A stretch of DNA of 51,108 nt from Wohlfahrtiimonas larvae (GTDB lineage Bacteria > Pseudomonadota > Gammaproteobacteria > Cardiobacteriales > Wohlfahrtiimonadaceae). The position numbers were made by a program, and so were the translations under genes. Below, piece by piece: positions 1-51,108 of this stretch; within the stretch, counting starts at the first letter, position 1; each line of letters opens with the position of its first letter. The DNA lies in NCBI RefSeq assembly GCF_002006755.1, contig NZ_MVDO01000077.1:1-51108 (forward strand), read 5' to 3'. The notes beneath the pieces are model-generated. The model was given only the letters and a program-made list of their open reading frames with translations, did no database searches and was not told the origin of the DNA.

Positions 1-189
1 TGCTATTGGCCTTAAATCAACGATAATAAAACTTGCGATATGATCAATTAAAATAGTTTCTTTACCGCCAATATCAACAGACAAGAAAAACATAATGATA
101 CCGATAAGACTTAAGAAAAATATTTTAACTAATGTAAAAATACTAATATCACGCCCATTTTCTGCCACATTCTTATTAGTAGCGTCCAT
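1..189 (-). CDS. YjiH-like membrane protein, N-terminal fragment
   Basis: This is the first 63 codons of a gene that leaves the window on the left. The start is ATG at 189-187, with a strong ribosome binding site (CGGAGG) just upstream. The peptide begins with a short polar stretch, then a hydrophobic helix (roughly residues 17-35, ending FFLSV), then DIGGKETILIDHI. A first helix followed by a Gly-Lys-x-Thr-Ile-x-x-(Asp)-His turn is what I recall of the YjiH family, inner-membrane proteins with a nucleoside-recognition (GATE) domain and no settled substrate. It is divergent from metA and shares the 486-base gap with it. The family call rests on a short fragment and is moderate. Confidence 0.6.
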   Translation of the reverse strand, partial: MDATNKNVAENGRDISIFTLVKIFFLSLIGIIMFFLSVDIGGKETILIDHIASFIIVDLRPIA

Positions 190-409
190 ACAATCCTCCG
201 AAGTACAACAAATTAAAGTTTGCTACTATGCTATGAATTGTAATGCTCTTATTTGTATTGTATCTGGCACTTTCAAATTCACTACATATTTTGGATACTA
301 TCATACTTCATTTATTTGTCTTCACATTTTTATCAGACATCATATTTTATTTTAAAATAAACGATAAATTAATATAAATAACAATTAATTAACCAATAAA
401 ATCATTATA

Positions 410-427
410 ATTTTGTCTAGACAAAAT
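410..427. promoter_or_regulatory. 18-bp perfect palindrome, possible operator
   Basis: ATTTTGTCTAGACAAAAT is a perfect two-fold palindrome. It lies 20 bases upstream of the -35 box proposed for the metA leader, in the gap shared with the divergent yjiH-like gene. The core GTCTAGAC with flanking TTT/AAA suits a dimeric repressor (GntR- or TetR-type sites look like this), but the regulator is unknown. It is not a MetJ box (AGACGTCT). Confidence 0.45.
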
Positions 428-446
428 AGCATCTCCATAAGAGAAC

Positions 447-475
447 TTGACAGCTAGATCTTTAAGTGATTTTAT
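447..475 (+). promoter_or_regulatory. Probable sigma-70 promoter of the metA leader
   Basis: A perfect TTGACA (447-452) is followed after 17 bases by TTTTAT (470-475). The -10 is imperfect but sits in an AT-rich stretch with alternative registers (TATATA at 473-478). Transcription would start near 483-487, about 20 bases before the leader peptide start. Confidence 0.55.
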
Positions 476-507
476 ATATCCAACGTAAATTCAAGAATTA
501 AGAGAAC

Positions 508-546
508 ATGAATACACTAACATTTCAACCAATGATGATGCTTTAG
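508..546 (+). CDS. metA leader peptide with a Met-Met-Met run
   Basis: A short reading frame encodes MNTLTFQPMMML and stops at TAG (544-546). A purine-rich TAAGAG (499-504) just upstream could serve as ribosome binding site, although the spacing is short. Three consecutive ATG codons (532-540) lie immediately before an RNA folding region and an intrinsic terminator that ends 30 bases upstream of metA. This is the layout of classical amino-acid attenuation (trp, his, leu leaders), here with the codon of the pathway's end product. The peptide is too short for homology to support it; the case rests on position, codon content and the downstream hairpins. Confidence 0.7.
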   Translation: MNTLTFQPMMML

Positions 547-646
547 AGGGTTACTCACTGAGTGACTCTCGAAACTGTATGAGTCACTCTAAAGCCCCAT
601 TGATTGTATTGTTAAAGCCAGAGTGATTAAACACTCTGGCTTTTTT
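546..646 (+). promoter_or_regulatory. Attenuator: competing hairpins and terminator before metA
   Basis: Five segments can pair in sequence. Segment 1 (546-556) pairs with segment 2 (560-570) in 11 base pairs, two of them G-U. Segment 2 (560-568) pairs with segment 3 (581-589) in 9 perfect pairs. Segment 3 (582-590) pairs with segment 4 (620-628) in 9 pairs, one of them G-U. Segment 4 (614-625) pairs with segment 5 (632-643) in 12 perfect pairs followed by Ts, the intrinsic terminator. So 1:2 plus 3:4 is the read-through fold and 2:3 plus 4:5 is the stop fold. A ribosome stalled at the first Met codon leaves segment 1 free (read-through); one that reaches the stop codon masks segment 1 (termination). 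That polarity is right for methionine feedback. Confidence 0.7.
614..646 (+). terminator. Intrinsic terminator between leader and metA
   Basis: The left arm AAAGCCAGAGTG (614-625), loop ATTAAA and right arm CACTCTGGCTTT (632-643) form 12 perfect pairs and run into six Ts (641-646). It lies just upstream of the metA ribosome binding site (GAGGAG, 664-669), so it must be bypassed for metA to be transcribed from the upstream promoter. Confidence 0.85.
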
Positions 647-675
647 AATGGATATTATATTTTGAGGAGAAAAAT

Positions 676-1599
676 ATGCCTGTCGTTATTCCAGAAGATT
701 TACCCGCTACCCAAATTTTAAAGGATCACGGCATCTTTGTGATGAACTCTGAACGAGCTCAAAAACAAGATATTCGCCCAATTAAAATTTGTATTCTAAA
801 TCTAATGCCCGATAAAATTACAGCTGAAACTCAACTTTTAAGCAAACTCAGCAACGGAACATTACAAGTTGATATTACTTTAATGGCCATTGAAAACCAT
901 ACTTCTAAAAATACTAAACAATTACATTTAGATACATTTTATAGTTATTTTAATGACATTAAAGATCAATATTTTGATGGCATGATCATTACGGGCGCCC
1001 CCATAGAGCTACTAGATTTTAAAGATGTGACTTATTGGGATGAATTAAGCACAATATTTGAATGGAGTCGTGAACACGTTTTCACATCGCTTTATATTTG
1101 CTGGGGTAGTCAAGCTGCTCTAAAATATTTTTATGATATAGATAAACGTACTTTTCCTGAGAAATTAACAGGTGTCTTTCCGCACATTAAAGAGAAAGAA
1201 GATTCACAATTATTAATAGGCATTGATGATGTATTCTACGTTCCACAATCGCGTAATACTGAAAGTGACCCTGAAGCCATTAGAAATCACCCTGATTTAG
1301 AAGTTATCGCTAGCTCAGAAGAAGCAGGTATACATATTGTTGCCAGTAAAAATGGCAGACAATTATTTATGAGTGGCCATCCTGAGTACAATAAAGATAC
1401 ACTTTTATTAGAATATCAACGAGACTTAGCACAAGGTTCGACTGTTATTCCTTGTAATTATTTTGTAGATAACAATCCTGAAAATGCGATACAAACTCGC
1501 TGGGTCAGCGCTTCTAGTATCTTTTTCCAAAACTGGTTGAACTATTTTGTTTATCAAGAAACAGATTATGACTTTACTTCTCGTCATACTGAGTCATAA
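676..1599 (+). CDS. metA: Homoserine O-acyltransferase (MetA; acetyl-CoA use predicted)
   Basis: MetA acylates the hydroxyl of L-homoserine, the first committed step of methionine synthesis, in the cytoplasm. The 307-residue length is normal. The nucleophile Cys142 lies in ICWGSQAALK, and His235 and Glu237 lie in SGHPEYN. Residue 111 is Glu (GAPIELL); E. coli MetA has Gly there (GAPLGL). In the characterised Bacillus enzyme Glu111 favours acetyl-CoA over succinyl-CoA, so I predict a homoserine O-acetyltransferase despite the usual HTS/MetA naming. The start is ATG 676 with GAGGAG seven bases upstream. It is monocistronic and sits behind a Met-codon attenuator. Confidence 0.93.
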   Translation: MPVVIPEDLPATQILKDHGIFVMNSERAQKQDIRPIKICILNLMPDKITAETQLLSKLSNGTLQVDITLMAIENHTSKNTKQLHLDTFYSYFNDIKDQYFDGMIITGAPIELLDFKDVTYWDELSTIFEWSREHVFTSLYICWGSQAALKYFYDIDKRTFPEKLTGVFPHIKEKEDSQLLIGIDDVFYVPQSRNTESDPEAIRNHPDLEVIASSEEAGIHIVASKNGRQLFMSGHPEYNKDTLLLEYQRDLAQGSTVIPCNYFVDNNPENAIQTRWVSASSIFFQNWLNYFVYQETDYDFTSRHTES

Positions 1600-1621
1600 T
1601 AGACAAAAATATATAATTCGC

Positions 1622-1651
1622 TATAGATCAGGGAATGCTTCCTGATCTATA
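1622..1651 (+). terminator. Hairpin after metA, weak terminator
   Basis: TATAGATCAGG (1622-1632) and CCTGATCTATA (1641-1651) form 11 perfect pairs around an 8-base loop. No proper T-run follows, so it may be a weak terminator or an mRNA 3'-end stabiliser. Confidence 0.5.
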
Positions 1652-1686
1652 ATATCTCACTCTATTATTGTATTAATGATTGCTCC

Positions 1687-2193
1687 ATGAAAAAAACATT
1701 AGCCATTGTGATGTTAACAGTATTTGCTACAGGTTGTGCATCAACCAGTAGAAATAACTCATCTAAAAATTCTGTCGCACGCCATGCCCAACTAAGAGAC
1801 AATCATATTGTGACGACAGAACTCAAAAAACAATTGAAACAATGGAAAGGCACACCTTATAAATTAGGTGGTGACTCTTTACGTGGTATTGATTGCTCAG
1901 CTTTTGTTCAACGTACATTCAATGATAAATTTGATATCCAATTACCCCGCACAACAGTTGCACAAACATCTCAAGGTGTTAAGATTAAAAAAGAGAATCT
2001 GAAACCTGGTGATCTCGTGTTCTTTAAAACAAATTGGGGTGGCAGCGGTTTACATGTAGGCATTTATAATGGTAATAATCAATTTATTCATGCCTCCACA
2101 TCTAAAGGCGTTATGACATCATCGTTGGATGAAAAATATTGGAAACAAAGATTCTATCAAGCACGTAGATTACAAACACCTGCTGTAACCTAA
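1687..2193 (+). CDS. mepS: NlpC/P60 lipoprotein, MepS (Spr)-like murein endopeptidase
   Basis: A 168-residue outer-membrane lipoprotein that should cut D-Ala-mDAP cross-links in peptidoglycan to allow wall growth. Residues 1-17 are a lipoprotein signal (FATGC; lipidated Cys17). The NlpC/P60 domain covers about 45-165, with Cys70 in GIDCSAF, His123 in GLHVGIYNGN and His135 in FIHAST as the catalytic set. The order of motifs and the ending (SLDEKYWKQRFYQARR) closely follow E. coli Spr. The ribosome binding site is weak. It is followed by a bidirectional terminator. MepS is a close fit; a more distant NlpC paralogue cannot be excluded. Confidence 0.85.
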   Translation: MKKTLAIVMLTVFATGCASTSRNNSSKNSVARHAQLRDNHIVTTELKKQLKQWKGTPYKLGGDSLRGIDCSAFVQRTFNDKFDIQLPRTTVAQTSQGVKIKKENLKPGDLVFFKTNWGGSGLHVGIYNGNNQFIHASTSKGVMTSSLDEKYWKQRFYQARRLQTPAVT

Positions 2194-2205
2194 TAAATAC
2201 ATAAT

Positions 2206-2233
2206 AAAAAGAGAGTGGTAATCCTCTCTTTTG
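2206..2233. terminator. Bidirectional terminator between mepS and the nadK operon
   Basis: AAAAGAGAG (2207-2215) and CTCTCTTTT (2224-2232) form a perfect stem with A and T tracts on both sides. It would stop transcripts arriving from both convergent genes. Confidence 0.75.
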
Positions 2234-2245
2234 ATCATTTTTCAA

Positions 2246-2680
2246 TTATCCTTCATTTATCTCAACTTCAACACTAATTAGCTGATATTTTTGGTTGTAT
2301 TTCATTATTGCACGGTTTCGCCATAATAATTCTAAATCATCTGTATACAACTCGATTTTATCCACATACATCACAATTGCATCTAATGACACAAAGTCAA
2401 ATAGCTCTTCTAATGTATATTCTGCCTCCCCATCATTGAGCCAATCACGATTCTTAATCATTAATAACTGCTCTAAACCTGCAATGAATGCATTTTCAAA
2501 TTCATCACTTTCTAAGAAATCAATTAACTGATTGGCGACCACTTCAATATTTTCAGCTTCAGTTACTAAATTAATTTTAAGAGGCATCTCTGATAATTCA
2601 ATACTACCTACATAACCTTTCAGAACTTCCTCATAAACTAAATCACCCAATACTGGATGCTTAATCATTAATGCACTCAT
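2246..2680 (-). CDS. Conserved-looking protein of unknown function
   Basis: I do not recognise this 144-residue acidic protein. It has no signal peptide or membrane segment. It begins MSALMIKHPVLGDLVYEE, alternates beta-like and amphipathic helical stretches, and is rich in Glu, Asp and Leu. The overall look resembles small cytosolic DUF2262-type or immunity-like proteins, but that is only an impression. It starts three bases after the nadK stop, with a purine-rich ribosome binding site inside the nadK end, so it is co-transcribed and probably translationally coupled. The terminator at 2206-2233 ends the operon. Confidence 0.7.
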   Translation of the reverse strand: MSALMIKHPVLGDLVYEEVLKGYVGSIELSEMPLKINLVTEAENIEVVANQLIDFLESDEFENAFIAGLEQLLMIKNRDWLNDGEAEYTLEELFDFVSLDAIVMYVDKIELYTDDLELLWRNRAIMKYNQKYQLISVEVEINEG

Positions 2681-2683
2681 TTA

Positions 2684-3556
2684 TTAACGCTCTCTCTCAG
2701 GGTGATGCCCCCAATTTAACTTGGCTCGTAAAATTTCAAAATAACTGTAGTTTGATGGGTGAATTAAAGTAATTTTTGAGGCATTACTCACTAAATTCAG
2801 CTCCTCACCAATATTAAAGTCAAAAACAACCTGCCCATCACAACTCACACTCACAGTATGTTTAACGCTATCTTTCAACTTAACTTTAATCTTACGATCT
2901 GTCGGTAATACGATTGGACGATGACTAAATGTATGTGGAGAAATAGGGACAATTAATACTGCTGACAATGTTGGATAAACCAATGGCCCACCTGAAGACA
3001 ATGCATAAGCAGTTGATCCTGTTGGTGTTGCAAAAATCACACCATCAGCCCAATAGCTTGTCAAATACTGATCATCCACATAAACATCCAACTCAATCAT
3101 TCTAGAAATACTGCGCTGATGAATAACCACATCATTTAAAGCAAAAGAGCTAACATTATTATCAATGGTAATGCGAATTAACTCTCTTTCTTCAGTCGTA
3201 TATTCACCACGTAAAATACATTCTAAACTCTCTTTTAACTGAGTTTCACGAATATCTGTTAAAAAACCTAATCGCCCTAAGTTAATGCCAACAAAAGGGA
3301 TATTCAAATGGCAAGCTTTGCGAGCAATACCTAAAAATGTACCATCACCACCAAAAATAACAATAAGATCACAATCTTTTACAGCCCTTTCTAAGATAGA
3401 TCTTGTATGTTCACTATCATTAGGAGGCAAAGCTAATACAACCGCCTCACAACCATTATTTCTAAGCACGCTCTCAGCTGCCTTAATTACTGATTCAAAT
3501 GAAGGATTGCTAACATTATTACGGCTCACCAAAGCAACTTTTTTAAAATTGATCAT
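2684..3556 (-). CDS. nadK: NAD kinase
   Basis: NadK phosphorylates NAD to NADP with ATP (or polyphosphate) in the cytoplasm. The 290-residue length is usual. Diagnostic motifs are GGDGTFLGIAR (the GGDGT site), GRLGFLTDI, and TPTGSTAYALSSGGPLVYP near residue 180, followed by the C-terminal SFRPIVLP-like strand (FSHRPIVLP). It is divergent from selD, with a 69-base gap, and is first in a two-gene minus-strand operon. Confidence 0.95.
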   Translation of the reverse strand: MINFKKVALVSRNNVSNPSFESVIKAAESVLRNNGCEAVVLALPPNDSEHTRSILERAVKDCDLIVIFGGDGTFLGIARKACHLNIPFVGINLGRLGFLTDIRETQLKESLECILRGEYTTEERELIRITIDNNVSSFALNDVVIHQRSISRMIELDVYVDDQYLTSYWADGVIFATPTGSTAYALSSGGPLVYPTLSAVLIVPISPHTFSHRPIVLPTDRKIKVKLKDSVKHTVSVSCDGQVVFDFNIGEELNLVSNASKITLIHPSNYSYFEILRAKLNWGHHPERER

Positions 3557-3625
3557 CTCGGCTTATTAATCTAGGAATAAAGTGCTAAACTTTACCTTAT
3601 TCTATGAGGATTTAAAAGCAAAGAA

Positions 3626-4678
3626 ATGTCTGAAATCAAATTAACACAATATAGCCACGGCGCAGGATGAGGCTGTAAAATTGACCCCAAGGTTCTTGGG
3701 CAGATTTTAGCAGGCAGTGGTATACAAACTTCTGATCCAAATTTATGGGTGGGCAACCAGTCTCGAGATGATGCTGCTGTTTATGGCATTGACGAAAAAA
3801 CTGGGATTATCTCAACCACAGATTTCTTCATGCCAATTGTGGACGATCCTTTTGATTTTGGCCGAATTGCAGCAACTAATTCCATCAGTGATATTTATGC
3901 CATGGGTGGCAAACCTATTATGGCGATCGCAATATTGGGCTGGCCAACGAATGTGCTTGCGCCTGAAATTGCTCGCACAGTGATAGAAGGCGGTAGAGCT
4001 ATTTGTGATGAAGCTGGTATTGTTTTAGCAGGTGGCCATTCTATTGATGCACCTGAGCCAATCTTTGGATTATCTGTAACAGGTATTGTTGATAAATCTC
4101 ATCTTAAACGTAATGATACTGCTCAAGTTGGCGATTACCTTTTCTTAACTAAGCCTTTAGGGATTGGTATTTTAACGACTGCAGAAAAACGAGGCTTATT
4201 AAAAGATGAAGATAAACACTCTGCACGTGATGTTATGATTCAATTAAATAAAGTTGGGGCTGAATTTGCAAAATATGATTATATTCATGCAATGACTGAT
4301 ATCACAGGCTTTGGCTTAATTGGCCATCTCTCTGAAATGACCGAAGGTAGTAATATTTCTGTGGAGCTATTCAGTGATGCTATCCCCTTGATTGAAAATG
4401 TTCGCCATTATGAATCACTAGGATCAATGCCAGGAGGAACTTTCCGTAATTTAGATAACTATGGATATCTTGTTGAAAAAAATAATGCCTTTGAACAATA
4501 TAAACATATTTTAGGTGACCCTCAAACAAGTGGTGGTTTATTAGTTTCTGTATCACCAAATCATATCGAAGAATTTTTATCTTTATCATATGAATTAGGA
4601 TTAAAAGACCTAAATCCCATTGGGCAAATGATTTCTAGCAAAGAGTATCGAATTTATCCTAAATCAAGCCTCATGTAA
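3626..4678 (+). CDS. selD: Selenide, water dikinase (SelD), a selenocysteine protein
   Basis: SelD makes selenophosphate from selenide and ATP, the selenium donor for tRNA-Sec and 2-selenouridine. Read from ATG 3626, the frame passes an in-frame TGA at 3668-3670 (residue 15) in SHGAG-Sec-GCK, exactly where SelD proteins carry their catalytic Cys or Sec. After it the frame runs uninterrupted to 4678, giving 350 residues, the normal length. Other motifs are [23 protein letters not shown] and LAGGHSID. A coding-sequence hairpin follows the TGA at SECIS distance. Automated calling from 3749 would lose the first 41 residues. Ribosome binding site: TGAGGA (3605-3610), rather far upstream. Confidence 0.95.
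3677..3708 (+). promoter_or_regulatory. Bacterial SECIS-like hairpin in selD
   Basis: Downstream of the TGA at 3668-3670, CCCAAG (3686-3691) and CTTGGG (3695-3700) form a perfect stem with apical GTT. Below an internal loop, 3677-3681 can pair with 3704-3708. The apical GGU character and the 21 bases between UGA and loop suit a bSECIS element that recruits SelB. Confidence 0.75.
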
Positions 4679-4760
4679 TTATTATGCCATAGAGTTTCAT
4701 AAATCTATGGCATATACTAACGCAACTAATTAACTAATACTTTATAATAGGTTGCATCCA

Positions 4761-6197
4761 ATGCATAATAGAATCTTACCATTATTGCTTCTACATAGAA
4801 GTATTTTTATAATTTTTATACTTTGGATATTTATAACTTTTGCAAGCCTAGATAATATTCCTTGGTTTAGTGATTATTATGATGTTTGGCGTGCAGAACA
4901 AATTAGCATTTTAATACTTGCAAGTACTGGTTTTTTATTACTCCCTAAACGTATTCTGCTACTACACTCTAAAATTATATTATTCACAACATCGATAGCC
5001 TTATGTTATTTTTTAGCCTATTTTTTGGGCATACAAAACACTACATCCTTTCTTACTATCAGTTTAAATATATTACTAATCATTTCTATTACTTATTTTG
5101 CTATAACTTTTACTTTAGATTTTCAATGGTATGAAAAAACTTTATCTCTAGTTGCCTTTATGCCAATCCCCGCTGTAATTTACTTTTTCACAGGTATTAT
5201 TATTCAATTTTTTGATCCAACATACACAGATCATGGTCATAATCATTTTCAAAATATTCGGTATTTCAATGATGCTTTATTACCTGCACTGCTTATTTTA
5301 TGGTTGCGACCAAGCTTTTTAGCACAACCTAAATACAATAAAATCATAACAACTCTAAGTATTTTATATTTATATATTTTCTTGAGTGATGGTGCACGCG
5401 CCATTATGTTAGCTTTCGCACTAGCATTTACTACTATTTTAATCTTTGATTACTCTCGAAAATCAACAATTAAAATACCTTTAATTTATTTAATTTACGC
5501 TGTACTAGCATTTTATTCATTAGATTTTCTTTCAAGTACAATCAATGGTGGAACATCATTAGATAACCATGAACTGGTAAGATCTAGCAGTTCTGGCAGA
5601 TTAGATTTATATATGTATTCATTACAATCTTTTATCGATAATCCTACTTCTGGTTTTGGCGTAGCAAATTTTACACTACCTGATAATCCTGCATTTTATG
5701 GCCAAGGTCATCCTCATAATATTATTTTAATGTGGCTCAGTGAAATGGGAATCTTAGGAGTAATACTAACATTATTACTCTGTTTTGCCTCACTCAAACT
5801 ATTCTTAATTCGAAAACATTTATCTGTTTGGGGCTGGGTAGGCATATTCATGCTTTTAGCCAATGGCATGTTATCTGGTGCATTAATTTATCCATTCAGC
5901 CAAATGCTTACTTTGTTATTAATAACATACGTATATGCACAATACCAACAGACTCAATCTGTCATTCAATTATCTGACTCTACTTATAAATATACATTAG
6001 TTGCTATATTGTGTAGCAAGGCCATGTTGATTTTTGCAATACCTATTTTAATCATCACAACTTATTGGATTTATCCTTATCTAATCAACACCCCATTAAA
6101 CTATCAAGATATAATATTAGACGATACTTTGATTTACCGCGCTCGAGGGCCATCAACATGGCAAGCCAATCCTATTATGAATTTTCCAAAAGAATAA
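4761..6197 (+). CDS. O-antigen ligase/polymerase family membrane protein
   Basis: A polytopic membrane protein of about 478 residues with some ten to twelve predicted helices. Between helices near residues 300-330 it has a large periplasmic loop with GHPHNIILMWLSEMGILG. This His-containing motif preceding a helix is typical of the Wzy_C/O-antigen ligase fold (WaaL, PglL, Wzy), which transfers or polymerises lipid-linked glycans on the periplasmic side. A Gly-Phe-Gly (GFGVANF) precedes it. I prefer ATG 4761 over TTG 4752 because TAGG at 4748-4751 is then at normal spacing. No other glycan genes are nearby, so ligase cannot be told from polymerase. Confidence 0.8.
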   Translation: MHNRILPLLLLHRSIFIIFILWIFITFASLDNIPWFSDYYDVWRAEQISILILASTGFLLLPKRILLLHSKIILFTTSIALCYFLAYFLGIQNTTSFLTISLNILLIISITYFAITFTLDFQWYEKTLSLVAFMPIPAVIYFFTGIIIQFFDPTYTDHGHNHFQNIRYFNDALLPALLILWLRPSFLAQPKYNKIITTLSILYLYIFLSDGARAIMLAFALAFTTILIFDYSRKSTIKIPLIYLIYAVLAFYSLDFLSSTINGGTSLDNHELVRSSSSGRLDLYMYSLQSFIDNPTSGFGVANFTLPDNPAFYGQGHPHNIILMWLSEMGILGVILTLLLCFASLKLFLIRKHLSVWGWVGIFMLLANGMLSGALIYPFSQMLTLLLITYVYAQYQQTQSVIQLSDSTYKYTLVAILCSKAMLIFAIPILIITTYWIYPYLINTPLNYQDIILDDTLIYRARGPSTWQANPIMNFPKE

Positions 6198-6204
6198 ATT
6201 GTCA

Positions 6205-6240
6205 CAAAAAAGCTGACTTAATTTTCTAAGTCAGCTTTTT
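6205..6240. terminator. Bidirectional terminator between the O-antigen ligase-like gene and pepD
   Basis: AAAAAGCTGACTTA and TAAGTCAGCTTTTT (6227-6240) form a perfect stem of 14 pairs with a 6-base loop (6221-6226). It has flanking A and T runs and lies between convergent genes. Confidence 0.88.
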
Positions 6241-6261
6241 AAAACTTCATTCTCTATGAAA

Positions 6262-7710
6262 TTAGTCTTTCAATGCTTTCAATAATTCTTTTGTCAATTC
6301 ATAAATTTCTGCAACAGCGGGAATATTGACTCTTTCATCAGGTGAGTGCGCACCTTTAATTGTTGGTCCAAAGCTTACCATTTCTAAATCGGGGTACAGC
6401 TTACCAATTAAACCAGTTTCTAGACCCGCATGAATCACTTCAACACCCATTGGCACGCCATGCTTTTCTTCATAAATTTTTTGCAATATCTGTAAAGGTT
6501 TTGAATCCAAGTTAGGCTTCCAAGATGGATAATCATTTTTCGCTTGCCAGAAATAACCTGATAATTCACCCAAGTTTTTAGTTTTTGTCTTAATCATTTC
6601 AAAACCTTCTTGAGTTAAGAAGCGCGCTAATAAACCAACACTTAAGCCACCTTTTTCAGTAACAGATACCGTACCAATATTACAACTAGACTCTACAACA
6701 GGTAATATTGCTGAACGCTTCAAAACACCTTGTGGCAATAAAGTTAAAAATGACAATAAATGATGGGAATCTTGTGATGACATAGAAGCTGCTGATTCAG
6801 TTTCCTCATAAGATAACTGTACACCTTCATCAATATTTTGTAGACGATTTGCCAAGTGCTTCTGCCAATGTATAAAATGCTCTTTTAAGAAATCACCATG
6901 TGTTTCATCATAAGCAATCACCGCAGTTGCTTCACGTGTTAAGGCATTACGTAAAGTACCACCCACAAATGATACTAAACGAATCGGCATTTGTTGAGAT
7001 AAAGAACTTAAGCACTCCGCCAATAAGGCATTTGCGCTTTCGCGGCCCTTATGAATATCAATACCTGAGTGACCACCTTTTAAACCTTTCAAAGTCACTT
7101 TAACAAATTGGCCATATTGATCTGCGTCATAATTTAAGCTTGCACTATAGCCGATATCAACACCACCCGCACAACCTACGAAACATTTGCCTGTTTCTTC
7201 ACTGTCTAGGTTGATTAAATACTTACCTTGCATCCAACCTGCTTTCATTGCACGAACGCCACCCATTCCAGCTTCTTCATCCACTGTGAGTAGAATCTCC
7301 AATGGACCATGCTCAGCTTCGGGATCATCTAAAATCGCCATACCCATCGCAACACCCATACCGTTATCCGCGCCTAAGGTTGTACCTTTTGCTTTCACCC
7401 ATTCGCCATCAATATACATATCGATTGGATCTTTATCAAAATCATGATCTGTACCATCATTTTTTTGGCAAACCATATCGGTATGACCTTGGATAATCAC
7501 AGCTGGTGCATTTTCATAACCTTTAGTCGCAGGCTTACGAATTAAAAGGTTACCAATTTCATCTTGTAGAACTTCTAAACCTCTTTTCTCCGCTTCAGCT
7601 TTGAAATGTGCCTGAATTCTCTCTTCTTTTTTAGAAGGACGAGGAATTTGGTTCATTTCGTAAAAGTGTTTCCAAACCAATTCTGGTGATAACTTTAAAA
7701 TTTCTGACAT
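6262..7710 (-). CDS. pepD: Cytosolic dipeptidase PepD (M20 family)
   Basis: A 482-residue zinc aminoacyl-histidine dipeptidase that hydrolyses a broad range of dipeptides, including carnosine-type substrates. The M20 metal motifs are visible: GHTDMV (His and Asp ligands), LGADNGMGVAM (bridging Asp), VDEEAGMGG (general base Glu and a Glu ligand), LDSEETG, and the final His in IKGAHSPDE. A lid domain occupies about 200-400. AAGGAA precedes ATG 7710-7708. It is monocistronic, with its own terminator shared with the convergent gene. Confidence 0.94.
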   Translation of the reverse strand: MSEILKLSPELVWKHFYEMNQIPRPSKKEERIQAHFKAEAEKRGLEVLQDEIGNLLIRKPATKGYENAPAVIIQGHTDMVCQKNDGTDHDFDKDPIDMYIDGEWVKAKGTTLGADNGMGVAMGMAILDDPEAEHGPLEILLTVDEEAGMGGVRAMKAGWMQGKYLINLDSEETGKCFVGCAGGVDIGYSASLNYDADQYGQFVKVTLKGLKGGHSGIDIHKGRESANALLAECLSSLSQQMPIRLVSFVGGTLRNALTREATAVIAYDETHGDFLKEHFIHWQKHLANRLQNIDEGVQLSYEETESAASMSSQDSHHLLSFLTLLPQGVLKRSAILPVVESSCNIGTVSVTEKGGLSVGLLARFLTQEGFEMIKTKTKNLGELSGYFWQAKNDYPSWKPNLDSKPLQILQKIYEEKHGVPMGVEVIHAGLETGLIGKLYPDLEMVSFGPTIKGAHSPDERVNIPAVAEIYELTKELLKALKD

Positions 7711-7932
7711 AGAAGTTCCTTGCTATGATTGATTAATACAAAGGTTCATCATAAAGAATTCCTATAGCTTTCTCAAGGCTATCTACTCCATGATCTTGGT
7801 AAAACATGTCTTTATATGGAATTTTTATGAAAACCACTCATAGCCTAATGTTATAATTATCCTGTTTTGCAAGAAACTTTTATAAATAGCCAATCTCAAA
7901 GAACAGCCTACAAAACTACTTAGGAGAAATTA

Positions 7933-9627
7933 ATGCAACAACGCAATCTGCCCACAAAGCAATTCGCACTATTCTCGCTATTCGTTATTTTTTTATGTTC
8001 ATCCTTATCATTTGCAATTGAGCATACAGAAACAATACCATCACAAGAAAGTGTTACAGATCAGCTTATAACAATTTCCAATGATATTAAAGAGTTACAA
8101 AATAAGCGAGCAAATTTATCTTCTGAAATCAAAAAAGAAAAAGATGATGCTCATAAAAAAGAACTAGAAGATAGTCTCAAACGTGCCAATGCTCAACTTA
8201 AAGAATATACTGAGCTATTCGAAAAAATTTCTTTAGGTGGCATTGATACTGCTAGATTTGATGTGCCTGCCAAACAAGCCATACAACAAGTGGATGACTA
8301 TAATTGGCAAAAGGAACTTATCCAAATCGCACAGCCTGTCTTCACAGAAATGAAGAAAATTACAGATGCACCAAGGAAACGTGATTTATTACGTCTAGAA
8401 CAAAAAGAAATTGATGAACGACTGTCACAACTCAATAAAGGTTTGAGCACGCTCAATCAAATTCAGATTTCTGAGCTACCGGAAAGCGCTCAAAAAAATC
8501 TCAAAGATATCCAAGATACTTGGAATAATTTTCATAAAGAACTAGAGCGGGAGCGCCGTTTAACAACCATTAAACTCGATGAATTAACTGTTAAAGAAGA
8601 CTTTACAACTCGTTTAACAAAAGGCTCATGGAGTTTCATCAAAGGCCGAGGCTTATTATTAGTCATTACAATCTCTGTGATCTCTATATTATTATATAGC
8701 TTTAACCGTTTTTTAGTTCTATTAGAGTCACGTGAGAAAAATAAAATATCCATCAGATGGCGCATTTTCATGTTGCTCTATCAAATTATCACCACATTAA
8801 TTACAGTAATAGTAACACTGGCTATTCTCTATTCTTCAGGGGATATGGTTTTATTTGGTATTGCTATATTAATTATATTAGCCTTTCTTGTTACATCACG
8901 TAATTCTATTCCAAAATATTTCATTAAGACACGTATTTTTCTCAATATGGGCTCAGCTCGTGAAGGCGAACGTGTCATTTATAACGATCTACCATGGAAA
9001 GTTAGCCGCATTAATCTATATAATGCATATTTAGTTAATCCATTACTAGAAAATGGTACTATTCGCCTAACTATTGATCAATTAAATACTATGATTTCTC
9101 GCCCAACTAAAATGGATGAAACATGGTTTCCAACTGTGGTTAATGATGTAGTTTTATTGCCTAATGGCTCTACTTATAAAGTTATGCGCCAAACACCTGA
9201 ATATGTTTATTTAACTGCATCTAGTACAGAACTTATTTATCCTGCTAAAGATTTTATTAAGGATAAAATTATCAATATTACATATGGATACAGCACTTCT
9301 ACAGAATTAGCAGTATGCTATGGTACAGTTAAGAATAATATTGAGTTTGCAATTCAAGCATTACGAGATAATCTCACTCAGTTCATTGAAAATGAAAACC
9401 CAGAAGCCTTTAAATTAATGAAAACGTTAACAGTTGATTTTAGCCGTGTGAATGAGAATGGTAGTGCCATTTTTATGATTTCTGCAGCTATGGGCTCTTA
9501 TTCAACAGATTATAGATTATCTCTGATACGCACAATCCAAAGAGGATGTATGAAAATTGCTGAAAAACATCATTGGGACGTTGTGACTATCACTAAATAC
9601 ATTATTGAACAAGAAAGCGCTTCATAA
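7933..9627 (+). CDS. MscS-like membrane protein with periplasmic coiled coils
   Basis: 564 residues. A signal peptide (1-28, ending SLSFA) precedes a long charged region with coiled-coil character (about 41-90 and 140-220). Three hydrophobic helices follow (about 240-257, 282-303, 306-325), then a soluble C-terminal domain in which GSAREGERVIYNDLPWKVSRINLY resembles the beta domain of mechanosensitive channels of the MscS superfamily. The layout is like a small MscK/YjeP relative. Function would be tension-gated solute release, but channel residues are too divergent to be sure. AGGAG lies upstream of ATG 7933, and a terminator follows. Confidence 0.7.
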   Translation: MQQRNLPTKQFALFSLFVIFLCSSLSFAIEHTETIPSQESVTDQLITISNDIKELQNKRANLSSEIKKEKDDAHKKELEDSLKRANAQLKEYTELFEKISLGGIDTARFDVPAKQAIQQVDDYNWQKELIQIAQPVFTEMKKITDAPRKRDLLRLEQKEIDERLSQLNKGLSTLNQIQISELPESAQKNLKDIQDTWNNFHKELERERRLTTIKLDELTVKEDFTTRLTKGSWSFIKGRGLLLVITISVISILLYSFNRFLVLLESREKNKISIRWRIFMLLYQIITTLITVIVTLAILYSSGDMVLFGIAILIILAFLVTSRNSIPKYFIKTRIFLNMGSAREGERVIYNDLPWKVSRINLYNAYLVNPLLENGTIRLTIDQLNTMISRPTKMDETWFPTVVNDVVLLPNGSTYKVMRQTPEYVYLTASSTELIYPAKDFIKDKIINITYGYSTSTELAVCYGTVKNNIEFAIQALRDNLTQFIENENPEAFKLMKTLTVDFSRVNENGSAIFMISAAMGSYSTDYRLSLIRTIQRGCMKIAEKHHWDVVTITKYIIEQESAS

Positions 9628-9655
9628 CTACCATTTTTCCTCAAAAATTTCAAAA

Positions 9656-9688
9656 AATCCTAATACAGTGGAGTATTAGGATTTTTTT
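9656..9688 (+). terminator. Intrinsic terminator after the MscS-like gene
   Basis: AATCCTAATAC (9656-9666) pairs with GTATTAGGATT (9673-9683) across a 6-base loop and runs into seven or more Ts. It also carries an A-rich 5' side. Confidence 0.9.
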
Positions 9689-9743
9689 TATATTTTTTCT
9701 GTTACAATCTGCTCTCTCTGCTGTTCCACTGTTTCAAAACATC

Positions 9744-10166
9744 ATGCAATTAACCCAACAAACTGATTATGCTTTCAAGACACTTATTTATGCAGCTGTT
9801 CATTCTGAACGCTTAGTAAATATTTCAGAAATTTCTCACTATTACAATATTTCACGCAGCCATTTAACTAAAGTGATTGCTAAACTTACAAAATATCAAT
9901 ACCTGATCAGTATCAGGGGCAATCAAGGTGGATTAAAATTAGGTACTGACCCTTTTAAAATTAATCTTGGCCAGCTTATTCGTGACTTTGAACAATTTTC
10001 TATCATTGAATGTCACAGTGAAAATAATCAATGCAATATTTCTGAGCAATGCAGAATTAATCACATTATGGCAGATGCATTAAAAAGCTTTCTACAAGTA
10101 TTAGATGGCTATTATCTTTCAGATGTTATCACTAATCCTAATCTGATCAGCATGATTAAAGGATAA
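9744..10166 (+). CDS. nsrR: Rrf2-family regulator, NsrR-like
   Basis: A 140-residue winged-helix regulator. The N-terminus MQLTQQTDYAFKTLIYAA and the helix-turn-helix near residues 26-48 (ISEISHYYNISRSHLTKVI) closely follow NsrR, the nitric-oxide sensor that represses NO-detoxification genes through an [Fe-S] cluster. Three cysteines (C90, C97, C103) sit where the cluster ligands should be. There is no clear ribosome binding site, and a TACAAT -10 (9703-9708) lies close to the start, so a nearly leaderless message is possible. The targets are not adjacent. RsrR- or other Rrf2-type sensing is an alternative. Confidence 0.82.
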   Translation: MQLTQQTDYAFKTLIYAAVHSERLVNISEISHYYNISRSHLTKVIAKLTKYQYLISIRGNQGGLKLGTDPFKINLGQLIRDFEQFSIIECHSENNQCNISEQCRINHIMADALKSFLQVLDGYYLSDVITNPNLISMIKG

Positions 10167-10197
10167 TTTAATATAAAAATCAGTATTTTATATTAAA
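10167..10197. repeat. 12-bp inverted repeat overlapping the nadR promoter
   Basis: TTTAATATAAAA (10167-10178) and TTTTATATTAAA (10186-10197) are perfect inverted copies separated by 7 bases. They start directly after the nsrR stop codon. A TATAAT at 10207-10212 places the matching -35 at about 10184-10189, inside the right arm. It could be an operator or the 3' hairpin of nsrR. Confidence 0.55.
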
Positions 10198-10206
10198 CAA
10201 AACATG

Positions 10207-10212
10207 TATAAT
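10207..10212 (+). promoter_or_regulatory. Consensus -10 box of nadR
   Basis: A perfect TATAAT lies 27 bases upstream of the nadR start codon, followed by AGGAGG (10228-10233) at good distance. The -35 region is poor and overlaps the inverted repeat at 10167-10197. Confidence 0.6.
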
Positions 10213-10239
10213 ATCTGCAAATAGTTTAGGAGGAAAAAT

Positions 10240-11472
10240 ATGATTAATGTCGCGTACATTAAAAAAGTTATTAAAGATAGAGGCTTAACTCTACAAAATG
10301 TTGCTGATCACTGCGATATGACCAAAGGTTATCTGAGCCAATTACTTAATAATAAAGTTCAAAACCCAAGCGCTACAAAACTCAATGCTTTGTACCAATA
10401 CCTCAACATCAATCCACAAGAAGAAGAAAAAACTGTAGGCATTATTTTTGGCGCATTTTACCCATTGCATACAGGCCATGTTTATTTAATTCAAAGAGCC
10501 ATCAGCCAAATGGATGAGTTACATATTATCCTTCGTTATAATGAAGAACGAGATTACCAAACTTTTAAAGATAGTGCCATGAGCAGACAACCTTCTTTAA
10601 AAGATCGTTTGCGCTGGCTATTACAAACATTTAAATATCAGAAAAATATTCATATTCATTATATTGATGAGGAAAATCTTTCTCAATCTGAGGAAGACCA
10701 GATTTTATGGGCTAAAAAAGTGGATTATTTTTTACAATCACACAATATTAAGCCCAATATGATTTACAGCAGCGAAAATAGCGATGTAGATTTCTATCTC
10801 AAGCATTTAAATCTGCCAACTAAAATTATTGATCCTGAGCGTAAATTCATGAATATTCGCAGTGAAGATATTCGTCGCTCACCATTATCATACTGGGAAT
10901 ATATCCCTACTGAAGTCCGCCCATTTTTTGTGAAAACCATTGCAATTTTAGGTGGTGACTCTAGTGGCAAAAGCACTATGATCAATAAATTAGCCAATAT
11001 GTTTAACACAACTAGTGCTTGGGAATATGGTAAAGAATATATCTTCAAACACTTAGGCGGAGATGAACGTGCGTTACAATTTGATGATTACAACAATATC
11101 GCATTGGGACAAGCACAATATATTGATTTTGCTGTTAAACATGCCAATAAAATTGCATTCATTGATACTGCCTTTGTTACTACACAAGCATTTTGTATTA
11201 AATATGAAGGCAAACCTCATCCATCCGTAGAAGCAATGCTTAATAACTACTATTTTGACCTTGTAATATTCTTAGATAATAATACCCCTTGGATATCTGA
11301 TGGTTTACGTCATTTAGGCTCAAACCAAGCACGTAAAGAATTTCAGTCTTTGCTAAAATTGATCTTAAATAAGCATAATATTCCTTATGTTGAGATCAAT
11401 GCAGAAGAATATGACGAGCGATATTTACAATGCATAGAATTAGTCAAAGATGTGCTCAAAGCCTCAAGTTAA
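10240..11472 (+). CDS. nadR: NadR: NMN adenylyltransferase / ribosylnicotinamide kinase with HTH
   Basis: A 410-residue trifunctional protein with the same length as E. coli NadR. Residues 1-58 are an XRE-type helix-turn-helix (LQNVADHCDMTKGYLSQLL). Residues 65-225 are the NMN adenylyltransferase, with GAFYPLHTGH at 71-80 and the ISSxxxR-like site in the NIRSEDIRR segment. From about 230 on is the ribosylnicotinamide kinase, with a P-loop GGDSSGKST near 238. It phosphorylates nicotinamide riboside and makes NAD from NMN, and may repress NAD genes. The ribosome binding site is very strong. It has its own promoter after nsrR. Confidence 0.95.
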   Translation: MINVAYIKKVIKDRGLTLQNVADHCDMTKGYLSQLLNNKVQNPSATKLNALYQYLNINPQEEEKTVGIIFGAFYPLHTGHVYLIQRAISQMDELHIILRYNEERDYQTFKDSAMSRQPSLKDRLRWLLQTFKYQKNIHIHYIDEENLSQSEEDQILWAKKVDYFLQSHNIKPNMIYSSENSDVDFYLKHLNLPTKIIDPERKFMNIRSEDIRRSPLSYWEYIPTEVRPFFVKTIAILGGDSSGKSTMINKLANMFNTTSAWEYGKEYIFKHLGGDERALQFDDYNNIALGQAQYIDFAVKHANKIAFIDTAFVTTQAFCIKYEGKPHPSVEAMLNNYYFDLVIFLDNNTPWISDGLRHLGSNQARKEFQSLLKLILNKHNIPYVEINAEEYDERYLQCIELVKDVLKASS

Positions 11473-11511
11473 CTTATTTAATACAGTCTTTATAATTCGC
11501 TCTGGCTCTTA

Positions 11512-11541
11512 GGGTTTTTATAATAAGCATTATAAAAACCC
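11512..11541. repeat. 13-bp perfect inverted repeat after nadR
   Basis: GGGTTTTTATAAT (11512-11524) and ATTATAAAAACCC (11529-11541) flank a 4-base loop. There is no T-run on either strand, so it is not a standard terminator. It may be an mRNA 3' hairpin or an operator upstream of the pilin gene. Confidence 0.55.
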
Positions 11542-11649
11542 ATACTTTCAATCCTAAAATACACGTAGAATAAATTAACTATAGATTTTTTACGTTATCT
11601 TAAGTTAAAATAACAATCAACCAATAACTAACAAATATAAGGTATTATT

Positions 11650-12180
11650 ATGACAAAAGGATTTACATTAATTGAATTAATGATTGTTGTCGCTATAATT
11701 GGTATCCTATCAATGATTGCGCTGCCTTCATATCAAGACTACACTAAGCGAACTTATGTATCAGAGGGACTAGCCTTATCATCCTCTGTAAAAATGGCAG
11801 CTATGGAAACCTTTGTGACAACAGGCACATGGCCAACAACAAATACTGAAGCCGGCCTGCCTAATGGCAACCAAATTAAAGGATCAGCTGTTCACTCAAT
11901 ATGGATATCAAGCGTATCTACTGGCACTAACAATCCACACAGTCTTTCAGCTATTGTAATTATTTATAATGAAAAAGTAGTACCAAATCCTACATATTTC
12001 CCATCAACAGATGAAAATATTTCATTTACTGGAAATAATTATTTAGCACTATATCCATTAAACATAGCATCTGATACCCCTGAGACACAAGGCTCTATCC
12101 AATGGGAATGCTACCTTAAAGGTTCCGGCCTACTCAGCCGCTGGTTACCATCTACATGTCGATCAGCTGTTGATTTTTAG
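11650..12180 (+). CDS. pilA: Type IV pilin (PilA/PilE-like)
   Basis: A 176-residue prepilin. The leader is very short (MTKG), cleaved before Phe5, and is followed by the hallmark [16 protein letters not shown] with Glu5 of the mature protein. The helix continues through [22 protein letters not shown]. Two cysteines near the end (WECYLKG and PSTCRSAV) should form the C-terminal disulfide loop of a major or minor pilin subunit. Secretion and assembly would need PilD and PilBCQ, which are not in the window. ATAAGG provides the ribosome binding site; I see no sigma-54 promoter. A single pilin gene standing alone is common for pilA. Confidence 0.85.
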
Positions 12181-12195
12181 ATCATCATAAATAAA

Positions 12196-12225
12196 TAAAA
12201 AAGGGCTGAATCATCAGCCCTGTTT
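12196..12225. terminator. Terminator shared by the pilin gene and the efpL operon
   Basis: GGGCTGA (12203-12209), loop ATCA and TCAGCCC (12214-12220). On the minus strand it is followed by six Ts, so it mainly ends the efpL transcript. On the plus strand the T-run is short. Confidence 0.85.
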
Positions 12226-12243
12226 AAATGGTAAGAAAGAGAA

Positions 12244-12807
12244 TTATTCTCGCCCCATAAACTCGCCTGTCTCCGTATTAACACGAATTTTTGTACCATT
12301 TTCAATATAGTCAGGTACTTGAACATCAATACCTGTTGACATACGAGCTGGTTTTGTACGCTTAGTGGCACTTCCACCTTTCAATTCAGGCGCTGTATCA
12401 ACAATTTCCAATACAATACTTTGTGGAGGCGCCAATGCAATAGGGTTTTCATCAATCAAAGAAACGTAATAACCTTCTACGCCTTCAATAATATACCCTT
12501 TAATATCATCTACAATTTTTGCAGATAAAATATATTGCGTGTAATCTTCCACATCCATAAAGACATAATCTTCACCATCCATGTATGAGAAAGTTGCTTC
12601 ACGTTTACGTAAATCTACAGACTCTAAATCATCATCTGCACGCAAAGATAAATCAACTTTATGTCCATCAGGAATGGAAAACATCTGAATACGGTAAGTA
12701 GTGTTACCACCACGTGCCGTAGGAGCTGATTTCTCTACTTCACGAACCACATAATAAAGCCCATTATGAGCTAAAACAGTATGTTTTTTAACCTCATTTG
12801 CCTTCAT
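12244..12807 (-). CDS. efpL: Elongation factor P-like protein EfpL (YeiP)
   Basis: 187 residues with the three EF-P domains (KOW, OB, C-terminal OB). It is the EfpL/YeiP paralogue rather than EF-P: SAPTARGGNTTYRI carries Arg32 in an extended tip loop where EF-P has its modified Lys/Arg, the middle domain reads YVFMDVEDYTQY, and it ends MGRE as YeiP does. EfpL relieves ribosome stalling at polyproline and some other XPP motifs without needing modification. It is last in a minus-strand run, 21 bases after can, and is followed by a terminator. Confidence 0.9.
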   Translation of the reverse strand: MKANEVKKHTVLAHNGLYYVVREVEKSAPTARGGNTTYRIQMFSIPDGHKVDLSLRADDDLESVDLRKREATFSYMDGEDYVFMDVEDYTQYILSAKIVDDIKGYIIEGVEGYYVSLIDENPIALAPPQSIVLEIVDTAPELKGGSATKRTKPARMSTGIDVQVPDYIENGTKIRVNTETGEFMGRE

Positions 12808-12828
12808 ATCATTCCCTATTCAACAATT

Positions 12829-13476
12829 TTAACAACACTTAGCATGAATTAATGTAATCGCATGCTGATATGCTTCTTCCACTTGATCTGGACGACTAAC
12901 ATGAAAGTTTAAATCATGCAGATGTCCATCTGCCAAACTATAAATACAACCATGTACTGTAAAGCGCTGCCCTCGATCCCATGCATCCTGTACAATTGTA
13001 GTTTGTGTAATATTATATGCTTGTTCAATAGCATTTAACTCACACAAACGATCATGACGAGATGATACATCTTCACATAAATATAGAGAATGTTCTTCAT
13101 ATACATTACGAACATGTAAAAGCCAATTATCTGCTAAACCTACACGCTTACCATCTAAAGCAGCTTTTACACCAGAACAACCATAATGTCCCACAACCAA
13201 TACATGTTTAACTTTTAAAATGTCAATGGCAAATTGAATCACTGATAAACAGTTAAAATCACTGTGCACAACCACATTTGCAATATTGCGATGTACAAAA
13301 ACTTCTCCTGGAGAAATACCTGCAATTTGATTAGCAGGTACACGAGAATCTGAGCAACCAATCCATAAATATTCTGGAGACTGTTGATCTACTAAAGACT
13401 CAAAAAAACCTGGGTTTTCTTCTTTAACTTTAGCAGCCCAAGCTCTATTTTTTTCAATGATCTTTTCAAATGCCAT
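12829..13476 (-). CDS. can: Beta-class carbonic anhydrase
   Basis: 215 residues, cytoplasmic, interconverting CO2 and bicarbonate. The zinc ligands and catalytic dyad are in GCSDSRVPA (Cys41, Asp43, Arg45) and GHYGCSGV (His97, Cys100), at the same positions as E. coli Can give or take one. It lies 24 bases downstream of fis with no terminator between, so it may be read from the prmA-dusB-fis transcript or from a promoter inside fis. It supplies bicarbonate for carboxylations at ambient CO2. Confidence 0.95.
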   Translation of the reverse strand: MAFEKIIEKNRAWAAKVKEENPGFFESLVDQQSPEYLWIGCSDSRVPANQIAGISPGEVFVHRNIANVVVHSDFNCLSVIQFAIDILKVKHVLVVGHYGCSGVKAALDGKRVGLADNWLLHVRNVYEEHSLYLCEDVSSRHDRLCELNAIEQAYNITQTTIVQDAWDRGQRFTVHGCIYSLADGHLHDLNFHVSRPDQVEEAYQHAITLIHAKCC

Positions 13477-13500
13477 TTTCAGACTTCCTCTTATGGATGA

Positions 13501-13770
13501 TTAACCAATTGACTTAGCATCAATATCATAATAATCCAATTTCTTTTTCAAAGTAGAGCGAGTGATTCCTAATATTTCAGACGCTTTAGATTGATTACCG
13601 TTTGTGTACTCTAACACTTTTTCAAACAATGGACGCTCAACTTCCGATAAAACTAAACGATATAAGTTAGGTGGATATTTTCCATCTAATTGCAGAGAAA
13701 TCTCATTCAATGCGGTTTTTACAGACTCACGCAATGGGATATGACTTTTGATTCTGCGTTGTGCGATCAT
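13501..13770 (-). CDS. fis: DNA-binding protein Fis
   Basis: 89 residues. The C-terminal helix-turn-helix (about 65-86, NQSKASEILGITRSTLKKKL) and the preceding dimerisation helices are typical of Fis, the nucleoid protein that bends DNA and activates rRNA promoters. It lies 22 bases after dusB, the classical dusB-fis order of gammaproteobacteria, where dusB sets the translation of fis. Confidence 0.93.
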   Translation of the reverse strand: MIAQRRIKSHIPLRESVKTALNEISLQLDGKYPPNLYRLVLSEVERPLFEKVLEYTNGNQSKASEILGITRSTLKKKLDYYDIDAKSIG

Positions 13771-13792
13771 TCTTTGTTACTCCTAAAATAAA

Positions 13793-14752
13793 TTACGCAA
13801 CAATCGGTTGATTGTTAATTAATGATGTCAAAATATGGTGCTGCTCATCCCTGCTTCTCGCAGCCATTAAAGTGGTTCGCCAATCTTTTCCATTGTCAAA
13901 CCAAGATGAATACCATAATAAGTGTTTACGTGCGACTCGAACACCTTTCTCATCGCCATAAAGTTCATATAAACCATCAAGGTGCGTATTAATCACCTCA
14001 AATATCTCATCAATAGATGGTTGATATACAGTATCTTCCACAAGAGAGCGGAAAATCCACGGATTACCAAAAGCGCCGCGACCAATCATTAAGCCATCCG
14101 CTTTAGTGACATCCATTACATAACGTGCTTTTTCAACGCTTGTGATGTCACCATTGGCAATCACGGGGATAGAAATTTGAGATTTGATATCACGAATGGT
14201 TTCATATTCAGCATCCCCTGAAAAACCATCCTGACGTGTACGACCATGAATTGTCAGCATCTGAATGCCAGCTTTTTCTGCAATTTTAGCAATATTTAAA
14301 GCATTCTTATTCTCACGATCCCAGCCTGTACGAATTTTTAAAGTTACAGGCACATTAACTGCACCAACAACTGCTGAAAGAATATCCTTCACTAAACCTT
14401 CATCACGCATCAATGCAGAGCCTGCTGCTTTTTTACAAACCTTTTTAGCAGGACAACCCATATTGATATCAATAATATTAGCACCCAAACTTACGTTATA
14501 ACGTGCTGCATTTGCCATATCTTCTGGCTCTGTTCCCAAAATTTGAATTGAAATTGGGCCAGTTTCACCATCTAAAACGACGCGATTTTTACTTTTATCC
14601 GTATCCCATAAATTTTCTTGAGCATTAACCATTTCGGACACAGCTAAGCCAGCACCTTCCGCACGACACAGTTTACGAAAAGGTAAATCCGTAATACCTG
14701 CCATTGGTGCCATAATGAATGGGTTATTGAGAGAAAGCTCACCTATTTTCAT
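13793..14752 (-). CDS. dusB: tRNA-dihydrouridine synthase B
   Basis: 319 residues. An FMN-binding TIM barrel (APMAGITDLPFR at 15-26), the active-site cysteine in NMGCPAKKVCKKAAGSAL, KIRTGWD, the His of IHGRTRQDGFSG and the phosphate-binding VIANGDITS. It reduces uridine to dihydrouridine in tRNA (U17 in E. coli DusB). Its ATG overlaps the prmA stop codon by four bases, so the two are translationally coupled, and fis follows. Confidence 0.95.
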   Translation of the reverse strand: MKIGELSLNNPFIMAPMAGITDLPFRKLCRAEGAGLAVSEMVNAQENLWDTDKSKNRVVLDGETGPISIQILGTEPEDMANAARYNVSLGANIIDINMGCPAKKVCKKAAGSALMRDEGLVKDILSAVVGAVNVPVTLKIRTGWDRENKNALNIAKIAEKAGIQMLTIHGRTRQDGFSGDAEYETIRDIKSQISIPVIANGDITSVEKARYVMDVTKADGLMIGRGAFGNPWIFRSLVEDTVYQPSIDEIFEVINTHLDGLYELYGDEKGVRVARKHLLWYSSWFDNGKDWRTTLMAARSRDEQHHILTSLINNQPIVA

Positions 14753-15642
14753 GCACGTTTAATTCCATGCACTAAAGCCCAGCCATCAATTGTGTTAAAA
14801 GGCTCCACAAAATCAAACCAAGGCGCGTATGCTTCTTTAATCATCTCAATATCAGAGATCAAAATACCCGCTAAAATAATATTTGCATTCGGTTTTGCTA
14901 AGGATGCTAATTTTTCTGCTAAAGCAGTTAATGGTAATGCCAAAATATTTGCCATCACTAAGTCAGCAGGTTCTGCTGAAAATTCATTAGATAATACGCA
15001 GTTGATTGTTACATCATTACGCGCTGCATTTTCATGGGTTGCTTTAATTGCTTGAGGATCAATATCCGTCGCATCACAACGAGATGCACCTAAAACGCGT
15101 GCAGCAATACCCAATACACCAGAACCACAGCCATAATCGATCGCTGTATGATTTTCTACTGATGATTTATGATCAGATAACCATGTTAAACATAATGCTG
15201 TTGATGGGTGTGTACCTGTACCAAATGCCAAGCCAGGGTCCAACATCACTGTAGCACAGTCTGGCTCAGGTGGCGCTAAATGGGTTGGGCAAATCCAAAG
15301 ATTTGCGCCAAACTTCATTGCATGATAGTGATCCATCCATGAGCGTTCCCAATCAGTATTTTGTAAGTGATTTTCTTTGACAACTGGTAACGCATTAATT
15401 TCTGTAGATAAAACACTAGCAACACAAGAGAAAATTTCTTTCTCATCACAAGGCGTTTCAAATAACCCTGTAACTAACGTTTCTGGCCATAAAGGTGTTT
15501 CACCAGGTAATGGTTCTAATACTGGGTGATCTTCAGCATCACTATATGTTACAGCAATTGCGCCTGCAGTGAGCAACGCTTCATCTATTTCATCTGGTGA
15601 ATATTGACCAGACTTCAGAGTCAGCTCAAACCATTCTTTCAC
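14749..15642 (-). CDS. prmA: Ribosomal protein L11 methyltransferase
   Basis: 297 residues. PrmA trimethylates several amino groups of ribosomal protein L11. The N-terminal ferredoxin-like substrate domain (WFELTLKSGQYSPDEIDEALL) is followed by the SAM-binding Rossmann domain with DYGCGSGVLGIAA and the preceding family motif LDPGLAFGTGTHPSTALCL. Catalytic-loop NILALPLT (the NPPY-like position) is present. It heads the prmA-dusB-fis run, and its upstream gap (15643-15798) shows only AT-rich sequence. Confidence 0.95.
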   Translation of the reverse strand: MKEWFELTLKSGQYSPDEIDEALLTAGAIAVTYSDAEDHPVLEPLPGETPLWPETLVTGLFETPCDEKEIFSCVASVLSTEINALPVVKENHLQNTDWERSWMDHYHAMKFGANLWICPTHLAPPEPDCATVMLDPGLAFGTGTHPSTALCLTWLSDHKSSVENHTAIDYGCGSGVLGIAARVLGASRCDATDIDPQAIKATHENAARNDVTINCVLSNEFSAEPADLVMANILALPLTALAEKLASLAKPNANIILAGILISDIEMIKEAYAPWFDFVEPFNTIDGWALVHGIKRA

Positions 15643-15798
15643 GATGCAACTCCTGAAAAGTGTCTAATAAAAAGGCAATGAATACTATCGAATTTTTTAC
15701 AGAAGTCAAGAAGACCTCATCTGACCGAGTGCAAACATTGTATATAAATTATACAGAAATTCCTATTTCAAATATAATTTCAAAGGAAAATATTTTTT

Positions 15799-16035
15799 TT
15801 ATAAATTAGGATTTAATTTTCTGATGAGCCTTTCTTGTTCATCAGACTTTGCCGGCACTCTTAACAAAAGAAGGTCGAACAATTCAGGATCTTGCATCTC
15901 TAAAAGTTCAACAAGCAATGCCTTTTCATCCGCAGGTGCTGTTGGGTAATGGTGATCTAAATACCGATCAAATAATTGGTCCATTTCACGCATTCCTCTA
16001 CGTGCGCGCCATCTAATTTTTGGTAACTGATCCAT
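15799..16035 (-). CDS. sdhE: FAD assembly factor SdhE
   Basis: 78 residues. The diagnostic RGMREMD motif (RGxxE) binds the succinate dehydrogenase flavoprotein; SdhE promotes covalent flavinylation of SdhA/FrdA. The length and the small five-helix fold are typical. I chose ATG 16035 over the GTG one codon upstream because GAGGAA is then well spaced. It is not adjacent to an sdh operon and lies 156 bases upstream of prmA on the same strand. Confidence 0.88.
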   Translation of the reverse strand: MDQLPKIRWRARRGMREMDQLFDRYLDHHYPTAPADEKALLVELLEMQDPELFDLLLLRVPAKSDEQERLIRKLNPNL

Positions 16036-16246
16036 CACTATTCCTCATTTAAACTGGGCCGAGTATTCTAACATGGTTCTGTATGAACTGCTCTATCATT
16101 CTAAACATATGCTTCTATCAATAAAATTTTTTCAATTAATTTAAAAAAACTATCAAAATTTATAATAGAATGAGATGGCATTACTTAATTTGTAATGTAT
16201 TTGTAGTTTATCAGTTTCTCACAATTTTAAAATGAGGAGTATGTAT

Positions 16247-17767
16247 ATGACAACAATTTCACCAGCAACATACGGTTTCCCAGTTCAACTCAAAAAAAGA
16301 TATGACAACTTCATTGGTGGCAAATGGGTTCCACCTATTAAAGGAGAATATTTTGAAAATATCACTCCGATCACAGGCAAAGCAATCTGTGAAGTTGCAT
16401 CATCATCTGTGGAAGATATTGAAGTTGCACTAGATGCTGCACATCACGCACAAAAAACTTGGGGCAAGACCTCGCCAGCTGAACGAGCATCTATTCTCAA
16501 TAGAATTGCTGATCGATTAGAAGAAAACTTAGAATTATTAGCATCTGTTGAAACTTGGGATAATGGTAAAGCGCTACGTGAAACAATGGCTGCGGATATT
16601 CCACTGGGAATTGATCACTTCAGATACTTTGCAGGCTGTATTCGAGCCCAAGAAGGTGCATTAAGCCAAATAGATGAAAATACAGTTGCCTACCACTTTC
16701 ATGAACCCATTGGCGTTGTTGGGCAAATCATTCCTTGGAACTTCCCTATTTTGATGGCATGTTGGAAAATTGCACCAGCACTGGCCGCTGGCAATAGCAT
16801 TGTTCTCAAACCTGCCAAATTTACACCAATATCTATACTAGTTTTCGCAGAACTCATTCAAGACATCTTGCCACCAGGAACATTAAATATTATCAATGGC
16901 TCAGGAGCTGTCATTGGAGAACATCTCGCAAAATCACCTCGCATTGCTAAAGTTGGCTTTACTGGTTCAACTGAAGTTGGCCAGACCATTATGCGTTGTG
17001 CCGCTGAAAACGTCATTCCTGTTACATTAGAATTAGGTGGTAAATCACCTAATATTTTCTTTGAAGATGTCATGGCAAAAAATGATGGCTACTTAGATAA
17101 AGCATTAGAAGGCTTTGCCATGTTTGCCTTAAACCAAGGCGAAATCTGTACATGTCCAAGCCGTGTATTAATCCAAGAATCCATTTATGAGCAATTTATT
17201 GAAAAAGCAGTGAAACGTGTTAAAGCCATTCAGCAAGGCAATCCCATGGATCGTACAACCATGATGGGCGCACAAGTATCACAGCAACAAGTTGATACTA
17301 TCATGAAATATATCCAAATTGGCAAAGATGAAGGTGCGGAACTTTTAACTGGTGGTAATCGTGCAGATTTAGGTGGTGATTTATCAGGCGGTTTCTATAT
17401 TGAACCAACCATCTTCAAAGGTACGAATGATATGCGCATTTTCCAAGAAGAAATTTTTGGCCCTGTACTAGCAGTCACAACCTTTAAAGACGAAGAAGAA
17501 GCCTTAGCAATCGCTAACGATACAATTTATGGTTTAGGCTCCGGGGTTTGGAGCCGAAACGGTAATATCGCTTATAGAATGGGTCGTGGTATTCAAGCAG
17601 GACGAGTATGGACAAACTGCTATCACCAATATCCAGCACATGCTGCATTTGGTGGTTACAAAATGTCTGGCTTTGGCCGTGAAACTCATAAGATGATTTT
17701 AAATCATTACCAACAAACTAAAAACTTATTAGTGAGCTATTCAGAAGAGCCGATGGGATTTTTCTAA
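16247..17767 (+). CDS. NAD(P)-dependent aldehyde dehydrogenase, AldB/ExaC type
   Basis: 506 residues from ATG 16247, which has GAGGAG seven bases upstream; an in-frame ATG at 16232 overlaps that binding site and is unlikely. It oxidises aldehydes, probably acetaldehyde or similar, to acids. Motifs: [23 protein letters not shown] (coenzyme and oxyanion Asn), [19 protein letters not shown] (general base Glu), and the nucleophilic Cys in [11 protein letters not shown] near residue 302. The double-Cys CTC and the N-terminal [12 protein letters not shown]-like stretch ([13 protein letters not shown]) mark the AldB/ExaC/AcoD group. It is monocistronic with a clean terminator. Confidence 0.92.
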
Positions 17768-17791
17768 ATATTAACACTTAGCTCATATAAC

Positions 17792-17820
17792 AAAGCCTGA
17801 TTAGAAATAATCAGGCTTTT
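17792..17820. terminator. Bidirectional terminator after the aldehyde dehydrogenase
   Basis: AAAGCCTGATTA (17792-17803), loop GAAA and TAATCAGGCTTT (17808-17819): 12 perfect pairs and a stable tetraloop between convergent genes. Confidence 0.9.
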
Positions 17821-17845
17821 AAACTATATCATTAAATATAAGATA

Positions 17846-20347
17846 TTATCCACGGCAAGAAACTGATAATACCCTGCCTTTACGATAAACTATGCGACAT
17901 TGCTGATTATTCTTCGCACCACCACACATTGCGGCTGAAATACTAATATTATTAACTTTGCAACCAGCTAAAGCCCCTTTACTATTATAAATCATACTCA
18001 TACGGCCTGAAATAGCTTGTGGCGGCGCTGTTAAAATTGTTTCAGATTGAGCACCTTTTGCCCCCATTGTAGGCATAACCCCACGAATAGGTTGATCATT
18101 GGCAACATTACTAGCTGTATTAGCTTTTGCTACCGTTGGTGAACGCCGAGTATTTGCCACTATTCTTGCATTAATTTGATGTAATGTTTCTAAATTTGGC
18201 TCGCCTGTTACCTTATGACTATAGCGTTTTTGAAATGTTTCAATCATTTTTTTTGTTGTGGGGCCAGTCAAACCGTCAGCTTTCAATTTATAACCAAGCT
18301 TCACTAAACCTTCTTGCACACTTTTGACTGTTTGCTTTTTCAAGGTATTTTGCAAATCATCTGTAATGTCAGGATTAATAGGTAATTTATGATCTTTCTT
18401 GAATTTCTCAATAGAATCATTGGTAGCTTTACCCTGCAACCCATCAATTTTTCCATTGAAGTATCCTAATGCAGTCAAATATTCTTGAGCTTTTTGTGTT
18501 TTCTCTTTCAAAATACGTTGCTCTTCTAAGATATCTAAATACATTTGAACATAATTTTCTTTATTAACATCTCCCAATACTATTAATAAAATACCTATAT
18601 CCAACTGAGTAGGATCTGATTCTGGCAATTTATATTGTTTTCGTAAATCCATCACAATCTTACGTGTTTTAGGACCAAGTGTACCTGTTGGCGCGTCTGC
18701 CAATAAACCTTTATCATTCAAATAACGCTGGATGCGAGTAATCGTTTGGCTATTCATCTTGGCATTTGTCTGACGCCCAACTTTACCATCTATACCTAAA
18801 CCATTATCTGCTTGAAAAGCTTTAATAGATTCGGTTAATGCTTCACTAGACTTACCATCAACTTCATCCTTAAAGTATCCCAATACTGCCAACATTAATT
18901 GCAACTGAACTGTATCTTCAACACCATGATCAGGATTAAAGCTTGCAACGCTTCCAACAATATCATCGACATGCAATTCATCAGATGAAGTGGAAACAGA
19001 AGATTCATCTGATGCAACCACTGAAGTACCAATCGCTTCATCATCACCCTCTTCTTCTATGATACCATCCTCTTCTGAATGATCAATTTCAACACTTTGT
19101 GTATCTTCTATTGAAACATCATTCGTCATCTGACCTTCATTGAAAAGCATACTCAATGTTTCTGGCAGGAGCGAACCTATAGGTTGGATACCTGATACTT
19201 CCTCATAAGATTTTAAAGCATCTACTGTGCTTCTGCCCGGAATACCATCAATCCCCTGATCATATAACTCTAAATGCTTTAATTTTTCTTGAACTTTTTT
19301 CCAAATCATTTTTTCCAATGGTGCTTCCCATTTTGCGCTCATTATACCTGTCGGTTTTAAACCTATAGATACCTCAAAATCTTTAATTGCTTGTCGAGTG
19401 GAAGGTCCCATTTGCCCATCTAAAGTTCCCGCAGGAAACCCCGCTAATGTCAACCAAACTTGCAAGTTTAAAAGCTTACCTGCTGTTGCATTACTATCAA
19501 TCAAAAAGCCTGCCGTCATTGCTTCTGTTTTTGTTGGCTCTTCAATTTTTGTATCATCTTCAACTTTAGGCTTAATTTCCTCAGCTGGTTTTGTAGGCTC
19601 AATGACTGTAGTAGGTACAGAAACTTCCATATCTTCCACTAGTTTAATTTCAGGCTCTGCTATATCAACATTAGAAACTTTAGTTACAAATTTATTTCTA
19701 TTCTGAATAATATCTATTGTATTAGCATAAGATTTTTTCAATGCCACAATATCTGCCAATGACAAATGCCCTGTTTGCGGCAAATTTTCAGAAGACTGAA
19801 ACGCTTTCAAAGCCTTAGCAGAAGCATCATCCCAAATACCTGTAATAAATTCTGAATCTTCATCGAACAATAATCCCTGAAGAAAACGAACACCATCCTC
19901 TTCTAAATCAGCATACCAATCAGGTGTAATCTGCTTTTGTGGCTTCAAACCACGAGTTGTTTGATAACGTAAGATTGCTTCTTCTAAACCCTTATCATAA
20001 ATACCTTGCAGGTTGAAATTCTTTGAATTAACAGGCACACCCAACAATAAAAACCATAAACGAATACGTTCAATCATTTGAGAAGACACACCGGATGCAA
20101 TCTTTTGAGAGACCATCCAGCGCTGTACATTCTCATCATCATTCAGTACGGCATAGTCATACATTGTAAAACCGTGTTTATCTACAGTATTTAATAATTT
20201 GGGAGATCTTTGAACCTCTGTTTTCACCCCATCTAAACCAGATGATGAAACAACTGTAAAAATATCTTGTTCTGTTTTAGAAAAATTCAGGAAAGCTGGG
20301 ATAATAATAACAATCGCCAACCAACCGTATTTAAGGTATTTATTCAT
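17846..20347 (-). CDS. Exported or anchored protein with eight peptidoglycan-binding-like modules
   Basis: 833 residues; I do not recognise a named family. Residues 5-22 are a hydrophobic signal anchor. One ankyrin-like stretch follows (about 45-75, LLNTVDKHGFTMYDYAV). Then come eight PG_binding_1-like modules with the usual DGxxGxxTxxAxxxFQ pattern, in four tandem pairs: about 97-146 and 150-206, 290-346 and 350-404, 477-531 and 535-580, 616-669 and 673-728. Acidic Pro/Glu/Ser linkers (210-288, 405-475) separate them. The tail (780-833) has four cysteines and a basic end. No enzymatic domain is visible. Its AAGGA binding site lies in the mnmG stop region, so it is coupled to mnmG. It is probably a cell-wall scaffold facing the periplasm. 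Confidence 0.8.
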   Translation of the reverse strand: MNKYLKYGWLAIVIIIPAFLNFSKTEQDIFTVVSSSGLDGVKTEVQRSPKLLNTVDKHGFTMYDYAVLNDDENVQRWMVSQKIASGVSSQMIERIRLWFLLLGVPVNSKNFNLQGIYDKGLEEAILRYQTTRGLKPQKQITPDWYADLEEDGVRFLQGLLFDEDSEFITGIWDDASAKALKAFQSSENLPQTGHLSLADIVALKKSYANTIDIIQNRNKFVTKVSNVDIAEPEIKLVEDMEVSVPTTVIEPTKPAEEIKPKVEDDTKIEEPTKTEAMTAGFLIDSNATAGKLLNLQVWLTLAGFPAGTLDGQMGPSTRQAIKDFEVSIGLKPTGIMSAKWEAPLEKMIWKKVQEKLKHLELYDQGIDGIPGRSTVDALKSYEEVSGIQPIGSLLPETLSMLFNEGQMTNDVSIEDTQSVEIDHSEEDGIIEEEGDDEAIGTSVVASDESSVSTSSDELHVDDIVGSVASFNPDHGVEDTVQLQLMLAVLGYFKDEVDGKSSEALTESIKAFQADNGLGIDGKVGRQTNAKMNSQTITRIQRYLNDKGLLADAPTGTLGPKTRKIVMDLRKQYKLPESDPTQLDIGILLIVLGDVNKENYVQMYLDILEEQRILKEKTQKAQEYLTALGYFNGKIDGLQGKATNDSIEKFKKDHKLPINPDITDDLQNTLKKQTVKSVQEGLVKLGYKLKADGLTGPTTKKMIETFQKRYSHKVTGEPNLETLHQINARIVANTRRSPTVAKANTASNVANDQPIRGVMPTMGAKGAQSETILTAPPQAISGRMSMIYNSKGALAGCKVNNISISAAMCGGAKNNQQCRIVYRKGRVLSVSCRG

Positions 20348-20349
20348 CT

Positions 20350-22242
20350 TTATTCCTTAATTGTTGGAATGAGTCCTTTTCTTAAAAGTACCAATAATAG
20401 AGAAATTGCTGCAGGTGTCACACCTTGGATGCGCGAAGCTTGACCTATTGTTTCAGGCTTCTGGCGGGTTAATTTCTCGCACTGTTCCCTAGATAAGCCT
20501 TTAATTGCTGCATAATCGATATTATGTGGCAATTTAGCTTCTTCAAATTTTTTATTGCGCGCTATTTCATCCATTCCACGTTGAATATAACCTTCATATT
20601 TTGTCTGAATAACCACTTCTTCAATTGCAATGCGAGATAAATCATCAAATTGAGGCGCTTCAGGTAATTTTTCTAAAGCTTCAAATGTTACTTCAGGACG
20701 TTTTAACAGTGTCAATGCTCGCATATTATGAGGCATAACTACGGAAGTTTCTGCTTGCAATTGTTTACCTTGCTCAGACTCCACTGCAACCATCCAATCA
20801 CGTAAACGACCTTCTGCTGCAATACGATCTTCATTTTTCTGCAAATAATGTTGCCATTGGTCATCACTCACTAAACCTAATTCATAACCGATTGGTGTTA
20901 AACGTTCATCCGCATTATCTTCACGTAAAATTAAACGATATTCTGAACGAGATGTGAACATACGATAAGGTTCTTGAACGCCTTGTGTGATCAAGTCATC
21001 CAACATTACACCGATGTATGATTCATGACGAAGTGGATACCATTCTTCTTTACCCAAGTAATTACGTGCAGCATTTAATCCTGCGATCAAACCTTGTGCA
21101 GCAGCTTCCTCATAACCAGTTGTACCATTGATTTGTCCTGCAAAGTACAAGTTCTGAATTGCTTTAGTTTCTAACGTAAATTTCAAATCACGAGGATCAA
21201 AGAAATCATACTCAATCGCATAACCAGGGCGTGTAATGTGTGCATTTTCTAAACCTGGAATACTGTGAACTAAGTTGATTTGCACATCAAATGGCAAACT
21301 TGTTGAAATACCATTTGGATAATATTCATAAGTTGATAAGCCTTCAGGCTCTAAAAATACATGATGGCGATCTTTATCCGCAAAACGCATGATCTTATCT
21401 TCAACCGATGGACAATATCTTGGGCCAATGCCTTCAATTACACCTGCATACATTGGTGAACGATCTAAACCGCCACGAATGATTTCGTGCGTACGTTCAT
21501 TGGTATAAGTTGTCCAACAAGAGATTTGGCGCGGATGTTGCAATCTTTCTCTCATGTAAGAGAAATATGGCACAGGATCATCACCTTTTTGTTCTTCCAT
21601 ACCTGAAAAATCAATCGTACGACCATCAATGCGTGGCGGTGTACCAGTTTTCAAGCGATGAATATTCAAAGGCAATTCACGCAATTTTTTCGCCAAACTA
21701 TTCGATGGTGGATCGCCCATGCGACCGCCTTCATAATTGGACATACCAACATGAATCAAGCCTGATAAGAATGTGCCTGCTGTCAATACAACGGAATGAC
21801 CATGAAAGCGAATGCCAGATTGCGTCACAACGCCTGTGATTTTATCACCTTCAATGATGAAATCATCCGCTGCTTGTTGGAAAATAAAGAGGTTTTCTTG
21901 CTCTTCCACATATTTACGGACAGCAGCACGATACAAAGCACGATCCGCTTGCGCACGTGAAGAACGAACCGCGGGGCCTTTAGATGCATTCAAAATACGG
22001 AATTGAATACCACCTAAGTCTGTCGCTTTCGCCATCAAACCGCCAAGTGCATCGATCTCTTTAACGATCTGCCCTTTCCCAATCCCGCCGATTGCTGGGT
22101 TACAGCTCATCTGCCCGATTGTTTCAATGTTATGTGTTAATAATAATGTGGGAACACCCAATCTTGCTGAAGCCATCGCTGCTTCTGTACCAGCATGTCC
22201 GCCACCGACGATAATTACGCCAAAATGTCTAGGAAAGTCCAT
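20350..22242 (-). CDS. mnmG: tRNA uridine-5-carboxymethylaminomethyl modification enzyme MnmG (GidA)
   Basis: 630 residues, the normal length. FAD-binding [17 protein letters not shown] at 13-29, [12 protein letters not shown] with the catalytic Cys, [13 protein letters not shown], and the second Cys motif [14 protein letters not shown]. It modifies the wobble uridine of several tRNAs together with MnmE. The order mnmG then rsmG is common elsewhere; here the next gene is instead the 833-residue PG-binding-like protein, two bases after the stop. Confidence 0.96.
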
Positions 22243-22418
22243 AAATACACTTATATCTTAAAGAAAAGCAAAACAGCTATCTTATCAGTTTTATGATGAA
22301 ATCCCAATAAGCCATACAGATATTTACATATAAGATTTTACATATAATTTATAAATTCACTGGTAAACTCACAATATATCTATTATCCTCGATATATAGA
22401 TATATTAAAGGAGCGATC

Positions 22419-23420
22419 ATGCAAAAGAAAATTCCGATTTCATTATTAGATTTAGTCCCTGTTGGCGAAGGGCAAACCATTGCAACAGCAATCAACCAAT
22501 CTGTTGAATTGGCACAATGCGCTGAAAACGTAGGCTTTAAAAGATTCTGGTTGGCTGAACATCACAACATGGCTGGCATTGCAAGTGCTGCAACATCCCT
22601 TTTGTTGTGCCACATTGGGAATCATACACAAAAAATCAGAATTGGCGCAGGCGGAATCATGTTGCCTAACCATTCACCTTTAGTGATTGCAGAGCAATTT
22701 GGCACATTGGCAACGCTTTTCCCTGATCGCATTGATTTAGGTTTAGGTAGAGCGCCCGGAAGCGATATGACAACCGCAACTGCACTTCGTCGTAATCAAC
22801 AAAAATCTGATCATTTCCCGAGCGATGTTGTGGAACTGCAATATTATTTGAACTCTGATGATGATACAGATTTAGTCAAAGCATTTCCCGGCCGAGGCAC
22901 AAAGATTCCGTTATGGATGCTAGGTTCTAGTTTATTTGGTGCGCAATTAGCAGCACATCTAGGTTTGCCTTATGCATTTGCCTCACACTTTGCACCGCAA
23001 ATGTTAAAACAAGCGGTGGAAGTTTATCGCCAGCAATTTAAACCATCAAAACAATTAGCTGAGCCTTATGTCAGCATTGCTGCAAATTTAGTCTTGAGCG
23101 AAACAGTTGAAGATGCTGAATATCACTTCACATCGAAACAGCAAGCTTTTACAAATTTAAGGCGCAATCAGGCAGGATTAACACCAAAACCAATCAAAGA
23201 TATTGAAACCTTTTGGTCACCTGTCGAAAAACAAAGCACAAGCGCCGCGTTATCTTGTTCCTTTATCGGCACAGTGGATTCTGTGTCACCTCAAATTGAT
23301 GCATTCCTAGCTGAATATCAACCGGAGGAATTGATTGTCACTTGCGGTATTTATGATCAAGCAGCACGTTTAAAAACATTAAAACTTGCCAAAGCATTAC
23401 CACAATTTCAGTTTATGTAA
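22419..23420 (+). CDS. Luciferase-like (LLM) flavin-dependent monooxygenase, MsnO8/YhbW type
   Basis: 333 residues with the bacterial luciferase-like TIM barrel. Motifs: [11 protein letters not shown] near the start, [16 protein letters not shown] (active-site His region), [39 protein letters not shown]. These are characteristic of the MsnO8/YhbW subgroup, whose substrates are mostly unknown. AAAGGAGCG is the ribosome binding site. It ends at a hairpin shared with the convergent tehB. Confidence 0.85.
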
Positions 23421-23440
23421 TTGAGTTCCAAAACGATCTA

Positions 23441-23475
23441 AAAAGCTCTTTTTCTCCTGAGGGAAAAGAGCTTAA
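23441..23475. terminator. Hairpin between the LLM gene and tehB
   Basis: AAGCTCTTTT (23443-23452) pairs with AAAAGAGCTT (23464-23473), and TCTCC/GGG extend the stem. It lacks a strong T-run on the plus strand; on the minus strand TTTTTAG follows. Probably a bidirectional terminator. Confidence 0.65.
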
Positions 23476-23489
23476 TCAATGAGTGCTAA

Positions 23490-24089
23490 TTATTTAAGGC
23501 GCTTTGCCAATATCGTTGCAAACTGTAATTTCACACGATTGCCATTGGCATCTAAACGATGTAATTCACCCACATCTTCGTTATAAGTCACAATTTCCCA
23601 ATCTTTATAATATTCCTGCAATTCGCCTTCTTTAAAAGTGAATGAGAAACCCTGATCACATGGATATTGCGCTGTATCCATTGCTGATACAATTAAGTTA
23701 TAACCATTCACATTAGTATGCTCTTGCATATTACGAATAATATCTGGCACACGATCTGCATTCAAAAACATGAAAACTACGGTTGAGAAAATAAAATCAT
23801 ACTGCCCTTCGATTGCCCCTGTATTAATATCATAAATTGAAGGATTAATATTGGTTAATGCTTCTTTAGCAATAATATTCTTAAGGGCATAAATGCTATT
23901 GCCATTAACATCTACCGATGTCACATCAAACCCCAATGAATTCAGATACAAGCTATTACGCCCTTGCCCACAGCCGAGATCAAATGCTTTACAAGGCTGA
24001 ATAATTTTAGTTGCCGCAACCACATCTGTATGTGGCATCGTTAAATCATAATTTTTATGATAATAATCAACTGTACGAACTTTACTCAT
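23490..24089 (-). CDS. tehB: SAM-dependent methyltransferase TehB-like
   Basis: 199 residues, class I methyltransferase. FDLGCGQGRNSLYLNSLGFDVTSVD is the SAM-binding motif I and strand 2, in the form typical of TehB. The N-terminus (YYHKNYDLTMPHTDVV) and the late segment FSFTFKEGELQEYYKDWE also follow E. coli TehB. TehB methylates tellurite and selenium compounds using SAM and confers tellurite tolerance when overexpressed; its natural substrate is unsettled. There is no tehA neighbour. Given the selenoprotein SelD in this genome, a role in selenium detoxification is conceivable but not shown. Confidence 0.85.
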   Translation of the reverse strand: MSKVRTVDYYHKNYDLTMPHTDVVAATKIIQPCKAFDLGCGQGRNSLYLNSLGFDVTSVDVNGNSIYALKNIIAKEALTNINPSIYDINTGAIEGQYDFIFSTVVFMFLNADRVPDIIRNMQEHTNVNGYNLIVSAMDTAQYPCDQGFSFTFKEGELQEYYKDWEIVTYNEDVGELHRLDANGNRVKLQFATILAKRLK

Positions 24090-24221
24090 TTTTCTTGTCT
24101 CACATTAAAAGATTTAATAGAGCATTATTATAACAGTTATCTTACGGATGATAGTGCTAACATCATTGTCTTAATTGAGTTATTTTTTACAAAAAATTTA
24201 GATTTATTTTTTTGACAAGCG

Positions 24222-24265
24222 TATAATTCGATGAAATCATTTGCAAATGAGAACTTTTATCAATT
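24222..24265 (+). promoter_or_regulatory. Promoter and Fur-like site of the iron-uptake operon
   Basis: A consensus TATAAT (24222-24227) is followed at 24241-24265 by TTGCAAATGAGAACTTTTAT and CAATT. The AAATGAGAA half and the TTATCAATT half resemble a Fur box (two GATAAT-like arms). Its position over the start of transcription would suit iron repression. The match is imperfect. Confidence 0.5.
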
Positions 24266-24297
24266 AAGTATTTAAGAAATAAAGGAAAATAAAGAGC

Positions 24298-24852
24298 ATG
24301 TATACAAAAATCGGTCTCACAAGTTTGCTTATTCTAACTTCATATGGTTTTGCTCAAGAATACCCTGTTGGTCAGCCTATCATTGAAAATGGTATGGAAA
24401 TTCAAGGGGTTTATTTGCAACCAATCACAATGGATACAGAAGAAGGTTCACATAAAATGCATCATTTACCGGCTGTAGAAGCTGATGTGCATTTAGAAGC
24501 AGATATTCATGCTGTGGAAGATAACCCAAATGGTTTTGCTGAAGGTGATTGGATTCCATATTTAGTTGTGGATTACTCTATCCAACGCATTGATAAAGAT
24601 GGCAGCCCAAAACAGAGCGGCACTTTCATGCCAATGGTTGCTAATGATGGCCCTCATTATGGTGAAAACTTAAAATTAGATGGCGTAGGTAAATATAAAG
24701 TCAACTTTAAAATCTCACCACCTTCATACAACAAAGAAGCTACATTCGGCCGACATATTGACAAAGAAACTGGGGTTGCACCATGGTTTGAGCCCTTCAA
24801 CGTAGAATGGGAATTTGACTATGCTGGTACTGGCCGTAAAGGTAGTTACTAG
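24298..24852 (+). CDS. Periplasmic P19-type iron-binding protein (Tp34/FetP family)
   Basis: 184 residues. A signal peptide (1-19, ending YGFAQ) precedes an immunoglobulin-like P19 domain. MHHLPAVEADVH, a second Asp/His segment (HLEADIHAV) and MPMVANDGPHYGENL contain the Met, His, Glu and Asp residues that bind copper and iron in P19/FetP. In Campylobacter and E. coli F11 this protein hands Fe2+/Fe3+ to an FTR1-type permease. It is first in the iron operon and is followed by an internal partial terminator, so it may be made in excess over the membrane components. Confidence 0.88.
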   Translation: MYTKIGLTSLLILTSYGFAQEYPVGQPIIENGMEIQGVYLQPITMDTEEGSHKMHHLPAVEADVHLEADIHAVEDNPNGFAEGDWIPYLVVDYSIQRIDKDGSPKQSGTFMPMVANDGPHYGENLKLDGVGKYKVNFKISPPSYNKEATFGRHIDKETGVAPWFEPFNVEWEFDYAGTGRKGSY

Positions 24853-24867
24853 TCAAGCAAGATAAAG

Positions 24868-24894
24868 CGCATGAACACCAAATCATGCGTTTTT
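24868..24894 (+). terminator. Partial terminator inside the iron operon
   Basis: CGCATGA (24868-24874) pairs with TCATGCG (24883-24889) across an 8-base loop, followed by five Ts. It lies between the P19 gene and the cupredoxin gene. Without a visible new promoter it would act as a step-down element. Confidence 0.65.
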
Positions 24895-24934
24895 CTTATT
24901 TCAATCATCTATTTAGAGTTTAATAAAAATATCT

Positions 24935-25273
24935 ATGAAAAAGCTCATTATATTATTTACACTTGGGTTATTCATTCTATCTGCTAACGCTATAGCAAAA
25001 GACAATAAATATACAGTTCAATTAGAAATGAATGATGGCGATCTAATCCCTTTAGTACTTGAAGTCCCTGCCAAAACCAAAATCAGAATTGAAGTCAAAA
25101 ATATCGGTACTCAGCCTGCTGAATTTGAAAGCACACAATTACGAAAAGAAAAAGTATTAGCACCAGGCGCAAAATCTGTTGTTGTCATTGCACCATTAAA
25201 ACCAGGTAGCTATGAATTTTTTGATGATTTCCACTTAGATCATCCTCGCGGCACAATTTTAGTTAAAGAATAA
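24935..25273 (+). CDS. Secreted cupredoxin-domain protein (EfeO N-domain-like)
   Basis: 112 residues: a signal peptide (to about ANAIA, residue 21), then one cupredoxin_1 fold. The segments ipLVLEVPAKTKIRIEVKNIG, PAEFESTQL and the PGSYEFFDDFHLDHPRG end are like the N-terminal domain of E. coli EfeO and like free-standing proteins of EfeUOB-type operons. The usual type 1 copper set is not complete; DDFH and D are left, so it may bind iron or copper weakly. It lies 16 bases upstream of the FTR1 permease gene, in the same operon. Confidence 0.85.
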   Translation: MKKLIILFTLGLFILSANAIAKDNKYTVQLEMNDGDLIPLVLEVPAKTKIRIEVKNIGTQPAEFESTQLRKEKVLAPGAKSVVVIAPLKPGSYEFFDDFHLDHPRGTILVKE

Positions 25274-25289
25274 AAATTAAAGGCAACTC

Positions 25290-26132
25290 ATGGGAAATGT
25301 ATTATTTGTTGTATGGCGTGAAAGCTTTGAAGCCTTGCTCGTTATTGGCATTATCTACAGCTGGATCAAACGCCATCCTGACACTAAAAATGGCATGAAT
25401 TTTTTATGGGGCGGCGTTGCTTTAGGCGTAGCTATCTCTATAATTCTAGCACTAGCAATCTATGGCGTTTTCAGCACATTAGAAGATATTTGGCAAACAA
25501 GCTTCATGATCTTCATGGAAATATTGGCCTGTATTTTGATTGTACAAATGGTTTATTGGATGAATAAACATGGTAAAGAAATGAGCCAAGCTTTAATTCA
25601 AGGCATCGATCGAAATACAAAAAAACATTCTTGGTGGGGAGCTCTTTTCATTATCGCCATTGCCATTGCACGAGAAGGCAGTGAAATTGTTGTCTTTCTC
25701 TCTGCAATCATCATGAATTTAACACCTGAAACAACTGGCGCTTTTGCCATTGAAGTATTAATAGGCTTAGCAATCGCAGGTGTCACATTAATTGCATTTA
25801 TCTATACTTCCAAAATTATTTCTTGGAAATGGTTCTTCACAATTACAGGCATCATGTTGTTATTTTTAGCTGCAACACTCTTACTTCGCGCAACTGATGA
25901 GATTGCCAACTTATTCCTAGAATATGACATCGATTTACCAGAATTTTTTGAAATGTCATTATGGGATACCAGTAGCTTACTTGATGATGGTCAAGGTATA
26001 GGTAATTTCTTATCATCTTTCTTTGCTTACCGTTCTCAACCTACAGGGTTATCGGTTACTGTATTTATTGTTTATTGGATCATTGTTGGCTTAATATTTT
26101 GGAGAGGTTCTCGTGGACAAAAAAATCATTAG
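25290..26132 (+). CDS. efeU: FTR1-family iron permease (EfeU)
   Basis: 280 residues, seven predicted membrane helices. The two REXXE iron motifs are present: WRESFEALLVIGII near residue 10 and AREGSEIVVFLSA near residue 127. It imports ferric or oxidised ferrous iron through the inner membrane. ATG 25290 has AAAGG upstream. It overlaps the next gene by 20 bases. Confidence 0.93.
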   Translation: MGNVLFVVWRESFEALLVIGIIYSWIKRHPDTKNGMNFLWGGVALGVAISIILALAIYGVFSTLEDIWQTSFMIFMEILACILIVQMVYWMNKHGKEMSQALIQGIDRNTKKHSWWGALFIIAIAIAREGSEIVVFLSAIIMNLTPETTGAFAIEVLIGLAIAGVTLIAFIYTSKIISWKWFFTITGIMLLFLAATLLLRATDEIANLFLEYDIDLPEFFEMSLWDTSSLLDDGQGIGNFLSSFFAYRSQPTGLSVTVFIVYWIIVGLIFWRGSRGQKNH

Positions 26133-27024
26133 CCTATGCATTCTTATATTATCCACCACATTTGGCAATGCAAAAGTTGGTCGACAAGCCATTTTACAAT
26201 CTAGCGATCAACCACCTATCGTTGCATTAGGTGATATTCCCAATCCTAAACAATTTCAGCCTGCCATTGATGCATATATGAAAATTGCCACAGAACGCAT
26301 GCGAAATATTGAAACACTGCTAACACAATTATCAGAAGCATTAGAGCACAATGATTTAACATCGGCCCAACAAAAATATATAGAAGCTCATTATCAATAT
26401 GAAACTATTCGCCCTGTTGTATTAGTGTTTGGCAACATTGATCGCATGATTAACTCAAGGGCTGAAGCATTTTTAGCACGCGAACAAGATCCTAATTTCA
26501 AAGGCTTTCATGCCGTTGAATATGAGCTCTTCGCACAAAAAAATGTTGAAAAAGCCTTGTTGGAAAATCAAAAGCTCTTAAAAAATGTGAAAGATTTAGC
26601 AAAACGTGTTGCAATTGAAACGATATTTTTGCCAAAACTCGTACAATCTGCACCTGATTTCGCAGAGAATATTTTAGAAAATAAGCTTTCTGGACATGAC
26701 AATATCTATAGTGGTGCAGATTTAGGTGAAATTGTGGCCAATCTTGAAGGAATTGACCTTGTTATTACACAATTACAAGGCTTTATTCCACAAGAACTAT
26801 TACAAACCACTTTGCCATTAGATATCAAAATCCGCTCACGATTACAAAAATATATGATAGATACTGGATTTATGCCCTACTCAGCATTAACAAATGAAGA
26901 TAAACACGAATTGTATGGTGATGTTTCTGCATTAGCTGAACAATTAGCCAAGTTACGAAGCATATTAAAAGTACAGGTTTACCATCAATTTAATGGTTTA
27001 GATATTAAGAATGAGGAGAAATAA
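26113..27024 (+). CDS. efeO: EfeO-type periplasmic protein (M75/imelysin domain)
   Basis: 303 residues from GTG 26113 (GGAGAGG six bases upstream). A signal peptide (to about FGNAK) is followed by an M75 imelysin-like helical domain with the conserved HxxE motif in GFHAVEYELF, and YSGADLGEIVANLEGI later. E. coli EfeO carries a cupredoxin in front of M75; here that domain is the separate gene at 24935. EfeO is thought to bind Fe in the periplasm and feed EfeU. Its start lies within the efeU end, so the two are coupled. Confidence 0.9.
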   Translation: MDKKIISLCILILSTTFGNAKVGRQAILQSSDQPPIVALGDIPNPKQFQPAIDAYMKIATERMRNIETLLTQLSEALEHNDLTSAQQKYIEAHYQYETIRPVVLVFGNIDRMINSRAEAFLAREQDPNFKGFHAVEYELFAQKNVEKALLENQKLLKNVKDLAKRVAIETIFLPKLVQSAPDFAENILENKLSGHDNIYSGADLGEIVANLEGIDLVITQLQGFIPQELLQTTLPLDIKIRSRLQKYMIDTGFMPYSALTNEDKHELYGDVSALAEQLAKLRSILKVQVYHQFNGLDIKNEEK

Positions 27025-27026
27025 AT

Positions 27027-28274
27027 ATGTCCAATCATTCAATTTTTCGTCGTAATTTTTTAAAAGGTATTACATTAGGCAGCGCAGCTTTAATTGCGAA
27101 CTCTGCTTTAGGTCAAAATAATACTAATAATAGTACATTCAAATACCCTAAACATTTTTATGATACTGTTCCCGCTTTAGGCATTCATCAAGCCGGCATC
27201 ATCACGCCTGAACCAAAAGAAGCTACCTTTATCACCTTTAAATTATTGATTAAAAGTAAAGACGAACTTCAAGCATTACTCCAATCCATCTCTATCCGCA
27301 TTCAATACCTTACCGCACCGCAATCCATCTCAGTAGATACAGATGTACAATTACCACCAAAAGAATCAGGATTATTAGGTGGCGATTTATTGCCAGACCA
27401 GTTAACCATTACATTATCTGTTGGTGCTTCATTATTTGATGATAGATTTGATCTCGCACAACTTAAACCAAATCATTTAATAGAAATGACGAGCTTTCCC
27501 AATGATCATTTAGATCCCAATTGGTGTGGTGGTGATATTTCCTTGCAATTTTGTGCTAATAGTAAAGAGATCATCATTTATGCACTGCGTGACATAATGA
27601 AACACCATTATCAACAAATGTCGCCAATATGGAAGATTGATGGTTTTTTACCTGCACGAGATATTGAATCAGGATCAACCGCTATTAATCTCTTTGGCTT
27701 TAAAGATGGCACAGGCAATGCCCCTAATACAGATGCTAAATTAATGGACGACATGGTTTGGGTGACCGAAAAAAATAAAGAACCTGAATGGTGCCTAGGA
27801 GGCTCTTATCAAGCCTTGCGTTTAATTCGTTTTAACCTAGAATTTTGGGATCGTACCCCGCTCGAAGATCAAGAAAATGATTTTGGCCGCATGAAGCGAA
27901 CGGGCGCACCGATTGGCTTAGCTCATGAAATGGATGATCCACACTTCGATAAAGATCCACATGGTGATCGTGTACTATTTGATTCTCATATGCGCCGCGC
28001 TGAGCCTCGTGTACCCCATCGCTATAGTGCACCTCTGCGTCGCCGTAGCTATAGTTATTCATTAGGCTTAACCAATAGTGGATTATTGGATATGGGCTTA
28101 GTGTTTGTGTCGTATCAAAATGATCTCAAAAAGGGCTTCATTAATACCCAACGGAGATTAAATGGAGAACCGTTAGAACGTTATATCAAACCTTTTGGTG
28201 GCGGGTATTTTTTTGCGTTACCAGGCATGAAAAATTCTGAAAATTATTTAGGACAAACATTGCTAAATACATAA
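27027..28274 (+). CDS. efeB: DyP-type heme peroxidase EfeB, Tat-exported
   Basis: 415 residues. A Tat signal (FRRNFLKG at about 7-14, then a hydrophobic stretch ending NSALG) exports the folded protein. The DyP fold is shown by GFKDGTGN near residue 224 (GxxDG, distal Asp) and by HMRRAEPRVPHRYSAPLRRRSYSYSLG, which holds the distal Arg and the neighbourhood of the proximal heme His. EfeB is proposed to oxidise Fe2+ or heme for the FTR1 system. It starts two bases after the efeO stop. Confidence 0.93.
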   Translation: MSNHSIFRRNFLKGITLGSAALIANSALGQNNTNNSTFKYPKHFYDTVPALGIHQAGIITPEPKEATFITFKLLIKSKDELQALLQSISIRIQYLTAPQSISVDTDVQLPPKESGLLGGDLLPDQLTITLSVGASLFDDRFDLAQLKPNHLIEMTSFPNDHLDPNWCGGDISLQFCANSKEIIIYALRDIMKHHYQQMSPIWKIDGFLPARDIESGSTAINLFGFKDGTGNAPNTDAKLMDDMVWVTEKNKEPEWCLGGSYQALRLIRFNLEFWDRTPLEDQENDFGRMKRTGAPIGLAHEMDDPHFDKDPHGDRVLFDSHMRRAEPRVPHRYSAPLRRRSYSYSLGLTNSGLLDMGLVFVSYQNDLKKGFINTQRRLNGEPLERYIKPFGGGYFFALPGMKNSENYLGQTLLNT

Positions 28275-28285
28275 AATATATTAGC

Positions 28286-28316
28286 AAAAAAAAGCCCAGT
28301 TTTTTACAAACTGGGC
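28286..28316. terminator. Bidirectional terminator between efeB and the cytochrome c peroxidase
   Basis: GCCCAGTTT (28294-28302) and AAACTGGGC (28308-28316) form 9 perfect pairs. On the minus strand eight Ts follow, so it is a strong terminator for the peroxidase gene; on the plus strand the tail is C-rich. Confidence 0.88.
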
Positions 28317-28357
28317 CCAGCCCCCACACCTTGATTTATTTAACTACCAATCCGTTT

Positions 28358-29374
28358 TTATTTTTTATCGAATGGTACTGGTTTTGGTGTTTCATTCACC
28401 GATGGTGGTAAAATTGGCATCATCAACTGTGGTTGATCACCTGTTAATGTTTTCAAGAATGCAACAATACTTGAAACCTCTTCATCATTATAGTTACGCT
28501 TCAATTGTAAACGCCCCATTGTTAATACAGCTTCTTCTAATGTCGCAGCTGCACCGTCATGGAAGTACGGATAGGTTAATTCAACGTTACGTAATGTTGG
28601 CACTTTAAACATCATACGATCCGCATCCTTACCTGTCACTTCAACACGACCTTGTGCAGGATTCTCTGTCACATACTCTTCCATCAGCCCCATTTTTTGG
28701 AATGAACTTCCACCCATAGCAGTACCATAGTGACATGCGATACAGCCAGATGTTGTGAATAAATTATAACCTGCTAATTCCTGCTCATTCAGCGCACTAT
28801 CATCACCTTTTAACCATTGATCAAAGCGTGAATTTGGCGTCACTAAAATCTCCTCAAAGGCAGCAATAGCATCTGTAATCTCATCAATTGTAATTTTTTG
28901 ATCACCATAAACCGCTTGGAATTCTTTCACGTAACCTGGAATTGATTCGACCACTTCCACTGCTAACTCATGAGTAAAGCCCATCTCTTTAGGGTTAGCA
29001 ATTGGTCCACCCGCTTGTTCTTTCAAGTCTTTTGCTCGACCATCCCAAAACTGCACGAAGTTATATTTTGAGTTCAATACAGTTGGTGAATTAATAGGCC
29101 CCTCTTGCCAATTATGACCAATAGAAGTCTTTAAGTTATCACTCCCACCCATCGATAAGTTATGACATGAGTTACAAGAAATAAAGCCAGATTTAGATAA
29201 ACGTGGATCAAACCATAACTTTTTGCCCAACTCAACCTTGGCTGGATTCTCAATTGTTACATCATCGATTGGTTGAATAATCGCATCACGTTTAGCCTGA
29301 GCTAATGCCATACCACCCATTGCCATTGAAACCGATAAACCTATTGCTACCCAAAACTTATTTCTACTTTGCAT
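28358..29374 (-). CDS. ccpA: Di-heme cytochrome c peroxidase
   Basis: 338 residues. A signal peptide (ending AMALAQ-like MALAQ, residue 26) leads to the periplasm. Two c-type heme sites are present: CNSCH (C67-H71) and CIACH (about residue 211). GGSDNLKTSIG, FWDGRAKDLKEQAGGP and FKVPTLRNVELTYPYFHDGA are the family motifs of bacterial CcpA/MauG-type enzymes, which reduce hydrogen peroxide with electrons from cytochrome c. It converges on the iron operon. Near its promoter is a short palindrome TGATCGATCA (29404-29413), not a clear FNR site. Confidence 0.93.
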   Translation of the reverse strand: MQSRNKFWVAIGLSVSMAMGGMALAQAKRDAIIQPIDDVTIENPAKVELGKKLWFDPRLSKSGFISCNSCHNLSMGGSDNLKTSIGHNWQEGPINSPTVLNSKYNFVQFWDGRAKDLKEQAGGPIANPKEMGFTHELAVEVVESIPGYVKEFQAVYGDQKITIDEITDAIAAFEEILVTPNSRFDQWLKGDDSALNEQELAGYNLFTTSGCIACHYGTAMGGSSFQKMGLMEEYVTENPAQGRVEVTGKDADRMMFKVPTLRNVELTYPYFHDGAAATLEEAVLTMGRLQLKRNYNDEEVSSIVAFLKTLTGDQPQLMMPILPPSVNETPKPVPFDKK

Positions 29375-29534
29375 ATAGTCGCTCCCTACTATTAAAAGTT
29401 TAATGATCGATCAATCATCATTGAATAATTTAATAGCAAGTTTAATACAGATATGGCTATTAAAATAGTCTGCGCATTTTGGGGCTTTGTTATTCTTTTC
29501 GTTATTCGTTATAATGAGGGGTATTTTCTAATAA

Positions 29535-30824
<1,290 letters not shown>

Positions 30825-30854
30825 AGTTCTATTTTAATATAGTAAAGAGGTTGA

Positions 30855-31109
<255 letters not shown>

Positions 31110-31115
31110 AAGTTT

Positions 31116-32108
31116 ATGAAAAAAACTTCTCTTTTGTGTCTTACGGTTACAATTAGCCTTTTGAATAGCATAGCCATTGCTAGGCAATATCCTATGCCTG
31201 AAAAAGGTACTGATATTATTGGCTATACAGAAGTTATTTATCCTGAACCTGGTGAATCATTTGTTGATATTAGTGTAAAATATGAAGCAGGCTATGATGA
31301 GCTAAAGTGGGCAAATCCAAATGCCAACTATTGGACACCATCATCACAAATGCCAATCGTTTTACCTTTTGAATATATTCTACCCGGCAAAAAACGTGTT
31401 GGAATTGTTTCTAATATCCCCGAAATGAGAACTTATTACTTCCCTGCCAATGAAGATGTCGTGTACGTTTATCCTGTTGGCGTGGGTAGAATGGATTGGA
31501 AAACTCCTTTAGGCACATGGAAAGTTACTATTAAACAAGAAGCTCCACCTTGGTATCCACCTGAGAGTATTCGCCGTGAACATCAAGAGATGGGCAAAGG
31601 CATCTTACCAAGGGTTGTTCCAGCCGGACCAGACAACCCTTTAGGTAATCATGTCTTAAGATTAAATATTCCAAGCTATTTATTGCACGGCACCAATGAT
31701 GTAACAGGTATTGGTATGCGAGTCACACATGGTTGCATGCGTTTCTTTCCTCAAAATATCGAAGAGCTACATCGCATAGTACCTAGTGGCACACCAGTAT
31801 CTTTCATCAATGAACCGATTAAGGTTGGCTGGAAAGGAGATGAATTACTCATCGAAGTCCACCCTCCTTTAGAAGAAGATAATTTAGATACAGAAGGATT
31901 AAAAAAAATTGCCTATCGCATTTTAGCTCCTTATCAAAATGATCCAAATATTCAAATGGTTGACCGTCGTTTACTTGATCTTACCATCGAAAAAATGTCT
32001 GGTTTACCAACACATGTCGGTCAAAAAATTGACCCTAACACCTTAAATCCTCAACCACCGACAGGTGGTAGCGCAATTAATATTGACTGGGATAAATTTA
32101 AAAAATAG
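31116..32108 (+). CDS. L,D-transpeptidase (YkuD) with LysM-like N-domain
   Basis: 330 residues. A signal peptide (to about AIAR, residue 23) is followed by a LysM-like region (YPEPGESFVDISVKYEAGYDELKWANPN) that binds peptidoglycan, then the YkuD domain with SYLLHGTND and the catalytic THGCMRF (Cys in place of usual SHGCxR, Thr for Ser). It is the ErfK/YbiS/YnhG type that attaches Braun lipoprotein or forms 3-3 cross-links in the periplasm. It lies six bases downstream of the ferredoxin gene. The C-terminus is Pro-rich. Confidence 0.9.
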   Translation: MKKTSLLCLTVTISLLNSIAIARQYPMPEKGTDIIGYTEVIYPEPGESFVDISVKYEAGYDELKWANPNANYWTPSSQMPIVLPFEYILPGKKRVGIVSNIPEMRTYYFPANEDVVYVYPVGVGRMDWKTPLGTWKVTIKQEAPPWYPPESIRREHQEMGKGILPRVVPAGPDNPLGNHVLRLNIPSYLLHGTNDVTGIGMRVTHGCMRFFPQNIEELHRIVPSGTPVSFINEPIKVGWKGDELLIEVHPPLEEDNLDTEGLKKIAYRILAPYQNDPNIQMVDRRLLDLTIEKMSGLPTHVGQKIDPNTLNPQPPTGGSAINIDWDKFKK

Positions 32109-32120
32109 CAGGAGAGTTTG

Positions 32121-33320
32121 ATGGCATCTATCGAAGAAAGTTTAGCGTTATTAGAACGTGGAACTGACGAAATTATTTCAATTGAAGGTTTAACTGAGAA
32201 GTTAAAAGAAAACCGTCCGCTTCGAATTAAAGTAGGTTTTGATCCTACTGCCCCTGATCTTCATTTAGGTCATACTGTTGTGATCAACAAAATGAAACAC
32301 TTCCAAATGTTAGGCCACGAAGTGAATTTCTTAATTGGTGATTTCACAGGCATGATTGGCGATCCATCGGGCAAAGATACAACACGTAAACCATTAACAC
32401 GTGAACAAGTTGTTGAAAATGCAAAAACTTATCAAGAACAGATCTTTAAGATTTTAGATCCTGAATTAACTAATGTTGTATTCAACTCATCTTGGTTAGG
32501 CGAACTTGGTACAGTGGGGATGATTCAGCTTGCATCGCACTATACTGTTGCAAGAATGTTAGAACGCGATGACTTTGAAAAACGCTATAAAAATCACCAA
32601 CCTATTGCTTTACATGAATTTATCTATCCATTATTACAAGGCTATGACTCAGTCAGTTTAAACACTGATGTTGAACTAGGCGGTACAGATCAAAAATTCA
32701 ATTTATTAGTGGGGCGCGACCTTCAAAAAGCATATGGTAAAGCATCACAAAGTGTGATCACAATGCCTTTATTAGAAGGTTTAGATGGTGTAAATAAGAT
32801 GTCTAAATCTTTAGGCAACTATATTGGTGTGGATGATACTCCAGTTGAGCAATTTGGTAAATTGATGTCTGTGTCAGATACCTTGATGTGGCGTTATTTT
32901 GATTTATTGAGCTTTGAATCTACAGCGACCATTGAAGGCTATAAAAAGTCTGTAGCTGAAGGCATGAATCCACGCGATATTAAATTCCTATTGTGTAAAG
33001 AGATCATCTCTCGTTTCCACTCAGAAGCAGATTATGAAATGGCACATCGTGACTTCATTGAGCGCTTCCAAAAAGGTAATCTACCTGAAAATATTGAAGA
33101 AATTACGATTGTTGCACCAGAAGGTGAAATACAAATTGCTGCATTATTAAAAGAAGCTGGACTTGTGACGTCCGTGTCTGAAGGTAATCGTTCTATTGAT
33201 GGTGGCGCTGTTCGTATCGATCAAGAAAAAGTTTCTGATCGTGGACTTAAAATTTCAAAAGGCACAACAGCTGTTTTCCAAGTGGGTAAGCGCCGTTTTG
33301 CTAAAGTTACAGTTAATTAA
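32121..33320 (+). CDS. tyrS: Tyrosyl-tRNA synthetase
   Basis: 399 residues from ATG 32121, preceded by AGGAGAG; the TTG one codon earlier is unlikely. Class I signatures: [13 protein letters not shown] (HIGH box, here HLGH) and [11 protein letters not shown] (KMSKS). The tRNA-binding S4 domain is at the end. This is the about 400-residue type of Pseudomonas and Haemophilus rather than the 424-residue type of E. coli. Confidence 0.97.
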
Positions 33321-33334
33321 TTTTAGAGGTTTTT

Positions 33335-33658
33335 ATGACTTTCGTTGTTACCGAAAATTGCATTAAATGCAAATACACAGACTGTGTAGAAGTTTGTCCT
33401 GTGGATTGTTTCCATGAAGGACCTAACTTTTTGGTGATCGATCCCGAGGAGTGCATTGATTGCACATTATGTGAACCAGAATGTCCTGCAAATGCAATTT
33501 TTTCTGAGGATGATCTTCCCGATGATCAAGTTCATTTCTTAGATTTGAATGCAGAGCTATCACGTGAATGGCCTGTCATTACACAAATGCAAGACAATGC
33601 TGATGCAGCAAAAGAATGGGATGGCAAACCTAATAAACTAAAATTATTAGAGCGATAG
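33335..33658 (+). CDS. fdxA: 7Fe ferredoxin FdxA
   Basis: 107 residues with the seven-iron pattern: [17 protein letters not shown] (3Fe-4S plus one ligand of the 4Fe-4S) and [16 protein letters not shown]. The long C-terminal tail with REWPVIT matches FdxA of Pseudomonas and Azotobacter. It starts 14 bases after tyrS and ends six bases before rsgA. Confidence 0.94.
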
Positions 33659-33664
33659 TTACGG

Positions 33665-34630
33665 ATGGCGCGTCGATTAACTAAAAAACAGCACGAACGT
33701 ATTTCTAACAAAAAAGTCGAGCAAATCGATGCGTTAAAAAATTTCGATCCTGACTCTCTCTTTAAAGGGAGAGTCATTGCTCAACACGGCCCACATTTGA
33801 TGATAGAAGATGATGCGTATCAAATCTATCAAGCCAATATTCGCCAAAATTTAGAAACGATTGTTTGTGGTGATTATGTCTATTTCACTTTTGAAAATAA
33901 TCTGCCTGTTGTTTTACAATTAATTCCTCGTCATAATGAATTAGCACGTGTTTCTTATGGCCAACGAAAAAAACTGATTGCAGCTAATTTAGATCAAATA
34001 TTTATTGTCATTGCCCCAAAACCGGAGCCTAGCCCTTCTTTAATCGATCGTTATCTCATTGCTATTCGTGAATTTAACATCCCTATGGGTATTATTGTCA
34101 ATAAAGCAGATATGATTGATGAATCAAACGATTTTTCTTTTATCGAGGACTATCAAAAAGCTTTTGATATTAAAGTAATTCTAACCTCACAAGATCATCC
34201 TGAATCTTTAAAACAACTCCATAATGAATTAGTAGGTAAAACCTCAATTTTTGTCGGACAATCAGGTGTTGGCAAGTCATCTCTGACCAACAAAATGATT
34301 CCTGAATTATCATTACAAACCCAAAGAATCAGTGCTACAACAGGCCTTGGCAATCATACGACATCAGCAACAACCCTCTATCATATGCCAGACCATCAAG
34401 GTTCTTTAATTGATTCTCCTGGAGTTCGTAGTTTTAATATTGATCATTTAACATTGAACTCTATCCAAAATGGTTTTCCCGATATTATGCCATTTGTGTT
34501 ACAATGTAAGTTTAGCAATTGCCGACATTTACAAGATCCAGGCTGTGCAGTTCAAACAGCTTTAGATGATAATCTAATTTCAGAGCGCCGCGTCCAGAGC
34601 TTTTTACAAATCATGCAGACAGCCCTCTAG
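33665..34630 (+). CDS. rsgA: Ribosome small-subunit GTPase RsgA
   Basis: 321 residues. An OB fold at the N-terminus, then a circularly permuted GTPase: G4 (VNKAD) precedes G1 (GQSGVGKSSL) and G3 (DSPGVRSF). The C-terminal zinc site is CKFSNCRHLQDPGCAV. RsgA assists late 30S maturation. It is followed by a terminator, ending the serS-to-rsgA group. Confidence 0.96.
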   Translation: MARRLTKKQHERISNKKVEQIDALKNFDPDSLFKGRVIAQHGPHLMIEDDAYQIYQANIRQNLETIVCGDYVYFTFENNLPVVLQLIPRHNELARVSYGQRKKLIAANLDQIFIVIAPKPEPSPSLIDRYLIAIREFNIPMGIIVNKADMIDESNDFSFIEDYQKAFDIKVILTSQDHPESLKQLHNELVGKTSIFVGQSGVGKSSLTNKMIPELSLQTQRISATTGLGNHTTSATTLYHMPDHQGSLIDSPGVRSFNIDHLTLNSIQNGFPDIMPFVLQCKFSNCRHLQDPGCAVQTALDDNLISERRVQSFLQIMQTAL

Positions 34631-34639
34631 CTCACGAAT

Positions 34640-34668
34640 AATAGCAAGTCAAAATTACTTGCTATTTA
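34640..34668 (+). terminator. Terminator after rsgA
   Basis: AATAGCAAGT (34640-34649) and ACTTGCTATT (34657-34666) form 10 perfect pairs across a 7-base loop, followed by a short T-rich stretch. Moderate strength. Confidence 0.7.
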
Positions 34669-34818
34669 TAGCAATCACTATACAATGCATTGCCTTTATA
34701 TTTTTATATATAACTTTAATAATTCAACGAGCGGCAGCACTCAAGATTCTTCTGAACAAAAAGATTGCAACCAATCGCCTTGATCTTTCACTTAACGGTA
34801 TTGAATTAAGGAGCTGTG

Positions 34819-35961
34819 ATGTCACCTATTCTTTCAAAAAAAGCCTATGAGCCTTGGCGCGATCCTAATTCTGTGCCATATATCGAAATCATTGATTTAG
34901 TCAAAGTTTTTGATGAATACATAGCCGTCAACAATATATCCTTAGATATTTATCAAGGAGAATTCTTCTCTTTATTAGGTCCTTCAGGCTGTGGAAAAAC
35001 AACTCTTTTGCGTATGTTGGCAGGTTTTGAAACACCTACATCAGGGAAAATTCTATTGGATGGCGAAGATATTTCACTCATCCCTCCTTATGAACGTCCT
35101 ATCAATATGATGTTCCAAAGCTATGCATTGTTTCCACATATGACAGTGGAAGATAATATTGCCTTCGGTTTAAAACAAGAAAAAGTACCTAAACCTGAGA
35201 TCAAAAAACGTGTCGATCAGATGCTTGAATTAGTACAAATGGGAAAGTTTGCTAAACGCAAGCCTCACCAATTATCTGGCGGGCAACGACAACGTGTAGC
35301 TTTAGCACGCAGCATCGTTAAAAAACCCAAACTATTATTATTAGATGAGCCATTAGGTGCATTAGATAAACGCTTACGTGAACAAACACAGTTTGAATTA
35401 ATGACAATTCAAGAAGAATTAGGCATTACGTTTGTTATCGTAACCCATGATCAAGAAGAAGCCATGACAGTTTCTAGCCGTATCGCAGTTATGGATAGTG
35501 GCGAACTTGTACAAATTGCAACACCAACAGAAATCTATGAATATCCAAACTCCTTGTATGTTGCTGAATTTGTAGGCGATGTCAACATATTTGAAGGTGT
35601 TATTGCTGACATTTCCCCAATTCATACAACAGTGAATAGCTTTGAAGTGGAAGCACCTTTAATTTGTAATCAAGGGGTTGGTGCCGTTGTTGGCTCTCAA
35701 GCATGGATCGCTGTTCGCCCTGAAAAGCTAGATATTTCCTTAACACCTCCAGAAAATACAGAAAGCAACTGTATGATGGGTGAAGTTTGGGATATTGGGT
35801 ATCTTGGTGATATGTCCATTTATCATGTCAAAATGGATAATGGTAAAATGGTCACAGCTGCACAAATTAACCATAAACGCGCGGTAGAACTTCCCATTAA
35901 TTATGAAGATCGCGTTTACATCAGCTTTGATGCTGATTCTGCCGTTGTTTTGATTTCTTAA
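34819..35961 (+). CDS. potG: Putrescine ABC transporter ATPase PotG
   Basis: 380 residues from ATG 34819, with AAGGAG five bases upstream. Walker A GPSGCGKTT, signature LSGGQRQRVALARS, Walker B LLLLDEP and a C-terminal TOBE domain. PPYERPINMMFQSYALFPHMTV and the ending (YLGDMSIYHVKM) follow E. coli PotG more closely than PotA. It energises polyamine import with PotH and PotI. The usual first gene, potF (binding protein), is not here. Confidence 0.9.
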   Translation: MSPILSKKAYEPWRDPNSVPYIEIIDLVKVFDEYIAVNNISLDIYQGEFFSLLGPSGCGKTTLLRMLAGFETPTSGKILLDGEDISLIPPYERPINMMFQSYALFPHMTVEDNIAFGLKQEKVPKPEIKKRVDQMLELVQMGKFAKRKPHQLSGGQRQRVALARSIVKKPKLLLLDEPLGALDKRLREQTQFELMTIQEELGITFVIVTHDQEEAMTVSSRIAVMDSGELVQIATPTEIYEYPNSLYVAEFVGDVNIFEGVIADISPIHTTVNSFEVEAPLICNQGVGAVVGSQAWIAVRPEKLDISLTPPENTESNCMMGEVWDIGYLGDMSIYHVKMDNGKMVTAAQINHKRAVELPINYEDRVYISFDADSAVVLIS

Positions 35962-35991
35962 TTGAGATCACAATAACTTAAGGAGGTTATT

Positions 35992-37011
35992 ATGAAATAC
36001 CCACAACAACAGTTGGGGACAATGAGTGGTCGTGCGGCAGAATTGATGTCACGCTTAAACTTTATCCACCGCAATTTAATGCGTTTTTGGCTCTATCGTA
36101 AATTTTTAGGTATTTTCAATAGCGCTAAAGTCATCATTGGCGTACCTTACCTATGGCTATTCTGCTTTTTTATTGTTCCCTTTTTGATTATTCTGCGCAT
36201 TAGCTTTACCGAAGCCGAAATTGCATCTCCCCCCTACTCTTCTGTTTTAACATGGGTGGAAGATGGCATTTTAGAGATTAAGCTCAATTTTCAGAACTAT
36301 ATCACATTATGGCAAGATGATATTTATATCTCTGCTTATTTAAGCAGTATCAAAATTGCCATGATTTCTACTTTATTAACCTTTGTTATCGGCTTTCCAA
36401 TTGCTTTAGCATTATCTAGACTACCAAAAAGATGGAGGCTATTCGGTTTAATGATGGTCATTTTACCTTTTTGGACCTCATTTTTAATCCGCATTTATGC
36501 TTGGATGACAATTTTATCCCCCTCAGGCGTTTTGAATAATTTCATCAATTTCATTGGGCAAGGCATTGGCCTAATTGACCCCTCATCTCCTGTTCAACTG
36601 CAATTATTAGGTACGGAATTTGCAGTTTATATTGGCATCATCTACTGCTATCTACCTTTTATGATTCTACCTATTTATGCAACGCTAGATAAAATGGATC
36701 ATACCTTGGTGGAAGCTGCGATGGATTTAGGATGCCCGCCCATTAAAACCTTTTGGGTCATTACCGCAAGAATCTCTTTACCTGGAATTTTAGCAGGCTG
36801 CTTCTTGGTTTTCATTCCAGCCATGGGTGAATTTGTAATTCCTGATTTATTAGGTGGCTCTGATGTATTGATGATTGGCAAAGTACTTTATGATACATAC
36901 TTACAAGGCATGGATTTACCATTAGTTTCAGCCATATCTGTTTCACTATTATTAATTGTAATCATTCCCATCTATCTTTTCCAACGCATTCAACAGAAGC
37001 AATTTGAATAA
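35992..37011 (+). CDS. potH: Putrescine ABC transporter permease PotH
   Basis: 339 residues, six predicted membrane helices after a longer N-terminus (about 45 residues before the first helix). PPYSSVLTWVEDGILEIKLNFQNY and VLNNFINFIGQGIGLID follow PotH. The EAA motif that docks on the ATPase is EAAMDLGCPPIKTFWVITARISLPGI. AAGGAGG precedes ATG 35992. Confidence 0.9.
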   Translation: MKYPQQQLGTMSGRAAELMSRLNFIHRNLMRFWLYRKFLGIFNSAKVIIGVPYLWLFCFFIVPFLIILRISFTEAEIASPPYSSVLTWVEDGILEIKLNFQNYITLWQDDIYISAYLSSIKIAMISTLLTFVIGFPIALALSRLPKRWRLFGLMMVILPFWTSFLIRIYAWMTILSPSGVLNNFINFIGQGIGLIDPSSPVQLQLLGTEFAVYIGIIYCYLPFMILPIYATLDKMDHTLVEAAMDLGCPPIKTFWVITARISLPGILAGCFLVFIPAMGEFVIPDLLGGSDVLMIGKVLYDTYLQGMDLPLVSAISVSLLLIVIIPIYLFQRIQQKQFE

Positions 37012-37020
37012 GGAACTGAC

Positions 37021-37824
37021 ATGAAACAGACATTAACACGTTTTAACAAAATCTCATTAGTGATCGGCTTTGCCTTTCTCTATATTCCTATCTTTATTCT
37101 CATTGTTTATAGCTTCAATGAGTCCAAGCTCGTCACAGTTTGGGGTGGTTTCTCTCTTAAATGGTACCCTGAACTTTTTAAAACAAAGGGCTTATGGGAT
37201 GCTGCTAAAATTACATTATGGTTAGCGGTCTTAACTTCAACATTTGCAGTTATCTTAGGCACAATGACTGCATTTGCACTAGTAAAATTCAAAAGATTCC
37301 GTGGTCGAGTGCTCTTTTCAGGGATCACCTATGCACCAATGGTAATGCCAGAAATTATCATGGGCACATCCTTAGCTTTAACCTTTTTGGCATTAAATTT
37401 CAGCAAAGGCTTTTTAACTATCTTGCTTGCTCACATTACATTTACGATGTGCTATGTCACTGTTGTAATCCAATCTCGTCTAATAGGATTTGATCGTCAC
37501 ATCGAGGAAGCTGCAATGGACTTAGGTGCTGATCGTTTCAAAACATTCATCTACATTACATTACCCATGATCATGCCCGCTATAGTATCTGGCTGGCTAT
37601 TATCCTTCACATTATCTTTAGATGATTTAATCATTGCTACTTTTACAACAGGCCCAGGCGCAACAACATTACCTATATGGATCTACTCTAAAGCTAGATT
37701 AGGTATCAGCCCCAATATTAATGCGTTATCCACTATCATTATTGGCGTTGTTGCAAGTATTGTTTTCTTAATTACGTTGTATTCACACCACAAAGAAAAG
37801 GTTGATCAACGCAATGAGGAATAA
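37021..37824 (+). CDS. potI: Putrescine ABC transporter permease PotI
   Basis: 267 residues, six membrane helices. FNESKLVTVWGGFSLKWYPEL is the family start, and EEAAMDLGADRFKTFIYITLPMIMPAIVSGW is the EAA loop. It pairs with PotH, nine bases upstream, to form the channel. No clear terminator follows; a TATACT (37850-37855) may start the next gene. Confidence 0.9.
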   Translation: MKQTLTRFNKISLVIGFAFLYIPIFILIVYSFNESKLVTVWGGFSLKWYPELFKTKGLWDAAKITLWLAVLTSTFAVILGTMTAFALVKFKRFRGRVLFSGITYAPMVMPEIIMGTSLALTFLALNFSKGFLTILLAHITFTMCYVTVVIQSRLIGFDRHIEEAAMDLGADRFKTFIYITLPMIMPAIVSGWLLSFTLSLDDLIIATFTTGPGATTLPIWIYSKARLGISPNINALSTIIIGVVASIVFLITLYSHHKEKVDQRNEE

Positions 37825-37899
37825 GCTATAAAAACCCCAAAATTTCACATATACTGTGTAGCATCTATGACACATCTAAATTTGAACTAGGTATTGAAC

Positions 37900-38928
37900 A
37901 TGAAAAGATTTCTATTAACTGTTGTATTAGGACTATTTGTAAACCAAACTTTGACTTGGGCAGATACTCTTGAGGAACAGCAAGAAGAGTTCCGAAAAGT
38001 TCTAACCATGCGATTTAAATACGAAAACCTTAAATCTATTCGAGACAATTATGAAAAAGAGCTCAATGTATTAGAGGCGCAGTATGAACGCAATAAACAA
38101 ATTGAAGATTTCCAGAAAAAACAGCGTCCAGATAATATACAAACAGCAGTATATACAAAACCCTTCGCTTTCACTTCTGCAACAGAATGGGATCAATTAC
38201 TTAAAGGATATTCCGAATCACTGACAGTTACAAAAATTCCTCGTAAGAATTCTACTGATCTTATTTTTCATTTCCCCAATATTTCAAGTGCTACGCAATC
38301 AAAATTTGAAACATATAAAATACAAACGCCTACGTGGAAAGTTATTTCTGTACTGTTATCTTCAGGCAAATTAATTCCAGTAGACAAAACTATTTCACCT
38401 AAACTAGATGAACAATCCATCACTGTAGAAACTAATAATGCATCCATTCTCAAAATTAATTTAGTCATGAACTATCAATTGCCATCAGAGAAAAACGCTA
38501 AAACAATCCTGACACAAAATAACCCCAATGGTAATGATATGATGTTACTGCCATCTTTTGACAATGTTGCAACATTGCAATTAACTCAAGAAAAAGCAAA
38601 TTCTATTATTCATATTGATGCCATTGATGTTCGTAATAATACATTGGCGACAAAAACCCCTGAAAAAATTACAAACACTAATGATCTCTCCACACAAGCT
38701 ATCCGCATTGATATGCTTAAAGGGTTCATAAAAGCATTAGATGATAAAGAAATTAAAAATCAAAAAGATGCCATAGAATATTTGGTCAATAATTCAGAAT
38801 CATATTTAATCTCATCTAATAGCACAATCAGACAACTGTCTAAATCTTTTACAGGTAAAATTGAGCAAGTGGTTGTTTATACAATTGATACCCCGATTGA
38901 GAAACACTACGAATTCTCCATCTATTAA
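37900..38928 (+). CDS. Secreted protein of unknown function
   Basis: I do not recognise this 342-residue protein. It has a signal peptide (MKRFLLTVVLGLF..., cleaved near TWA-DT), a coiled-coil stretch just after it (roughly 22-65, Glu/Lys/Arg-rich), then a mainly beta-looking globular part. There are no cysteines that I can see in the mature region and no metal motif. The start is ATG 37900 with CTAGG upstream; a TTG two codons earlier is less likely. It probably resides in the periplasm. Gene context (potI before, comEA after) gives no function. Confidence 0.7.
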   Translation: MKRFLLTVVLGLFVNQTLTWADTLEEQQEEFRKVLTMRFKYENLKSIRDNYEKELNVLEAQYERNKQIEDFQKKQRPDNIQTAVYTKPFAFTSATEWDQLLKGYSESLTVTKIPRKNSTDLIFHFPNISSATQSKFETYKIQTPTWKVISVLLSSGKLIPVDKTISPKLDEQSITVETNNASILKINLVMNYQLPSEKNAKTILTQNNPNGNDMMLLPSFDNVATLQLTQEKANSIIHIDAIDVRNNTLATKTPEKITNTNDLSTQAIRIDMLKGFIKALDDKEIKNQKDAIEYLVNNSESYLISSNSTIRQLSKSFTGKIEQVVVYTIDTPIEKHYEFSIY

Positions 38929-38981
38929 AAACAATTTAATTTATTAATGTAAATTTACATAAATAAATGAAAGTGATAATA

Positions 38982-39013
38982 ATATAACTCCCTATCAATA
39001 CAAGGAGTTATAT
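38982..39013 (+). promoter_or_regulatory. Hairpin sequestering the comEA ribosome binding site
   Basis: ATATAACTCC (38982-38991) pairs perfectly with GGAGTTATAT (39004-39013) across a 12-base loop. The right arm contains most of the AAGGAG (39002-39007) of comEA, so translation would need melting or an activator. Just upstream is the palindrome ATGTAAATTTACAT (38947-38960). Confidence 0.6.
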
Positions 39014-39016
39014 GTT

Positions 39017-39307
39017 ATGAAAACCATTAAAATCATAACCACTATTTTTGCAGTTTGTGGTTTTCTTTCTGTTGCATCTGCCTTAAATATTAATACAGCG
39101 GATGCACCAACTTTAAGCGCTGAACTCAAAGGTATTGGTATCACAAAAGCTGAAGCAATTGTGAATTTCCGCACCGAACATGGCCCTTTTTCTGAACCAG
39201 AAGATTTAATTGCTGTTCCTGGCATTGGCCCTAAATTAGTAGAAACAATTCGTGATCATATTACCTTCGATGATCAAGAGAAAGAAGCAACAGAATCTAC
39301 ACAATAA
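39017..39307 (+). CDS. comEA: ComEA-like helix-hairpin-helix DNA-uptake protein
   Basis: 96 residues: a signal peptide (to about SVASA, residue 22), then one helix-hairpin-helix domain starting LNINTADAPTL. The two HhH turns are LKGIGITKAEAIVNFR and AVPGIGPKLVETI. ComEA binds incoming DNA in the periplasm during natural transformation. The start is ATG 39017; an ATG at 39012 stops after one codon. Its ribosome binding site lies in a hairpin. It is followed 15 bases later by a pseudopilin gene. Confidence 0.9.
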   Translation: MKTIKIITTIFAVCGFLSVASALNINTADAPTLSAELKGIGITKAEAIVNFRTEHGPFSEPEDLIAVPGIGPKLVETIRDHITFDDQEKEATESTQ

Positions 39308-39322
39308 TTTTTATCAACGATC

Positions 39323-39856
39323 ATGAAACAAAGAGGTATGACACTCATCGAACTCATGATCGTTTTATCCATTATTAGTATCAGTGCTTTACTCGCTATT
39401 CCCTCTTTTTCTGAACTCTTTCATCAATATTATTATAAGAATGCGGCACTGATATTGAATAAAGATATTAGATTTGCCAAAACTACCGCAAACCAGCGAA
39501 AAATGCGCGTTTCTATGTGTATATCAATAGATCATATTACTTGTTTGGACGAGCCATCCATGCAATGGCATCAAGGTTGGATTGTTTTTCTAGATCCTAA
39601 CAATAATTTTACACCAACACCGAATAATATACTTCGTCAAAGACCATCACAACACCCATCTGTTTACATTTATAGCAGTTATAATATTCAAAATGGGGTG
39701 CAATTCAATATTGGTAAAAAAGCAGGCCGCAGTTTAGGCACAGGATTAGCCAATGGTTATTTTATGATTTGCGGACAAAATCGAAACGCCCAAAAACTGA
39801 TTATCAATGTATATGGACGTTTACGTAAGGAGGAACTAATGCATTGTGAAAACTAG
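39323..39856 (+). CDS. FimT/GspH-type minor pseudopilin
   Basis: 177 residues. A short leader MKQRG is cleaved before [24 protein letters not shown], the type IV prepilin signature. The rest has the GspH/FimT domain, with several Cys and the late GRSLGTGLANGYFMICGQNR in place of the usual N-G-x-GxF strand. FimT binds DNA in some species and helps uptake; the comEA neighbour fits. Its stop overlaps the convergent perM-like gene by four bases. Confidence 0.85.
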   Translation: MKQRGMTLIELMIVLSIISISALLAIPSFSELFHQYYYKNAALILNKDIRFAKTTANQRKMRVSMCISIDHITCLDEPSMQWHQGWIVFLDPNNNFTPTPNNILRQRPSQHPSVYIYSSYNIQNGVQFNIGKKAGRSLGTGLANGYFMICGQNRNAQKLIINVYGRLRKEELMHCEN

Positions 39857-40926
39857 AATTTTTTACCCATATAAAAATCGCTAGAAGTATATGCCTCATA
39901 AGCTTCTCTTAATCCCACCATTAATACAGCACACACAGGTAAGGCTAATAAAATACCAAAGAAACCAAATAAAGTACCACCTGTCATTAGCGCAAATATT
40001 ACAGATACTGGATGCATTCCCAATTTATCACCCACCAATTTAGGTGTCAAAACAAAGCTTTCCAACAACTGCCCAATGCCAAAAACAATACCAACCAACA
40101 GGCATAATTTATAGTCATGCGTTTGGAACCAAGCCATCGCTAAACCTGATACAATTCCAGTAGTTGCACCTAAATATGGAATAAAGCTGATGAGCCCTGC
40201 AATCATACCAATCAATAGGCCAAATTCTAATCCAACAACTGTCAACCCTAAGCTATAAACTACAGCTAATACAAACATAACAGATAATTGACCTCTCATA
40301 AAACTACCTAACATATCATTAGCATCTGTTAAAAAAGTAGTAATTTTGCCACGTGCTCCTAAAGGAATCAGCTTAATCAGCTTACCATTGATTAATTCCC
40401 AATCACGCATAAAATAGAATGTCAGCATTGGAATTAAAAATAAACTTGTTACAAATCCAATGATTGCAAGTGTTGAAGATGTTAATGACCCTATAATTTT
40501 CTTCAAAGTTTCACTAATGACACCACCATAATTACTCAATGCCTCTTGTACAGTTGCAAAGTTAAGTTTAACGAATTCAGGTGACAACTCTTTACCTAAT
40601 GGCTTAAAAATAATTTCTTGTAACCAATTGACAATTAAAGGCAACTTATTCAATAGTAAAATGACTTGATTAATCAACATAGGTACGAAAATTAATAGTA
40701 ACAATAAAAATATAATCACTAAGACACAAAAAACTAATGTGACAGCCCACATCCTAGAAATTTTTGGAAAACGATGCTGTACCTTAGCAACTATAGGATT
40801 ACCTATATATGCCAAGCCAAAAGCAATCAAGAATGGTGTTAATACAGATCGCAAAAGAAAAACCAGCCAACAGAAAAAAATCACACCCAACCATGTGATA
40901 ATTTGTCGGTTCGTTAATAAACTCAT
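39853..40926 (-). CDS. AI-2E/PerM-family membrane protein
   Basis: 357 residues, about eight membrane helices. LTPFLIAFGLAYIGNPIV near the start, then a periplasmic segment with P-x-L-x-x-W, then FIPYLGATTGIVSGLAMAW and PVSVIFALMTGGTLFGFFGILLALPVCAVL, which are the family motifs of PerM/YdiK/TqsA. Members may export autoinducer-2 or act as Na+/H+ antiporters; the role is unsettled. In many gammaproteobacteria perM-like genes lie near hda or purM; here not. Confidence 0.85.
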   Translation of the reverse strand: MSLLTNRQIITWLGVIFFCWLVFLLRSVLTPFLIAFGLAYIGNPIVAKVQHRFPKISRMWAVTLVFCVLVIIFLLLLLIFVPMLINQVILLLNKLPLIVNWLQEIIFKPLGKELSPEFVKLNFATVQEALSNYGGVISETLKKIIGSLTSSTLAIIGFVTSLFLIPMLTFYFMRDWELINGKLIKLIPLGARGKITTFLTDANDMLGSFMRGQLSVMFVLAVVYSLGLTVVGLEFGLLIGMIAGLISFIPYLGATTGIVSGLAMAWFQTHDYKLCLLVGIVFGIGQLLESFVLTPKLVGDKLGMHPVSVIFALMTGGTLFGFFGILLALPVCAVLMVGLREAYEAYTSSDFYMGKKF

Positions 40927-41035
40927 AGCATACCTATCATAATAATTTAGTCATCGTGAGATTTTACATCAAAAGTATGTCAATGATTCGTTTTTAAAGT
41001 ACAATAAGCCACTTATATTTTTCGATAGGAATTTT

Positions 41036-41374
41036 TTGATAGTGTACAAATTGTCAAAAAACATAATAATCTTATTATGTAGTATCACAGTATTGATATT
41101 CTCCGCATCTGCTCAAAGTAACCATTCAGAAGCTTTAACGATTGATACTAATGAGCAATCGACCATTGGTCTTTGGGTTAAAGATGGAGCTGCAATTAAA
41201 GAGTATCCTGTGTGTTATCAACTTTGGAAATGTGAGAGTGGGCGTCCTACTATGGGAGAAGCAATTACCTTACCTAAGGGCGAATGGGGACTTTGTGAAA
41301 ATTATACAGATAAATCCTCAGATAATTTCTGTACCCAATGCAACGCACCTCCTCCTATTGAAGTTTGTGAATAG
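41036..41374 (+). CDS. Small secreted Cys-rich protein
   Basis: About 112 residues; unrecognised. A hydrophobic signal peptide (ends FSASAQS, near residue 24) leads to a mature part of about 85 residues with six cysteines (YPVCYQLWKCESG, GLCENY, FCTQCNAP, EVCE), likely forming three disulfides or a metal site. The start must be TTG 41036 or GTG 41042; AGGA at 41027-41030 favours TTG. No ATG start fits. It begins a series of small plus-strand genes running to the rnfB-like gene. Confidence 0.6.
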   Translation: MIVYKLSKNIIILLCSITVLIFSASAQSNHSEALTIDTNEQSTIGLWVKDGAAIKEYPVCYQLWKCESGRPTMGEAITLPKGEWGLCENYTDKSSDNFCTQCNAPPPIEVCE

Positions 41375-41388
41375 TAAAAGTGTAAATT

Positions 41389-41652
41389 ATGTTCTATTTA
41401 ATTGATGTACGAACCACAGAAGAATTTAATATGGGGCATTTAGATAATGCAATTCATATAGATTATCGAGAAATTCTTCAAGAAATTGATAATATCACCA
41501 CTGATAAAGAGGCTGATATTTATTTATATTGCCGTTCTGGCGTACGTTCTGCAATTGCAGCCCAGTTACTACATAGTAGAGGCTACTACAAAGCAGAAAA
41601 TATTGGTGGTTATGAAGCGCTCAAAGCTCATGTCGAATCACACAATCCATAA
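41389..41652 (+). CDS. Rhodanese-like single-domain protein
   Basis: 87 residues. Rhodanese fold: LIDVRTTEEFNMGHLDNAIHIDY and the active-site loop YCRSGVRSAIAAQLL with the nucleophilic Cys, then the final GGY helix. It transfers sulfane sulfur to cyanide or thiol acceptors. It has no signal peptide, so it is cytosolic and closer to GlpE than to PspE. It starts 14 bases after the Cys-rich gene. Confidence 0.88.
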   Translation: MFYLIDVRTTEEFNMGHLDNAIHIDYREILQEIDNITTDKEADIYLYCRSGVRSAIAAQLLHSRGYYKAENIGGYEALKAHVESHNP

Positions 41653-41691
41653 TTTTATTCTCTTCGTATTTCATATATTGTAAGGCTATCT

Positions 41692-42132
41692 ATGAAAAAA
41701 ATTTTTCTAACATTATCTTTGATTGCTACTTTAGCAGCATGTACAACAACCACTCAAACAACTAACCATGATGCTACAAATTCAACAGCGTCATCTACAC
41801 AATTTAGTGATCAATGGGTTTCACAATTAAAAACACATAAAACTGCATTAAGAAGCTGTATCGTATCTAATAAAGATATTCAAGCCATTCTATACATGGA
41901 TCCTCAACCTAACGCAACTGTCTTTACCGTCAGTACCAAATCTGGCACAGTGTTAGATTGCTCAGTCAATCCAACCACCAACAATGTTATCAATATTGCA
42001 CCACGCACAGCTAACTTACCGATCAATATCAATAAATTCTACCCTGTCGGAAAACGTTTACCTGATGTGTGCAAAGGGAAAGTTTCAATGCGTGATGAAG
42101 AAGATCGTTTAATGGGAATTGTTTGTTACTAG
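41692..42132 (+). CDS. Lipoprotein of unknown function
   Basis: 146 residues. A lipoprotein signal (MKKIFLTLSLIATLAAC, lipid on Cys17) precedes a Thr/Asn-rich linker and a small domain with three further cysteines (RSCIV, LDCSV, PDVCKG) plus a terminal VCY. The region ILYMDPQPNATVFTVSTKSG looks beta-rich. I do not recognise it. It ends two bases before the next gene's start codon. Confidence 0.7.
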   Translation: MKKIFLTLSLIATLAACTTTTQTTNHDATNSTASSTQFSDQWVSQLKTHKTALRSCIVSNKDIQAILYMDPQPNATVFTVSTKSGTVLDCSVNPTTNNVINIAPRTANLPININKFYPVGKRLPDVCKGKVSMRDEEDRLMGIVCY

Positions 42133-42133
42133 T

Positions 42134-42766
42134 ATGACTTTAGTAGAAAAAATTGATCAGCTCCTCCCACAAACTCAGTGTGAACAATGTGGATTTAGGG
42201 GATGCTTACCCTATGCAGAATCATTAAGCAAAGGCGAATCGAATATTAATCGCTGCCCTCCTGGCGGTATACCTGTGATGAAATCACTAGCGAGATTATT
42301 AAATCAACCAGAAACGCCTATTGATCCTGAATGTGGCACGACGCTACCGCTACATACTGTTTATATCGATGAAACTTTATGCATAGGGTGTACGAAGTGT
42401 ATTCAGGCTTGCCCTATTGATGCCATTGTGGGCACTAAGAAAAAAATGCATACTGTCATTCAGTCAGAATGCACAGGTTGTGATTTATGCATTCCACCTT
42501 GCCCTTTAGATTGCATCTATATCAAACCTAGTGAGGAAGCATTTGTTCCTGAAGTAGGCTTATCTGATATGCAAAAAATTCGTGCAAATAAATCACGTGC
42601 CCGATATCAAGCAAGGCAAAAGCGCAGTGAAAATCGTACAACTATCACAAAGACATTACCACCACAAGAGAAAATTTTGGCGAGCCGTTCAAGTGATGCA
42701 GATATGCTATCATTGATCGCAATGGCAAAAGCAAAGACACAAGCAAAGCACCAAGAGAGAGAATAA
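42134..42766 (+). CDS. RnfB-like ferredoxin without membrane anchor
   Basis: 210 residues from ATG 42134; the in-frame TTG at 42119 lies in the previous gene. It starts directly with the RnfB-type iron-sulfur domain (C16, C19, C24, C41: QCEQCGFRGCLPYAESL...RCPPGG), then two 4Fe-4S motifs, CIGCTKCIQACP and CTGCDLCIPPCP, and a basic C-terminal tail. Full RnfB has an N-terminal membrane helix and works in the Rnf/Rsx complex; here the helix and the other rnf genes are missing while the adjacent nth is kept, as in E. coli rsxABCDGE-nth. It is likely a soluble electron carrier of unknown partner. Confidence 0.85.
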   Translation: MTLVEKIDQLLPQTQCEQCGFRGCLPYAESLSKGESNINRCPPGGIPVMKSLARLLNQPETPIDPECGTTLPLHTVYIDETLCIGCTKCIQACPIDAIVGTKKKMHTVIQSECTGCDLCIPPCPLDCIYIKPSEEAFVPEVGLSDMQKIRANKSRARYQARQKRSENRTTITKTLPPQEKILASRSSDADMLSLIAMAKAKTQAKHQERE

Positions 42767-42768
42767 TC

Positions 42769-43425
42769 ATGGCAAAGTTGTATCAACGTAAAATGAATAA
42801 AGAGGAGATCCTTTCCTTTTTCACTAAATTACGCGATGACAACCCTACTCCGACAACCGAGTTAATTTATTCGTCACCTTTTGAATTATTAGTCGCGGTC
42901 TTACTGTCAGCCCAAGCAACAGATAAAGGTGTCAATAAAGCAACCATTCCAATGTTTAAAGTTGCAAATACTCCTGAGGCAATTGCTGCATTAGGTATTG
43001 AAGGCATTAAAGATTACATTAAAACGATTGGATTATTTAATACTAAAGCAGAAAACTTATATAAAACATGTGTCATTCTACGTGATAAATTTTCAAGTAT
43101 TGTGCCTGATAACCGTAAAGATTTAGAATCATTACCAGGTGTTGGCAGAAAAACAGCTAATGTTATTCTCAATACTGCATTTAAACAGCCAACAATGGCA
43201 GTAGATACGCATATTTTTCGTGTAGGCAATCGTACAGGATTAGCACCGGGCAAAGATGTACTAGAAGTTGAACAAGAGTTACTCAAACGTATTCCCAAAG
43301 ATTTTATGTTAGATGCTCACCATTGGTTAATTTTGTTGGGGCGTTATATTTGTGTGGCTAGGAAACCTAAATGCGCAGCATGTTTAGTATACAATGAATG
43401 CCACTTCAAGGAAAAAACCGCATGA
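42769..43425 (+). CDS. nth: Endonuclease III
   Basis: 218 residues. Base-excision DNA glycosylase/AP lyase for oxidised pyrimidines. Helix-hairpin-helix [13 protein letters not shown] with the catalytic Lys, [15 protein letters not shown] with the catalytic Asp, and a C-terminal 4Fe-4S cluster ([17 protein letters not shown]). It starts two bases after the rnfB-like gene and overlaps lipB by four bases. Confidence 0.96.
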
Positions 43426-44075
43426 TCATTAAAGACCTAGGCTTAACCTTCTATGGTGAAGTTTACCAAGCAATGCAAGATTTCACTGACCAACGAGATT
43501 CTACAACGGAAGATGAATTTTGGGTAACTGAACACTATCCTGTTTTCACACAAGGATTAGCAGGAAAAGCAGAACATATTTTACAACTCAGCGATATTCC
43601 TATTATCCCCACAGATCGTGGCGGACAAGTAACCTATCACGGTCCTAAACAGTTAGTATTTTATCCTCTATTAAACATAAAAAAAGAACATATATCACCA
43701 AGGCCTTTAGTTTCTCTATTAGAAAAAACTACAATACGAGTATTGACAGACTGTGATATAGATAGCTACGCAAAACCTGATGCCCCTGGTATTTATGTAC
43801 ATCATGAGGGTGAGGAGAAAAAAATTTCTTCTTTAGGGCTAAGAATTAGAAAAGGCTGTTGCTATCATGGATTGGCATTAAATGTAGATATGGATTTACA
43901 ACCTTTTTCTTATATTAATCCTTGTGGTTATCAAGGATTAAAAATGATCAACATTAGCGATTTACACAAAAATTTTGATATTAACATGCTAAAATCCAAG
44001 TTTATTGAATATTTTGTTGCTAGCTTCAATGAGCTTGTTGAACAATCACCAAGGAGAAAACATGCAAGCGAATAA
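43422..44075 (+). CDS. lipB: Octanoyltransferase LipB
   Basis: 217 residues from ATG 43422, which overlaps the nth stop (ATGA). LipB moves octanoyl from ACP to lipoyl domains. Motifs: [19 protein letters not shown], the catalytic Lys in [27 protein letters not shown] and the catalytic Cys in NPCGYQG. An earlier ATG (43398) lies inside nth and is not needed. It overlaps lipA by 14 bases. Confidence 0.95.
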
Positions 44076-45018
44076 ACCTGTACAAGGCGAAAAATTAAGG
44101 GGTGCTGATAAGGTTGCTCGTATTCCAGTTAAAATTGAACCAACCACACCTGAAACACGTTTAAAAAAACCAACGTGGATTCGCGCCACTTACTCTGGTG
44201 GAAAACGTGTCATGGAACTCAAAGAGATTCTACGTGGTGCAAAGCTTGCAACAGTTTGTGAAGAGGCTGCCTGCCCGAACTTAGGTGAATGTTTCGGAAA
44301 AGGCACTGCAACATTTATGATTATGGGCGCTATTTGTACGCGTCGTTGCCCTTTCTGTGATGTTGGCCATGGCCGCCCTAATCCTTTAGATCAAGAAGAA
44401 CCTAAAAATCTAGCTGAAACAGTGGCTGCAATGAGCCTACGTTATGTAGTTATTACCTCAGTGGATCGTGATGATCTACGTGATGGCGGCGCACAACATT
44501 TTTCTGATTGTATTACAGAATCTCGCGCAATGAATCCAAATCTCAAAATAGAAATTCTTACACCTGATTTCCGAGGCAGAATGGATGTTGCTATTGAAAT
44601 TTTAGCCAAAAACCCACCTGATGTTTTTAATCATAACTTAGAAACCGCACCTCGCTTATACAAAGCAGCTCGTCCTGGCGCTGATTATCAATATTCTTTA
44701 GATTTGCTGAAAAACTTCAAAGAAAAATGCCCTAATGTACCGACTAAATCAGGATTAATGGTTGGTTTAGGTGAAACTGATGAAGAAATTTTAGATGTAA
44801 TGCGTGACTTACGTGCACATAATGTTGACATGCTCACCATCGGACAATACTTACAACCGAGCCCCCATCACCTACCTGTGTTGCGCTATGTCACACCTGA
44901 AACATTTGCAATGTACAAAGAAGAAGGTCTAAAAATGGGCTTTAAAGAAGTTGCATCGGGCCCTATGGTTCGTTCTTCTTATCATGCTGATGTACAAGCA
45001 TCATCACTTATTTCATAA
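44062..45018 (+). CDS. lipA: Lipoyl synthase LipA
   Basis: 318 residues from ATG 44062, with AAGGAG five bases upstream. A radical-SAM enzyme that inserts two sulfurs into octanoyl groups. The auxiliary cluster motif [12 protein letters not shown] and the radical-SAM motif [15 protein letters not shown] are intact, as is the late SSYHAD with the terminal Ser ligand region. It is translationally coupled to lipB. Confidence 0.97.
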
Positions 45019-45032
45019 GCAATGAATAATCA

Positions 45033-46061
45033 ATGACTAATAAAGCCAAAGAGATCATCAAGCTACAGAAAATTGTATTTATAGTCAGTACAATTTTATT
45101 TATTATCAAAGTGTTTGCTTGGTGGCTCACTGGCTCTGTGGCAATTTTAACTGATGCTCTTGAAAGCATTATTAATGTTGTTGCTGGCGGATTTACACTA
45201 TATAGCTTATATGTTTCATTTCTTCCAAAAGACCAAAATCATCCTTATGGACATGGTAAAATAGAGTTCATTGCAGCAGGTATTGAAGGTACACTGATTG
45301 CACTCGCTGGCATTTATATTTTCTATGAAGCCATTATGCAACTAATTGATAATAAACACACTATCCAGCAATTAGGCAGCGGTATTATATTAGTTGGACT
45401 CGCAGGAGCAATTAACTATATCTTAGGTTTTATCACTGTCAAAAAAGGTAAAGAACAAAAATCTTTACCATTAATTGCGGGCGGTAAACATTTAATGTCA
45501 GATAGTTACTCCTCCATAGCCTTAATTTTAGGTTTAGGCTTAGTGATGCTGACAGGATGGCTATGGCTAGACAGCGTCATTGCAATCTGTTTTAGCTTAT
45601 TCATCTCCTATACAGGCTTTCATATTATTCGTGAAGCTGTAGCTGGCATTATGGATGAAGCAGATGAAGAACTCTTAAAAGAATATTTAGATGTGCTAAA
45701 TCAACACCGTACTGAAAACTGGATTGATATCCATAATATTCGCTTCATCAAATATGGTAGTAATCTACATTTAGATTGCCACTTAACTGTACCTTGGTTT
45801 TTTAATACTCGCGAAGCTCACAAAGAATATGAAAAATTGCGTGAAATTACACACGAATATTTTGAACATCAAGTTGAACTTTTTGTCCACATTGATGATT
45901 GTGTACCTGAATCATGTGAGGTATGTTCACGTTTTGAGTGCCCATTAAGGCAAAGAAAATTCATTAAAAAAGTCATCTGGGATACGGAAAATACAACACA
46001 AATCCCAAGACATCGAATCGAAAATGTCCATCAACAACAGCAACAAAATACACCTATTTGA
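45033..46061 (+). CDS. Cation diffusion facilitator (CDF) transporter
   Basis: 342 residues, six membrane helices and a cytosolic C-terminal domain. TDALESIINVVAGGFTL (helix 2) and GGKHLMSDSYSSIALILG (helix 5) carry the metal sites; helix 2 has Glu and Asn where zinc-type CDFs have His and Asp, so the metal is uncertain (Zn, Fe, Mn or other). The loop HPYGHGKIEFIAAGIEG is the family signature. The tail adds a Cys motif, DDCVPESCEVCSRFECPLRQ. It overlaps the tatD start by 38 bases. Confidence 0.88.
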   Translation: MTNKAKEIIKLQKIVFIVSTILFIIKVFAWWLTGSVAILTDALESIINVVAGGFTLYSLYVSFLPKDQNHPYGHGKIEFIAAGIEGTLIALAGIYIFYEAIMQLIDNKHTIQQLGSGIILVGLAGAINYILGFITVKKGKEQKSLPLIAGGKHLMSDSYSSIALILGLGLVMLTGWLWLDSVIAICFSLFISYTGFHIIREAVAGIMDEADEELLKEYLDVLNQHRTENWIDIHNIRFIKYGSNLHLDCHLTVPWFFNTREAHKEYEKLREITHEYFEHQVELFVHIDDCVPESCEVCSRFECPLRQRKFIKKVIWDTENTTQIPRHRIENVHQQQQQNTPI

Positions 46062-46821
46062 TTCACATATTCATTTAGATGATCCTAGATTCACTGATGA
46101 TTTATCACAGTTATTAACGGATGCACGTGGCCAAAATATCCATGATTGGATCATCCCTGCCACAACTGCGGAAACTTTCCAAAATATTCACCACATTACA
46201 CAACAGCAACCACATTGTTATGCTGCCTATGGTCTTCATCCATATTTTATTGCTCAACATACAGATGAGTCACTATCTACCCTTCGATCAGCACTCATAC
46301 AGTATCAACCGATTGCTATTGGTGAATGTGGTTTAGATGCTATGATTGAACAGCCAGAGCTGGATAAACAGATTTATTATTTTAAAGCCCAAATTCAGTT
46401 AGCCTTAGAGTTTGATTTACCTTTAATCATTCACACACGCAAGACCCTAGATCTCGTTTTAAAAGAAATTCGTAAACATCCAACATTACGAGGTGTATTA
46501 CACAGCTTTTCAGGCAGTTTGCAACAAGCTAAAATAGCAATAGAACATAATTTTCTCTTAGGATTTGGCGGTACGATCACATTTACCAGAGCGCAAAAGT
46601 TAAGGCATATCATTACAGAACTCTCTCTCAATGACTTTATCATTGAAACAGATGCACCTTTTCAAAGAGGCGCCTATCGAGAAACAGGGATTAATTATCC
46701 TATAGATTTATTAGAAGTTGCCAAAACTATTGCTATTCTTCGTCAAGAACCATTAGAATTAATAGCAGATGCAACAACCAACAATACTCAAAAATTATTT
46801 AAGCTAAAGGATTTTAAATGA
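46024..46821 (+). CDS. TatD-family metal-dependent hydrolase
   Basis: 265 residues. A TIM-barrel metal hydrolase: DSHIHLDDPRF (HxH), GECGLDA (Glu ligand), IIHTRK (His), LHSFSG (His) and IETDAPF (Asp). TatD-type proteins are 3'-5' exonucleases or D-aminoacyl-tRNA-type hydrolases; the group here (TatD/YcfH/YjjV-like) cannot be narrowed. It starts within the CDF gene and overlaps the next gene by four bases (ATGA). Confidence 0.9.
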   Translation: MSINNSNKIHLFDSHIHLDDPRFTDDLSQLLTDARGQNIHDWIIPATTAETFQNIHHITQQQPHCYAAYGLHPYFIAQHTDESLSTLRSALIQYQPIAIGECGLDAMIEQPELDKQIYYFKAQIQLALEFDLPLIIHTRKTLDLVLKEIRKHPTLRGVLHSFSGSLQQAKIAIEHNFLLGFGGTITFTRAQKLRHIITELSLNDFIIETDAPFQRGAYRETGINYPIDLLEVAKTIAILRQEPLELIADATTNNTQKLFKLKDFK

Positions 46822-47876
46822 TTATTCCTAAACACCTCTCCGAGTTACTCGGTATCGAATATCCTATCATTCAAGCTGCAATGGCTGGCGGATATGTCTC
46901 TGCTGAATTAACTGCTGCTGTTTCTAATGCAGGGGGTTTAGGCTCAATTGCCGCAGGTTATTTAAAACCAGAACAATTACAAACCCAAATTCATGATGTT
47001 AAAGCTTTGACGCATAAACCTTTCTTAGTCAATCTTTTTGTACCTCACCGAACCTACGTGAGTCGCGAACAAATGGATGAGTTTGTCATTAAAGCTTCAG
47101 ATATGAATCCTGATATTAAAATTAATGAGGCAACGAATCTATACAATGAAAACCTTTGGGAGCTCAGCAGTATTGAATCGATGATAGATATTATCATTGC
47201 AGAGGAAGTTCCGATTGTCAGCTTTACGTTTGGTGTACCAAGTGATGATGTTATCCAACGCTTACATGAAAATAATATTTTGGTAATTGGCAACGCAACC
47301 CATTTATTAGAAGCTTATGTTTGGCAAGAAAAAGGCGCAGATGCGCTTATCTTACAAGGCAGTGAAGCTGGTGGTCATCGAGCGACATTCATTGGTGATC
47401 CTGTACAAGTTGCACAATCAGCCTTTACTTTATTGCAACAAGGATCGAGGGAATTAACGTTACCAATTATCTCAGCTGGCGGATACTTTGACTCAAAATC
47501 AATGGGTGCCGCATTTTGCCTAGGTGCATCCGCAGTTCTAGTAGGCACTGCTTTTTTAACAACACACGAAGCTAACACGACAGATAGCCATCGAAAAGCT
47601 TTGTTAAATAGTAATGAACTAGACAGTACATTGACGAAAAATTTAAGTGGTGCCTGGGCTCGCGCTATTCGCACAGAAGGTTTAAAACTATTAGAACAGA
47701 GTGATTTATCACTTTTGCCTTTCCCCGCTCATGGATTTTTTATCAAATCTTTAATTGCACAAAAAGAACCTGAGAAATATCGAGCATTATATGCTGGTGT
47801 CAACGCCCAATTTTGTGAAGAAATTTCTGCAACAACATTAATGAACCGATGGATCAATGAATTACAATGTCTATAA
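46818..47876 (+). CDS. Nitronate monooxygenase-like flavoenzyme
   Basis: 352 residues, FMN-binding TIM barrel of the NMO/2-nitropropane dioxygenase family. PIIQAAMAGGYVSAELTAAVSNAGGLGSIAAGYL at the start, the family motif QGSEAGGHRATF with the His, and ISAGGYFDSKSMGAAFCLGASAVLVGTAFL for phosphate binding. It oxidises nitronates such as propionate-3-nitronate in known members. It is tightly coupled with its neighbours and overlaps the next gene by ten bases. Confidence 0.9.
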   Translation: MIIPKHLSELLGIEYPIIQAAMAGGYVSAELTAAVSNAGGLGSIAAGYLKPEQLQTQIHDVKALTHKPFLVNLFVPHRTYVSREQMDEFVIKASDMNPDIKINEATNLYNENLWELSSIESMIDIIIAEEVPIVSFTFGVPSDDVIQRLHENNILVIGNATHLLEAYVWQEKGADALILQGSEAGGHRATFIGDPVQVAQSAFTLLQQGSRELTLPIISAGGYFDSKSMGAAFCLGASAVLVGTAFLTTHEANTTDSHRKALLNSNELDSTLTKNLSGAWARAIRTEGLKLLEQSDLSLLPFPAHGFFIKSLIAQKEPEKYRALYAGVNAQFCEEISATTLMNRWINELQCL

Positions 47877-48631
47877 AGTATGATCATGTAAAGTCTCATG
47901 GCAATCCTCGTAATATTGCCTATTGCCATGAGATTCCTAACGGTGCAAAGCTTTCTATTTTATGGCTCAGTGGCTATTGTTCAGTTATGAATAGCACAAA
48001 AGCTAGTGCTATTTCTGAATGGGCTCAAAAAGAATCCATAGAAATGATACGTTTTGATTATTCAGGATTAGGTAAAAGTGAAGGAGAATTTGCAACAGCA
48101 AATCTTTCACAATGGCTTGATGAAGCATTATTGATTTATCAAAAAATTCAACATCGCCCAACGATCATCATCGGATCTTCTATGGGTGCTTGGTTAGCAT
48201 TACGATTAACAGAAACATTACAACGCTCACATCAAACGCAACCAAAAGCATTATTACTATTAGCACCCGCTGTAGACTTTACACATGAAATCTTACTCAA
48301 AAAGTTACCAAAAGATTTATTGGGCCAATTAGAAAATCAAGGAGTCATAGCCATTCCTTCGCAATATGATGAGGAACCTTTAAAATTTTACCAACAATTT
48401 ATTCAAGATGCTCAGCAACATAGATTATTGAACCACCCAAGCATAATTACAACACCCATAACTATCATTCATGGTGAACAAGATCATGATATCCCCATAA
48501 TGTTAGGTATCAAAGTTGCTGCACATTTTAAAAACACACAACTCTTCACCATTAATGATGGCGAACATAGATTATCTCGAGCCCAAGATCTTCAATTTAT
48601 TCTTAATACCTTAAAAAATTTAATATCATAA
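47867..48631 (+). CDS. Alpha/beta hydrolase
   Basis: 254 residues. Alpha/beta hydrolase fold: the oxyanion region WLSGYCSVMNSTKA, the nucleophile elbow GSSMGAWLAL, an Asp in HGEQDHDIP and a His in NDGEHRLSR form a plausible catalytic triad. The DYSGLGKSEGEF segment resembles small serine hydrolases such as BEM46/ABHD10-like esterases that act on acylated thiols. It is the last gene of the run that starts at the rnfB-like gene. Confidence 0.88.
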   Translation: MSIKYDHVKSHGNPRNIAYCHEIPNGAKLSILWLSGYCSVMNSTKASAISEWAQKESIEMIRFDYSGLGKSEGEFATANLSQWLDEALLIYQKIQHRPTIIIGSSMGAWLALRLTETLQRSHQTQPKALLLLAPAVDFTHEILLKKLPKDLLGQLENQGVIAIPSQYDEEPLKFYQQFIQDAQQHRLLNHPSIITTPITIIHGEQDHDIPIMLGIKVAAHFKNTQLFTINDGEHRLSRAQDLQFILNTLKNLIS

Positions 48632-48736
48632 ATAAAATTGTGAAATTTACAGTAATTTACTACGATATTCTATTGTTTAATTATAAAATTCGTTATAATC
48701 GTCTAAGTTAAATTTTTTGATACTTTGGGAGGTTTT

Positions 48737-49444
48737 ATGAACTCATATTATGGCCAAGATAATAACTTGGTTCACACGCAAGAGAGTGCGTTAGCAGCGA
48801 ATAAAATTATTCGTCAGGCTTATGCTTTAGTTGGCTTATCTCTCATTCCTACAGCTATTGGTGTTTGGGTCGGATTCATGATGAATGGGCTCCTAGTCAA
48901 TATCATGCGCTCTAGTCCATTTATCTATTTCATCGGTGTTATGGCGGTATTCTATGGCTTGATTTTTATGATTGAAAAAAATCGTCGAAATAGTATGGGC
49001 ATTGCTTTAATGTTTGTATTCACATTTGGCATGGGCTTTATGTTACAACCATTATTAGCAACTGTAGGATCAATGAGCAATGGCGTTAATTTAATCAGTA
49101 CTGCTGTTTTTGGAACTGCTGCGATTTTTGTTGGCTTGGCATTAGTTGGTAACAACACAAGCAAAGACTACTCATTTCTAGGCCGTTATATTGGTATCTT
49201 ATTTTTTGTATTAATGGTAACGATCATCTTAAACTATTTCTTCCTACAAATGCCGATGATCTCTTTGGTTGTCTCTTTTGCAGTGATAGCATTCTCATCT
49301 ATGGCGATAGTTTACCGTATCAATATGGCTGCGCGTGGTGGTGAAGATAGTTATATTTCGCTAGCGTTAGATATCTATATCTCTTTATATAATATCTTCT
49401 CTAGTTTATTAAGAATCTTAGGCATCTTTGGTGGTGATGATTAA
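48737..49444 (+). CDS. Bax inhibitor-1 family membrane protein (YccA/YbhL-like)
   Basis: 235 residues from ATG 48737, with GGGAGG just upstream; a TTG at 48725 overlaps that site and is unlikely. Seven predicted helices. NKIIRQAYALVGLSLIPTAIGVWVG starts the first helix, and the last helix contains the ISLALDIYISLYNIFSSLLRILGIF signature with the conserved Asp of the BI-1 calcium-leak/YccA fold. In E. coli YccA modulates FtsH. It has its own promoter and terminator. Confidence 0.9.
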   Translation: MNSYYGQDNNLVHTQESALAANKIIRQAYALVGLSLIPTAIGVWVGFMMNGLLVNIMRSSPFIYFIGVMAVFYGLIFMIEKNRRNSMGIALMFVFTFGMGFMLQPLLATVGSMSNGVNLISTAVFGTAAIFVGLALVGNNTSKDYSFLGRYIGILFFVLMVTIILNYFFLQMPMISLVVSFAVIAFSSMAIVYRINMAARGGEDSYISLALDIYISLYNIFSSLLRILGIFGGDD

Positions 49445-49472
49445 TCACAACTAAAATTGGCTTGAAAACTAT

Positions 49473-49498
49473 AAAACCAGCCTTGGGGCTGGTTTTTG
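49473..49498. terminator. Bidirectional terminator after the BI-1 gene
   Basis: AAAACCAGCC (49473-49482), loop TTGG and GGCTGGTTTT (49487-49496), followed by T and GC. Strong stem between convergent genes. Confidence 0.9.
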
Positions 49499-49515
49499 CT
49501 TATTCAAAATCACAT

Positions 49516-51108
49516 TTATAGATTAGTAATTTCAATATTATTCCAATCCACCAAAGGCGGAAATAGCCAGTCTTTTTGGAAAGAACGAAGAGATAATGTT
49601 GGGCAAAATCCTAATTTTACTCTATTAGGTTCTTCTTGATGCAACCTACGAATCACACTGATGACCAAATCCTTATCATAACCTCGATTAATAATTTGTT
49701 TAACTGACTGACTTCTCTCTATATACAATATTAGAATTTCATCAATGTCAGAAACTTTAGCGAGCTCTCCATTATTAAGAAAACTCTTTCTTACCATTAA
49801 ATTATGCGAATATTCTAATTTTTCATAAGAAAAAATTTCTGCCTTTTTATATTTATTAATACATTCTGCTAATCCTATAACTTGCGCATAATAAACATCA
49901 CTCAATGGCATAAATTCTGTAAATGCAAAACTAGATATATTCTCTTGCACTCCCATTGCCACTTCAGTTTTATGCCTACTATTCACTGGAAAAGCCTGTA
50001 AAAGTTTAGCAACTGAAATAAACATAGCTGCTTTAAAACGATCACAAGCTTCTTTCTTCCAAACATCATCCACTATATGACCACCTTGACCGATAAAGCC
50101 ATGTACTAAATCATTCTCCAATTCCCAAACATATAATTTAGCCCCTAAATTATCCATAAAGGCTTTCACTTGAGATTGAATCTTTGGAGAATCAAAACGA
50201 GAACTGATATACAGGCCTGAAACATTATCCGCCCCCAAAGCTCTCATCGCGATATACAATATTACTTGGCAATTTAATGTACCATCCATCAATACCAACA
50301 TTTTTTTTTCAGGCGTTTGTTCAATGAATGCTTTCATAACATATTTAATGGCCCAATATAACTCTTGCTTATAGGATTCTGGCTTTGGATAAATTGGATG
50401 ATCATGATATTTTATCTGATTCATTGAAACAACAACAGAATCTTCTTCAAAAAACTTCAATAATACAGATGTTTTTCCCATTTCATTGGTAATGGATGAA
50501 GAACCTTCCAATAAAAAATCCCTTGTTACCCCCACGTGATTCACATACACAATGGGAGCATTTGTTGTTCTAGATAGTGAATGTAAACATTGTTCTCGTT
50601 CAATACTCAATTCTCGCGACCATGGAAATGCAGAACAACAGCAAAATAGGTCACAATCCACCATATCAACATCTAAAAATATTTCCTCAGATACTAAAAT
50701 ACCAATTCGTAAACCTTTAAAGTCAAATGTTGTTGATCCCTCACCTGATTTAAAATAACGATGTTCTGTACAAAATTTTTCTGAAGGAATGGTTGTTTTA
50801 CGATGATTTCCAACAATTTTACCATCTGTCATAATTGCGATACTACTATAAAGCCCTGCATCTGTTTTCTCAGGATAACCTAATAATACAACTTCTTGAG
50901 GCTTAACATGCGCCGCTATTTGAGATAAAGCCCATTGACATGAATCTAAAAACTGATCTTTCAAAAAAAGATCATCAGCACCATAACCTGATACACATAA
51001 CTCAGGAAAAATGATCAATTCCGCCCCATTTTGTTGTGCAACATGAATAGCATCTATGATGCGCTTTGTATTCGACTGAACATCACCGCCAATACTACTG
51101 ACCTGCAT
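49516..51108 (-). CDS. Degenerate glutamine-dependent NAD synthetase homologue, 5' end at window edge
   Basis: 530 residues visible. The first Met is probably internal, because the family normally has a few residues (such as KIALAQ) before this point. Residues 1-230 follow the glutaminase (nitrilase) domain of NadE and about 245-500 the synthetase domain. The nitrilase Glu (E36, PELCVSGYG) and Lys (K104, HRKTTIP) remain, but the nucleophilic Cys is Ser140 (ILVSEEIF for ICEDIW). The ATP-binding SGGIDS is replaced by MDGTLNC (274-280), and the NKSE region reads SRHKTEV. Both active sites look dead, yet the frame is intact. It is therefore a pseudoenzyme candidate rather than a NAD synthetase. 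Confidence 0.75.
   Translation of the reverse strand: MQVSSIGGDVQSNTKRIIDAIHVAQQNGAELIIFPELCVSGYGADDLFLKDQFLDSCQWALSQIAAHVKPQEVVLLGYPEKTDAGLYSSIAIMTDGKIVGNHRKTTIPSEKFCTEHRYFKSGEGSTTFDFKGLRIGILVSEEIFLDVDMVDCDLFCCCSAFPWSRELSIEREQCLHSLSRTTNAPIVYVNHVGVTRDFLLEGSSSITNEMGKTSVLLKFFEEDSVVVSMNQIKYHDHPIYPKPESYKQELYWAIKYVMKAFIEQTPEKKMLVLMDGTLNCQVILYIAMRALGADNVSGLYISSRFDSPKIQSQVKAFMDNLGAKLYVWELENDLVHGFIGQGGHIVDDVWKKEACDRFKAAMFISVAKLLQAFPVNSRHKTEVAMGVQENISSFAFTEFMPLSDVYYAQVIGLAECINKYKKAEIFSYEKLEYSHNLMVRKSFLNNGELAKVSDIDEILILYIERSQSVKQIINRGYDKDLVISVIRRLHQEEPNRVKLGFCPTLSLRSFQKDWLFPPLVDWNNIEITNL

Follow-up and report, generated by a model that had tools for sequence, protein, structure and literature searches.

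A predicted methionine-codon leader attenuator upstream of metA, with a second copy upstream of metY, in Wohlfahrtiimonas

The window, meaning the whole stretch of 51,108 nucleotides analysed here, is an entire contig (C258) of the 2.5-Mb genome of Wohlfahrtiimonas larvae. Close to its beginning lies metA, which looks monocistronic and whose product matches two NCBIfam models over its full length, MetA_acetyl (423.8 bits) and MetA_succinyl (399.6 bits), both scores being below the cut-offs. Position 111 of the protein is a glutamate that is invariant in our alignment and is the residue linked to acetyl-CoA use, which fits metY as the pathway partner of metA. The products of these two genes constitute the direct sulfhydrylation pathway to homocysteine.

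Between its promoter and metA, the DNA carries a short reading frame with three successive Met codons (ATG AAT ACA CTA ACA TTT CAA CCA ATG ATG ATG CTT TAG), a chain of segments that can pair in alternative ways and an intrinsic terminator (Table 1). The original prediction, made from the letters of the DNA, had described a promoter, a 12-codon MMM frame, five pairing segments and a terminator, and comparison with the sequence and its inverted repeats places all of them at the coordinates it gave; the pairs it had claimed (1:2, 2:3, 3:4 and 4:5) are likewise correct. To that scheme we add segment 0, whose partner is the 3' part of segment 3. The terminator (GCCAGAGTG-ATTAAA-CACTCTGGC-TTTTTT, 617-646, or 614-646 when delimited more widely) ends about 30 nt before metA and is clear by eye and among the inverted repeats, but was not listed by a generic terminator scan, most likely because its stem runs into the T-run. 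The RNA of positions 482-660 folds to -49.3 kcal/mol, against -30.1 +/- 3.8 kcal/mol for shuffled sequences (z = -5.0).

Table 1. Features of the metA locus in the window, and loci of the RNA elements of other lineages treated in the text
Feature	Position	Strand	Remarks
Promoter	447..475	+	-35 TTGACA 447-452, 17-bp spacer, -10-like TTTTAT 470-475; from sequence
Shine-Dalgarno-like AAGAGA, weak	500..505	+	upstream of leader ATG; weakly kept among relatives
Leader peptide frame MNTLTFQPMMML*, 12 codons	508..546	+	Met codons 532, 535, 538; stop TAG 544-546
Segment 0 (GCTTTAGAG)	540..548	+	can pair with 587-595 (CTCTAAAGC); inverted repeat
Segment 1 (GAGGGTTACTC)	546..556	+	pairs with segment 2 in 12/12 copies
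Segment 2 (GAGTGACTCTC)	560..570	+	partner is 1 or 3
Segment 3 (GAGTCACTCT)	581..590	+	partner is 2 (terminating state) or 4 (antiterminator)
Segment 4 (GCCAGAGTGAT)	617..627	+	terminator 5' arm and antiterminator 3' arm
Segment 5 (CACTCTGGC, 632-640) and T-run (641-646)	632..646	+	intrinsic terminator (617-646); two-sided changes in 4:5
metA, homoserine O-acyltransferase, 307 aa, probably acetyl-CoA dependent	676..1599	+	ribosome-binding site GAGGAG 664-669
Hairpin ATAGATCAGG...CCTGATCTAT	1620-1652		3' of metA
Two-way terminator	2207-2232		between convergent NlpC/P60 gene and next gene
Conserved RNA of sister genera	L175:1598-1669, L177:1583-1674, L178:1614-1703, L183:1882-1973, others		before metY
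Lachnospiraceae Met-rich leader (MDMMMSMGMMMCMLFVMF...)	L035:2713-3001 (CALWSU010000003.1)		also L203, L205, L206, L207, L208, L223

The leader is a property of the genus. All six genus genomes examined contain a detectable metA with the leader upstream of it, the promoter keeping TTGACA at every locus with TTTKAT at 17 bp, and the peptides read MNTLTFQPMMML, MNTNQFQPMMML, MNTTNLQLMMML, MNTTNLQPMMML and, in two genomes, MTHPSALMMML. The window genome has exactly two occurrences of the DNA string ATGATGATGCTTTAG, one upstream of metA and the other upstream of metY, a gene for a 424-aa O-acetylhomoserine sulfhydrylase (TIGR01326, 582.8 bits with a cut-off of 495.1); near-matches to ATGATGATG that we inspected in the same genome had no attenuator context and were rejected. 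A covariance model of the element, trained on seven copies, detects two strong copies in every one of the six genomes (12 in total, E 5e-14 to 2e-25) and, among 34 further relatives and 368 further genomes of the class, nothing of similar strength; the class-wide scan matched its own genome alone. Weaker matches (E 1e-3 to 0.1) were discarded, those inspected (L127-L129, L141, L146, L147) being ordinary terminators lacking MMM. The second copy lies directly upstream of metY in five of the six genomes, with leader peptides MKFLFVVEMMML, MNLFVIEMMML or MNLLFVIEMMML; in the remaining one (G002) the contig ends about 105 nt beyond the element, and the gene behind it is unreadable. At that contig end (L187:7405-7628, G002:C78), a sequence resembling the end of an insertion sequence (GGGGCTGTTGAACATTTG) follows the attenuator. 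The MMM frame, whose conservation upstream of metA had been proposed as a check, is present in every species of the genus sampled, and recurs in a second copy.

Across the 12 leaders, MMM is invariant, the frame is open with no frame-breaking indel, and an intrinsic terminator with a T-run always stands between the frame and the gene. The metA and metY copies differ in their promoters and in the N-terminal part of the peptide, and their similarity begins at MMM, so that a single unit, running from the Met codons to the terminator, sits before both genes. Eleven of the 12 frames have the stop codon; in the metY copy of G001 (L140, G001:C1:901385-901511), TAG has become TGG and the frame runs for 51 codons, past the terminator. 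The loss of this stop in one of 12 copies is a counter-point to the attenuator model, and the same copy is a natural variant with which the model could be tested.

The stems were scored on a 12-row alignment of all copies. In the four alternative stems, 98-99% of cells are conserved as pairs, a figure that drops to 29-50% once the partner is displaced by 1-3 columns. Segments 1 and 2 pair in every cell, the last pair passing through a series from C-G to U-G to U-A; 3:4 is paired in 97.8% of the cells with letters and 2:3 in 96.3% of cells; 4:5 is paired in 100% of cells, with two-sided changes at two pairs. None of 500 shuffles matches the observed percentage or score for 2:3 taken with 4:5, whereas 118 of 500 reach the observed value for 1:2 with 3:4, because these segments barely vary. 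The 0:3 pairing is full in eight of the 12 copies; two others carry one mismatch, and the remaining two an insertion of 2 nt. Covariation is thus modest in the central stems and clear in the terminator: the covarying stems that had been predicted are borne out as far as the pairing and the two-sided changes in 4:5 are concerned, but such changes are few in the central stems, and the weak covariation of the near-invariant segments 2 and 3 is a further counter-point to the model.

The effect of ribosome position was computed by folding the leader with the ribosome-covered RNA removed and segment 5 not yet made. When the ribosome stands at the first Met codon, the top pair probabilities of 1:2 and 3:4 lie at 0.93-1.00 in 11 of the 12 copies, the metA copy of G004 giving 0.38 for the antiterminator fold; when it stands at the stop, 2:3 reaches 0.81-1.00 in all 12. 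The polarity is therefore the predicted one in every copy, a stall at the first Met codon favouring the antiterminator and arrival at the stop the terminator. In all 12 copies, segment 4 is also sequestered more on average with the ribosome stalled than with the ribosome at the stop; dinucleotide shuffling of the RNA between the stop and segment 4 attains the observed difference in 0-9 of 200 trials for each copy. A ribosome at the second Met codon gives mixed folds and one at the third mostly the terminating fold, so that the first Met codon is the most effective stall position; that a stall at the third codon is predicted to yield no antiterminator in most copies is a counter-point to the model. 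Once segment 5 is present, the terminator wins at equilibrium wherever the ribosome stands (4:5 at 0.66-1.00), and the switch would therefore have to be kinetic, the antiterminator having to form first and to persist. When no ribosome is present in the computation, 0:3 tips most copies towards the terminating arrangement; those before metA in G003 and G001 are exceptions.

These observations very probably reflect a transcription attenuator of metA that is ribosome-mediated and specific for methionine, a second copy of which stands before metY, and the interpretation first put forward is largely supported. A run of Met codons in a short frame stands before both genes, and the computed folds provide an exclusive antiterminator set by ribosome position, with conserved pairs. 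With charged elongator Met-tRNA plentiful, the ribosome would read through MMML, halt at UAG and cover segment 1, whereupon 2 and 3 would pair, segment 4 would be left free for segment 5 and transcription would stop about 30 nt before metA. With Met-tRNA in short supply, the ribosome would wait at the first (or second) Met codon and leave segment 1 free; with segment 5 still to be transcribed, 1:2 and 3:4 could then form and RNA polymerase would proceed into metA. On a wholly untranslated leader, segment 0 could engage segment 3, which in most copies would promote termination. In cells, the terminator and the stall would both have to act in this manner, with Met-tRNA as the probable signal and a switch that is presumably kinetic. 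The logic is that of the his type, a known mechanistic class, and it is the amino acid specificity and the target genes that appear to be new. Methionine also starts every protein, so that a shortage should hit initiation and elongation on the leader together: charging of the initiator tRNA would fall as well and reduce leader translation, which counts against the model.

Another way to read the same leader is as an arrest peptide, in which a small molecule (SAM, methionine or a drug) would make nascent MMML hold the ribosome at the stop, much as in TnaC or ErmC-type leaders, and the halted ribosome would determine how the RNA folds. MMML followed by a stop is indeed the sole invariant part of the peptide, bar the copy without a stop, but we consider this reading improbable. 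Arrest peptides usually depend on upstream residues, and here the residues before MMM vary freely (NTLTFQP, THPSAL, KFLFVVE), as suits a frame that is decoded better than it suits a specific arrest sequence. With the ribosome stalled at the stop, segment 1 would moreover be covered and termination favoured, so that the molecule would need to act as a repressing signal; the Leu and stop codons fall within segment 0, where the 0:3 pairing accounts for their conservation; and the metY copy of G001 has no stop at that position. Marginally less probable still is a general sensor of slow translation, in which any stall on the leader would raise read-through and methionine would have no special part. 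The RNA switch does depend on ribosome position alone, as such a sensor would have it, but three Met codons stand exactly at the fold-switching position in both gene contexts, metA and metY, and the window genome has no further occurrence of the exact string.

A metabolite riboswitch for SAM or methionine that contains a short frame by chance is very unlikely, even though SAM-I riboswitches control metH and metF in the same genome. At gathering score, Rfam gives no family anywhere in the window, T-box included, and nothing rises above threshold at the metY loci or, with a permissive threshold, at positions 440-690. The one sub-threshold match, to STnc400 (E 3e-4; 30.4 of the 80 bits needed), follows hairpins and was rejected. 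The conserved bases are the arms of the competing stems, with no conserved aptamer-like loops. Least credible of all is a stable small RNA ending at the terminator, with metA served by a later promoter of its own: the terminator is strong, and attenuators do yield short RNAs, but just about 30 nt separate the T-run from the metA ATG, and exclusive conserved stems are coupled to an MMM frame in two gene contexts.

Within Cardiobacteriales, the window genus appears to be the sister of Ignatzschineria. A search for a Met leader before metA of the sister genera found none. There, metY and metA are adjacent, and a different conserved RNA precedes metY. It comprises a covarying hairpin whose loop has an invariant part (GTTTCTAATTTTTTGG), and AACCAATAAAATTTAGGAG, likewise invariant, at the ribosome-binding site; it is found in all 11 genomes of two sister genera (Ignatzschineria and one other), in none of the six of the window genus, and has no Rfam match. 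Its invariant U-rich loop is nearly complementary to the invariant stretch at the ribosome-binding site, and a pseudoknot with a layout like that of SAM-II or SAM-V is possible. Relatives that keep metA and lack the leader had been named in advance as evidence against the attenuator. The leader is indeed absent outside the genus, but metA stands there in another context, a metY-metA operon with another RNA, so that this absence represents replacement and not refutation. The MetY proteins of the sister genera resemble, by eye, a different subfamily, which places the replacement at the level of the pathway and not at one orthologous promoter.

Further afield, we scanned 110 metA upstream regions for short frames with at least three consecutive Met codons, and the matches were the six genus loci and one Lachnospiraceae metagenome-assembled genome (MAG). 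The latter has TTGACA-17-TATAAT, AAAGGAG and a 36-codon frame (MQIVAFGKMESMDMMMNMGMMMCMFFVMFIYILSSF), followed by a terminator and metA. In five relatives, M(D/G/N)MMM...FVM frames are retained together with the terminator; in a close relative (L204) the leader is not present. At or just past the leader stop, TTCTGA(G) can pair with CTCGGA of the terminator in five of the six, as a candidate antiterminator, and the folded stall-minus-stop difference is positive in all six. No similarity to the window element was seen beyond the Met codons, which suggests that this Met-rich leader and terminator before metA probably arose independently.

Gammaproteobacterial metA is known mainly for control by MetJ and MetR, as the original prediction noted. 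The Pfam model of MetJ (PF01340) found no match in 31 genomes, the window's included, while the E. coli positive control was matched. SAM-I (RF00162) occurs at three places in the window genome, one of them probably a repeated contig end, with metH and metF downstream; it has no match in three other genus genomes and none at the metA or metY leaders. Across this gammaproteobacterial family SAM-I is seen before metH, metF and metE-like genes (L155, L157, L158, L159, L160-L174), and also before a gene for a PLP enzyme (L171). It is thus likely that the first steps of the pathway (metA, metY) sense Met-tRNA and the last ones (metF, metH) SAM. Methionine leader attenuators of metA probably constitute an undescribed type that has arisen at least twice, in a Cardiobacteriales genus and in a Lachnospiraceae clade, and that in the former would split the control of the pathway between Met-tRNA charging, read by the ribosome at metA and metY, and SAM riboswitches at metF and metH.

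Attenuators are textbook matter for His, Trp, Thr, Leu, Ile/Val and Phe. Finding one for methionine in nature would show that such logic can serve this amino acid too, and would offer a clean test of initiator against elongator Met-tRNA charging during starvation. Such an attenuator also supplies a regulator of metA in a lineage without MetJ, and illustrates how the regulation of one pathway is exchanged among attenuators, riboswitches and repressors in close relatives.

The expectation that a methionine attenuator of metA would be unusual holds, there being no Rfam family and no description of one in the accessible parts of the searchable literature. One survey, covering methionine regulation across about 200 genomes of Proteobacteria, deals with MetJ, MetR, SahR, SamR, three riboswitch families and the metXZ RNA, and its text has no word starting with 'attenuat'; an actinobacterial survey reports no conserved RNA structure before methionine operons, and the retrieved passages of a survey of premature terminators mention no methionine leader peptide. 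Within this open-access literature on Proteobacteria, Actinobacteria and premature terminators, the portions available name no supported attenuator of methionine biosynthesis, and direct phrase searches returned nothing relevant on one.

One proposal is the metL leader candidate of Streptomyces lividans, likewise a methionine leader peptide before a methionine gene set (metNIQ), with weak support; its peptide (MSTTSDRTPATEATTTPGARCMCRRMCAF) has scattered Met beside Cys and lies in front of a transporter, and by the authors' account there is no typical terminator (PMC8079986). The betaproteobacterial metXZ RNA also combines a leader RNA, alternative folds and a terminator before homocysteine-forming genes, but has six conserved blocks and a proposed pseudoknot, with no leader peptide in the text available (PMC4239095). 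Met-tRNA charging is read by leader RNAs controlling methionine genes in the initiator-tRNA Met T-box of Staphylococcus aureus (PMC3771891), and by a Xanthomonas SAM-I element that senses uncharged initiator tRNA (PMC7270179); both bind the tRNA directly and have no leader frame, whereas here the ribosome would do the reading, presumably of elongator Met-tRNA. The SAM-I elements before metH and metF exert RNA control on methionine biosynthesis in the same cell, but through an aptamer that senses SAM and that has no similarity to the metA leader. His_leader (RF00514) itself has no match in the window genome; sub-threshold matches occur in two relatives (L199, G026:C2:1092690-1092822; L200, G003:C7:155112-155217). 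It is with this family, and with the Thr, Leu and Ilv attenuators of gammaproteobacteria, that the metA leader shares its plan, a short frame with codons for the product amino acid, alternating stems and an intrinsic terminator, and its logic, in which a stall near the run frees the antiterminator and a ribosome at the stop allows termination. It differs from all of them in its Met codons, in the genes it precedes (metA and metY) and in having no Rfam match, and from the His attenuator, which has an A-F layout, in its five-segment chain with the additional segment 0.
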